From the IMG/VR virus record IMGVR_UViG_3300046007_009697, positions 1 to 46,059 of that record: a stretch of DNA of 46,059 nt. One strand, given 5' to 3'. Below, piece by piece: positions 1-46,059 of this stretch. Each line of letters opens with the position of its first letter. Within the stretch, counting starts at the first letter, position 1. The DNA is from a virus. The position numbers and the translations under genes were made by a program. The notes below the pieces were generated by a model. That model saw only the letters and a program-made list of their open reading frames with translations, searched no databases and was not told the DNA's origin.

Positions 1-616
1 CTAGGATCGCAAACTGTGCGTTATCTGCAAGTGAGCTTCGTACTGCCTTCACTGCATGTGAAGCAGTATCTGCATATACGGAATGATTTGAGTTGTTTGC
101 CGAATCTGCATGAAGTGCATGGTTTGATTCAACTGCATGTGATGCCTTTACTGCTGTATCTGCAAATCCTGATCTACGTGCATATGTTGCAGTATCTGAC
201 CAAGTAGCACTTGTAGCACGTGTTGCGTAATCAGCCTTATCAGATAGATATGCGCGAAGTGAATACGATGCATATGGTACATACTGGAGCTTAACGCGCT
301 CAAATGGCTGTCCATTGATTGTTACGTACAAGAAAAGATTTGACTCGTACTTAATAAGACTGTCAACTGATACACCGCGAAGAAGCGTAGCACAGATGCC
401 ACCATCAACTGACATCATTTGGTTTTCAGAATACCAAAGTGGATAGTTCTTATCATTAAACGCAGTTTTCAAATCCAAGTCTGGTCCTGCAAGATAAAAT
501 GACCCACGAACTGAATCTGCACCAGTGTTTACGTATCCCTGCCAGTTCAAATCAATTTGTTGTGCAAATACAGTTGTAGCAAAAAAGAGGGAAAGAAATC
601 CCAAAAATACCTTCAT
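1..616 (-). CDS. Exported fibre-like protein with Ala/Asp/Thr-rich repeats (3' end outside window)
   Basis: Partial gene; the frame stays open to the window edge (205 codons visible). It starts at an ATG preceded by AGGAG six bases upstream. The first 20 residues form a clear Sec signal peptide (MKVFLGFLSLFFATTVFAQQ). Residues ~20-115 are a globular region with no motif I recognise. From ~120 on the chain is low-complexity, with recurring units such as YADTASHA, FADTAVKA and LHADSA, a pattern common in phage tail-fibre shafts and in secreted surface proteins of Bacteroidota-like bacteria. A signal peptide is unexpected for a virion fibre, so a surface-exposed protein captured from the host is at least as likely. 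It lies 37 bases downstream of the T9SS-signal protein in the same orientation. Function unknown; the identification rests on composition only. Confidence 0.8.
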   Translation of the reverse strand, partial: MKVFLGFLSLFFATTVFAQQIDLNWQGYVNTGADSVRGSFYLAGPDLDLKTAFNDKNYPLWYSENQMMSVDGGICATLLRGVSVDSLIKYESNLFLYVTINGQPFERVKLQYVPYASYSLRAYLSDKADYATRATSATWSDTATYARRSGFADTAVKASHAVESNHALHADSANNSNHSVYADTASHAVKAVRSSLADNAQFAIL

Positions 617-653
617 AAAAACTCCTATTAAAAAAATAATATTATAATATAAA

Positions 654-1094
654 TTAACGATAAATTACTAATCTTTGATTTTCTACTTTACCATCCATCG
701 TCTTAACTTGAATTGCGTAGATTCCAGTTGCAAGATCATTTACAGATGAAGTATTACCATCGAATGATTTAACAAAATTTCCACGTGAATCAAAAATTGA
801 TACAGTTGAAATTAATGATTGAGATTCAACTGTAATTTGCGTTGATGCGGGATTTGGATAAATCTTAGAAAACGGGATGAGCGGTGTAAAATCCGTCACA
901 CCAACTGGTACCTGTTTAGGAAGCCAAAATCCCTGCCAAAGACGATTTGGATTTCCCTTTGAATATGAAACAAAATTTTGACCAACTGTAAAATTCTTAC
1001 CGCCCCCGGAAGAAATAACAGTTCTAGCAGTTTGTGCAACTGCGCTTGCTGAACTAATTGCGATTAAGATCGCAAATAAAAGAGCTGTTCTCAT
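654..1094 (-). CDS. Small secreted protein with type IX secretion C-terminal sorting domain
   Basis: 146 residues. The N-terminus is a Sec signal peptide ending around SASAVAQ. The middle holds an ISSGGG...FTVGQ...GFWLP pattern that I recognise from short secreted proteins of Bacteroidota/Ignavibacteria-type bacteria. The last ~75 residues match a T9SS type A sorting domain: KIYPNPASTQITVES, then a beta-rich stretch with VSIFDSRGNFVKSF and a terminal GIYAIQVKT...RLVIYR. In bacteria this domain directs outer-membrane translocation and is cleaved by the sortase PorU. Very little remains as mature passenger (~50 residues), so this may be a surface tag or decoy rather than an enzyme. The ATG has an AGGAG six bases upstream, and candidate promoter repeats lie at 1131-1163. 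Presence in a phage genome implies a T9SS-bearing host. Confidence 0.88.
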   Translation of the reverse strand: MRTALLFAILIAISSASAVAQTARTVISSGGGKNFTVGQNFVSYSKGNPNRLWQGFWLPKQVPVGVTDFTPLIPFSKIYPNPASTQITVESQSLISTVSIFDSRGNFVKSFDGNTSSVNDLATGIYAIQVKTMDGKVENQRLVIYR

Positions 1095-1130
1095 AGAACT
1101 CCTTAAATTTTAAAAAACATTGATGTGATT

Positions 1131-1163
1131 AATATATAACAACTATTCATAAAAAACAAGCAT
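1131..1163 (-). promoter_or_regulatory. Candidate phage promoter/operator upstream of the T9SS-signal gene
   Basis: On the minus strand this gap contains GCTTGTTTTTTATGAATAGTTGTTATATATTAA. The ATAGTTGTTATAT element is shared almost exactly with the region upstream of the lipoprotein gene, and a weaker copy (ATGCTTGTT) lies 17 bp upstream of it. The arrangement TTG, about 20 bases, then TATAT resembles a Bacteroidota-type -33/-7 pair. Inference from recurrence only. Confidence 0.4.
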
Positions 1164-1164
1164 T

Positions 1165-1860
1165 TTATTTATATTTTTGAAAAAATTTTAGTTTAGTAGC
1201 CTTTTCTATAACACGTATTGGAGTTAGAAATGCTTGCCAATCCTTATCACGTATACCAGTTATATTTGGCATTATTACTCCAAATTTTTTAAATTTACCG
1301 TTTTTATACTTTACTAAAAAAACTTTAAAACAAAATTTTGGAATTAAATACTTGTTGTTTAATCTACTAAAAGGTTCATCAAAAATCGGGCCAGAAATTA
1401 CCCACATCTCATATGTAGAATCTTTACAAACTTTTTCAGCCCATCTTTCTAATTTTAACCAAGGACCTCGATTCAAATCTGGTGTTTGTGGTATAACATT
1501 ACTCAATACAAATGTTTGACGATTTAATTCACTATTTGTTGTACGTTCTTCGGAACGAACTAAATGACCTCGATCATAGCCAGAATTTTCATAGTCATTA
1601 TTAGTTGGAAGAGTTACAGATGAATCTATTAATGAATCTTTAAAGAACTCTTTATCCCACCGAGGAACTCCACCGAAATCATCATTTCCTAGACGGTAGA
1701 TTACCCAATCTGCAAATCCAGTTTTTAGGTTCATAGAATAAATAAACCCTGGTCTTGATAAGATCAAATTTCCAGCAGGTACTCCGTATTTATCGTGTGA
1801 TCCACGTTGTGCAAATGCTACATTTAAAACAGCAAAAAATATAATGATATATATTTGCAT
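1165..1860 (-). CDS. Secreted DNA/RNA non-specific endonuclease (NUC family)
   Basis: 231 residues. The ATG at 1860 is chosen over an in-frame TTG one codon upstream because GGAG lies five bases before it. A Sec signal peptide (MQIYIIIFFAVLNVAFAQ) is followed by a Serratia-type nuclease core. Visible motifs are DRGHL at residues 96-100 (catalytic His99), FVLSNVIPQ around 117-125 with the metal-binding Asn121, and LNRGPWLKLE shortly after. These are the hallmarks of the beta-beta-alpha-metal Endonuclease_NS family, which cuts DNA and RNA without sequence specificity using Mg2+. The export signal puts it in the periplasm or outside the cell, so it is unlikely to degrade the host chromosome. It could cut incoming DNA, extracellular DNA or biofilm matrix. 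It ends 70 bases before the T9SS-signal gene and begins 12 bases after the lipoprotein gene. Confidence 0.9.
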   Translation of the reverse strand: MQIYIIIFFAVLNVAFAQRGSHDKYGVPAGNLILSRPGFIYSMNLKTGFADWVIYRLGNDDFGGVPRWDKEFFKDSLIDSSVTLPTNNDYENSGYDRGHLVRSEERTTNSELNRQTFVLSNVIPQTPDLNRGPWLKLERWAEKVCKDSTYEMWVISGPIFDEPFSRLNNKYLIPKFCFKVFLVKYKNGKFKKFGVIMPNITGIRDKDWQAFLTPIRVIEKATKLKFFQKYK

Positions 1861-1872
1861 CAAATCTCCAAC

Positions 1873-2460
1873 TTAACGTTCTACAAAATTTATTTTTATT
1901 GAATCAATGTGTATTACGGGTGATCTATTTTTATTATCCCGCATGACGTAATCATACATGTAAACTCTAATATACACAGATTTTTTAATAAAACCATATT
2001 TTATTAAATCGGATATCGTTAGATCTGTGAATATATTATTAACATACGCATATGAACGATTAATTCCAAAAATTGTTTCAAACTCGCCATCATTATCGAT
2101 TGAAGTTTTATTTATAATTGGAATTTTTACAACTGGAAAGTCATAGTCATATAGAGTACTATCTGGGTTCCAATAGACTTCATTAACATGATTTGCATAC
2201 AAGATTGAATCGCAATACCAATTTACCTTAACGTATCCTGTAAAATCAGAAAATGCATATATTTTTTTATAAAAAGAGTACGCATTTTTTGGGTAGCTAA
2301 AATTATATTCGTTAGTATCCACCCATTCAAACCATGTGCCAAATGAAGAATCACGGGTAACTTTTATGGTATTTTTATATATAGAATAATCAAATGGTTC
2401 GATTGTTGGGTCTGTTACTGTACATCCAATCAATAAGCACAAAACTAACATTTTTTTCAT
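1873..2460 (-). CDS. Putative lipoprotein of unknown function
   Basis: 195 residues. The first 13 residues (MKKMLVLCLLIGC) form a lipoprotein signal with lipobox LIGC, so Cys13 would be lipidated after cleavage by signal peptidase II. The remainder is rich in Tyr, Asp and Asn, has a predicted beta-rich pattern and no motif I recognise. An AAAGGAAC ribosome site precedes the ATG. It is the first of four leftward genes for exported proteins and is transcribed away from the plus-strand fibre gene. The 97-base region between them carries two AATAACAAACTAT-like repeats that may be its promoter. Phage lipoproteins sometimes block superinfection at the envelope; that role is only an inference from location. 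Confidence 0.75.
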   Translation of the reverse strand: MKKMLVLCLLIGCTVTDPTIEPFDYSIYKNTIKVTRDSSFGTWFEWVDTNEYNFSYPKNAYSFYKKIYAFSDFTGYVKVNWYCDSILYANHVNEVYWNPDSTLYDYDFPVVKIPIINKTSIDNDGEFETIFGINRSYAYVNNIFTDLTISDLIKYGFIKKSVYIRVYMYDYVMRDNKNRSPVIHIDSIKINFVER

Positions 2461-2485
2461 TATTGTTCCTTTATTATAACAGCTT

Positions 2486-2518
2486 AATATAACAACTATT
2501 TTTATATAAACAAACTAT
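2486..2518 (-). promoter_or_regulatory. Candidate promoter/operator, tandem ATAGTTTGT / ATAGTTGT repeats
   Basis: Minus-strand copies ATAGTTTGTTTATAT (2504-2518) and ATAGTTGTTATATT (2486-2499) are spaced 19 bp apart, 26 bases before the lipoprotein start. The same motif recurs in other intergenic gaps of this window. A TATAAT hexamer also lies closer to the gene. The region is between divergent genes, so it may also hold the start signal for the plus-strand fibre gene. Confidence 0.4.
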
Positions 2519-2557
2519 TTATTTACATAATATACTTTTTTTTACTTGGAGGATGAA

Positions 2558-3877
2558 ATGAGAATACTTAGTAATGTAATAATTACAGGTTCGTTGACAA
2601 ATACACGATTTACTGCAATGGCACCTGTATCGTTTAGTATTATAAGCGGAAGCGGCTCATTTACAACTGCATCGGTTGGTGTATTTGTTGATGAAAACTT
2701 AGACTTTAGATTAGCACATGAAAATTGGTTAGACGGTCCTTCTATCTTCCCAGGTAAAAATAAATTATCAGGAAGCGCGGACGATACTGGTAGTTTCTGT
2801 AGCTCCTCGTTATCATTGTTTAACTGTGTTGTATCAAAATCAATAGTAGGAAGTGGTAGTTGGGATACTGGCTGGAATTTGGGAGCCGGTACATCATCAT
2901 ATACTGCTAGTTATACGTCATCATACAGTGGGTCACTCTATACTGGTTCTATAACGGGATCAAGAACAGTTTATCATTATGCAGATCAAAACACGGGAAG
3001 TAGTGCATGTTGGTTTGGTGCTGTTGGTTCTCTTACATCCGGTGGTGAGCAGACTGGGATATGGGATGCATTCGGAATTGGTGGATCTGGTAATAACGAT
3101 AGGTATGCTGGAATTTATGAATCGATACCGAGTCCCCAAGGGGATTGTGATCCTAAATTTTTAGACTCTGCGGCTGCCTATCAAATTGCATATAGAAAAA
3201 TGCAAAAATGGGCTTCATTGTTATGTGAATGCTTAGGTAATTTAGAGTATGTTGATGTTAATTTTGGATTACTATATCACTGCAATTTCCCAGATGGAAA
3301 TCAAAATAATAATAAAGTCTTAACTAAGACATGGAAGTTTAGGGTAAGAAAAGCAGGAAATGGTAAGTGTATTTTAGAATTGAAATCATGGCCAGGATAT
3401 AAATCAGACGGCGGAATTGTAAATAGAGAAAGTGGCGATGTAACTACTATGGTATTTACAGACCAAGGAAATTACACGGTAACACCAAAAACAGTAAATT
3501 ATTTAAAAATACCATCATTTAATTCATCCGCAGATGATTATTACGGATTATCTACAACAATAAATGCCATAAACCAAGGGGGATTGCTATATTTCAATGA
3601 ATCTGATTCGAACTTGTATCTATACAATGGTGCATCTTGGAACGCTCTTGCTGGTGGTCTTAGTAAGTATACCGAGGCAGTTGGAAACGATTCAGCTACA
3701 TCATTTGTAATTACACACAGCAAGAATACTAGAGATATTGTTGTTACAGTCAGAGAAACAGCTGCTCCATATGAAACTGTGTATCCAACCATAACGATGA
3801 CATCAACAAATACCATTACAGTTGATTTTTCACCAACTGTTCCAACATCAAATCAGTATACAGTTGTAATAGTTTAA
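2558..3877 (+). CDS. Tail-fibre/appendage-like structural protein
   Basis: 439 residues from the ATG at 2558, which has GGAGG five bases upstream; an in-frame TTG twelve bases earlier lacks that spacing. There is no signal peptide. Residues ~1-150 are rich in Ser, Gly, Thr and Tyr (SGSGS, SSYTASYTSSYSGS), as in phage appendage proteins. Residues ~195-290 form a more compact region with several Cys. The last ~70 residues form a beta-rich module (GNDSATSFVITH...TRDIVVTVRE...YTVVIV) that I have seen at the C-terminus of many phage tail and receptor-binding proteins. A short LYFNESDSNLYLYNGASW segment before it resembles the surface-sampling repeats of such fibres. It is the only plus-strand gene here and ends at a strong terminator. 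A structural role is probable; receptor binding is inference. Confidence 0.7.
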   Translation: MRILSNVIITGSLTNTRFTAMAPVSFSIISGSGSFTTASVGVFVDENLDFRLAHENWLDGPSIFPGKNKLSGSADDTGSFCSSSLSLFNCVVSKSIVGSGSWDTGWNLGAGTSSYTASYTSSYSGSLYTGSITGSRTVYHYADQNTGSSACWFGAVGSLTSGGEQTGIWDAFGIGGSGNNDRYAGIYESIPSPQGDCDPKFLDSAAAYQIAYRKMQKWASLLCECLGNLEYVDVNFGLLYHCNFPDGNQNNNKVLTKTWKFRVRKAGNGKCILELKSWPGYKSDGGIVNRESGDVTTMVFTDQGNYTVTPKTVNYLKIPSFNSSADDYYGLSTTINAINQGGLLYFNESDSNLYLYNGASWNALAGGLSKYTEAVGNDSATSFVITHSKNTRDIVVTVRETAAPYETVYPTITMTSTNTITVDFSPTVPTSNQYTVVIV

Positions 3878-3901
3878 ATTACACTTTCCAATAAAAATAA
3901 G

Positions 3902-3925
3902 AAGGGTGGAAGTACTTCCACCCTT
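3902..3925. terminator. Bidirectional intrinsic terminator between convergent genes
   Basis: A perfect 24-base palindrome: AAGGGTGGAAGT followed at once by its reverse complement. A run of seven T follows on the plus strand, and a T-rich stretch on the minus strand. It sits 25 bases after the fibre-like gene stop and 4 bases after the stop of the large glycosyltransferase gene, so it can end transcription from both sides. The stem has essentially no loop beyond the central bases. Confidence 0.88.
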
Positions 3926-3928
3926 TTT

Positions 3929-6900
3929 TTATACCTCGGTTATACTACCATTCGTATGAACATCATCCATATAATCAATAACACGTTCGGTAACATTGTC
4001 ATACTCATCTATTAACCGTACTGTGCATTTTGATGATTTATACTCAATACCAAGTGGAATTATTGTAGTAAATTCTCCATCTATATTAAACTCATCAGTA
4101 TAAGTATCAATGGCAATATTCCGTTTAACTACACGCTCAAGTTTAAGCTTATACGGATAAACATTTTTATTTGGTCTTCTAATAAAGATGGCATACTTTT
4201 CTTCTCCATTTTTAAACTTAAGAGGCATCACCGCTAAATAATTTGCTTGGGAATTTGTAAAGCATTCAGAAGATTCAAAAAACTGCCATTCTGCGATTTC
4301 TTTTATTACTAATCCATCTACATTCTTTAGCGCATGATAATATACATTTTCTAAGCTATTTGACTCACTACCAACTTCTTTAACAAAATTATTGTAGTCA
4401 TCTTCATTCATTATTTCAGGAAATGTATTTAAGAACATATCAACATCCACAACACAGAATACAGTTTTATATGTTGGTCCTTCTGGTTCTTGCGTGTAAA
4501 AGAAAAATCCATTAGAATTATTTACAATTACTGTATTTAAAATGCACTTAATTTTAGTTATATCATTTTGCGAAAATAACATGTCAAAATTAGTTAGTAC
4601 TGCATATTTAAATCCAAGTTCTTTTGCTCGTTTAACTCCATTATAATAATTTTGATGTACGGCTGGCCCATGGTATCCGGCATTACCAGAATGCAATAGA
4701 TCCAGCTCTACTTTAAATGTTTTATCTTCAATATCATGCAACCCTGTATAATACCTGTAGTATGTGTGGGTTGTTAATGTATTTATTGAATTAAACACAT
4801 AGTCATTCGCAACTTCTTTAATTTCATCTGGGTTGGGTGTGTAGTCTGTATGTGTGGCGCATATCGTAGTTATACCAATATTATTTCTTATATTATTCAA
4901 TGTTTGCACTGTTTTATTTTTTACATCATCTGAATTTGGGTGGGTTGAAACAACAGCACATACAGAATTTTGTATATCTATATTAGTTTTATAACATAGG
5001 GCGCCATCAACATATACCTTCCAATTTTTTGCATACATATCATTTGGACGAGACCACATATTGTTTGATAGTTGGGTTTGGTAGACAAGGGCTTCATCGT
5101 TATTTGAATCAACAGCGAAAAACTTAACATCATGTGGCGTGTCCCCAAATGATCTTATTTCAACTTTTGGCACAGTATCAAATGTTACATTTGCCTTTGC
5201 AGAAACAGACGTATGATTTATTGCTGATGCATTTGAGTAGCTTTCAAGCAACGCATTTTTAAAACTAGAAATTGTATACCCGTGTTTTTTATATACTCCA
5301 ATCATTTTTTTAATGATTGTCCCCCACATCAATTCATTGGATGGGTTAAACGGAGTATCATCATTCAATGCAAGTTGAACTGCGTGTGCATATGAATTTG
5401 GAACAAGTTCATTTGCAATAACCATGCCCGGTATATTGATTTCTCCTTTATATGATCCAACTATGCGCATCCCGCAAAGGTGTGCTTCTGCTAATGTTAG
5501 ATTAGGATGCCCTGCTTCTAATACAGATGGATGGAGAAAGACTTTATGCGATGAATACTCCTTTATCAAATCTTCCTCAGATAAATCCAACTTAACGTTA
5601 ACATTTGGATTATCTAAAAGATTGTATTTAGCTAAGAAATCAAGTGTGTTTGAAGGACAACAAATAGTTATTTTTTTATTTAATGCCGTAGCTACTTGGG
5701 TTGCAAGCAAGAATCCCTTTCTATCAAAGTATTTATAATTTATAAGCCCATTGCTTGCAACGCATAACAAATCATCATTGCGTGTTACATCTAATTTTTT
5801 ATAAATATTTGGATCTGCGCCATGCTGTACATAAATAAATTTATCTGCTAAATCTTTAAATTTAGGATGAACCCTAAATTCAGGCGTATGTATTATAGTT
5901 TTTATTGAGTTCTGTATTGCATTTCTTGTCTGTTCAATATATGAATCGTTTCCGTGCTCAAATAAAGCATGATGATCATGCAACGAAAAGAAATACTGGA
6001 GACCTCGCTCATGTGCTATGTTTGCTAAATTTGTTACATGAACATGAACTATAGTATACGGGTCATATTTTACATCATCTAAATAAAGTATTTCAGATGA
6101 AATTCCTAACTTCTGCAATTCCAAGTGATAATTCCAAATTACCTTTTCTATTGCTCCCCAAGTTTTTGGAGGAATTTCTAATATTCCTGGATGTACGTTT
6201 ACAACTTTCATTTTAATGTTATCCTCAATTTTTAACATTGACTTTATTTCATTTTTTTGCAACTGTATTATATCAAATGGACTGGCTTCAATATACGAAA
6301 TATTTTTCTTATGCAAATAAAAAACTTCTGGATCTGTTTGCCATGTAAAAACAGAAAATGGTATATCGGTAAACCCAAGAAGTACTGACAATGCGCTACC
6401 TGCACATACATTATACTTACAATGTCTTGCTATCAATAAATTTTCATATATCGGTAATGCGGAATCGAACATATGGTATTCTACATCGCACTTTTCCATC
6501 AATGGGCTTAATATAGGATAATCATCTCGAATAGGAGATGGACCAGCAAACCCAATAATATTTTTATATTTTTTATCTAATTCTTCAATAAATGGTATTT
6601 CTATTTTAAAATCTTCGTCATAATCTAATCCATGTTCATCTGCGCAGAATTTAGAAACATACACACCTATTGGCTTTTCTCTATAACCTAAGTTATACCA
6701 TGACTCACAATACACGCCATACGCATTTGGATTAAAAACATATGGAACTCCTCCAAGATCAAAATGGAAAACATTGTAAGTTGAAATTATTATTTCTTTT
6801 ATAAATTCAAACCTTTTGCAAAATTCAATTGCTACATCTGCATGGGGAAAATTCTCAGGAAAAACAATTGTAACTGGCTCTCCAGTATTTTTATAATACT

Positions 6901-6961
6901 TAGAATATATGGGTAGTGTTGCGAAAAAATCACCCAATTTACCGGTGTGCGTGAATACCAT
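3929..6961 (-). CDS. Multidomain glycosyltransferase (GT9-like + GT4-like + GT-A-like)
   Basis: 1010 residues, about three times a normal glycosyltransferase. Residues 1-245 resemble heptosyltransferase/GT9 proteins: GKLGDFFATLPI at 8-19 and the NVCAGSALSVLLGF segment at 184-197. Residues 251-575 start at an internal Met and form a GT4-like GT-B unit, with a VVNVHPG N-terminus, a Lys/Arg-containing acceptor segment and HPSVLEAGHPNLTLAEAHLCG at 477-497 (the E-x7-E region). Residues ~590-660 look like a small beta domain. Residues ~665-900 form a GT-A-like unit (NSVCAVVSTHPNSDD, LTNFDMLFS). The end is another beta-rich stretch. The third unit resembles the separate protein at 7604-8590. No strong ribosome site precedes the ATG. 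Donor and acceptor sugars are unknown. Chain fusion suggests sequential addition of two or three residues to one acceptor. Confidence 0.8.
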   Translation of the reverse strand: MVFTHTGKLGDFFATLPIYSKYYKNTGEPVTIVFPENFPHADVAIEFCKRFEFIKEIIISTYNVFHFDLGGVPYVFNPNAYGVYCESWYNLGYREKPIGVYVSKFCADEHGLDYDEDFKIEIPFIEELDKKYKNIIGFAGPSPIRDDYPILSPLMEKCDVEYHMFDSALPIYENLLIARHCKYNVCAGSALSVLLGFTDIPFSVFTWQTDPEVFYLHKKNISYIEASPFDIIQLQKNEIKSMLKIEDNIKMKVVNVHPGILEIPPKTWGAIEKVIWNYHLELQKLGISSEILYLDDVKYDPYTIVHVHVTNLANIAHERGLQYFFSLHDHHALFEHGNDSYIEQTRNAIQNSIKTIIHTPEFRVHPKFKDLADKFIYVQHGADPNIYKKLDVTRNDDLLCVASNGLINYKYFDRKGFLLATQVATALNKKITICCPSNTLDFLAKYNLLDNPNVNVKLDLSEEDLIKEYSSHKVFLHPSVLEAGHPNLTLAEAHLCGMRIVGSYKGEINIPGMVIANELVPNSYAHAVQLALNDDTPFNPSNELMWGTIIKKMIGVYKKHGYTISSFKNALLESYSNASAINHTSVSAKANVTFDTVPKVEIRSFGDTPHDVKFFAVDSNNDEALVYQTQLSNNMWSRPNDMYAKNWKVYVDGALCYKTNIDIQNSVCAVVSTHPNSDDVKNKTVQTLNNIRNNIGITTICATHTDYTPNPDEIKEVANDYVFNSINTLTTHTYYRYYTGLHDIEDKTFKVELDLLHSGNAGYHGPAVHQNYYNGVKRAKELGFKYAVLTNFDMLFSQNDITKIKCILNTVIVNNSNGFFFYTQEPEGPTYKTVFCVVDVDMFLNTFPEIMNEDDYNNFVKEVGSESNSLENVYYHALKNVDGLVIKEIAEWQFFESSECFTNSQANYLAVMPLKFKNGEEKYAIFIRRPNKNVYPYKLKLERVVKRNIAIDTYTDEFNIDGEFTTIIPLGIEYKSSKCTVRLIDEYDNVTERVIDYMDDVHTNGSITEV

Positions 6962-6969
6962 AATGCTAT

Positions 6970-7593
6970 TTAGCGTTTTTTAAAGATTCCACTTAAAATA
7001 TTATTGTTTTCATCAACTGGCTTTCTAATGGAATCTTCAACATTTGAAATAGCTATTACGTCAAACCCAATCTCATCCATGAATGCACATAACGATTTAT
7101 CATTAAAATGATGTAAATGCTCATTTGGCTTTCTGTGTTTCCATGTATCAAACCATTCATCGGAAAAATAATGACACCATGGCATTGATACAAAAATATA
7201 TTTACAGTTTAAATCCTTAATATCGTATATGTTATCAAAATGTTCCAATACATCGAACATTGTAATTACATCATAATATCTATCATATATGTCATTTATA
7301 TATGTTACACCGGATGGTACAGGATACGCGTCTGATACATCACTGCCATAACAGCTTTTTATGATGGTAGCTGCTGCTGATAAGAATGATCCGTTTCCAT
7401 ACCCAACATCCAAAATGCTTGTTGGTATCTCATTTATAGTACCGAGCAAATACCCAAGCCTTAGATATGACATATAATTTCCTATTTCACCCAATTTATT
7501 ATACGCACCAGAATATTCTACCCCATATCCAAACGGAATTCTATCTATTTGGCGTATTACACCATTCTCTAATTTTTCATAATTTTCTAACAT
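6970..7593 (-). CDS. Class I SAM-dependent methyltransferase
   Basis: 207 residues. The SAM-binding motif I is ILDVGYGNGSFL, followed by an acidic strand (YGSDVSD) and a motif IV-like MFDVLEHFDN, the usual signature of Methyltransf_23/11-type enzymes acting on small molecules or sugars. The C-terminal HLHHFNDKSLCAFMDEIGF segment is typical of this group. The ATG has AAAGGAAA upstream. It lies 8 bases upstream of the large glycosyltransferase and is probably cotranscribed, which suggests O-methylation of a sugar in the same glycan. Confidence 0.85.
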   Translation of the reverse strand: MLENYEKLENGVIRQIDRIPFGYGVEYSGAYNKLGEIGNYMSYLRLGYLLGTINEIPTSILDVGYGNGSFLSAAATIIKSCYGSDVSDAYPVPSGVTYINDIYDRYYDVITMFDVLEHFDNIYDIKDLNCKYIFVSMPWCHYFSDEWFDTWKHRKPNEHLHHFNDKSLCAFMDEIGFDVIAISNVEDSIRKPVDENNNILSGIFKKR

Positions 7594-7603
7594 TATATTT
7601 CCT

Positions 7604-8590
7604 TTATTTTTTCATTTCAATTTTTGCCCATTTTAATATGGCATCCACATCATACTGGTTTGACATATCAAATTCTTTAACAAATGTATTATTCAATAAT
7701 AGCTTTATATTTCTTACTTCATTGAAATTAATAATTGGAGTCCATTTCCAAGTATTTGAATCAACTAAAATTTGTGTATTTATTTCGTTTATGATGATAT
7801 CAAACTTCCACGTTTCATTCGTATTATTTGAACAAAAGAAGTGTAACATTTCATTGTAATAATGGAATAAATAACTTTTATCACCATACCCATTTGTACC
7901 ACGTGAGGTTTCAAGTATTAAACTCTGCTTTGCAATATCAATATCATTCCATTTAATTGAATGAGGTGACCATAACATATCATAATGTATACGCTCAGTA
8001 ACAGGAAATATTTCTCTATTAAAATATTCTCGGTATATATCTATTACTTTTGTAGAATCTGTTGGCATTAAATTTGGATTAAATGTATCCAGATTTATGC
8101 CTAAAAATCCTATAAAAAATAAATTTTTGTTATTAAACTGATCTGAATAAAAACTCGATATTGTGTACTCATTTAAATCGTTTGATATGGTTTTAAATAT
8201 GTCATCATTTTTTATGATTGTATCATATTCTAGCATATAAACTTTACTCAATTCTAATGACTTTAAATATGATAACGCACCAACAACCAATCTAGTTATT
8301 GGAACTGCGTGAGTAGACATTGACCCAATTTGCTTATGGCTTACTCTAAAACCAGGTGTATCATAAAATATCCAATAAGCTATATCAAGATCATAATTTA
8401 ATTCATTTTTTTTATCAAATAAGAAATAATCACAACGATCTATTATATCTTGTGGAGTTGGTGAATGTGTTGCTAAGCATACTTCATAATTAAAACTTTT
8501 TAGTGTTTTTATTAAGTCCCTCAATTTATCTTGCTTTTCAATTGATGGAGTATATGCCGTAATTAATACTACTTCAGAATTTGAATCCAT
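7604..8590 (-). CDS. GT-A-like glycosyltransferase, paralogue of the C-terminal unit of the 1010-residue protein
   Basis: 328 residues. It begins with a nucleotide-binding type strand (EVVLITAYTPS), has LATHSPTPQDIIDRCDYFLF near residue 45 and a YMLEYDTIIKNDD acidic cluster that could bind a metal-nucleotide sugar. The TH..P.P..I....D pattern and the N-terminal layout resemble residues ~665-800 of the 3929-6961 product. A beta-rich tail follows (WKFDIIINEINTQILVD). It overlaps the upstream GT4 gene by 17 bases with no clear ribosome site, so translational coupling is likely. The family is not certain; the glycosyltransferase call rests on the acidic motif and context. Confidence 0.6.
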   Translation of the reverse strand: MDSNSEVVLITAYTPSIEKQDKLRDLIKTLKSFNYEVCLATHSPTPQDIIDRCDYFLFDKKNELNYDLDIAYWIFYDTPGFRVSHKQIGSMSTHAVPITRLVVGALSYLKSLELSKVYMLEYDTIIKNDDIFKTISNDLNEYTISSFYSDQFNNKNLFFIGFLGINLDTFNPNLMPTDSTKVIDIYREYFNREIFPVTERIHYDMLWSPHSIKWNDIDIAKQSLILETSRGTNGYGDKSYLFHYYNEMLHFFCSNNTNETWKFDIIINEINTQILVDSNTWKWTPIINFNEVRNIKLLLNNTFVKEFDMSNQYDVDAILKWAKIEMKK

Positions 8591-9530
8591 TTATAAATTT
8601 TTTTAACAAATCTAAATTATCAGAAAAACTATTATTTAAGTATTTTACATTTTCTACGTAATCATATTTGTTTAAATATACCGGTAAATTATATAGAAAT
8701 ATAGGCATGTCCCACATTAATGCTTCTTTTATAGAAAGCGGATTTGTTTCTTTATCTTTTACGGTACCCTTAGATGTAAACAAAAATAAATCCATAGAAG
8801 AGTAAAAAGCATCAACATCATTGCGCTCCCCCCAAACAATGCAATTAGATGGCAGAGAGTCCATTATTGGCTTCCAGTAAAATTCAAAGTTACCTGCTTG
8901 ATTTCCAACAAAATGAAATTGAACAGGAAGATCTGTAAACTTACTTGCGTATTCGGCTATTTCTTTTTGATTTTTTCTTGGAGTAAATAATCCAACATTT
9001 AATATATGAATTTTATTAGGATCAAGACCCAGTGCAGTTAATGACTCATAACGATCTGGACGTTTCTTCACAATAATTGGATATTCAACTAACTTAGCTG
9101 GCACATTCAACGCTTCAAACTGTTTAATCGAGAAATCACTTACAAATAAAAATTCATCTGGTATAAACAACTTACTGTTAATGTCAAAAGATGAATCGTG
9201 TGTAGTTTCAATTATTTTATATGCTTTATTGGTATAGATTTTTTCCGCAACAGTATAATCCATAAAATACTCTGGCATTTCCTCGAAGTGGATTACATCT
9301 GGAGCAAAGTTGTCTATCACCGATAGAAGTTCAGATTTATCATTATATAGAGTTTTAATATTTGCTATTCTTTTAATTTGTTCTTTTTGAACTATAAAAG
9401 CATCGCCACCTAAATCTGCGTATTCTATTACGAGTGCATCAATTGAATTATCAAGTATTTCTAATTTTCTTAATAGATATTGCGGAAGTCCACCTGTTGA
9501 TAAATGTGGACTGATATACATAACTTTCAT
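8574..9530 (-). CDS. GT4-family glycosyltransferase (GT-B fold)
   Basis: 318 residues. The N-terminus MKVMYISPHLSTGGLPQYLL is the classic GT4 start with the glycine-rich acceptor loop. The C-terminal half has ILNVGLFTPRKNQKEIAEYA (the donor-domain start with the conserved Lys) and DLFLFTSKGTVKDKETNPLSIKEAL (the E-x7-E region). It would transfer a sugar from a nucleotide-sugar donor in the cytoplasm. It is shorter than the usual ~370-residue GT4 enzymes. It lies inside the leftward glycan operon. Confidence 0.85.
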   Translation of the reverse strand: MKVMYISPHLSTGGLPQYLLRKLEILDNSIDALVIEYADLGGDAFIVQKEQIKRIANIKTLYNDKSELLSVIDNFAPDVIHFEEMPEYFMDYTVAEKIYTNKAYKIIETTHDSSFDINSKLFIPDEFLFVSDFSIKQFEALNVPAKLVEYPIIVKKRPDRYESLTALGLDPNKIHILNVGLFTPRKNQKEIAEYASKFTDLPVQFHFVGNQAGNFEFYWKPIMDSLPSNCIVWGERNDVDAFYSSMDLFLFTSKGTVKDKETNPLSIKEALMWDMPIFLYNLPVYLNKYDYVENVKYLNNSFSDNLDLLKKFINGFKF

Positions 9531-9535
9531 ACTTT

Positions 9536-9721
9536 TTATTTTTTGTAATCTGTTTCATAAAACCCGTTGCCATTAAATTTCGGTTTTGAAAGTGAGGCAA
9601 CAGTACGTTCTGCTTCTGAGTTTTTCTCACACTTGCAAATAACAGTAGTTAAATTATAGTTGTGAGTAAATTCATCAAATGTTTTACCGCATTCCTTACA
9701 TTTAAACGTATATACAGGCAT
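9536..9721 (-). CDS. FmdB-like zinc-ribbon protein
   Basis: 61 residues. It starts MPVYTFKCKECGKTFDEF, the signature of the FmdB/CxxC putative regulatory family. The CxxC at residues 8-11 pairs with a second Cys pair (CKCEKN) around residue 30 to form a zinc ribbon. Such small proteins occur in phages and bacteria without a settled function. It begins 1 base from the upstream gene stop. Confidence 0.8.
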   Translation of the reverse strand: MPVYTFKCKECGKTFDEFTHNYNLTTVICKCEKNSEAERTVASLSKPKFNGNGFYETDYKK

Positions 9722-9722
9722 G

Positions 9723-10037
9723 TTACTTACCCAAATAACGCTTTACATATGATAACACATTCTGATTATGCCCATATATAGCCCATTTTTTACAATCTCT
9801 GTAATCATTCTTTACGCCAAATTCGCTGACGTCTGATATCTCAGCGATTAGACCATTTTCAAATTTAATCTTCCATGCAATAGTTTCAAACCCGTCAAAA
9901 TCATCACCTGCTGATTCTGATAGGCATGGGTTTCCAAACTTTGAAGAAAGTTCTCTATATGTTGTGTTTATTACACCAAGTTTTGCTATACCACGTGTTT
10001 TAATATCACGTGAAACCATGAATCTAGGTAAGTCCAT
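9723..10037 (-). CDS. Conserved phage protein of unknown function
   Basis: 104 residues with a good GGAG ribosome site five bases before the ATG. The pattern (YRELSSKFGNP, then AWKIKFENGLIAEISD, then KWAIYGHNQNVLSYVKRYL) resembles a small family common in phages that carries a KFG-P start and a WHIGG-like end. The role is unknown. It is the first gene after a gap with tandem promoter-like repeats. Confidence 0.7.
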   Translation of the reverse strand: MDLPRFMVSRDIKTRGIAKLGVINTTYRELSSKFGNPCLSESAGDDFDGFETIAWKIKFENGLIAEISDVSEFGVKNDYRDCKKWAIYGHNQNVLSYVKRYLGK

Positions 10038-10073
10038 AATAACTCCAAAAAAAAATAACTTATTAATTATACA

Positions 10074-10105
10074 ATATACAACTTTTTATTTAAATATACA
10101 ACTTT
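10074..10105 (-). promoter_or_regulatory. Candidate promoter/operator: two perfect AAAGTTGTATAT repeats
   Basis: The 12-base sequence AAAGTTGTATAT (minus strand) occurs at 10094-10105 and again at 10074-10085, exactly 20 bp apart, in the gap before the 9723-10037 gene. The first copy overlaps the stop codon of the gene upstream. Similar AGTTG/TATAT pairs occur in other gaps. This may be a -33/-7 promoter pair or a double operator. Confidence 0.45.
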
Positions 10106-10340
10106 AATTAAATCTATCCTCAAAAAGAGGAACCATATCAGAAAAATCAGCCAACTTTTTATTTAAAAGCATCTCAAACGTATATGAAATTATATTATCT
10201 TGAGATAATCCATTTTTTTTCATAGTAGAAAACTCATCATTTGTTATGTAAAACGATTTTCCTCCCATAGAAAAATAAATTTTATTACCTTGTTCCCAAT
10301 AAAACATTGGATCTACACTAAACGAGTTGGTATCTTTCAT
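10104..10340 (-). CDS. Hypothetical protein, 78 residues
   Basis: A small acidic protein with an FSMGGKSFYITNDEF segment and no recognised domain. Its start overlaps the stop of the upstream methyltransferase gene by 4 bases (ATGA), so the two are likely translated together. It may be an accessory to that enzyme, but only position supports this. Confidence 0.65.
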   Translation of the reverse strand: MKDTNSFSVDPMFYWEQGNKIYFSMGGKSFYITNDEFSTMKKNGLSQDNIISYTFEMLLNKKLADFSDMVPLFEDRFN

Positions 10341-10972
10341 TTTTTAACCATAATAAATAAATTGCTAGATTTTATTTTATCAGAAAAATCGTCAATCATA
10401 TCATACGTTAATGAGCCAATAATATCATATTCATTTGCGTAGTCTACTACAATTTGATCAATTGCTATTCTAACACCAGGTGAATCCCATTCATCTAAAT
10501 AATCATCAAATACAAGAATACCACCAGACTTTAGCATTGTTGAATATATTTCAAAATCACGAGTAGCACCAAACGTTGAATGATCTCCATCAATAAAAAT
10601 AAAATCAAATTGATTAACATCATTTTGTAGACTATTTAAAACATCATTTGATCTAGAATTTCCTTTGTAATATTTAAAGGCTGATTCCGTATTTTTAAAT
10701 TTATCTACATTATTATTTACGTTCTGTTCAATTCCTTCTGGAACTCCTAGATCTATACCATAACAATTTGTTGGATATGGGTGAGCCGCAACAAGTGCTA
10801 CTGACATTCCATACGCAGTTCCAATTTCTAAATAGTTTATTTTATTGGGACCAAGCGCAGTTCTTATATCATATAACAAATGCGAATGGAAATGGAAGGG
10901 CTGACCTTCCATTCCAATTGATATAGATCTTACTTTATCTAAAGAATCTAAAGTTGGTATTATATTGATCAT
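10337..10972 (-). CDS. SAM-dependent methyltransferase (Methyltransf_24-like)
   Basis: 211 residues. Motif I is NYLEIGTAYGMSV, the acidic residue is in YGIDLG, and the post-I motif is FDFIFIDGDHSTFGATRDFE, followed by GGILVFDDYLDEW. This IDGDHS...DD set is the signature of the Methyltransf_24 group often found in polysaccharide clusters. It overlaps the next upstream gene by 4 bases. The substrate is likely a sugar or surface metabolite, inferred from context. Confidence 0.85.
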   Translation of the reverse strand: MINIIPTLDSLDKVRSISIGMEGQPFHFHSHLLYDIRTALGPNKINYLEIGTAYGMSVALVAAHPYPTNCYGIDLGVPEGIEQNVNNNVDKFKNTESAFKYYKGNSRSNDVLNSLQNDVNQFDFIFIDGDHSTFGATRDFEIYSTMLKSGGILVFDDYLDEWDSPGVRIAIDQIVVDYANEYDIIGSLTYDMIDDFSDKIKSSNLFIMVKK

Positions 10973-11508
10973 AACATATCTTCATCATCTATGAAGGGTA
11001 TTGATTCATCAGCACTTAAATCAGAATCACCGGTATACTGCTGTTTATCATCCGCATTAAAATCACCGATTGTTTTTTTTCTGTATTCAATAAAATATGT
11101 TATGGTTTCCAAATAGTCATCTGCTATTGTTAATTTAGCTTGAACCCAGTCCTCAAAATCTTCTTTTTCATCAACCATTTTATGAAGACGTATTGCATTT
11201 CGCGCAATATTGAATAATTGTGATTTTATCATCCAACCTTCACCGTATTCATTTTCGTTCAATTCAAGCGAATACAATTCATCAATAATTGATTCTTCTA
11301 ATTCATCAATTCTGTTTGATGCTTGTTCGTATAAATTAATTAACTTTTTATTATTTTCATCCAACTTTAATTTATTAAGTATCTCTTGGTGTAGCTGTAC
11401 TGCCACATCTAGTTCAGCTAATTTTTTAGTAAAACATGGTCTATTGATGAATTCTCTCTCATTTAATGAGCTTAATAGTTCCTCTTTAACTATATTTTTA
11501 TTTTTCAT
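10969..11508 (-). CDS. Hypothetical helical protein
   Basis: 179 residues from the ATG at 11508, which has AGGTGGGAG just upstream; an in-frame GTG nine bases earlier lies inside that ribosome site. The sequence is mostly charged helix (residues ~20-75 look coiled-coil-like) with an acidic tail. No family recognised. It overlaps the upstream gene by 11 bases. It is part of a block of small non-glycan phage genes. Confidence 0.65.
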   Translation of the reverse strand: MKNKNIVKEELLSSLNEREFINRPCFTKKLAELDVAVQLHQEILNKLKLDENNKKLINLYEQASNRIDELEESIIDELYSLELNENEYGEGWMIKSQLFNIARNAIRLHKMVDEKEDFEDWVQAKLTIADDYLETITYFIEYRKKTIGDFNADDKQQYTGDSDLSADESIPFIDDEDML

Positions 11509-11905
11509 AGCTCCCACCTATATTTTTTAAATTAATTTTGGATTTTATATTTTTTGTAGCTTGTTTTAATTTTACAAAACGTGGATCTTCTTTATAATCT
11601 GGCTTTATATACATCTTCATCATTTTTTCTTTGACTTTTTCCGTTTCTCTCGGTGATATATACGCAGACAGCGCTCTATGTAGGTATAAATCCGCACCCT
11701 CGGTTGTTATTCCGTGCTGATACTCTCCTAAACTCATTAAAACATAAAGCTTTATCAAATCCTTTGATGACATTTCATCTAAATGACGGACTCCAGTCAA
11801 TGATTGAGCCCAATCCATGAAATGCGAATCAGTATTATAATCGATTTGCATTAAATCTGCTTTATGCTTTATTTTATTTATTATTTTACTGTTATCAATC
11901 TTCAT
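11498..11905 (-). CDS. Hypothetical phage protein
   Basis: 135 residues, basic at both ends, with a central FMDWAQSLTGVRHLDEM segment and predicted helices. No motif I can assign. Its ATG overlaps the stop of the membrane-protein gene upstream (4 bases), which points to coupled translation. Confidence 0.65.
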   Translation of the reverse strand: MKIDNSKIINKIKHKADLMQIDYNTDSHFMDWAQSLTGVRHLDEMSSKDLIKLYVLMSLGEYQHGITTEGADLYLHRALSAYISPRETEKVKEKMMKMYIKPDYKEDPRFVKLKQATKNIKSKINLKNIGGSYEK

Positions 11906-12408
11906 AATAAGAATAATGCACAGACCAATATAGTTAATATAGAAAATAAAGTTAGATATACCCCAGTTTTTGGAATGTTAAAGTATGCCCAAGGACACCA
12001 CCATAACCAATACATATTTGTATAGTTTATGAATCCGAATTCTTTTCCAACTATATAATATAGTAGGTCACACACTCCCATGTACCATGAGATTAAAAAT
12101 GCAATTGATACACATGGTTGTATGTGAAACAGACTTGCGCCAATTAAAATTAAATATCCATGTTGAATGATTCTATATCCAACAACTGCTTCATCTTTTA
12201 TAGGTGACACGTGATGCCATCCTATTCGATCAAAACTTGAAAAATTTAATAGTAGTATGCTGTATAGCAAAAACGGATTAAATTGTATATTGAATATTGT
12301 GAGACAATACAGCAATATTGTCAATATAAACGTTATACCAGCATAATCCATAAACAAAAATTTTTTAAGTTTGTCCAACGAAGTATTAACAAAGTCTAAC
12401 ATTTTCAT
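11902..12408 (-). CDS. Multi-pass membrane protein of unknown function
   Basis: 168 residues. About four to five hydrophobic segments are visible, near residues 22-42, 45-55, 83-110 and 143-168. Between them are WHHVSPIKDEAVVGYRIIQHG and a Trp-rich NMYWLWWCPWAYF stretch. The His and Asp residues near the first loop could bind metal, but I do not recognise the family. The ATG has a strong AAAGGAGG six bases upstream. It would sit in the inner membrane. Phage membrane proteins of this size can act in lysis, exclusion or lipid-linked glycan transfer; none is supported directly. Confidence 0.7.
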   Translation of the reverse strand: MKMLDFVNTSLDKLKKFLFMDYAGITFILTILLYCLTIFNIQFNPFLLYSILLLNFSSFDRIGWHHVSPIKDEAVVGYRIIQHGYLILIGASLFHIQPCVSIAFLISWYMGVCDLLYYIVGKEFGFINYTNMYWLWWCPWAYFNIPKTGVYLTLFSILTILVCALFLL

Positions 12409-12417
12409 ACACCTCCT

Positions 12418-12582
12418 TTATTTGTGTGGAAACATCTGATTTAGTTTTTCTTTCCGTTGATTGCAACCACAATCTTCTTTACCCATGAGAGTTGATATCT
12501 TTTTTGCTAGCTTATCTATTTTTAAAGCTGCTGTAACTTTCGCAACATCATCACCAAGACCAGTTGATTTTTGATTATCCAT
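12418..12582 (-). CDS. Small conserved phage protein with CGC...RKEKLN...FP motif
   Basis: 54 residues (MDNQKSTGLGDDVAKVTA start). It reads through GLGDD, a basic helix (LKIDKLAKKIS) and DCGCNQRKEKLNQMFPHK. That C-terminal pattern matches short proteins I know from Bacteroidota phages and prophages. An AGAGG ribosome site lies seven bases before the ATG. Function unknown; found near virion or packaging genes elsewhere, but that is recollection and not shown here. Confidence 0.75.
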   Translation of the reverse strand: MDNQKSTGLGDDVAKVTAALKIDKLAKKISTLMGKEDCGCNQRKEKLNQMFPHK

Positions 12583-12591
12583 GTAGACCTC

Positions 12592-12906
12592 TTAGATATT
12601 TATGTTTAACATTTCTTTTAATGAATAGATTAACGATTCGTATCGTTTTCTTTTACTTCCTTTTAATCTAGATTTTTCTCTTCTACCTCTATTCTTTGAT
12701 TGAGCTTCATATCCAGAAATTTTACCATTCTTATGTGAAGCGTCCTTACCATCCCCGTTTCCGTATGTACCTTTTTTTCTATTATACCGATTCAGTTCAG
12801 CGCGATACTTACGCATCTTTTTTGATGATTGAAATTTTTCGTACTCATGTTTATAATCACGAGTTTTTTCATTTAAAATTTCTGATATGATATCTGATAA
12901 TTTCAT
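12592..12906 (-). CDS. Conserved basic phage protein (GTYGNGDGKDASH motif)
   Basis: 104 residues, strongly basic. A central GTYGNGDGKDASHKNGKI segment is followed by SKNRGRREKSRLKGSKRKRY. I recognise this arrangement from small proteins of marine and freshwater T4-like phages. Function unknown; the charge suggests nucleic-acid or virion interior binding. Its start overlaps the upstream gene by 1 base. Confidence 0.7.
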   Translation of the reverse strand: MKLSDIISEILNEKTRDYKHEYEKFQSSKKMRKYRAELNRYNRKKGTYGNGDGKDASHKNGKISGYEAQSKNRGRREKSRLKGSKRKRYESLIYSLKEMLNINI

Positions 12907-13256
12907 TATTTCAAGGTCAATAGATACTTCAGTTTATTTACTTCGGCTAACATTTCATCTCTTAAATTTAAAAGATCTGTATCAGATTGAAATTCTTGGT
13001 CAAATGATTGTAAGCCTTTTATGATTACATCTAAATAAGAATCTAATTGTAAATCATCTAAATTTTTTAATGGAATGGAATCTAATTCAAATCTTCCATA
13101 TTTACCCATTCCAACCTCAGCAAACTTATCAATTAAATCACCCAAAGCGTCATATATCTGCCCATACGCATTATGACGTGCATATGACTTGGTTTGCCAG
13201 TGCAAAACCCGCATTTGTTGCTCGAGTTGAATTAATAATTGTATCGCGTTTTTCAT
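12906..13256 (-). CDS. DUF5856/ferritin-like phage protein
   Basis: 116 residues, all helical. The segment MRVLHWQTKSYARHNAYGQIYDALGDLIDKFAE recalls the first helices of Dps/ferritin-like proteins, where His and Asp residues bind iron. Phage relatives are annotated as DUF5856. No second iron-binding set is evident, so metal binding is uncertain. No good ribosome site is seen. Confidence 0.7.
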   Translation of the reverse strand: MKNAIQLLIQLEQQMRVLHWQTKSYARHNAYGQIYDALGDLIDKFAEVGMGKYGRFELDSIPLKNLDDLQLDSYLDVIIKGLQSFDQEFQSDTDLLNLRDEMLAEVNKLKYLLTLK

Positions 13257-13324
13257 GTATTGCCCAGATTATTTAAAAACATTATAGATATAAATATCAA
13301 AAAATTATGATAAAGTTAACTTAT

Positions 13325-14236
13325 CTAGTTCACTTCTGTTAATTTTTTGTTATTCAATATGGTTTGCAAACCTGCAGAAAATAATTGTTCGTTATATTTT
13401 TTATATTCTTCACGTTTATCTATAAATTGTATTTGTCCTTTATAAGTAGTTATCCTATCAAAATAATTTTCACAAACAACTATATTTTTTAATTTTAATT
13501 GTTTTATAGTAGGGTCTTGTAATATCTGTGCTCCCCACATTAAGTAAGTATCATCCAATCCATAGTGACCATAGTTTTCTGGAAATGGAATTACTTTCAT
13601 TAATTCTTTTGAAATCAATGCAAACCATCCACCACCAAACTTCATATAAGGTTGACCATATACGTTATTACGAAGTTCTTCTATTCTCGGTTCTTCGTAA
13701 ATAGTAGCATCTATATATGGGTTATTGGTTGCCTGGTATCCAATTGGTTTATTTATAAAATTTTCATTCACTAAACAATCCCAAGTTGAATCCCATTGTC
13801 TTACAATCTCAGGAATAGATACAAATTTTGTAATTCCGGCACCTTCAATTACATCTATTGAATTGATTGAATGTGGCAATGTGAGTGGGTGAAATATTAT
13901 ATCAGTATCCAACCATAAATAATATTTTGAATCAGAATACGATGCTAATCTTCTCATTGAAGTACATCCATTAATAGTAGTTGTAGTTTCAAAAATACCA
14001 CGAGATGCCCAATCAGTTAGTGGTTTTAATCCTAAAAACTTTTCAGTACATTCTTCTATTGTAATACTACTTTTACTCCAATCAATTATCTCATCCGAAA
14101 CACACATAACAATATTAAATTTAATATTGTCACATTGTTCTTTTGTTAGATAATCTTTTCCAATATTTAATCTATTCAAAGTTTTTTCTAAATCATCAAT
14201 GTCAGTTGGTGATATCCAAATTACAATTTCTATCAT
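13325..14236 (-). CDS. GT-A-like glycosyltransferase
   Basis: 303 residues. The LDTD motif at 109-112 within YYLWLDTDIIFHP matches the DxD metal-nucleotide-sugar site, and a GGGWFALIS...GLDDTYLMWGA segment supplies the usual acceptor/catalytic region of GT2-like and galactosyltransferase-like enzymes. It overlaps the downstream mini-SDR gene by 4 bases. The donor sugar is unknown. Confidence 0.78.
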   Translation of the reverse strand: MIEIVIWISPTDIDDLEKTLNRLNIGKDYLTKEQCDNIKFNIVMCVSDEIIDWSKSSITIEECTEKFLGLKPLTDWASRGIFETTTTINGCTSMRRLASYSDSKYYLWLDTDIIFHPLTLPHSINSIDVIEGAGITKFVSIPEIVRQWDSTWDCLVNENFINKPIGYQATNNPYIDATIYEEPRIEELRNNVYGQPYMKFGGGWFALISKELMKVIPFPENYGHYGLDDTYLMWGAQILQDPTIKQLKLKNIVVCENYFDRITTYKGQIQFIDKREEYKKYNEQLFSAGLQTILNNKKLTEVN

Positions 14237-14718
14237 ATAAAATCTTTTACCTTCCCCATTTTACTAAATACACATATTGTATTTTGACCTGTTAGTGGTA
14301 AATTATTTGTTAATAAAACCAATTGTTCTTTATCAATCATATATCTGTATTCATCTTTTATTTCAACTACTTCTCCTTTACTCTTTTTGTTTTTGATATA
14401 ATTGATAAACGTATTTGGATTATTTCCCCATGTAATATTACCAATTCTAATAATATTGTAGTTTTTAAAATTGGTTTTAATATACTGCTCGATATTACGT
14501 TTATGATTAAAATATGGTGTATTTATTGAATTGTTATCTAGTGCAATTGAACTGAAATAAAAAATGCATTTTGATGTATCTTGTGCTTTTAACAAATCCG
14601 TTTCTCGTTTAAATTCTGCGTCCCTTGTTTCAGAACTATTTGAAACTCCAGCCGCAAAAAATATCGCACCCTCCCTATCTTCTATTATAGAAGCTATATC
14701 ACCGTTGCCAATAATCAT
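14233..14718 (-). CDS. Short SDR/epimerase-like protein
   Basis: 161 residues, about half the length of extended SDR enzymes. The N-terminus MIIGNGDIASII is a reduced nucleotide-binding loop. FYFSSIALDN supplies Ser56/Ser57 and YFNHKRNIEQ contains a perfect YxxxK (Tyr69-Lys73), the catalytic set of NAD(P)-dependent sugar-nucleotide epimerases and dehydratases. The substrate-binding C-terminal domain is nearly absent. It could make or modify a nucleotide sugar, or be a trimmed non-enzymatic relative. Confidence 0.65.
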   Translation of the reverse strand: MIIGNGDIASIIEDREGAIFFAAGVSNSSETRDAEFKRETDLLKAQDTSKCIFYFSSIALDNNSINTPYFNHKRNIEQYIKTNFKNYNIIRIGNITWGNNPNTFINYIKNKKSKGEVVEIKDEYRYMIDKEQLVLLTNNLPLTGQNTICVFSKMGKVKDFI

Positions 14719-14721
14719 AAT

Positions 14722-15573
14722 TTACTCATATTTCTTTGTTAAAACTTTATTCCATTCAGATATTCTATCATATTGATGGACTAATGTAAATGGAATTCCT
14801 TTACTCGTCACAACCGTATCTCCATTCAAAACTGGCAGCGCTTCTACGATTTTATCTCCATATTGTTCTAACATAGTTGGATCAACAGTTGTTCCTGCTT
14901 GACAGGCCCAACCTTCTTCTGATTGAGTAAATCGTGTTATAGATTTATAAACATCAAATGACAGTAGTGTATTTAATGCTGCTTGATCTGGGGTTTGATT
15001 TGGACTACCTACGCATAGCAGATATATGTTTAAAAACAATTCACTCATTGTTTTCCATTCACCTGCTAGGGTTCCGCAGTTATATATTAAATTATCTTTG
15101 CATCTATCATATACGCTTTCACCGAATGCCTCCTTTATATTTGCTCTTCCCCATGTTTCATCTCTATATCTTACACTTTCGGATCCAACATTTATTTTCT
15201 TATCTCCTAGATTCACCTCCAGCCATTCTGACGGGTTTCGCTGGAATATTACGTCCTTTGGATCCAACGCCATCACATATCTTATATCCCCAAAATCCTC
15301 GTTTAATTGTTGTAATGCTTCATAATAGTGCATTTGTCTGTCACACATTATTCTAAAATTTTGCTTATAAAAATACATTTGACGTTGTTCATCAAAATTA
15401 AATGACATAACTATCCATCCTCTACTTCGTAGTTCATCAACAGTAGATTTCGGAACGTTGTAAACGATCATTACTTTGTATCCTGTAAACCCACACCTAT
15501 CTAATGAATTACAGAATATTTTTATATTATCAAATGTATAGTTTGTTATACAAGATATAACCACATCTTTCAT
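14722..15573 (-). CDS. Glycosyltransferase-like protein (DPKD motif)
   Basis: 283 residues. The layout fits GT-A enzymes: DVVISCITNYTFDNIKIF start, RYVMALDPKDVIFQRNP with Asp104 and Asp107 as the metal-binding pair, and a late NCGTLAGEW plus TPDQAALNTLL segment. The last pair recalls hexosyltransferases of the nucleotide-diphospho-sugar transferase group. It is 3 bases from the mini-SDR gene. Donor and acceptor are unknown. Confidence 0.7.
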   Translation of the reverse strand: MKDVVISCITNYTFDNIKIFCNSLDRCGFTGYKVMIVYNVPKSTVDELRSRGWIVMSFNFDEQRQMYFYKQNFRIMCDRQMHYYEALQQLNEDFGDIRYVMALDPKDVIFQRNPSEWLEVNLGDKKINVGSESVRYRDETWGRANIKEAFGESVYDRCKDNLIYNCGTLAGEWKTMSELFLNIYLLCVGSPNQTPDQAALNTLLSFDVYKSITRFTQSEEGWACQAGTTVDPTMLEQYGDKIVEALPVLNGDTVVTSKGIPFTLVHQYDRISEWNKVLTKKYE

Positions 15574-15617
15574 GCTATTTTTTCCAATTATTATATAACC
15601 GCCAAATTTATTTACTA

Positions 15618-16253
15618 TTAACCAAGATGGTGCAAATCTTTATACCCGTGATATACACTGAAATTGGTGTCATCCCAATATCCTGGCTCTGCTAATTCTA
15701 CCCATTTTTCATGTGTATATCCATTATCAATAAAAATACGTTGCTTCAAAACATCGCCTGCCCAACTATAAATGTAATCTGATTTTATTATATCACTTAA
15801 CCCAGATTCTCCATACATCTCATGTATTTTTATAAATGCTTCAGTTTTAAAAATACTCCCTCCACCTAAAAAACTTACATTGTGACGATTTTTTCCACAG
15901 TCTGAAGTTGGGAATCTTTCTATTGGCTTTTTTATATACACATCGTCTTCTAACAATAAAGTCCATTCTTTATTGTATTTTTTACATGTTGAATAAATTC
16001 TATGATGTGATTCCAACATTTTACTTAAATTTACTTCTATGGGATCCTTTCTGGAAATATATCCTTCCACCCTGTCTCTAAACGTAAAATCACAGTTGTG
16101 ATCATTACAAAGGGTTTCATAGTCATTTATTCTTGGAGTTGTTTCATCTACATAAACATCGATTGGCAAATCTTTATAAAATTTTCGTATTGATTCAATA
16201 CAATGCTTAGCTGAATTAAAGTAAAGTGTAAATTGATAATTAAATGCTATCAT
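15618..16253 (-). CDS. GT-A-like glycosyltransferase (EDD motif)
   Basis: 211 residues from the ATG at 16253; an in-frame GTG 48 bases upstream lies inside the preceding gene and is less likely. The EDD at 102-104 within WTLLLEDDVYIKKP is the metal-binding motif, and GGGSIFKTEAF forms the acceptor loop. No strong ribosome site is seen, and the start lies 4 bases after the stop of the PhyH gene, which suggests coupling. Confidence 0.72.
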   Translation of the reverse strand: MIAFNYQFTLYFNSAKHCIESIRKFYKDLPIDVYVDETTPRINDYETLCNDHNCDFTFRDRVEGYISRKDPIEVNLSKMLESHHRIYSTCKKYNKEWTLLLEDDVYIKKPIERFPTSDCGKNRHNVSFLGGGSIFKTEAFIKIHEMYGESGLSDIIKSDYIYSWAGDVLKQRIFIDNGYTHEKWVELAEPGYWDDTNFSVYHGYKDLHHLG

Positions 16254-16257
16254 AGTT

Positions 16258-17010
16258 TTATTTAGTGATTGGTTTATAGATGTATGGGTTTGGAAATCCA
16301 CGATTTATGAAATCCGAATCTAACATATTAGTAAATCTAAAGTGACATGACCATCTAATCGTATCATTTAATATATCGCCGGATTCATGTACTAACAATG
16401 TTGAAAAAATTACAATATCACCGGCTTCAATAACTGGCTGTATTCCGTTACCTTCAAAATCAACTTCTGCAAACCCATTATTTGATTTAAATGGAAGTAC
16501 GCCTTTTTTGTGTGATCCTGGGTACACAATTATAGATCCGTTTTCTTTGTTTACATCGATAAGAGGCACCCAAACTACCAATGAATCCATTGATGCTTCC
16601 ATAGATGACCAATCTTGATGGGCTGGTGTTTTGTAATACGTTATATGTTTTGCAAGTTTTGGATGATTGAAAAACAAAACAGGACGAGTACACATTACAG
16701 GGAAGTCTAATCCAAGTAATTTTAATTCATTTAATAATTTATCTTCAAGGGGTAATTTGTATAATTCAATAAGCCCTTGTTGTATTATTTTACCGCAATT
16801 TATAAATACGGATTCATGTTCATTAAACAACCGTATCATATTTTCTTGGAATGTTCCGGTATATCCAAACTTATTAAATTGTATTTTAAATATTGATTCT
16901 GCTGATGTTTTTAATTTTTCTATATATTCTCTTGAAAAAAAGTTTTTATATATGAAGTATCCATCAGTTTCTATCATTTTTTTAGGCAAATATTGTTTAT
17001 CTAACAGCAT
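16258..17010 (-). CDS. PhyH-family Fe(II)/2-oxoglutarate dioxygenase
   Basis: 250 residues from the ATG at 17010, which has GGAG six bases upstream; two in-frame upstream ATGs lack this and lie within the preceding gene. The double-stranded beta-helix iron site is HQD at residues 131-133 plus a distal His208 (LVHESG), and Arg219 (IRWS) for 2-oxoglutarate. GSIIVYPGSHKKG is the typical PhyH loop. It would hydroxylate a small molecule, lipid or sugar in the cytoplasm. In this cassette it probably hydroxylates a sugar or acyl group. The start overlaps the FkbM-propeller gene by 14 bases. Confidence 0.85.
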   Translation of the reverse strand: MLLDKQYLPKKMIETDGYFIYKNFFSREYIEKLKTSAESIFKIQFNKFGYTGTFQENMIRLFNEHESVFINCGKIIQQGLIELYKLPLEDKLLNELKLLGLDFPVMCTRPVLFFNHPKLAKHITYYKTPAHQDWSSMEASMDSLVVWVPLIDVNKENGSIIVYPGSHKKGVLPFKSNNGFAEVDFEGNGIQPVIEAGDIVIFSTLLVHESGDILNDTIRWSCHFRFTNMLDSDFINRGFPNPYIYKPITK

Positions 17011-18547
17011 ATCCAACTCCAGTCTCTCCAAAATTATTTCCATTATAAAATAATAACTCTTTATCGTTTTCAATTATTATATATGGATAACAAACCATAA
17101 ATGAATCCCATCCTTCATCTGAAGGTTTAATTTCATTAGTAAAAACACGTTCCCAATTGATACCATCTATTGAGATTGCACGTTGTATTCTATATGATTT
17201 ATTTGAATCCGTTCTGTAATCAATATCGCCACGAACAGAAAACCACATATGATATACATCGCGTTTTTTTACCACTCTAGCCGCAGATATCCCTCCTTCA
17301 GTATCACACAATGGTATACACGTAATATTTGAAGGAGTCCACGATATACCATCCGATGATGTAGCATATTTTATATCATACGTTGGTTCCATCCTACCAT
17401 CATGTTCTATCCAAGTTCTACATGATAAATACCACATCTTCCATATACCATCTTCTATTAATACATCAACCGTGCCTATATAGCCTGGCTCATTAATTGA
17501 CGATGTCATTATAGGTCCAAGTGAAACTTTTTCCCAAGTGGTTCCATTATCATTACTTGTTGCCAATCCTAAACAATTATGATATGGTACATCCTTGCGT
17601 AATGACCATCCAATATAATACAAATATTTAAGATTTCCAACAGAAATAATCGCAGTTGGCATAATACCTGCCCAATCAAACGATCCATGCTTTCCTAATT
17701 CTAATCCAACATTAGTTTGTTCGGTTAGTATGATTGATGGATTTTCTTTATCAACCTCAATATACATAGGAATACTTTTTCCGTCATTATTTCTAGTGGA
17801 ATAATAAATCCTGTATCTATCTGGGTATATATCAACTACTGGAAGTTGTGCTCGGGATTTATCAAATATCCTACCTTTTTTATCCCATCGCTTTTCAAAT
17901 ACGAAATTATAAATACCAGTTTCAAACGGTATACTATACTTATTAATCATAAAAAAGCCATATGATTCTAATAAATCTATAGATTTTTGATAATATGGAG
18001 TATCCACAAAAAATTCAATTATTAACGATTTTGCATTTCGTAATGCGTTAGGCGATCCAACTAAAAACGCATATTCAGACCCATCGATATCAACCTTTAA
18101 ATGTGTTGGATATGGTAAGCCGAGTGATGTTATAATATTATCTAAAGAATCAACTTCTACCAGTGTCTGTATGTTTGTTTTAACAATTTCAGGAGGGCCA
18201 GAATAATTTTCTAATTGTAGTGTTTTGTGATGATCTCCGATTGAATCATCAGTTTGTGCATTTAAAAAAACTGTTTTCTTTTCATCGGCAATTCCAACAT
18301 TAAAAATATTAACATTATTTAAATGTGGATTCTGTTGTAAATTTTCAGTTAACCCAACAAAATTTATTTTGTCTACTTCAAACGCATATACGCTTGACAC
18401 TCGCTCTGCCATATATAAAGAAAACCAACCAAGATTCGCACCCAAATCATAAAAAATTGAATCGTTTGGGATTGAGTCTAAATACTCTTTTATATTGTCT
18501 TCTCGATGGTGTGCGCCGTGGGTATATTTATAAGTTATTGTTTGCAT
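16997..18547 (-). CDS. Fusion of FkbM-type methyltransferase and GH43/GH130-like beta-propeller
   Basis: 516 residues. Residues 1-~215 match FkbM methyltransferases: DLGANLGWFSL at 34-44 (SAM motif I), AFEVDKINF, and HLKVDIDGSEYAFLVG. Residues ~240-516 carry repeated blades that end in a S.DG..W pattern (TSNDNGTTWEKV, TSSDGISWTPS, SIDGINWERV), as in five-bladed glycosidases of families 43, 32/68 and 130. No family-specific catalytic acid can be assigned by eye. The combination suggests methylation and then trimming or binding of a glycan, or propeller-guided targeting of the methyltransferase. It overlaps the upstream gene by 20 bases. Confidence 0.78.
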   Translation of the reverse strand: MQTITYKYTHGAHHREDNIKEYLDSIPNDSIFYDLGANLGWFSLYMAERVSSVYAFEVDKINFVGLTENLQQNPHLNNVNIFNVGIADEKKTVFLNAQTDDSIGDHHKTLQLENYSGPPEIVKTNIQTLVEVDSLDNIITSLGLPYPTHLKVDIDGSEYAFLVGSPNALRNAKSLIIEFFVDTPYYQKSIDLLESYGFFMINKYSIPFETGIYNFVFEKRWDKKGRIFDKSRAQLPVVDIYPDRYRIYYSTRNNDGKSIPMYIEVDKENPSIILTEQTNVGLELGKHGSFDWAGIMPTAIISVGNLKYLYYIGWSLRKDVPYHNCLGLATSNDNGTTWEKVSLGPIMTSSINEPGYIGTVDVLIEDGIWKMWYLSCRTWIEHDGRMEPTYDIKYATSSDGISWTPSNITCIPLCDTEGGISAARVVKKRDVYHMWFSVRGDIDYRTDSNKSYRIQRAISIDGINWERVFTNEIKPSDEGWDSFMVCYPYIIIENDKELLFYNGNNFGETGVGYAVR

Positions 18548-20006
18548 TTATATACCAAATATTATTTTTATTCTTTACTTTTATTTTAAACTTTAACTCG
18601 AAATTATTTAATGATCGTTTAATTGCATATTCATTGTATGGATCATTGTAACCATCACCAAACAAAACTGCTTCTGGCCAATTTAGTTTACAATAGTTTA
18701 ATATACTTGTAAGATCATTACTATCAATTATGCTATTAATGTAGATTGCGTCTGCAAAAACATCCTGTTCAGCTAATGTTTCTAATCCTATTTTTGGAGT
18801 TGTGCGTAGAACGTAAACACTATCCTTAATATTCCAACAGTTTATTATAAAGTTTTCCCATAAAATAGATAACTTTTCAGATATACGCCTTCTATCTTTT
18901 TCAAGTTTTGCATTATATTTTTGTTCATATGCAGCTAGGTCTCTATTCCATTCATTAATAACAAATATTTTTGCATTTGGCGCGTTTTCTTTAATTGCTT
19001 TTGTAGATACGCCACACCAATTACCTATTTCAATAACACTTAACATATCATTTGATAAAATATGCTTAAACATATTATTATATTTTGGATCAAACCAGCT
19101 CTCAAATCCAATTTTATCGTATTCAGCAGTATCTTTATATGCGTATGACGTATCCGGTTTATCTACTTCATTTGAGTATGACTGTAACAAACTTCCTGGT
19201 ATTCCATGTTCGCGTAATTCACGCATCTTATTTTTTCTGCGTAGTTGTCTGTAGTAATCAATTATGGGTTGGTGCCAATCTCTTGAGAATACACCACAAT
19301 ATGGATCTAAATTAGCGCCGATATCAATTTGAGTAAGTTTATTACCATACTCTAAGTAGTTTTTTGACATTATAATTTTACCAGAAACAGAGCATGCATA
19401 TAGTATAACAGGAGATGCTTGTTGTTCTATATATTTGTTTAAAACAAAATTTAATTCAGACTCTATCTGATCTTGTTTTTGCCAAGATTTTTTCAAATCA
19501 GTTTTAATATGATCTGTGTATTTTAGTAATTCAAGATTTTCTAAATGTGGTGGTCCAACTAGTATTATAGGACGGTTCAAATTATTTAGTATTTCAAAAA
19601 ATAATTCCATTTGATCGGATACAGTCATATAACTAAACAATGTAGCTGGGAATTTTCCACATTTTTCATCTAATTTATGAATTATTTCAAAATATTTTTC
19701 AAATCTTCTTACATATTGTGTATCATGCTCATTTCCAAATATCAATCCGTTTTCTAAATCTTTATCTGCTAATTTATATGAAATCAAATTATTTAAATGA
19801 GTTGCTACTGTTTTAACTTCATCATCGTTTAATTGTTTGTCCCATGATTTAGTTTCAAATAAAATTCCATATTCTCCATCACATAAACGTATAAACGTGA
19901 AGTTTTCACTAGCCTTTATCTTATTGATTAGTATGTTATAATACTCATCAAATTTTATGTTTGAACTAGAATGTACCTTCCATATATTAAACGCATCAAA
20001 TTTCAA
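18528..20006 (-). CDS. Two-domain protein: GT-D-like glycosyltransferase + methyltransferase-like domain, TTG start
   Basis: 492 residues, starting at TTG. GGAG lies six bases upstream and no ATG occurs in frame for more than a hundred codons, so the TTG looks real. Residues 40-50 (RLCDGEYGILF) match the R-GDGE site of the GT-D (DUF1792) fold, with a later IILVGPPHLENL strand. Residues ~310-492 resemble a Methyltransf_24 domain (VIEIGNWCGVSTKAIKE, then ADAIYINSIIDSNDLT) in which the usual IDGDH is degenerate, so methyl transfer is doubtful. A 44-base gap separates it from the NeuD-like gene. Sugars unknown. Confidence 0.65.
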   Translation of the reverse strand: MKFDAFNIWKVHSSSNIKFDEYYNILINKIKASENFTFIRLCDGEYGILFETKSWDKQLNDDEVKTVATHLNNLISYKLADKDLENGLIFGNEHDTQYVRRFEKYFEIIHKLDEKCGKFPATLFSYMTVSDQMELFFEILNNLNRPIILVGPPHLENLELLKYTDHIKTDLKKSWQKQDQIESELNFVLNKYIEQQASPVILYACSVSGKIIMSKNYLEYGNKLTQIDIGANLDPYCGVFSRDWHQPIIDYYRQLRRKNKMRELREHGIPGSLLQSYSNEVDKPDTSYAYKDTAEYDKIGFESWFDPKYNNMFKHILSNDMLSVIEIGNWCGVSTKAIKENAPNAKIFVINEWNRDLAAYEQKYNAKLEKDRRRISEKLSILWENFIINCWNIKDSVYVLRTTPKIGLETLAEQDVFADAIYINSIIDSNDLTSILNYCKLNWPEAVLFGDGYNDPYNEYAIKRSLNNFELKFKIKVKNKNNIWYINANNNL

Positions 20007-20050
20007 AAGAGTCTCCAGATAAAAAATTAAATTTATTAATAAATATTATA

Positions 20051-20755
20051 CTAATAAACTTCTAGAGCTGTTTTTTCTTGACGCTTGGCAGGTGACCCCA
20101 TATAAAAAGATCCATCTTCGGTTGATTTTGTTATCAATGATCCCATTGCCACTAAGCAACCTTCTCCTATAGTAACACCATCTCTAATCGTAGCATTAAC
20201 TCCTACCCATGCTCGTTCTTTGACATGGCAATGTCCAGACAAAACTGCATGGGATGTAAAATAAACATGATCTTCTATTTTACCGTGATGACCGATGTGG
20301 TTGCCACTCCATAATGTTACATTGTTTCCTATTTCTGTAAATGGCTGTATTGTATTATCTTCTAGTATAAAACAGTTGTCTCCTATACTATTTGCAAAGT
20401 TAGAACACCGTGAAGAAATATAAGAAGCCATTGTATAATTCTTATTAAACTTGGCATCCTCGTATATAGATTTGCGAATTGTATTCATTTTTATACCAGT
20501 CATTGGTATAAACATATGATAATCAGAAGAAGAAAATTCTGATTCGATTGATTGATATGGCACTACCGGCAGCCCTTTATAAAATCTTGTGCCATTTGGT
20601 ATATAATCTTCGTGTGCCGTAAATCCAACAACTTCATATTCTGAATCATTTGTGAAATAAAAGTGCGCTAGTTCAGCTGAATCAACTAGCCCAAATATTA
20701 CAACTTTTTTATTTTTTGTAAACATAGGTTGTGTACTCATATAATCCATAATCAT
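20051..20755 (-). CDS. NeuD/PglD-like sugar O- or N-acyltransferase
   Basis: 234 residues; Met at positions 1, 3, 6 and 11 are all possible starts and none has a strong ribosome site. An N-terminal nucleotide-sugar domain (KKVVIFGLVDSAELAHFYF) is followed by a left-handed beta-helix of hexapeptide repeats (IGDNCF, IGNNVTL, IEDHVYF, IGEGCLV), with HIGHHGK supplying the likely catalytic His. Relatives acetylate amino sugars such as bacillosamine or sialic acid using acetyl-CoA. The nearby DegT-like aminotransferase would provide the amino group. It overlaps the upstream methyltransferase gene by 47 bases if the first ATG is used. Confidence 0.85.
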   Translation of the reverse strand: MIMDYMSTQPMFTKNKKVVIFGLVDSAELAHFYFTNDSEYEVVGFTAHEDYIPNGTRFYKGLPVVPYQSIESEFSSSDYHMFIPMTGIKMNTIRKSIYEDAKFNKNYTMASYISSRCSNFANSIGDNCFILEDNTIQPFTEIGNNVTLWSGNHIGHHGKIEDHVYFTSHAVLSGHCHVKERAWVGVNATIRDGVTIGEGCLVAMGSLITKSTEDGSFYMGSPAKRQEKTALEVY

Positions 20756-21359
20756 TTCTAACTACAAAATTTCTGCTTAAGTTATTTTTTAAAAACCAAC
20801 CAAGCTCATCAATTGAAACATGAAATAAATCATCACGCTCCCAGTCAACGTGCTTTGACATTAAATTAAAAGAAATTCCATGATTGCATTTATCCCAAAC
20901 TTTAATTATAACTTTTTGAAAAAAATCCATCATGTCATCGTATGATAGCTCACGTTTTTCTGTAAAAACCCCGTTTAATATTACAAAATCAAACACTGGT
21001 ATTTCAGAGTCTGCAGTGAGTATGTCTAAATTATAGAGATTAATATTAGAATTATTTTTGTATTTATCTCTACAAACGTTTATGTATGATTCATTTATGT
21101 CAAGACCAGAGTAATTTATATTATATTTGTTATCAGATTTTAAAAGATAATCAAAAAAATGTCCTGATCCGCACCCAAAATCTAGTATTTCTATATTAGT
21201 ATTTTCATTTAAATTGATAGTAGAATACTTTACTATTTCTTCCATCACTTTATATCGAGTCTGTGTATCGCGCTCGTTGGGCCAATCAACACCAAGATGA
21301 GTATCACCATGTGCCTTAACGCATTTATCATAATGCTCTGCTATTTTTAAATAATTCAT
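20709..21359 (-). CDS. Class I SAM-dependent methyltransferase
   Basis: 216 residues. ILDFGCGSGHFFDYLL is motif I, YSGLDINESYINVCR is motif II and DFVILNGVF is motif IV, the pattern of small-molecule methyltransferases. It sits between the NeuD-like acyltransferase and the WbqC-like gene, with a 4-base overlap to the latter, so it likely acts in amino-sugar assembly. The target atom is unknown. Confidence 0.83.
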   Translation of the reverse strand: MNYLKIAEHYDKCVKAHGDTHLGVDWPNERDTQTRYKVMEEIVKYSTINLNENTNIEILDFGCGSGHFFDYLLKSDNKYNINYSGLDINESYINVCRDKYKNNSNINLYNLDILTADSEIPVFDFVILNGVFTEKRELSYDDMMDFFQKVIIKVWDKCNHGISFNLMSKHVDWERDDLFHVSIDELGWFLKNNLSRNFVVRNDYGLYEYTTYVYKK

Positions 21360-22030
21360 ATTAATGTAAATTTATTTAGTTGTTTGTTTATGTGCTCTGG
21401 GTCATGTGAGAACATTATGTCTAATATAGACGTGTATGGATTTTCAAACTCAACGTTTTCCATTTTTATAAATTTTAAAGAAATTCCATCATCTTCAAAA
21501 TATGATTTCTGATATAATGATTGTCCACCTATTGCATTTATATATTCAGTTGCAGATGATTTTATAACAATTTCTTTTATCATTTCTTGACTTTTTAATC
21601 CATCCACATTAAACACAGACGATGATTGTTCTATTTCTGTATCAATACCGATATATTTACATATTCGATATATAATAGATAAATTGAACTCTGATATTGT
21701 TTTATCATAAACAGTAAATTCAGGTTCTATTATAGTTTCAATAATATTTTTGTAATATGGGGATTTAGAATACAAATTTTCTAAGGTTTTAGTGAATCGT
21801 GTTACATATGCATCTGATATATCTATAAACGTTTTATTGCATGGTACATGTTGGCTAGCATTTTTTATTGGTACGTTTATTGAAATTCCATTTTTGATTA
21901 CGTTCCTTGTCATATAACTTCGTTTCATAAAAGAAACATGGTCTAAATTTACATATAAATCAACTGCATTTATAAGTTGAAAATAACCTATGTATGGAAA
22001 AAAATATGGTTGCATTATGCCGAGTTTCAT
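21356..22030 (-). CDS. WbqC-like protein
   Basis: 224 residues. The N-terminus MKLGIMQPYFFPYIGYFQLI and the later YVNLDHVSFMKRSYMTRN and NVPIKN segments are the signature of the WbqC family (PF08889), found in polysaccharide and O-antigen clusters. It is usually annotated as an enzyme of sugar-amide or acyl transfer with unsettled chemistry. The neighbouring DegT-like aminotransferase and NeuD-like acyltransferase fit an amino-sugar pathway. Confidence 0.85.
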   Translation of the reverse strand: MKLGIMQPYFFPYIGYFQLINAVDLYVNLDHVSFMKRSYMTRNVIKNGISINVPIKNASQHVPCNKTFIDISDAYVTRFTKTLENLYSKSPYYKNIIETIIEPEFTVYDKTISEFNLSIIYRICKYIGIDTEIEQSSSVFNVDGLKSQEMIKEIVIKSSATEYINAIGGQSLYQKSYFEDDGISLKFIKMENVEFENPYTSILDIMFSHDPEHINKQLNKFTLI

Positions 22031-22035
22031 TTATA

Positions 22036-22677
22036 TTATTCTCGATTTGCTTTTGTGTAAATTTCAAACTTTGATAAATCTGGGTACGGTAGTTCTAAGT
22101 CTTTATGCTCAATTGGTTGTCCTTTTGAGGTATAAAATTGATTTATCAACAACAACCCACGTGCAGCCAGCTCTGGCATCATATAGAAATTCCAACCTAG
22201 CATATCAAAATTATCCTCATGGTATGAGCATTCACGCCTTCCACTATATCTAGCACGTTTAAACCAAAAATACGCCTGTTCATCATCTGTTAGTATTGCA
22301 CCACCCTTTGACAGTTTAAAGTGTTTGTACGGTCCTGTAAATGAAACGCACATATGTGTATTTGGCATATACATATTCGAAGTAAAACGTAAGGCGCTAT
22401 CCCATACTTTTGTTGGGGCTAGTTGGTATGCACCTTTTAACGTGGTACCATCTACTGGTTTAAAATTAACCTTGGCTCCCGCATGAATTATTTCACAAGG
22501 AACAGACGGATATGTTCTAGCGGGTATTTCTATTTCCATCCCTTTTACATTTTCATACATCAATGCCAAAAATAAAGCATTACTTTGATTATCAACGGTG
22601 ACTACATATGGAGCACCCGTATAATCAGATAAAGCTTTTTCAAAATCTTCTGTTATTTTATAAATTCCATTTGCCAT
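22036..22677 (-). CDS. Short DegT/DnrJ/EryC1-like PLP aminotransferase
   Basis: 213 residues against ~370 in the usual family. Present are YVVTVDNQSNALFLAL (phosphate-binding end), PARTYPSVPCEIIHAGA, VWDSALRF with the Asp that faces the pyridine nitrogen, and SFTGPYKHFKLSKGGAIL with candidate PLP-binding lysines. The C-terminal small domain that normally completes the active site is missing. The ORF has a normal stop, so this is a compact form rather than an obvious frameshift. It may transaminate a keto-sugar, or have lost activity. It is 5 bases from the WbqC-like gene. Confidence 0.78.
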   Translation of the reverse strand: MANGIYKITEDFEKALSDYTGAPYVVTVDNQSNALFLALMYENVKGMEIEIPARTYPSVPCEIIHAGAKVNFKPVDGTTLKGAYQLAPTKVWDSALRFTSNMYMPNTHMCVSFTGPYKHFKLSKGGAILTDDEQAYFWFKRARYSGRRECSYHEDNFDMLGWNFYMMPELAARGLLLINQFYTSKGQPIEHKDLELPYPDLSKFEIYTKANRE

Positions 22678-22692
22678 AATATTACCTCAACA

Positions 22693-23436
22693 TTACTGTC
22701 TATATTTCTTTAAATCAACATGTTTAAATAAACCTTCACCATGTGCTACCCTAAATGATTGCCTTGCCCACCATTTGGATATATTACCTTCTAATTGAAT
22801 ACCGGTACCAGCGAACTCAGAAACTGTATCATAATAAAATTTTGTTTTATACATGCATGGATTATTTGTCCAGTTTCCATATCTAGATGTAGTTATATAA
22901 TAATCATTAAATTTTGATATGTGTTCTGGAAATTTTTTATCTGGATGCTCAACCCAATGAACGCAGTCTAACAAATGCGGGGATGTGCATTCAATTTCTG
23001 GATCGTAATAATTTAGTTCGTTATCTTTATGCCTGAGTGAGAATAGTGGATGTCCTGGTTCTAGGCGATGTCTATATTTTACGCAAGAAATCTCATCATA
23101 TAATAGTTTTAAACCAGTTTTTAACCTATCATACGTGGTTTCTTTATTTTCAATCAAATGCCAATCGTGTTCCAATAACAAAATATTTTCATTTTTTGCT
23201 TGTTGCGCCAAATGTATAAACGCTTTTCCTATTCCAATATTTTCTTCCATTGGAATGTATTGCATACCAAAATGTTCTGCTATTTTACGGTCATCATCCG
23301 AAAATTCTTGAAATAATATAACCGAATCATCTACAATATCAAAAAATCCATTTTTATAATATGTAAACAATGTGTCAACTAATGTTTGACCACTGTTCCA
23401 TGCCAATATACCAACACTTATAGGTAACTTATTCAT
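22693..23436 (-). CDS. GT2-like glycosyltransferase
   Basis: 247 residues. The start ISVGILAWNSGQTLVDTLFTYYK and later NILLLEHDWHLIEN fit a GT-A enzyme of the GT2 type, where EHD replaces the usual DxD. The late YDPEIECTSPHLLDCVHW and RQSFRVAHGEG segments would hold the acceptor. It lies next to a second GT2 gene with a 3-base gap. The metal site is not canonical, so confidence in activity is moderate. Confidence 0.75.
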   Translation of the reverse strand: MNKLPISVGILAWNSGQTLVDTLFTYYKNGFFDIVDDSVILFQEFSDDDRKIAEHFGMQYIPMEENIGIGKAFIHLAQQAKNENILLLEHDWHLIENKETTYDRLKTGLKLLYDEISCVKYRHRLEPGHPLFSLRHKDNELNYYDPEIECTSPHLLDCVHWVEHPDKKFPEHISKFNDYYITTSRYGNWTNNPCMYKTKFYYDTVSEFAGTGIQLEGNISKWWARQSFRVAHGEGLFKHVDLKKYRQ

Positions 23437-23439
23437 ATA

Positions 23440-24081
23440 TTATCCAATTCCAAAACATATACGTTCATACATATTACGATCTGCATTTTTTACAGAATCC
23501 CACTCTGGTAAATCAGAAGTGGAACTCATTTCAGTATCGATTTTAAAGTTTCTAAGAACAAATTTTTTACAAGGATTTATATCCTTTATATAATTATCTC
23601 CACACCAAATTTTTAATTGATCAGGTATATCAATCCAGTGTATTTTGTTAAAAAATAAAGCACACCCCCATCCCCAATCATTCATACCAGGTCTCCATTC
23701 TTCAAGATACGGAGTTTCTGCAATTTCTTCTTTTTCATAATTTCCTTGACCCATACCAATTATACCTAAATTAATAAAATTACTGGATATTAGCAAGTCA
23801 AATATAATCGGATCGAAATTTATATCGTCATTTAATAATGCTATATTATTTGATTTCGCTAGTTTTACGCCTAAATTCCACGATGGATTAACAAATAGAT
23901 TTTGTTCTGGTTGTATCAATTTTATTTTATTATTAACTTCTATAAAGTATTGATTGAAGTTGTTATTATTATCAATTAAAATTATTTCATCAATAAAAAT
24001 AGATGCAGTTAGATCATCTAATAGTTTAAATAATCTGTTAGATTTCCATAATGTTGGTATTATTACGCTAAATTTATCCAT
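23440..24081 (-). CDS. GT2-like glycosyltransferase
   Basis: 213 residues. The FSVIIPTLWKSNRLFKLLDDL start and NNIALLNDDINFD metal motif are standard for GT2, with PSWNLGVKLAKSN between. It overlaps the upstream methyltransferase gene by 19 bases. It is shorter than typical GT2 enzymes and has no membrane segment, so it acts in the cytosol. Confidence 0.8.
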   Translation of the reverse strand: MDKFSVIIPTLWKSNRLFKLLDDLTASIFIDEIILIDNNNNFNQYFIEVNNKIKLIQPEQNLFVNPSWNLGVKLAKSNNIALLNDDINFDPIIFDLLISSNFINLGIIGMGQGNYEKEEIAETPYLEEWRPGMNDWGWGCALFFNKIHWIDIPDQLKIWCGDNYIKDINPCKKFVLRNFKIDTEMSSTSDLPEWDSVKNADRNMYERICFGIG

Positions 24082-24653
24082 TTTGAAAATTCTTCAATTG
24101 ATATAATATTAAACAAATCAGACCTATTCTTTAAATAAAATTCATATGTTAAATCATCTGGAATCGAAATTAAATCCGAGTTACCAAATTGTATTATCCC
24201 ACAACCATAATCTGTATTAACAGTTTTTAACGTAATGTTACTATTTGTTGCTCTAAGAATTGCAATCGCTTTCCAAACATCGCCGGTCCATTCTCCACCA
24301 TGATCATTGCGTTCTTGCATTTTTTGTGTTGAAGGCAAACAATCATGACATAATATTGTACCGTTATCTGTCAGATGATTTAATGAATTACTTATATCTC
24401 TTAATACTTGATCATAGTGGTGTAGTCCATCTATAAAAATAATATCGAATTTGGTGTCTGGGGTTAGTTGCTCAAAATATTCATCTGATGTGCCAACAAA
24501 AGAGACTGGGGCTATGGGGAATGGCTCAACCGATATTTTATTTAAAGCATGTATTTTAATAAAATTACAAGTTGGATCCTGTGTTCCTATTTCTAGGTAA
24601 GACTCGTATTTGTTTCTATCTATCAGCCCGTTAATTATGTCCCATCGCATCAT
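24063..24653 (-). CDS. SAM-dependent methyltransferase (Methyltransf_24-like)
   Basis: 196 residues. SYLEIGTQDPTCNF is a reduced motif I, FDIIFIDGLHHYDQVLRDI and TILCHDCLPS are the IDG-H and HD signatures of the Methyltransf_24 group. Met1 and Met2 are both possible; GGAAAAG lies upstream. It overlaps the flanking glycosyltransferase genes on both sides, strong evidence for one operon. Confidence 0.8.
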   Translation of the reverse strand: MMRWDIINGLIDRNKYESYLEIGTQDPTCNFIKIHALNKISVEPFPIAPVSFVGTSDEYFEQLTPDTKFDIIFIDGLHHYDQVLRDISNSLNHLTDNGTILCHDCLPSTQKMQERNDHGGEWTGDVWKAIAILRATNSNITLKTVNTDYGCGIIQFGNSDLISIPDDLTYEFYLKNRSDLFNIISIEEFSKWINLA

Positions 24654-25518
24654 AATACTTTTCCAGTAATTTATCTACAACTTGTTTTTGTGTATAAAAG
24701 TTTATAACCTTATTGAATCCATTTTTTGCAATACGTTCTCTTTCTACTGTGTTTTCATGATAATAATTTAACTTTTCTACACAGTCATACATTGAATCAT
24801 AATAAACAATGTCTTCGTTTTCTATAAAAATTTCATGAAGTTTTTTATTCTCATGTAGTCTATCAGTTATTACCAACTTTCCGCATGCCATTGCTTCAAA
24901 AATTCTTCTAGTAATTTCACCCCATCTGCTATTTTGAATTACCATAAGACCTTTATTTAAAAATTCAGTATGCTGTTTTGCATCTAAGCCGTTTTTATTT
25001 CCAATTGCACCGTCACCCCACTCTGTTAATTGATCTAAAAACTGAGATCCACCACGTCCACGAGTAGTTACTGCAACATATTCTGGATTAGCTTCAATTG
25101 GAAATTGTACTCTAGTATCCGCGAAATGTGTTATCCATTCTGCGTTTATTCCACGGTGTTTGTATTCTAAATAAGAATCATAGTCAGGTGTTATAGTTAA
25201 ATGAAATCTATTTGACTTTGGATAGTTTCGTTCAAAGTTTTGTGGATCATCGCCACTCTCCTGAATCCAAAACGCATCTACTAATTTTTTATCTAAGTAT
25301 GCTGAATCAAATCTTCCCCAATCCATAAATAAAACTACATCAGTTTTTGGGTTTGATTCAACCCACGCCTTCAAACTGGTTTCATGATATATGCCGGTTC
25401 TGTTTGAGCCGATTGAAATAATTTCGGTTTCCCATCCTCTGGATTCAAATTCAGCTATTAATGAGAATGGGGTAGACCATTCTTCATAATCATACGCATA
25501 TATAAATGTTATTTTCAT
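24631..25518 (-). CDS. CgeB-like GT-B glycosyltransferase
   Basis: 295 residues. After a Rossmann start (KITFIYAYDYEEWSTPFSLI), the C-terminal half has GLMVIQNSRWGEITRRIFEAMACGKLVI, the region typical of the CgeB/Glyco_trans_1_2 family where the Glu and Arg bind the donor phosphates. It is shorter than GT4 enzymes. Its start overlaps the next gene by 1 base. Confidence 0.8.
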   Translation of the reverse strand: MKITFIYAYDYEEWSTPFSLIAEFESRGWETEIISIGSNRTGIYHETSLKAWVESNPKTDVVLFMDWGRFDSAYLDKKLVDAFWIQESGDDPQNFERNYPKSNRFHLTITPDYDSYLEYKHRGINAEWITHFADTRVQFPIEANPEYVAVTTRGRGGSQFLDQLTEWGDGAIGNKNGLDAKQHTEFLNKGLMVIQNSRWGEITRRIFEAMACGKLVITDRLHENKKLHEIFIENEDIVYYDSMYDCVEKLNYYHENTVERERIAKNGFNKVINFYTQKQVVDKLLEKYYDAMGHN

Positions 25519-26144
25519 TACTTATTTTGAATAATATTATTATAAAGTGAATTTTGCTTTATCTGTTTATCTAATGTTTTTATATGATATATACAGCATT
25601 CTTTTACAAGAGGAAGTGTTGCATATGAGGAATAACCAGTTAATTGTTCATGCACTGGACGTATCCATTTTATTTCTGGTTTATTCTTTACAATTCGCAT
25701 TTGAAGATCTGGCCAATTTATTCTTGATTCCCCATCAATAGACCATCCCCATTTTTGTATCCATTCATCTGTTATTCCTCTGACTTCATTCCATCTAGGA
25801 ACCCAAAATGCCTCAACAGTTGAATTTAAGTTTATTATTTGTTTAATATTTTCAATAAAATCATCAAATATGTTTTCATCTGCATCTAAGTTAACAATAT
25901 AATCTTTTGTGCATTTACTAAACAAATAATTCTTCTGAGAAGCGAAATCATTATTTAATGACCGTTTATAATACTTTATATGTGAGGAATTATTATCAAT
26001 CACTTGCATTACACCCGGAGTTGCCTTTTCAGAATCAATAACAACAACTATCTCATCGGTTTCAGACTTTATTCTAACCAAATTTGTTAACAGTGTTCTA
26101 AATTCAATTTCTTCATCGGCAACAAGTATAGCAAAACTTATCAT
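25518..26144 (-). CDS. GT2-like glycosyltransferase
   Basis: 208 residues. The ISFAILVADEEIEFRTLLTNL start and YIVNLDADENIFDDF with a DAD metal motif mark a GT2/TPR-type transferase related to the lipopolysaccharide beta-1,4-glucosyltransferase group. The region following (WNEVRG...WPDLQMRIVKN..I.W..PVHEQL) is characteristic of that group and supplies the catalytic base. The donor is unknown. Confidence 0.85.
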   Translation of the reverse strand: MISFAILVADEEIEFRTLLTNLVRIKSETDEIVVVIDSEKATPGVMQVIDNNSSHIKYYKRSLNNDFASQKNYLFSKCTKDYIVNLDADENIFDDFIENIKQIINLNSTVEAFWVPRWNEVRGITDEWIQKWGWSIDGESRINWPDLQMRIVKNKPEIKWIRPVHEQLTGYSSYATLPLVKECCIYHIKTLDKQIKQNSLYNNIIQNK

Positions 26145-26152
26145 AATAATCC

Positions 26153-27025
26153 TTACTCTTCATACTTAAATAAATAAACTTTTGGTGTTGTTCGCAAAGC
26201 CATCGCTATTAATAGACGAGATTCTCCCCCAACACAATAATACTCATTTTTAGCGAGTTGTACAACAATTGGAGCTTCTACTGCATGATTTAACTTCATT
26301 CTTTGGATTTGCTTTTCTATTACTTCAATATCCCTTCTTTTATCTAAACTAAGCTGTCTAACTGCTTTCAATGTTAAATCAAAATCCCAGCTATCAGTAT
26401 TTTTGATATTAGACCAAATTGCAGGAGTTAATGTACGCATTAAACCATTTTTTGAAGATTCTATTAATTTAGTTGTATCAAGTTCAAATTTTTCTGCAAA
26501 ATCTTCAAGAGCACTTTGCTCTTTTCCCAAATTTGGAGTGACATAGACAGGCTGTTCTAATTGCCGAGTTTTAGAAAAATTATAGTCTATTAAATATGAT
26601 CTTCTGATATAATCAGAATTTCTAATCAATTTTCTATATGATTTTCGCATGATAGGATATAACATCCTATATAACGGTTTTTTTGATTGTTTGAAGTTTA
26701 AAAATGAAAATGATTGATTTGCAAATATAAACTCATCTGCTTTTCTGTCTATTGTCAGCGATACCATATACTGTAATACGCTAGAGGGGATAAAATCTAT
26801 GTCAAATACATGCACATAATTATCATACCGTGGTTCTATTACTAGATAATGCGATGTTTTATATTTTTTTGTCCATTTTCCATAATAGTCAATTTTTACA
26901 ATAAACCCATTTTGAAAATTAGTAAATCTAATTTGACGTTGCTTCATTGTATTGCGTTTGTGTGTACGCGAAAATGAACCAAGCGTTCTACGTTTTCTGG
27001 GTAATATTTTTATACCACGTGCCAT
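26153..27025 (-). CDS. Two-part phage protein with C-terminal ParB-like region
   Basis: 290 residues. The N-terminal ~150 are basic and beta-rich (RKRRTLGSFSRTHKR, TSHYLVIEPRYDNYVHVFDIDFIP), a pattern I know from T4-like phage proteins of unknown role. The C-terminal ~120 end in PIVVQLAKNEYYCVGGESRLLIAMAL, which matches the ParB/sulfiredoxin-like nucleotide-binding segment (GG-SR). ParB-like domains bind CTP or ATP and phage versions can be nucleases or regulators. It sits inside the glycan cassette, immediately upstream of a GT2 gene, and overlaps the GT4 gene by 1 base. Confidence 0.6.
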   Translation of the reverse strand: MARGIKILPRKRRTLGSFSRTHKRNTMKQRQIRFTNFQNGFIVKIDYYGKWTKKYKTSHYLVIEPRYDNYVHVFDIDFIPSSVLQYMVSLTIDRKADEFIFANQSFSFLNFKQSKKPLYRMLYPIMRKSYRKLIRNSDYIRRSYLIDYNFSKTRQLEQPVYVTPNLGKEQSALEDFAEKFELDTTKLIESSKNGLMRTLTPAIWSNIKNTDSWDFDLTLKAVRQLSLDKRRDIEVIEKQIQRMKLNHAVEAPIVVQLAKNEYYCVGGESRLLIAMALRTTPKVYLFKYEE

Positions 27026-28311
27026 TACTCAAGTTTTTTCAGCTTCGGTAATTCAATAGAAACTTGCTCAGGAACATTTGTATTGTTTTCAATAAACGAA
27101 ACAAAAGACTCAGCCATAGATTCAAGAGACCACTTAGGTACATGAGACAAAAACTTTATAGAGTTATTCTTATAAGATTTATAAGACTTATAAACATCCT
27201 CTAAAATTCTAGAGCATTCACCGTAGTTTACAGTAAACCACTTGGATCCTTCAACAAGAACGCCATTCCAAACAGCAGACTTGTGTATTTCAGTTAATTC
27301 GCCCGGCAAGTATGTATGGAGTGCAGGATTCAAGAAATCAACATGGCCTGAAAATTCTGGTGCAAGGACTGGTTTACCAGTTGCTGCAAATTCTAAGAGA
27401 GGTCTACCAAATCCTTCTCCCTTTGTATAAGAAACCATTGCTTTTACTTTCGGGTGATTATATAGGCTATTCATTTCTTCTTTTGTTAGATTTCCATGAA
27501 GCAAATAAATTTCCGGAAGATCAGTATCCGAATACATAGCTTTTATAGAATTTATATAATTTAAAATCCGTTCTCGGTCTTTTATCGAAAAAGTTGCGCC
27601 GGATGTTTTTAGAAGCAATGCTGGTTTTTCTTTTTTATTTCTGAATGTATGCATAAAGTTATACACCAACCCACTTATATTTTTTCTATCTTCACCAAGA
27701 TCTCCGTTTAACCAGTGACCAACTGAAAGGAATATAAAATCATTTTGAATTGAATCTATCTGCGTTTTTATACCTGGGGCAAGGTCTATCTCATCTATCT
27801 TTCTAAAGATTTCAGTATCAATGCCTTCAAATAAAACTTCAATTGGTTTAATTACTTCAAGAAGACCCCGTTCTTGTCCAGTACCCTTATCATGTATCTT
27901 GTATTTTGTTTCATCAAATACTTGCTTAGAGAATTTTGAAGGAACCAGCGTATAATCCATTCGATTTACACCTTCAATCCACTCTGGTGCACACTGTGTT
28001 GTTTCAATACCTGCGGTTATTCCTATATTAGCATATTTTCCAATTGGATTAAATTCGTTTGGTACAGATACTTGTATGAATATGTCTGGTTGTTTGCGCA
28101 ACGGCTCAATTAGGATAGATTCTTTTATTGCCATGTCCTTTTGACTGGTTTCCTCCAACGCATCAAACGAGGTGTTTCCCCAATTTGTTGATATTATAGA
28201 AACTTCGTACTTACCAGAACTAATTAAAGAATATGCTAGATCTCGTGTGTGATCGCCATAACCACTTCTGGTTTCAACTGGGCCTTGAATTACTATAAAC
28301 TTTTTATACAT
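27025..28311 (-). CDS. GT4-family glycosyltransferase
   Basis: 428 residues, full length for a GT4 enzyme. The N-terminus FIVIQGPVETRSGYGDHTRDL has the glycine-rich acceptor loop, FIFLSVGHWLNGD...EDRKNI opens the donor domain, and KGEGFGRPLLEFAATGKPVLA is the E-x7-E region with the GFG loop. It would add a sugar in the cytosol. It lies 8 bases downstream of another GT4 gene with a similar layout, so they may act one after the other. Confidence 0.87.
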   Translation of the reverse strand: MYKKFIVIQGPVETRSGYGDHTRDLAYSLISSGKYEVSIISTNWGNTSFDALEETSQKDMAIKESILIEPLRKQPDIFIQVSVPNEFNPIGKYANIGITAGIETTQCAPEWIEGVNRMDYTLVPSKFSKQVFDETKYKIHDKGTGQERGLLEVIKPIEVLFEGIDTEIFRKIDEIDLAPGIKTQIDSIQNDFIFLSVGHWLNGDLGEDRKNISGLVYNFMHTFRNKKEKPALLLKTSGATFSIKDRERILNYINSIKAMYSDTDLPEIYLLHGNLTKEEMNSLYNHPKVKAMVSYTKGEGFGRPLLEFAATGKPVLAPEFSGHVDFLNPALHTYLPGELTEIHKSAVWNGVLVEGSKWFTVNYGECSRILEDVYKSYKSYKNNSIKFLSHVPKWSLESMAESFVSFIENNTNVPEQVSIELPKLKKLE

Positions 28312-28319
28312 ATGTTATC

Positions 28320-29729
28320 CTATACCTTTATCAATGTAAATCTATCTCGTTTTTTAAATGTATTTAAGCACGTGTTGATTGAGTTTAATACACGGTTACC
28401 CATATTTTTTGCAGACATGCCTGTGTCTGGGCTTATAACAAATTCTCTACCAAGTATACCACGCTGTTTACGTTCTTCTCTGCTCAGTTCATATGCATTA
28501 AATAGTGCGTCTGCAACATCTATAAAATCAACCCTATCATCAAATATATAAGGAGTTGGCACAGACCCCTGAAGAGAACGATTTGATGGCCACACTGGGA
28601 ATGCCCAGTCACCATGTGTTAACTCTTTATTGTTTTTCCACTTCCTATAATCATGAAGTGATCCGATTTCAACATAATCTTCTTCATTTAAATATCTAAC
28701 ATTCCCGCTTTCGTTTATTGAAAATCCACATTGATCTTGAAGTCCGCCTGTTACGTTAACAACAATCGGTGTACCAGCCATTAGTGATTCGGCGGTTGCC
28801 AACCCAAAACCTTCATTTGATGATACGTTTACTGTTACATCTGCGATATTGTATAAATAATTTAGATATTCACGAGGAATCGATTTATCAGAAAATGCTA
28901 CTTTAATATTAGGTGCAACTTCCTTTATCATTTCTGGTATATGCGTTCCATTTGGATCTATTGGCTGCGTATGCAACAATAGCAAACAACGATCTTGTTT
29001 TTCTTCTGGCAATCTTTCAATAAAGTCTTTAAATGCTAAAACCAAATCGCCAACATTTTTCCTACGTATATTCCTATTGTTCCAGAATACAACATAATCA
29101 TACTCAGAACCTTTAAAAACATCATTTTTAAATTTAAGCAAATCCCCATATTTCTCGTGCGTTTCATCTATAGGAAAATAATCAGTTTCGGATATACCAT
29201 GTGGTACATATGTAACACGTGTATCACTAATACCATTTTCATGTTTAGTTAAGATACGCTTATTTATTCCATATGTTTGTTTTGAAATTGCCATTAGCAA
29301 ATCACATGATGCATATGCTTCTTTATTATAAGTAGGATCTGGTAGATCATCCCAGATATTTAAATATATTATTGGTAATTGCTGACGAATTTCATGTTCC
29401 ATTTCATACAACCAATCCCAAAAGCGAGGATCTGTAAAATGGACAATTGCATCCGGATTTTCCCTTTTTAAAATTTCTCTGATTAGCAAAGGATCACCGT
29501 AACCATTATATGGTATTATCTTAACGCTTGCATCACTTACACCTGATATCTTTCTTACATCTTCGGAAATATCGATTAATTTTCCTTTATCCGGGTGTTC
29601 AATTGCTGCACCAACTTGTACCCAATCAAATTCTCCAACGGTATTAACTACCATATCTCTAGATACAGTGGCTATACCAGAATGCATTCGCATATCATCG
29701 GATAGTAATAGTATTTTCTTTTTAGCCAT
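28320..29729 (-). CDS. GT4-family glycosyltransferase
   Basis: 469 residues. KKILLLSDDMRMHSGIATVSRDMV is the GT4 start, YDYVVFWNNRNIRRKNVGDLVLAF opens the donor-binding half, and NEGFGLATAESLMAGTPIVVN is the E-x7-E motif. It also has a long insert near the end (residues ~380-420). The gene is first after a 68-base gap with a promoter-like repeat, so it may begin the glycan operon. Confidence 0.87.
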   Translation of the reverse strand: MAKKKILLLSDDMRMHSGIATVSRDMVVNTVGEFDWVQVGAAIEHPDKGKLIDISEDVRKISGVSDASVKIIPYNGYGDPLLIREILKRENPDAIVHFTDPRFWDWLYEMEHEIRQQLPIIYLNIWDDLPDPTYNKEAYASCDLLMAISKQTYGINKRILTKHENGISDTRVTYVPHGISETDYFPIDETHEKYGDLLKFKNDVFKGSEYDYVVFWNNRNIRRKNVGDLVLAFKDFIERLPEEKQDRCLLLLHTQPIDPNGTHIPEMIKEVAPNIKVAFSDKSIPREYLNYLYNIADVTVNVSSNEGFGLATAESLMAGTPIVVNVTGGLQDQCGFSINESGNVRYLNEEDYVEIGSLHDYRKWKNNKELTHGDWAFPVWPSNRSLQGSVPTPYIFDDRVDFIDVADALFNAYELSREERKQRGILGREFVISPDTGMSAKNMGNRVLNSINTCLNTFKKRDRFTLIKV

Positions 29730-29762
29730 AAAAACCCTTATTTACAAAACTTATATTAAATA

Positions 29763-29797
29763 AATATACAAAAAATAAATATAATAAACAAGCACTA
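29763..29797 (-). promoter_or_regulatory. Candidate promoter upstream of the GT4 gene
   Basis: On the minus strand the gap reads GTGCTTGTTTATTATATT, then TTGTATATTTATT about 20 bases later, the same TTG/TATAT arrangement seen in the gap before the T9SS-signal gene. No terminator hairpin was seen here, so read-through from the IMPDH-like gene is also likely. Confidence 0.35.
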
Positions 29798-30844
29798 TTA
29801 TAGTAATAAATGTGGCTTTGCTTCAATTAATCCATTTTGTGTAATTATTACATGCTCCGAATTTGCTCTAAATTGTTCTAATGTTAATGCATTTACATAT
29901 GACATAGATGAGCGAATGCCATCTTCAATATCATTGATAATTCTTTTTACCTTTCCCTTGTACGGTATTAGTTTAGAATTACCTTCAACATTTTTTTCTT
30001 CCATTCCATGCGCCCTTTTTGTCTCTGCCGATGCAGACCCTCTATACTTTTTATATAGCTGTTCATTCGGCCACATTCCCATTCGTTGGATTTCTCCGGG
30101 ACTTTCCCGCGTACCAGCGAGTATAGAACCTAACATGACCGTATCTGCACCGAGTGAGATCGCTTTGGCAACATCACCTGTCATTTTAATACCACCATCT
30201 GCTATAATTGGGACATAAACACCAGTTTCTTCAACACCACGAACTGCTTCAATTAGAGCAGTAACCTGCGGAATTCCAATACCAGTCCTAATTCTAGTTT
30301 CACACAATGATCCGTTACCAATACCAACACGAATTGCGTCTGCTCCCCACTCTGCCAAATTTCTTGCACCTTCTCGAGTTGCAACATTTCCTGCAATTAT
30401 ATCAACATCGCTTGGAAGATTTTCCTTGCACCACGCTATAGTATCTTTTACTTGTTTTGTATTTCCATGAGCAACATCTATAAGTAAAATCTTTACACCA
30501 ACTTGTACTAAAGATTCTGCACGTTCTTTGAAATCACCGGTTGCACCAATAGCAGCACATCCCATGACAGACGATTGTAATACATCAACAGCACTGTCTA
30601 CTTGTTCACCAATACACATGAATCTATGTAATACACCAATACCGCCCATGTTTCCAATAGCTATAGCCATTTCTGAATCAGTGACAGTATCCATTGGAGA
30701 CGCTACAAGTGGTGATTCTAATTTATATTGTTTTGTAAAATTTGTACTTAGGTTACATTGACTCCTTGATTGTATTTCTGAATATTTCGGAACAATCTGT
30801 ATATCATCGTATGTATATGCATGTTGCATTATATATGTATCCAT
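29798..30844 (-). CDS. IMP dehydrogenase/GMP reductase-like enzyme without CBS domains
   Basis: 348 residues, GMP-reductase length. The TIM-barrel family signature is clear: [13 protein letters not shown] start, [31 protein letters not shown] and [19 protein letters not shown]. The active-site loop is GNGSLCETR with Cys181; most IMPDH and GMPR proteins have C-T-T here, so Glu182 is unusual. The flap lacks the IMPDH Arg-Tyr pair, and the late GIRSSMSY segment suits either subfamily. It would interconvert guanine and hypoxanthine nucleotides using NAD(P)H. Direction cannot be decided from the sequence. It lies between the Cas4-like nuclease gene and the glycan operon. Confidence 0.85.
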
Positions 30845-30846
30845 TA

Positions 30847-31749
30847 TTACGGTAACCTTTCATTTTTAGGACAATGTGTATCGTCATTTTTAAATTCACA
30901 AAATCTACAGTTTGAATTATTAAACCCAGCAACTGCAACATAATTTATATCAGTATTATAATCACCACTTTCTTTAAATGCAGAAACTATAAAATTATCT
31001 ATTTGATTTGAAATCTGATTTACTGATATGGTCCCGTTTGCAGGTTTAAATCTCTGTATTCTTCTAGTCATAGCAGCGTATTCTGCGTTCTCATCTATTT
31101 TACGTTTTAATATAAGATATTCAACATCAATATCGGATAAGTTACATCCATACTGTTCTGCAAAGTATTTCTTATATAATACAAGCTGTGATATTTTAAC
31201 CTTGTCACCTTTCTGATAATCGCCCCAACCACGTGTGCTAGTTTTAAAATCATATATGTAATATTTATTTAGCTTAGTATCACGAATTACTATATCTAAA
31301 TACCCTAGGATTTTTACATTTGGATTTTTTGGTGATGCAATTCTATCAATTGGCATTTCAATTCCTACAAGCTCGTAGTGCTTTTTCGGAAATACAGAAT
31401 CCCTGTTCTTTTTAAAATAAGTTAAAATTCTAACACCATCTTCATAATACTCAGATAATTCAGCACTAGTTGAAAAGTGTATATTATTATTTTCAGAAAG
31501 CAATTGTTTATACTGTTGATATATTTTATTCTTTAAATTTTCATTTAGATTTAACGAATTAGCTTCTGAAACGCTTTTATTATACAATACATCAAGATAT
31601 TCCTGCAAAGTTTCATGCATTGCAGTGCCAAACAAAGCAGCTACCCCTGGTTCATCAGTTCCAACTTTATCTATGTATTTCAATTTCCATCTACGTGGAC
31701 ATGTTTTCCACATATGGAATTGAGAAAATGATATTCTATTTCCAGCCAT
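30847..31749 (-). CDS. PD-(D/E)XK nuclease, Cas4/RecB-like with Fe-S cysteines
   Basis: 300 residues. ISFSQFHMWKTCPRRWKLKYI is the N-terminal signature of the RecB/Cas4 nuclease group, LFGTAMHETLQEYL supplies the conserved His, ILGYLDIVIRD and YYIYDFKTSTRGW the catalytic Asp and D-x-K, and ISQLVLYKKYF the Gln motif. One Cys near the start and three near the end (SNCRFCEFKNDDTHC) are placed as in the 4Fe-4S-containing members. It probably processes DNA ends during recombination or packaging. There is no CRISPR locus nearby. Its start overlaps the Nmad1-like gene by 1 base. Confidence 0.85.
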   Translation of the reverse strand: MAGNRISFSQFHMWKTCPRRWKLKYIDKVGTDEPGVAALFGTAMHETLQEYLDVLYNKSVSEANSLNLNENLKNKIYQQYKQLLSENNNIHFSTSAELSEYYEDGVRILTYFKKNRDSVFPKKHYELVGIEMPIDRIASPKNPNVKILGYLDIVIRDTKLNKYYIYDFKTSTRGWGDYQKGDKVKISQLVLYKKYFAEQYGCNLSDIDVEYLILKRKIDENAEYAAMTRRIQRFKPANGTISVNQISNQIDNFIVSAFKESGDYNTDINYVAVAGFNNSNCRFCEFKNDDTHCPKNERLP

Positions 31750-32132
31750 TATTTAGCCCATTTGCTATTTGCTACAAGTTGTGCTATTATGCCGTACACA
31801 GATAAATCTTGAAAAGTATCAATTTCGGATTCGCCAACTGTATCGCTTTTACCCAAAACTACTAAATTTTTTAATCTTTGTATTTTATCATTCATTCTGA
31901 ACCAAAGCCCAATCAGACTCATTTTTTTGTCATCCGGCTTTGTTAGATCTGTTCCTAGTGAAATATTGCCGGGTCCATAGTTGCTTTGCTTCTTACAAAA
32001 TACTTCATATTGATGCCACATGATTCTTCTGTATTCTTTCATCATCTCTGGGTATTCGTTCTCTATATTTTCAACTACATGCCGATCTGTAAACTCCCAC
32101 TCAGATGGCCAATGTTCATTATTTTTAATCAT
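31749..32132 (-). CDS. Nmad1/DUF1599-like protein
   Basis: 127 residues, all-helical. QYEVFCKKQSNYGPGNISLG, followed by MSLIGLWFRMNDKIQRLKNLV and SEIDTFQDLSVYGIIAQLV, is the pattern of the 'nucleotide modification associated domain 1' family, related to MazG-type all-alpha NTP pyrophosphatases. Conserved Glu and Asp residues would bind metal. It may hydrolyse a non-canonical nucleotide. It lies between the nuclease and the clamp-loader small subunit. Confidence 0.72.
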   Translation of the reverse strand: MIKNNEHWPSEWEFTDRHVVENIENEYPEMMKEYRRIMWHQYEVFCKKQSNYGPGNISLGTDLTKPDDKKMSLIGLWFRMNDKIQRLKNLVVLGKSDTVGESEIDTFQDLSVYGIIAQLVANSKWAK

Positions 32133-32577
32133 TAAATAATTCCTTTCTTAATTCAATCTTCTTATCTTCTTGTATACCATAAGTTTGTAATAACATATCA
32201 AACTCACTTTGTAGTTTTAATGTACGGAATAAATCTATCATATCCAAACATTCACGTTTACTTATCTTATAACATGATGATAAAAAATTTAACAATTCTT
32301 TATTTTCTTCATATGCCCTAGATTTTTTTATGTACTTTACATAACTGTTTTTCTTAGGCAAGGAATAAAGTAACAAATTATAATAATCTTTAGATGTTAT
32401 AGGACCTGCTCTTAAAATCTGTAAATCATTTACAAGACCTATGTATTCTGGGTTCATGGATAACCAACGTGTTATCATATAATCATCCCATGACTTCTTA
32501 TCTGATTCAGATAAGTCATTCCAATTTGTTTTATTTTTACCTATTCCATTTAAATGATCAAATATACTCTTTGCCAT
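32125..32577 (-). CDS. 62: Clamp loader small subunit, gp62-like
   Basis: 150 residues (T4 gp62 is 187). IFDHLNGIGKNKTNWNDLSESDKKSWDDYMITRWLSMNPEYIGLVN matches the start of T4-type gp62 proteins, and the remainder is helical. With the ATPase at 32856-33782 it would load the clamp at 35274-35999 onto primer ends. Its start overlaps the zinc-ribbon gene by 1 base. The order differs from T4, where 44 and 62 are adjacent. Confidence 0.82.
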   Translation of the reverse strand: MAKSIFDHLNGIGKNKTNWNDLSESDKKSWDDYMITRWLSMNPEYIGLVNDLQILRAGPITSKDYYNLLLYSLPKKNSYVKYIKKSRAYEENKELLNFLSSCYKISKRECLDMIDLFRTLKLQSEFDMLLQTYGIQEDKKIELRKELFND

Positions 32578-32852
32578 TATTCCATCGTAAGATCGTTATT
32601 GTTCATTGTTCTCGGTAAAAACTCTTTGTTTATGTTACCACATTCTAGACACGCAAAAGTTTCTACTGGGATCAATGATTCTTTTCCGGTAGGAGAGATT
32701 AGGGCAGACACCTTTTTAAACATGTATGCCATGTGAAAAAATTTGCTACCGCAGTTGCTACATTCTAAATCTGTGGTTTGAGATAAATCTAATTTTACGT
32801 TTGCCTTTGGTGGTTGATTTATTCCACCTGTTAAATCAAATGTATTTGCCAT
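32577..32852 (-). CDS. Conserved phage zinc-ribbon protein
   Basis: 91 residues. Two Cys pairs, CSNC (around 33-36) and CLEC near residue 72, would bind zinc; SALISPTGKESLIPVETF lies between them. I recognise this arrangement from T4-like marine phage proteins, always near clamp-loader genes. Function unknown. It is 3 bases from the clamp-loader ATPase gene. Confidence 0.72.
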   Translation of the reverse strand: MANTFDLTGGINQPPKANVKLDLSQTTDLECSNCGSKFFHMAYMFKKVSALISPTGKESLIPVETFACLECGNINKEFLPRTMNNNDLTME

Positions 32853-32855
32853 ATA

Positions 32856-33782
32856 TTATCCTAATTCATCAATAATTGTAAAAAATGCATTCATTGCGTT
32901 TATTTCATGGTCTACTACAAATGCATCTTTATATTGTGCATCTGCAATTGTTGCTAATATTACAAATCTAGTTTTCTCTGGGAAGCTATCTATACCATCG
33001 TAGATTGATCTGTATATGGGATTGAAATCCCTGACTAATCCATCGGCAATTAGCTTTCGTATTTCAGCAAATCGTTCAAGCTGTTTTACGCTAGATTTTT
33101 TTAAAAGTTCTATTACCTTAGTATTTAGCGCCTGATCTGTTTGTATTTCTTCAGGGATCTCTAACGTGCCAGTAATACTAAGTTTCTGTAACGTATTTAT
33201 TGTCTTACGTATATCAGGAAAATTTATGTTTATAACCGATGCTAATGTTTTATTATCAAATTTAACATTTTCGCTATCCAGAATGTTTGCAGCCAAAATT
33301 GCAACATCTTTTTTTGATGGAGGTAATATGTTAAATTTTTGGCATCTAGAATGCAATGGCTCTATAATCTTTTCTACGTAATTACATGTCAGTATAAATC
33401 TTGTATTCTTACTATACGTTTCCATTACATTTCGAAGAGCTGCCTGAAAGTTTGGTGTTGTAAAATCTGCTTCATCTAATATAACAATTTTCAATCCACC
33501 GAACCCAACCGTAGATGCGAACAGTTTAATTTTATCACGAACAGTATCAACAGAATTTTCATCACTTGCATTGATATACAAATAATTACCATCTGCAATT
33601 GTATTTGCTATAATTTTAGCTAATGTAGTTTTACCGCCACCGGCACCACCATGTAGTAATAAGTGTGGTATATCATTAGTTTTTAAATAATAGGAAAACG
33701 CAGTTTTTAACTGCTCAGATGAAATATATGTATCAAGTGTTTTAGGTCTATATTTTTCAACCCACAATGTATTCTCAGGCAT
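32856..33782 (-). CDS. 44: Clamp loader large subunit (gp44/RFC-like ATPase)
   Basis: 308 residues (T4 gp44 is 319). It begins ENTLWVEKYRPKTL. Walker A is GGAGGGKT at residues 45-52, Walker B is ILDEAD at 101-106 and the SRC arginine-finger motif is at 145-147, all typical of clamp-loader AAA+ ATPases. It would open the sliding clamp in complex with the gp62-like protein. It is 3 bases from the zinc-ribbon gene downstream. Confidence 0.93.
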   Translation of the reverse strand: MPENTLWVEKYRPKTLDTYISSEQLKTAFSYYLKTNDIPHLLLHGGAGGGKTTLAKIIANTIADGNYLYINASDENSVDTVRDKIKLFASTVGFGGLKIVILDEADFTTPNFQAALRNVMETYSKNTRFILTCNYVEKIIEPLHSRCQKFNILPPSKKDVAILAANILDSENVKFDNKTLASVININFPDIRKTINTLQKLSITGTLEIPEEIQTDQALNTKVIELLKKSSVKQLERFAEIRKLIADGLVRDFNPIYRSIYDGIDSFPEKTRFVILATIADAQYKDAFVVDHEINAMNAFFTIIDELG

Positions 33783-33785
33783 AGA

Positions 33786-34067
33786 TTACTTTCTCATGAT
33801 CTTTTTAAAATATTCTACTAACTCTTTAGATAATCGTTTTGGATTCCAATAATGTTTACCATCTTTAGAAAAGAGCCAATTATCAGACGCATCATGTTGT
33901 TTAGACGGAAAAATAGTATCTTCTAGTGTATCAGCATCATAATGTGATGCATGTATTTTATTTTTAATTATTTTTCTGAACTTTCTATTCGCGTATCGTT
34001 TATCTTTCTTTTCCGATTCTGCAAGGGTGTTACCATGTATTGGATTCTTTTTAAAACTTCTACTCAT
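33786..34067 (-). CDS. Conserved small basic protein
   Basis: 93 residues. The MSRSFKKNPIHGNTLAESEK start resembles a family of short basic proteins in bacteria and phages. It ends in a charged helix. Function unknown. It overlaps the upstream 34064-34255 gene by 4 bases. Confidence 0.7.
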   Translation of the reverse strand: MSRSFKKNPIHGNTLAESEKKDKRYANRKFRKIIKNKIHASHYDADTLEDTIFPSKQHDASDNWLFSKDGKHYWNPKRLSKELVEYFKKIMRK

Positions 34068-34255
34068 ATACTAATCCTTTTTTTATTAAAAACATTTAAA
34101 ATTCTAGTATACCAATGAGATTTAGTATTATTTTCTTGCTTTTCTATAATAAACATTTCGGTTTGTCTAACCAAATTATAGTAAGTAGTTGGACCGTAAT
34201 TTGACCAACTATTAATTATATCGTATCGTTGTTTATCAGTTAAAATCTCTTTCAT
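34064..34255 (-). CDS. Hypothetical protein, 63 residues
   Basis: The start at 34255 lies just beyond the dUTPase stop and has AGGAA about eight bases upstream; an in-frame upstream ATG lies inside the dUTPase gene and is not supported. The product (MKEILTDKQRYDIINSW...) is charged and helical, without recognised motifs. Confidence 0.6.
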   Translation of the reverse strand: MKEILTDKQRYDIINSWSNYGPTTYYNLVRQTEMFIIEKQENNTKSHWYTRILNVFNKKRISI

Positions 34256-34256
34256 A

Positions 34257-34751
34257 TTATTTTCCTGTAGAACCAAAGCCACCCACCCCACGTTCGCTAT
34301 CTGAAAGTTCATCAACTTCTACAATTTGTACCGTTGGGTATGGCATTATAATAAGCTGTCCGATTTTTTCCCCAACTTCATAGCAGGTATCTGACTTATT
34401 AAATCGTAATTTTATTTCTCCACGATATCCAGAATCAATTACACCAACTGAATTCTTGAGATAAAAATCTTCCTTCTTTGAAACAGAAGAACGTGGGAAC
34501 ACAAGCCCAACATATCCACGTGGTATTTCAACTGCAATACCAGTGCCGTATTCAATAAAAGTACCATCATATGTCATATGACACGCAGTTAAATCTAGTC
34601 CAGCATCACCCGCTTTTGCATATGAAGGGATTACGGTATCATCATAAAGCCTTTTAAATTTTACATTTATAGTATTCGGTATCATATGCCCTTCTTCAGT
34701 GTATGCAAAATGCGAAGGTGGAGTTGTTGACCACCAGTTTCTTCCATTCAT
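34257..34751 (-). CDS. dut: dUTPase (trimeric)
   Basis: 164 residues, with about 22 extra residues at the N-terminus. All five motifs are visible: GDAGLDLTA, PRSSVSKKEDF, GVIDSGYRGEI, EKIGQLIIMP and the C-terminal GVGGFGSTGK loop that closes over the nucleotide. It hydrolyses dUTP to dUMP, lowering uracil incorporation and feeding dTMP synthesis. The ATG has AAGGAG seven bases upstream. It is 9 bases after the thioredoxin gene. Confidence 0.93.
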   Translation of the reverse strand: MNGRNWWSTTPPSHFAYTEEGHMIPNTINVKFKRLYDDTVIPSYAKAGDAGLDLTACHMTYDGTFIEYGTGIAVEIPRGYVGLVFPRSSVSKKEDFYLKNSVGVIDSGYRGEIKLRFNKSDTCYEVGEKIGQLIIMPYPTVQIVEVDELSDSERGVGGFGSTGK

Positions 34752-34760
34752 ATATTCTCC

Positions 34761-35012
34761 TTATTTAATAGCGTTTTCATAAATTGTTGCAGATTGAACT
34801 CCTACAAATCTAGAAGTTTCCATACCATTCTTTTCAATTACAACAACTGGCACGGATCTAATTCCAGCTGCATTTGCCATGTCTCTATTTACATCTACAT
34901 CAATTATTTGATACTGTACGTGAGAATTTTTGCTCACGAGTTCATTCATAATTGGTTTTAATGCTCTGCAAGGGCTGCACCATTCTGCAGTATAATGCTT
35001 TATAACTGTCAT
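34761..35012 (-). CDS. Thioredoxin
   Basis: 83 residues. WCSPC within AEWCSPCRALKPIMNEL is the redox active site, with the cis-Pro region in IRSVPVVVIEKNG. It is short for a thioredoxin but complete in the core. AGGAG lies seven bases before the ATG. With a B12-dependent reductase encoded nearby, it is a natural electron donor, although the link is inference. Confidence 0.88.
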   Translation of the reverse strand: MTVIKHYTAEWCSPCRALKPIMNELVSKNSHVQYQIIDVDVNRDMANAAGIRSVPVVVIEKNGMETSRFVGVQSATIYENAIK

Positions 35013-35022
35013 ATTACATCTC

Positions 35023-35235
35023 CTATATTTTATCGTTAATATTAAAATCTATCGTGTGGTTTCTATGGAAATTAATTTGATTACTATTATAATGACGTAT
35101 GCTCCCATCTGATTCAGCGGCAACTACCCAAATGGTATTTTCATGCATACCATAATCAATTATAAAAATAGCAAGGCCATCCCCATGTGGTGTGGTTACC
35201 CATAAAACCTGTTGTATTTCATGTATTACAGTCAT
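35023..35235 (-). CDS. Small conserved phage protein
   Basis: 70 residues. The pattern VLWVTTPHGDGLAIFIIDYGMHENTIWVVA...GSIRHYNSNQI is a compact beta-barrel-like layout I associate with short phage proteins near nucleotide-metabolism genes. Function unknown. Promoter-like repeats lie upstream at 35238-35270. Confidence 0.7.
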   Translation of the reverse strand: MTVIHEIQQVLWVTTPHGDGLAIFIIDYGMHENTIWVVAAESDGSIRHYNSNQINFHRNHTIDFNINDKI

Positions 35236-35237
35236 TC

Positions 35238-35270
35238 AATATATAAAATTTTTAATAAATTTGCAACTAT
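35238..35270 (-). promoter_or_regulatory. Candidate promoter/operator upstream of 35023-35235
   Basis: On the minus strand ATAGTTGCAAATTTATT is followed by TATATATT about 18 bases later. The ATAGTTGCA element is shared with the region upstream of the ssDNA-binding protein gene. The pair matches the recurring TTG/TATAT arrangement. Confidence 0.35.
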
Positions 35271-35273
35271 TAT

Positions 35274-35999
35274 TTAGCTCGGTTGAATTTTTTCAATTAA
35301 ATAATACGTTATAGAATATCCTTCAGTAAAAAGTTCAACTTTACCGATGCCATCTTCTATAACAGAAAACTTACCACCAGATGCATCTTTATTTGCAACT
35401 AATATTTCTTTTAGAAGCTTTGCGTCAAATGATATTTCACGCGATGCAGTACCAGATATTGACGGAAGTTTTAACGTTAATTTATTTTCGTTACTTCCTA
35501 ATTTAACAGAGACACCATTTTTTGATGGAATTATAGTAAAGATATCTATATCAGAAAATGCAGCCTTTGCTTTTACAAATTTATCAGAAAAGTTTTCTCT
35601 GTTAAATTCAAATTCATAATTAAAATCAGGCATTTTTTTCGGATTGGGTACTTTCTGTATGATGCTACTGTCAGCTGCCATATAGTTTACAGTTGTTGTA
35701 TTATCATTCAATACAATAGAATTTGGTGAATTATTACCATTCAACGTGGTAAATAACAATTCAATCTCGTCTTCTAGAACCGATAACATTTTTACCAACA
35801 ATGATGTATTTGATATACCGATTGAGATTGATTCATCATTACTATTAGTGACATCAACCGATATTTCGCCAATCACGTCCTGCTGATCGGTCATAAATCT
35901 TGTTGAAATTTTATTTGGATCTATTTTCCATTCAACAGTTTCAACGGAACCACCTAATGAATATTTTGCTATAAAATTCAATAACTTACTTTTTTCCAT
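35274..35999 (-). CDS. 45: Sliding clamp (gp45-like)
   Basis: 241 residues from the ATG at 35999, with AAGG about eight bases upstream; an in-frame ATG seven codons earlier lies within the polymerase gene and has no ribosome site. The chain is beta-rich with the layout of T4 gp45 (ISTRFMTDQQDVIGEISVDV, and a C-terminal FTEGYSITYYLIEKIQ). It would form a trimeric ring tethering the polymerase. It lies 10 bases downstream of the polymerase gene. Confidence 0.88.
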   Translation of the reverse strand: MEKSKLLNFIAKYSLGGSVETVEWKIDPNKISTRFMTDQQDVIGEISVDVTNSNDESISIGISNTSLLVKMLSVLEDEIELLFTTLNGNNSPNSIVLNDNTTTVNYMAADSSIIQKVPNPKKMPDFNYEFEFNRENFSDKFVKAKAAFSDIDIFTIIPSKNGVSVKLGSNENKLTLKLPSISGTASREISFDAKLLKEILVANKDASGGKFSVIEDGIGKVELFTEGYSITYYLIEKIQPS

Positions 36000-36009
36000 T
36001 TTAATAACC

Positions 36010-38529
36010 TTACATTTCAAAAAAATTACTTACTAATTTAGAATTATTTGTTGGCAGTTTCCATTTCAGTGCATTGTAAAAATCTTCCAATTTATTATTA
36101 AGCTCGGATGTAAACATGTAATCTGGATCTGCGTATTTAGATATAAATTCTTTTATTTCTGTTGGATCGCTATCTCCTCTAAATCCAAGTACATCTATAT
36201 ACAATGGGTTTTCTTTTAAGTATATCCATTTCATTTTGTCCCCATCTCTAAACGGTATAAATTTATATGGACACTTATAGTGCTCCAGTAATCTATTATA
36301 TGCTATTGCCGCTTTTACGTGAGCGGGAGTTCCCTTTGCAAATACATTTATCCGGTCAATATCAATTTTATTTTTATACTTAACAAGGTTATTAACAGAT
36401 GAATTTTTTGCAATGTCTACAATAGATGATTTGTGAACATTATTTTTCATCTCTAAAATTAGATTATCAACGGTATCTTTAGAAGCACCTTTCAATATAG
36501 AAATTAATAGGTTTGACATAAATCCTTGAAATGCTTTAGGGAATGATGACCTAACAACGTCAAGTCCTTTTACATCGAGCTTATCAACCATGACACCGTT
36601 ATCTGCTATAATCCATTGGGCATAGCGTTTTTTAGCAATCCAGATACCAGCTTTGGCAATCATTTCTTGTTTTATTTCAAACCTGTGAGAGTCTATATTA
36701 AAAAATCTTTTTGAAAAAACATTGTAAAATTCATTTACAAACTCTTGACTTTCATTTGCTATCTCATAGATTTTTTCAGTCATTATTTTATCGTCTGAAA
36801 TATCTATACTAGGGAATCTGTGTTTTACAAGCGGAAGGGCACTAAAGAAACAGCTATCGGTATCGATATAGATATTATAATCTATATTATCAGTAAGTAG
36901 TTCTTTATTATACTTCTTATTTATTACGTCTGCTGTCTTTTTAATCACAGTCTGCCCAGTAAGCGTTACAGCTTCTGCATTATCAATATCATAGAACCGG
37001 AATGCCGGTAATCCAAGTACTCCATAAAGAGAGTTTAGAAGGATTTTTTGAACTAACTGACGTTGTTTGTAGAAGACGTACTGCTCGTTGTTTCCTTCTT
37101 TACCATACTTTTTCATCAGATCTTTATACTCTACTCGCTTATCAAACCAATCGTCCAATATAGATGGTATAATTCCTTTGACATCTGTTTTGTATAACAC
37201 GCCGTTCGATGCTACAGAATATTTATAGGTATCTAAAAACTTTTGAAGTTTTTCCTTTGATACCAAATTACCAGCAATTGAATATTCCTTTTCTACACCG
37301 CGTACATATTGCTCTGCATCCCAATTATCTATCTTACCGATTTTAGTTTCAGGTGAAATGTTCAGAGACATAATAATAGATGGATATAGTGATGTCAAGT
37401 CCAAGTCATATATCCATTCATATTTTCCAACAATTGGATCTTTTACATATGCTCCAATGAACTTCTCTTCTCCAGATTCACGAACAGCAGCCATCCGTTC
37501 TCTTCTATCCGCTGGTTTACTTGGGGCTACTAAGTTCTTTCTTCTTAAGAATGTCAAAACAGCGCCTTCAAGATATTTTGATGAATACACAAAATCTTCA
37601 TACGGAACATGACCAACATGACAAATACCTTGAACCAAATCTATCAATTGTAGTTTTTCATTTAGTTCAACAACAAGCTCAACGTCAACTACGTTATACT
37701 CAATAAACTTTTTTAAATCGTTTTTCTTGAGTTCATCCAAGTTTCCTTCGTATTCAATCTTACCACGATTTAGTTCTTTTTTTGATACCGAATCAAGTGA
37801 GTATGAGGGTAATTGAACATATGTAAACTTCTTATATAAAGACAGATAATCTAGGACGGATACACCTGCAAAAAAGTATCGGTTTCTATATGGAGAATAA
37901 AATTCATCTTGTATTGGTGACAGTCTAAGCGCACTCTGCTTGCCTATGACCTTCTTCATCCTGTTGTACATGTAAGGGATGTCAAAATAATCGCAGTTCC
38001 ACCCAGTAACGATTGTTGGGCGATTTGACTCGTATATGTCAAGAAACCTTAATAAAAGATCCTTCTCAGATGCGCATGAGATTAATTCAGTATTTGAATG
38101 TTCAACTTTAATAGTATCGAGATTACTAGATGAATCAACCACCAATGCTTTGTATTTTTTTTCGTTTGAAAAATATAAAGCAATAGATGTTATCTCATTT
38201 GTAGGATTTTCTATATCGGGTGTACCAGTTTCCATCTCAACCTCAATATCAAAAAACATTATGACATGGCCAGTTGAAATTGCGTCTGAGTGTGTGTAGT
38301 TGTCAACCAGAATGCGGGTTGTTTCCGCCACATCAGATTCAAACAGCGTAATATCATCTCTATCGAATCTGTGTACCTTATCTAGTTTGTCACCAAAAAT
38401 AGATTTATACTTCCCCTTCTTTGATGGTTTATATGCATATGATGCGAATGGGAATTGTATATGACCTTTTTCATCATCCCATATGTGTGCCATCCTATTT
38501 TCTTTATCATAAAAAACGTTTTGATACAT
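36010..38529 (-). CDS. 43: Family B DNA polymerase (gp43-like) with proofreading exonuclease
   Basis: 839 residues (T4 gp43 is 898). Exonuclease motifs: FDIEVE at 93-98 (Exo I), WNCDYFDIPY around 177-186 (Exo II) and YNVVD at 278-282 (Exo III). Polymerase motifs: DLDLTSLYPS at 375-384 (A), KILLNSLYG at 495-503 (B) and YIDTDS at 554-559 (C), with all catalytic aspartates present. The C-terminus (SKLVSNFFEM) resembles a clamp-binding tail. AAAGG lies upstream of the ATG. No frameshift or intein is seen. It would replicate the phage genome with the clamp and loader nearby. Confidence 0.96.
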   Translation of the reverse strand: MYQNVFYDKENRMAHIWDDEKGHIQFPFASYAYKPSKKGKYKSIFGDKLDKVHRFDRDDITLFESDVAETTRILVDNYTHSDAISTGHVIMFFDIEVEMETGTPDIENPTNEITSIALYFSNEKKYKALVVDSSSNLDTIKVEHSNTELISCASEKDLLLRFLDIYESNRPTIVTGWNCDYFDIPYMYNRMKKVIGKQSALRLSPIQDEFYSPYRNRYFFAGVSVLDYLSLYKKFTYVQLPSYSLDSVSKKELNRGKIEYEGNLDELKKNDLKKFIEYNVVDVELVVELNEKLQLIDLVQGICHVGHVPYEDFVYSSKYLEGAVLTFLRRKNLVAPSKPADRRERMAAVRESGEEKFIGAYVKDPIVGKYEWIYDLDLTSLYPSIIMSLNISPETKIGKIDNWDAEQYVRGVEKEYSIAGNLVSKEKLQKFLDTYKYSVASNGVLYKTDVKGIIPSILDDWFDKRVEYKDLMKKYGKEGNNEQYVFYKQRQLVQKILLNSLYGVLGLPAFRFYDIDNAEAVTLTGQTVIKKTADVINKKYNKELLTDNIDYNIYIDTDSCFFSALPLVKHRFPSIDISDDKIMTEKIYEIANESQEFVNEFYNVFSKRFFNIDSHRFEIKQEMIAKAGIWIAKKRYAQWIIADNGVMVDKLDVKGLDVVRSSFPKAFQGFMSNLLISILKGASKDTVDNLILEMKNNVHKSSIVDIAKNSSVNNLVKYKNKIDIDRINVFAKGTPAHVKAAIAYNRLLEHYKCPYKFIPFRDGDKMKWIYLKENPLYIDVLGFRGDSDPTEIKEFISKYADPDYMFTSELNNKLEDFYNALKWKLPTNNSKLVSNFFEM

Positions 38530-38604
38530 GTAACACCTTTAAATATTTTATAAGGGCCTATCATTTTACACAACGGAGCCCACCCATTGAAACTTAAATA
38601 AGAT

Positions 38605-38859
38605 TTAATCCTCGCTAAAGAAATGATTTAGATGACGTAAATCGCGCTCCATATCTATTTCTTGTATTGGAAGTGGTGACCAACCATCAAACGAATCTAG
38701 TTTATAACCAACACCCCATCTATAAACATACGGAATGTTTGCAATATTAACAACCTTTGACATAAAAATTTCATCTTTATCTCTAATTAATATTTGCTTT
38801 CCAACCATGTGTTTAGCGTTAACCCGTTTTGGATCAACTTCATCAATCAATCTTATCAT
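38605..38859 (-). CDS. Hypothetical protein, 84 residues
   Basis: A small beta-rich protein (VGKQILIRDKDEIFMSKVVNI, PYVYRWGVGYKLDSFDGWSPLPI). No family recognised. It overlaps the upstream DUF5522-like gene by 17 bases. The 75-base gap before the polymerase gene has GC-rich segments, but no convincing terminator. Confidence 0.6.
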   Translation of the reverse strand: MIRLIDEVDPKRVNAKHMVGKQILIRDKDEIFMSKVVNIANIPYVYRWGVGYKLDSFDGWSPLPIQEIDMERDLRHLNHFFSED

Positions 38860-39013
38860 ACTTTTTATTACCTTTTATGTATTTCGGTTCATATGGACAG
38901 TGCTTACACCCACTTCCACAGCAATAACCACGGTTAAGGTGGTACTCTTTTGTGAATACCACCTTTCCGTGTTCATTAATATAATAATCTTTATCTGTTA
39001 TTTTATCTCGCAT
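38843..39013 (-). CDS. DUF5522-like Cys-rich small protein
   Basis: 56 residues from the ATG at 39013, which has AGGTGGGG just before it; an in-frame ATG 15 bases earlier is also possible. YYINEHGKVVFTKEYHLNRGYCCGSGCKHCPYEPK is the pattern of DUF5522 proteins, widespread in Bacteroidota, with a C..CC-type cluster suited to metal binding. It looks host-derived. It overlaps the ribonucleotide reductase stop. Confidence 0.8.
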   Translation of the reverse strand: MRDKITDKDYYINEHGKVVFTKEYHLNRGYCCGSGCKHCPYEPKYIKGNKKYDKID

Positions 39014-40854
39014 GCCCCACCTGCACATGCAATTTCACCCGATAGATCTGTATTATCATCCAATTCAATTACCCGTGAAAGATCAACGTCATGAAGGGCA
39101 TGCATAAGCTGTTCATATTTTTCTTCTGAGATATCCTCAAATGGTGCTTGTTTATAACTACCACCATCAAATGGAAGTACAGATAGGCCATTAAAATGTT
39201 CTTTGTTTTCCCACATCCACGTACCAACTGCATCCCATTCATGCTCTCGGATTGATACTGTTGCAGAAATATTATGAGTATTCATTCCACTGCGGTGACC
39301 TGGTTTAATCCAATTTTGGTTGAACCACTTAACACGCTCCAGCAATTGTATAGGAGATTCAGTTCTTAAGATAGAACCAACTGGTGCTTTTTGTGGAACT
39401 CCAATAACAGCAGTATCATGTGGTCTAAAATACTCATCTTCAACCAATTCAGGGTGGGTTTCATGCAGGTATGTGTAAATTGCTTCATTCTTGCCTACAC
39501 GTACTCTACGTAAATAAAAATCATTATGCCATGCATGAATTCCAGATGAACATCCAAGTGTTAATGACGATGTACCGGCTGGTTTAATTGTTGATATTCT
39601 TGCCGATTTATTGATTCCAATGAGGGCTGCTACACGTTCATTTTCTTCTTTTGCTGCTTTTGCAGCTGCTTTAACATCTAGCTTAGAAACCTTACCTGAG
39701 CCAATACCCGTCATTCCTACGCCAAGCAATGCATCCTTTTCAGATGTACGTTGCCAAATAGGACGAAGATAATGAAAATCAGTATAACCAGCTTGCAATG
39801 TACCAATAAAAGTTGCAGCCTTTACTCGTTCTTCCAAATCTTCCTGAGATTCAACATCTGATACGTTTACTTCGCACAGATTGCAGAATTGGAATGGTCT
39901 TAGTGCAATTTCGCAACATGGGTTTGTTCCCCAATCCTTATCATTTGAAAAATAAATACCCGGTTCACCCGCGTTTGATAGCTCTATCTTTTTCCACAAT
40001 CCCTTAAAAAATTCTTCTGTTACTTTACTGCGAAGCAATACAGCAGAATTGTTTGCTCTTCCTCGTTGTGGATTCAACTCCCACCATGCACCAAATTTAC
40101 ATGAAATCATTTCATCATCATCTGCAGAAAATAATGAGATGAGCGCCGCTCTACGAATTCCACCCGCAAGAACTGCATCTGCAATATGACAAACAATATC
40201 ATGAACTTCTAGTGGTGTTAGTTGATCGCCATCTTTTTTCAAGTCTAATATTGATCGTATTTTTTCAATACAAATCTTTAACGGCTCTGCACCGGGTGCT
40301 TTGCCACCACTTGTAATTAAACGTGCGCCTTTTGGACGTATATCCGAATAGTCAAAGCGGAGTGAAGATCCTCCTATAAAATAGGATTTTAGTAATGCTT
40401 TAACTGAATCTGCCCATCCTTCGATACTATCGGATACCAAAAATCTTCTTTCTCTATCTGACTTTGGTTTATGTATAGGTGGGAGTTTTTCAACATGGTG
40501 TTTTTGTACCGAATACCCAACACCGGTTCCGCCTAGCAACAAAAACATAACTTCACCAAATGCTCTCCAATCATCTATAGGGAGATATGCGCAATTATAA
40601 ATTCTGTTTGGGCTTATTTCAATTGGTTTCCCACCAAACTGCAATGAACGCATTGAAGGTAATACTTTTTTATCATAAACCAACTTATAAACTTTTTCTA
40701 TTTCTTTTTTTAGTGCTGGATACTTTCTTTGGTGCATTTCTTTATTTCTCGTAACCAACTCTTCCCAAGTCTCTCTTCTATTTTTATCGGGCATATATCT
40801 AGCATATTTCATATAAACCGTAATATCCGATAAAATTTTATTACTTAATTCCAT
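38998..40854 (-). CDS. nrdJ: Adenosylcobalamin-dependent ribonucleotide reductase (class II, RTPR type)
   Basis: 618 residues. YARYMPDKNRRETWEE is the start seen in class II enzymes. Catalytic Cys: Cys88 (RIYNCAYLP), Cys313 within NPCCEI at 311-316 (the thiyl site with Glu315) and Cys324 in the FCNLCEVN segment. Cys610 and Cys615 in the C-terminal CAGGACEIK match the reducing tail of the Lactobacillus leichmannii enzyme. It makes dNTPs from NTPs with B12 as radical source, so it works without the oxygen or iron of class I. AGGAG precedes the ATG. No cobalamin riboswitch was seen in the 93-base gap upstream. A small AGTAC hairpin with a T-rich tail at ~40889-40903 could be an attenuator, weakly. 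Confidence 0.92.
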   Translation of the reverse strand: MELSNKILSDITVYMKYARYMPDKNRRETWEELVTRNKEMHQRKYPALKKEIEKVYKLVYDKKVLPSMRSLQFGGKPIEISPNRIYNCAYLPIDDWRAFGEVMFLLLGGTGVGYSVQKHHVEKLPPIHKPKSDRERRFLVSDSIEGWADSVKALLKSYFIGGSSLRFDYSDIRPKGARLITSGGKAPGAEPLKICIEKIRSILDLKKDGDQLTPLEVHDIVCHIADAVLAGGIRRAALISLFSADDDEMISCKFGAWWELNPQRGRANNSAVLLRSKVTEEFFKGLWKKIELSNAGEPGIYFSNDKDWGTNPCCEIALRPFQFCNLCEVNVSDVESQEDLEERVKAATFIGTLQAGYTDFHYLRPIWQRTSEKDALLGVGMTGIGSGKVSKLDVKAAAKAAKEENERVAALIGINKSARISTIKPAGTSSLTLGCSSGIHAWHNDFYLRRVRVGKNEAIYTYLHETHPELVEDEYFRPHDTAVIGVPQKAPVGSILRTESPIQLLERVKWFNQNWIKPGHRSGMNTHNISATVSIREHEWDAVGTWMWENKEHFNGLSVLPFDGGSYKQAPFEDISEEKYEQLMHALHDVDLSRVIELDDNTDLSGEIACAGGACEIK

Positions 40855-40947
40855 TTTTTTCTCCTAAAAATCATTTTTTTTCAATAAAAGTACCCTTCGT
40901 ACTCAATAAGTATCGAATTTAAACACAAAAATAGACGATTTTTTTAA

Positions 40948-42303
40948 TTATTTTGAATCCAATTCAAGAAGTTTTTTAGATAACGTGTTTCTCATTACTT
41001 CTTCTGGGTTCTTTTGTGAGGTATTTATAATCTGCCCGTCTGGTGAGCTTGGGTCAAACAGATCAATTCTACCCGTTGATGTATCAACCTTACTTGGGAA
41101 AGTGATACCATCTGCACCAAATCTATTTTTAATAACATGAATTCGTCCAGTTCCGGTCAATTTATCTTCCAGTTTTCTACTAAGCGATATAATAAAATCA
41201 CTATGTGCAATTTTTCTATATGAAGCGGCAACCGAATCACCTTCAATAACATCTTCCTTCAATCCACCACGGTTTGTCTGTGAGGCTGTCCAAATAGGAA
41301 TCTCGTATTCATGTGCAAGACCTCTAAGTTCTAGGTATATCTCATGTGCTTGCTGCTCACCATCTTTGTTTGATGTTGACCTCAACAAATCAGCATAGTC
41401 AACTACAATCAAATCTGGTTTAAAGTTTTGCATAATACATTTTTCAATGTGCGCAGAAAGTGTTGTAACAGACGGTGTATTTGCTGGGAAAAACTTAATA
41501 ACGAGATTGCCTCTAGCAGAATCTTGTATTTCTGGGAACTTTGTCTTTACTGCCTCCTTTGATAGATCTTGAAACGGTGTATTAGTAAAGTGGGCATCAA
41601 AACGCATTCCAACATAAAACGGATTCAATTCCATTGTATAGTAAATAACGTTTTTACCTTGCTTCAATGCGTTTGCTGCAAGACACACCAAAACCCAACT
41701 TTTACCAATACCAGCCGGTGCAACAACAGTTCCAAGTTCTCCCTTTCCAAGACCACCATTAATTAGAGAATCAATTACAGGCCATCCAGTTGAAATAACA
41801 TTTCTAGCATATTGACTGTAGCGTTCTTCTAGATCTGATGAATAAATGTGGCCGATGTTTTTATCAGTACCAGCCTTTAATGCATAATCAATTTTTGCCT
41901 TAATATTATCAAACTGCCCGGCTTTCAATAAGTCAACCGATTCCAATATGGCATTTTTCATAACTTGGTTTTTACAAAAATCAAGAGCCTGTGCTTTTAC
42001 ATATTCCAAGTCAGTTGATTCAAAATGCTTAACAGCATCTTTAAGACGCTCGATTACGTCTGCCTTTAAAGCAGGTACAGCTATCTTTTCAGTTTCAACT
42101 TTTAAAACTTCAAGCGTTGGTGAATTTCTATACTCATTCCAATAATTCATTACAGTTTCAATGATCCATGCATTGGCGTCAGAATCAAAGTATTTTGGAC
42201 TCAATATATCGTATACTTGATGTAAAAACGCTCTATCTTTAAAGAGCGTTGAAATCAATTTCACCTGGAATGTATATCCATATTGATCAAATGTATCAGT
42301 CAT
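40948..42303 (-). CDS. 41: Replicative DNA helicase (DnaB/gp41-like)
   Basis: 451 residues (T4 gp41 is 475). The N-terminal ~150 residues are the helical DnaB N-domain. Walker A is APAGIGKS at 195-202, Walker B-like DLIVVDYADLL follows later, and YEIPIWTASQTNRGG matches the DnaB H3/H4 region. It would unwind DNA at the fork as a hexamer. No primase domain is fused and no separate primase is in the window. It overlaps the 5' nuclease gene by 8 bases. Confidence 0.93.
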   Translation of the reverse strand: MTDTFDQYGYTFQVKLISTLFKDRAFLHQVYDILSPKYFDSDANAWIIETVMNYWNEYRNSPTLEVLKVETEKIAVPALKADVIERLKDAVKHFESTDLEYVKAQALDFCKNQVMKNAILESVDLLKAGQFDNIKAKIDYALKAGTDKNIGHIYSSDLEERYSQYARNVISTGWPVIDSLINGGLGKGELGTVVAPAGIGKSWVLVCLAANALKQGKNVIYYTMELNPFYVGMRFDAHFTNTPFQDLSKEAVKTKFPEIQDSARGNLVIKFFPANTPSVTTLSAHIEKCIMQNFKPDLIVVDYADLLRSTSNKDGEQQAHEIYLELRGLAHEYEIPIWTASQTNRGGLKEDVIEGDSVAASYRKIAHSDFIISLSRKLEDKLTGTGRIHVIKNRFGADGITFPSKVDTSTGRIDLFDPSSPDGQIINTSQKNPEEVMRNTLSKKLLELDSK

Positions 42304-43330
42304 TTTTATTCCTTAGCACGTTTAATTTATCGAATGTGTTTGAAATCCAAGTTTCAAAGTTAATTATAAGACCGTTTAATAAATCCTCTGCCATCATCTT
42401 CTTTAATTGATAACGATTAAATTCGTTTATTGGTGCATTGAAAATCTCTCGAATTTTTGATTTTGTGTCCCCACTGATATCAACGTCCAATAATTGCATA
42501 ATATAGTAATTTCTTTTCAATAAGTCAACATCTTCTGAAATCTTTTTGTGATATTTGTTATCTGACACAGAACAAAAATCAATAAATTGATCAAGTGTAA
42601 AAATTGCTGTATTTAGAAAAGTAAAATGCGCATTGAACTTTCCTTTACCGATTCCTTTATAACCTTTAATATTATCCGATACATCTCCCATTAAAACTTT
42701 ATAATAAATAAAGTTTTCCGGTAATATGTTATAGTCTTCTATAATACTTTCTTTAGTATAGGTTTTTGTTTTTGCAGGGAAATATACAGAGATGTTATCA
42801 TCTATTAATTGAAAATAATCTCGGTCATTTGAATATATTATAACTTTATAGTTGCATAGATTTTTTGCTATGTATGCAATTACATCATCTGCTTCAACAT
42901 TATCATATGACAATACTGTAACTGGTAAATTATCTAAATATTCTAATAACTTTATAAACTGCAATCGAAGAGAATGTTGCTCTTCATTATCAGTAAGCTC
43001 AATAGCACGGTTTAATTTCTTTTTTATTGCCTTGCCTTGTTTGTAACCAGCATACAGTTTTTTACGTTTTTGTGATCCGCCCTTTCCATCAAAAACAATA
43101 ATAACCCTAGACGGGTTATGAAGTTTTATTGAGTTTCTTAATGAAAGGAGAAATCCGTAATATCCACCAACTGGTTCCCCATTGGCGTTCAGTGCTGGGT
43201 TTGCACTGAACGCCCTGAGAAATACATTTAATCCATCAACCAAAAGCACTTTTGAATTTTTATGTATTGTGCTTTGTGTTTCGTGTTCTTGAACAACCTG
43301 ATTAAATAAGGCTGCGTATTTTTTATTCAT
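42296..43330 (-). CDS. rnh: RNase H/5'-3' exonuclease (T4 rnh/FEN-like)
   Basis: 344 residues (T4 RNase H is 305). Acidic motifs of the FEN family: VDGLNVF at 31-37, IIVFDGKGGSQKRKKLYAGYK, VEADDVIAYI and SNDRDYFQL, followed by the LMGDVSDNIKGYKGIGKGK helix-hairpin-helix segment. It removes RNA primers and flaps during lagging-strand synthesis. Its stop overlaps the helicase start by 8 bases and its start abuts the recombinase stop. Confidence 0.92.
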   Translation of the reverse strand: MNKKYAALFNQVVQEHETQSTIHKNSKVLLVDGLNVFLRAFSANPALNANGEPVGGYYGFLLSLRNSIKLHNPSRVIIVFDGKGGSQKRKKLYAGYKQGKAIKKKLNRAIELTDNEEQHSLRLQFIKLLEYLDNLPVTVLSYDNVEADDVIAYIAKNLCNYKVIIYSNDRDYFQLIDDNISVYFPAKTKTYTKESIIEDYNILPENFIYYKVLMGDVSDNIKGYKGIGKGKFNAHFTFLNTAIFTLDQFIDFCSVSDNKYHKKISEDVDLLKRNYYIMQLLDVDISGDTKSKIREIFNAPINEFNRYQLKKMMAEDLLNGLIINFETWISNTFDKLNVLRNKND

Positions 43331-44487
43331 TACGCCTCTGCGTCTATATAATCTGCTGAATTGTCTTCTACTTCAATACCAACATCATCTAATTCTAATA
43401 AAGATGCAGATTGGTATTTCATAATCAACTTTTCACAAATTTCATCATATATTGCATCATGTAAATCTTGGTCTTCAAGCAGCATGGCCTTAAACTGTTT
43501 AGATTGGAATTTTATTTCCTCTCCGGTTGATTTATTAATATATGCATACCATGCACCACTTTGTGTTACAAGACCATAGTCTTTCATAACACCTAACCAG
43601 CTACTGTAATCATCAATACCAGATGCAAAGAATACCTCATAATCGCATACTCGCTGTGGCGGGCCCAATCTGTTTTTAAATATATGTACCTTTGTCTGGG
43701 CTCCAACGATCTGATCTTTTCCGTTTAGTTTTGCTGTAATATTCCCAGTGTTCTTCAATCTAATTCTAACACTAGAATGGAATCCTATTGCTTTTCCACC
43801 AGAAGTTGTCCATGGATCACCAAAACTAACACCCATCTTTGTTCTAAGCTGGTTTGTAAATACAAGGCAAATTCGCTCACGTCCAATATAGTTAGTTATT
43901 TTTCGCATTGCCTTTGATATAATTATGGCCTTTGCAGTTGCATATCCATCTTTATCAAAATCTGCTTCCATTTCTTGTTTTGTTGATGCACCCGCAACCG
44001 AGTCAACAACAATAGTAACTAACTTATTCTTATCAGAAGATCTTACTTTCTCCACAATTGATTCAATCGTATCAAAAATATCTTCAACGGTATCCATTGG
44101 TACATAAAGCATCTTCTTCAAATCAATACCTACTGCGGTAAAGAAATCAGGAGGAACCGCATTTTCAGTATCAATGAAGATAGCCATGCCTCCTTTTTTC
44201 TGAGTGTTGGCTAGGATATGAGCGGCAAGCAAAGACTTGCCGCTTCCTTCCAATCCAGTTAGTTCTGTTATCTTACCAACCGGAATACCACCGTGCTTTC
44301 TATTTGAAATTGCAACATCTAATATAGATGAACCAGTTGAAACAAATTCTTTCACGTGTACCGGTGCATCGTCATCACCTTCCAAGAAATAGGCAATCTT
44401 ATTGCTTTGTGATTTAAATTTCTTGTTTAGTGTATCTGCAAGCATTGATCCCAAATCATCGGTAATTTCAGCTTTAGATTTTGCCAT
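43330..44487 (-). CDS. uvsX: RecA/UvsX-type recombinase
   Basis: 385 residues (T4 UvsX is 391). Walker A is GLEGSGKS at 78-85, Walker B region VTIVVDSVAG follows, and CLVFTNQLRTKMGVSFGDPWTTSGGKAIGFHSSVRIRL covers L1/L2-like DNA-binding segments that are closer to bacterial RecA than T4 UvsX is. The C-terminus is acidic. It would drive strand exchange and recombination-dependent replication with the ssDNA-binding protein encoded next to it (2-base gap). Confidence 0.94.
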   Translation of the reverse strand: MAKSKAEITDDLGSMLADTLNKKFKSQSNKIAYFLEGDDDAPVHVKEFVSTGSSILDVAISNRKHGGIPVGKITELTGLEGSGKSLLAAHILANTQKKGGMAIFIDTENAVPPDFFTAVGIDLKKMLYVPMDTVEDIFDTIESIVEKVRSSDKNKLVTIVVDSVAGASTKQEMEADFDKDGYATAKAIIISKAMRKITNYIGRERICLVFTNQLRTKMGVSFGDPWTTSGGKAIGFHSSVRIRLKNTGNITAKLNGKDQIVGAQTKVHIFKNRLGPPQRVCDYEVFFASGIDDYSSWLGVMKDYGLVTQSGAWYAYINKSTGEEIKFQSKQFKAMLLEDQDLHDAIYDEICEKLIMKYQSASLLELDDVGIEVEDNSADYIDAEA

Positions 44488-44489
44488 GA

Positions 44490-45263
44490 TTAATCCTTAA
44501 ATAAATCATCAAATGCTGAACTTACATCAGACGCAATTGACTTTGTTGCTGTTGATTTATCTGTGGTGTAATTTACTTCGGCCTCTCCAGTTTCAGTTTC
44601 GCTTTCTGGATTTAGCCATGCATGTAGTGCCAACTTAAGATCTTCATATGTTTGTTCCTTGAAAATCTCAGTGATTTGCTTTTGGTTCTTGATAAGATCA
44701 ACAACGGCCTTATCGGTAGTAACTGGTGTTTCCTTTGGCTTAATACGAATTGTAGTTGTTTGGAAATTCTTGCCAGTTTCCTCTGGTGTTTTTACTTCTA
44801 CTGTAATATCACGCCCGTTTTGCATATCAGTAATATCACCATAATCTGGATCTGCGATGTACGCCAAAAGCTCTTGATATACAGTTGTTCCAAATCCCCA
44901 GAATTTAACGCCTTCGTTTTCTTGTCCTCGTACTATAACAGGAACATGCACTCGCATCTTTGGTTCAAGCTTACGGCCCATAATCCAATCTTCTTTAGAC
45001 CCAGTTTGCTTAAGCTTTTCTGCGAATTCAACAATAGGATCTGGCTTTCCAAATGTTACAGGTGAAAGATATGTTTTCTTTCCAACGTTATAATGGAAAT
45101 ACATTTCAATAAACGGATTCTCACGATTGTGCATATACGGTACAATACGTACTGTGTGTGCACCGGGCGCAGGTTTCCATACATCATCTGTCTTCTTTAC
45201 AGATGACTCATTTGATTGAAGTGACTTCAATCGATTCTTGATAGCATCAACATTGATTGCCAT
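44490..45263 (-). CDS. 32: ssDNA-binding protein (gp32-like)
   Basis: 257 residues (T4 gp32 is 301). An N-terminal basic segment (INVDAIKNRLKSLQ) precedes the OB-fold core (HTVRIVPYMHNRENPFIEMYFHYN, VHVPVIVRGQENEGVKFWGFG), and the last ~50 residues are acidic (ending SAFDDLFKD), as needed for protein contacts. The Cys/His zinc site of T4 gp32 is absent. AAAGGAG precedes the ATG, and tandem GATCAAAT repeats lie upstream. T4 gp32 represses its own translation; any similar control here is untested. Confidence 0.9.
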   Translation of the reverse strand: MAINVDAIKNRLKSLQSNESSVKKTDDVWKPAPGAHTVRIVPYMHNRENPFIEMYFHYNVGKKTYLSPVTFGKPDPIVEFAEKLKQTGSKEDWIMGRKLEPKMRVHVPVIVRGQENEGVKFWGFGTTVYQELLAYIADPDYGDITDMQNGRDITVEVKTPEETGKNFQTTTIRIKPKETPVTTDKAVVDLIKNQKQITEIFKEQTYEDLKLALHAWLNPESETETGEAEVNYTTDKSTATKSIASDVSSAFDDLFKD

Positions 45264-45293
45264 AATAAAACTCCTTTGATAAAATTAATGTAT

Positions 45294-45331
45294 GATCAAA
45301 TATAACTATTTTTTAGATCAAATGCAACTAT
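45294..45331 (-). promoter_or_regulatory. Candidate promoter/operator: tandem ATAGTTxxATTTGATC repeats before gp32-like gene
   Basis: Two 16-base copies, ATAGTTGCATTTGATC (45316-45331) and ATAGTTATATTTGATC (45294-45309), identical at 14 of 16 positions, spaced 22 bp. The second contains TATATTTG, a match to the Bacteroidota -7 box TAnnTTTG, with TTG about 20 bases upstream as a -33 partner. The region ends 30 bases before the gp32-like start and overlaps the stop codon of the next gene. This is the best-defined promoter-like site in the window. Confidence 0.5.
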
Positions 45332-45720
45332 ATTCTATATATTTTTTTTACGGTGGTTGGTAATATTGTTAAAACACCGTTGTTTGACAACAAAATAGAA
45401 TTTCTGTAAAGTTCCCATTCTATTTTATAATTTTTGTCTAGAACTCCATTATTTATTTCCTTTATTAAATCATTTATTGCGTTTATAGTATATAACGTAT
45501 TTGTTTCTTTTTTCCTGTGAACAAGCACAGTATTTCTATAGAAATCAATTTCTACATCACTTACTAAATTGTAGGACAATATATACGAATTTTTTTCGGA
45601 AGTTCCAAGCAAAAATATTTTATCGTTATCAAAATAATCGTAATACTCATCTTTTAGATTTTCTAATGTATTGTTTATGGCGTACCCTTTTACAAAGGTA
45701 CATAATAAAAGACTTTTCAC
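45328..45720 (-). CDS. Conserved phage protein, GTG start
   Basis: 130 residues. It starts at GTG with GAGG seven bases upstream, since the nearest ATG is followed at once by a stop. The chain is beta-strand-rich with KKETNTLYTINAINDLIKE and a YKIEWELYRNSILL segment, a pattern I have seen in hypothetical proteins of T4-like phages near gp32. Function unknown. Confidence 0.7.
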   Translation of the reverse strand: MKSLLLCTFVKGYAINNTLENLKDEYYDYFDNDKIFLLGTSEKNSYILSYNLVSDVEIDFYRNTVLVHRKKETNTLYTINAINDLIKEINNGVLDKNYKIEWELYRNSILLSNNGVLTILPTTVKKIYRI

Positions 45721-45729
45721 ATAAATACC

Positions 45730-45939
45730 TCAATTTATTTTATATATTTTTTTATTATTTGTTTTGATTGCTTCTTTAAATGAATCATCCATTTTTATTT
45801 TTATTGATTCATCGTTTAAAAGATTTAGAATATTAATCTTTTTGTTTTCTGATTTACTTGTTAATGTAATTTTATTATCTTTTCCTGTAAGCATTAACTT
45901 CAAATTTTCAATTGAATCTGTTTTAAATAACTCAGTCAT
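45730..45939 (-). CDS. Uncertain small ORF; possibly the 3' end of a longer gene
   Basis: 69 residues from an ATG with no ribosome site. The frame stays open upstream to position 46056 (VVFPDVIYDYF just before the ATG reads like normal protein), but no ATG, GTG or TTG occurs there and a TGA in frame sits at 46057-46059. It may use a rare start, be a decayed gene, or be 5'-truncated by a frameshift. The sequence is Lys/Asn-rich and resembles no family I know. Confidence 0.4.
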   Translation of the reverse strand: MTELFKTDSIENLKLMLTGKDNKITLTSKSENKKINILNLLNDESIKIKMDDSFKEAIKTNNKKIYKIN

Positions 45940-46059
45940 TGAAAAATAGTCATAAATTACATCGGGAAATACTACAGATAATTGATTCTTTAATATTGAT
46001 TGTAATGGGAATAATTTTATTAAAAATAATTTAATTTTATCCTTGGTTCGATCACTTCA

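Follow-up and report, generated by a model that had tools for sequence, protein, structure and literature searches.

Exported-protein genes at the left end of the contig

The window, meaning the whole stretch of DNA analysed (46,059 nucleotides), is a 46-kb IMG/VR virus contig with no end repeats. At its left end, four genes for exported proteins form one run (2-616, 654-1094, 1165-1860 and 1873-2460), separated by 86 bp from an opposite-strand virion-type gene (2546-3877). The minus-strand open reading frame at 654-1094 was found exactly as it had been described in an earlier sequence-only reading, and its product of 146 amino acids is the subject of this analysis. The relevant features are as follows.

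2..616, minus strand: exported protein with ADTA-type repeats, truncated by the contig end (signal peptide heuristic, sequence)
654..1094, minus strand: 146-aa protein in which a signal peptide and a short passenger precede the T9SS type A sorting domain (TIGR04183, PF18962, AlphaFold, Foldseek)
663..863, minus strand: T9SS type A C-terminal sorting domain, residues 78-144 (TIGR04183 and PF18962 above cut-off; RemA/RemZ CTD fold match)
870..1034, minus strand: passenger, about residues 21-75 (ISSGGG..TVGQ..WQGFWLP), with no detectable homologue or confident predicted structure
1035..1094, minus strand: Sec signal peptide, residues 1-20, putative cleavage between AVA and Q (sequence and hydropathy heuristic only)
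1099..1104, minus strand: Shine-Dalgarno-like AAGGAG (sequence)
1165..1860, minus strand: exported DNA/RNA non-specific endonuclease with signal peptide (PF01223, phrog_14168)
1873..2460, minus strand: putative lipoprotein with LLIGC lipobox (sequence; no family match)
2546..3877, plus strand: virion-type protein, 443 aa, matching head-decoration and tail-fibre proteins over its C-terminal 70-80 residues
36010..38529, minus strand: T4-type DNA polymerase, the marker for the phage clade (phrog_262, E 2e-190)

Proteins that are exported by Sec and carry a T9SS C-terminal domain (CTD) are passed by SprA/PorV through the outer membrane, with PorU removing the CTD. The 146-aa gene has the parts of such a protein in order. 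AAGGAG lies upstream of its ATG at a distance of 4 bases, and the N-terminal stretch MRTALLFAILIAISSASAVA, ending before Q, is a Sec signal peptide by the hydropathy heuristic with which all signal peptides in the contig were called; the putative AVA-Q site was placed by sequence. The mature part, put at some 50 residues by the sequence-only reading, is correctly sized, with ~55 residues at about positions 21-75. Taken alone, this passenger gave 0 matches to Pfam or NCBIfam models and 0 among Bacteroidota plasmids, and relatives of the 146-aa protein were found neither in the viral contigs nor in the genome contigs searched. The passenger may resemble bacterial 'GGG..GQ..GFW' segments, a likeness that has been kept out of the evidence.

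Profile and fold of the sorting domain

The sorting domain forms the extreme C-terminus, residues 78-144 of 146. It is matched there by TIGR04183 (E 2.9e-10, 40 bits, cut-off 23) and, over the same residues, by PF18962 (E 1.9e-11, 44.5 bits, cut-off 27), this being the only sorting-domain match in the 46-kb record. The two profiles agree on the type A signal that had been recognised from its motifs. AlphaFold places seven beta strands at 76-144, with pLDDT means of 80-97 in 10-residue blocks over 81-146, and leaves residues 1-75 without predicted structure; the resulting beta-sandwich is a modelled structure, not a solved one. Translocon-bound CTDs of RemZ and RemA are ranked 2nd and 4th by Foldseek for the predicted domain (8gl8_D and 8gl6_D; TM 0.71 and 0.75, normalised by target length), rank 1 being a Bacteroides DUF3244 protein at 16.9 A rmsd. 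A profile made from the CTDs of the window and of its relatives also reached solved T9SS CTDs, including that of gingipain, at E 8e-9. The sorting signal at 654-1094 is real and far exceeds chance.

Phage origin of the contig

The contig carries a T4-type DNA polymerase, a ribonucleotide reductase and a DnaB helicase, all phage replication genes, and is a T4-like phage fragment; the phage probably belongs to those of Bacteroidota. From 3929 to 29729 it holds a stretch of glycosyltransferase, methyltransferase and sugar-modifying genes that is unusually long for a phage. Relatives of the 2546-3877 protein and of a 1010-aa glycosyltransferase were absent from the viral contigs searched.

The left 2.5 kb could in principle be misassembled bacterial DNA and the 146-aa gene a host T9SS protein. 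Of the 57 minus-strand ORFs, only the four genes of the left-end run have strong signal peptides, and their contiguity at one contig end, as host DNA would look, counts against reading the protein as a phage-encoded T9SS client. So does the position of the gene near that end, no second contig covering 654-1094 having been found: two contigs (L002 and L003) have a polymerase 100% identical to that of the window and neither extends to this end, no other viral contig holds an exact copy of it, and the nuclease at 1165-1860 has no relatives in the viral contigs or the genome contigs searched. The composition of 1-2460 (GC, tetranucleotide) is nevertheless not outlying, with a tetranucleotide rank of 18/107 from lowest, and since it is in range and a virion-type gene adjoins the run, a contig end derived from the host is unlikely. 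Nor is a foreign origin needed, because T9SS cargo recurs in relatives of this phage, in the cultured phage immuto and in huge phages (below). Misassembly is on balance improbable.

Sorting domains in related and unrelated phages

Relatives were retrieved by polymerase as 80 viral contigs, in 50 of which TIGR04183 was scored. It exceeded the cut-off in 11 of the 50. Ten of the contigs are longer than 100 kb, and 7 of these are positive; four of the seven (G033, G034, G035 and G037) are near-duplicates, leaving about four lineages. The cargo of these relatives is of three kinds: a protein of ~640 aa with a cohesin domain, one of 518 aa and one of 985 aa that contains GCTD..NY repeats. Scanning with a strict YPNP DNA pattern picked out 6 contigs, of which 4 were CTDs by eye, and the pattern is too strict to give a frequency; alignments of the CTD only were too variable to support pattern scans. 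The cultured relative closest by polymerase is Microcystis phage Mel-JY01 (PP395634.1, L108; 54% polymerase), in which a scan for the T9SS domain found none; this, together with a passenger that lacks a homologue, counts against the client reading. Mel-JY01 has much of the gene content common to the clade, yet its stated host is a cyanobacterium.

The size of these cargo proteins bears on a further proposal of the sequence-only reading, that the 146-aa protein may occupy PorU as a decoy; as considered here, such a decoy would occupy PorU or the translocon and block T9SS export by the host. Its tiny passenger would suit that role, and any CTD competes in principle; the sequence, however, shows no departure from an ordinary client, and the relatives carry passengers in proteins of 518-985 aa that a decoy would not need, which leaves the proposal with no evidence of its own and makes it very improbable indeed.

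Searching phage databases found the sorting domain in a cultured, complete phage among others, namely Flavobacterium phage immuto (MW353176), at 47.1 bits for TIGR04183 and 36.7 bits for PF18962 (cut-off 27). Immuto carries the ~640-aa cargo family, annotated as two genes, 14 and 15, whose separation may be genuine or due to a frameshift; both genes begin with a signal-peptide-like stretch (L156, 11598-13422). In two huge phages of 634 and 642 kb (accessions LR756502 and LR745206), proteins of 199 and 186 aa combine a signal peptide, a short passenger and a sorting domain, and their genes lie at a common locus adjoining a DnaJ-like gene. LR745206 has a second, weaker sorting domain (24.5 bits) in a 136-aa ORF; the coordinates for these huge-phage genes are L170 1647-2207, L171 1614-2213 and L172 1833-2243. 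Small phage T9SS clients are therefore not confined to the 46-kb contig. Their retention at a common locus also speaks against regarding the 146-aa protein as a relic, in the sense of a T9SS protein of host origin whose passenger has been lost and of whose activities only secretion remains: a short passenger with neither homologue nor confident structure is what a relic would show, but the reading frame is intact, the signal peptide, the CTD and a ribosome-binding site are all present, and we consider this explanation unlikely.

A cargo cassette near endolysin genes

The ~640-aa cohesin cargo family was found at 46 viral-contig loci. In 41 of them the cargo gene is followed, at near-fixed spacing, by genes for a 130-aa membrane-type protein (hol130) and a lipoprotein (lipo); in the remaining five the contig stops within or soon after the cargo gene. 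A signal-peptide protein also occurs at near-fixed spacing in the cassettes of L095-L100, L110-L155 and L156. An endolysin-type gene lies at most 8.5 kb from the ~640-aa cargo at 36 of the 46 loci, and in 30 the two share a strand. Of 49 cargo-related records, 16 have an Endonuclease_NS gene, which in most cases is 15-27 kb away from the cargo, and 45 have a sorting domain above cut-off, a count that is not a frequency, as most records were picked for carrying cargo. The model of a 633-aa cargo was poor (pLDDT 51).

The 985-aa cargo of G033 occupies the position that the 642-aa cargo holds in G010, in both cases directly behind a matching set of upstream genes and an amidase endolysin. Judged from this gene order, seen on comparing L096 (4924-8237) with L103 (5562-9450), one slot with two unrelated cargos is a case of cargo exchange.

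The 46-kb contig was considered as a holder of the cohesin-cargo cassette and rejected, with 0 matches for any cassette gene; its mini cargo is tied to the cassette by clade and sorting domain only. No literature describing an endolysin-linked T9SS cassette was found, in a search that was thin on subscription journals. The cargo cassette conserved among T4-like Bacteroidota phages, a cultured one included, is a more interesting result than the 146-aa gene. It is possible, as a tentative generalisation, that T4-like Bacteroidota phages keep an exchangeable slot near the endolysin for T9SS cargo, delivery of which would regularly contribute to the last stage of infection, whether by lysis, by breaching the outer membrane or by modifying the surface, the 146-aa mini cargo being one form.

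Proposed function of the 146-aa protein

A sorting domain with its predicted fold in a phage neighbourhood, recurring in related and unrelated phages, points to a phage gene whose product is a T9SS type A client that is exported in infection and alters the outside of the infected cell, a reading to which we give a probability of roughly 0.65. Most likely the phage employs the surface-export machinery of its host to send out a small product. We infer that the protein would be made during infection of a T9SS-bearing host and exported by Sec, after which its C-terminal beta-sandwich would be recognised by the host's T9SS translocon and the protein carried across the outer membrane. There the CTD would either be cut off or serve as an anchor, and a ~55-residue peptide would end up on the surface of the infected cell or outside it. 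There the short passenger may act with the exported EndoG-type nuclease, the lipoprotein and the repeat protein to change the cell's outside, for example in countering superinfection or competing DNA. Among the conceivable purposes, excluding superinfecting phages or attacking DNA outside the cell comes first, and is doubtful at best.

By tagging proteins of their own for export across the host outer membrane, phages would steer the surface of the infected cell, and cultured immuto makes such tagging directly testable. For uncultured phages, T9SS tags would provide a sequence marker of T9SS-bearing hosts.

Comparison with known systems

The sequence-only reading was right to see a type A sorting signal and to place it in a phage, and erred in supposing few or no phage examples, given two published reports (PMC7468147; PMC6949934), dozens of viral contigs, immuto and the two huge phages. 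The 2020 Cryophage paper described a Bacteroidetes phage with three genes for T9SS type A cargo, its authors proposing hijacking of the host system, superinfection exclusion or competition (PMC7468147). Phage-encoded type A sorting domains are common to that Bacteroidetes phage and the 146-aa gene; Cryophage, however, is circular and 76 kb in size, and its cargo consists of an endoglucanase, a GH39 protein and a PA14 protein (PMC7468147), whereas the present gene has a small passenger and belongs to a T4-like phage. The 2019 crAss-BACON paper reported proteins with T9SS domains from a single cluster of phages, BACON cluster 2, which thereby resembles the phage of the 146-aa gene and differs in that its BACON proteins adjoin the head module (PMC6949934).

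Immuto shares with the 46-kb contig a sorting domain above cut-off and has an Endonuclease_NS gene two genes upstream of the cargo, but its passenger is of cohesin type and sits in a cargo/hol130/lipo cassette that the contig lacks. The proteins of LR756502 and LR745206 likewise join a small passenger to a T9SS CTD in a phage, with passengers unrelated by eye and phages exceeding 600 kb. With established T9SS type A clients (the CTDs of RemA, RemZ and gingipain RgpB) the 146-aa protein has in common the signal peptide, the C-terminal YPNP...GIY domain and the beta-sandwich fold; unlike them, it is phage-encoded and has a very small passenger. We judge the 146-aa protein to be, most probably, an authentic T9SS client encoded by a phage, and a new example of a class that was already on record.
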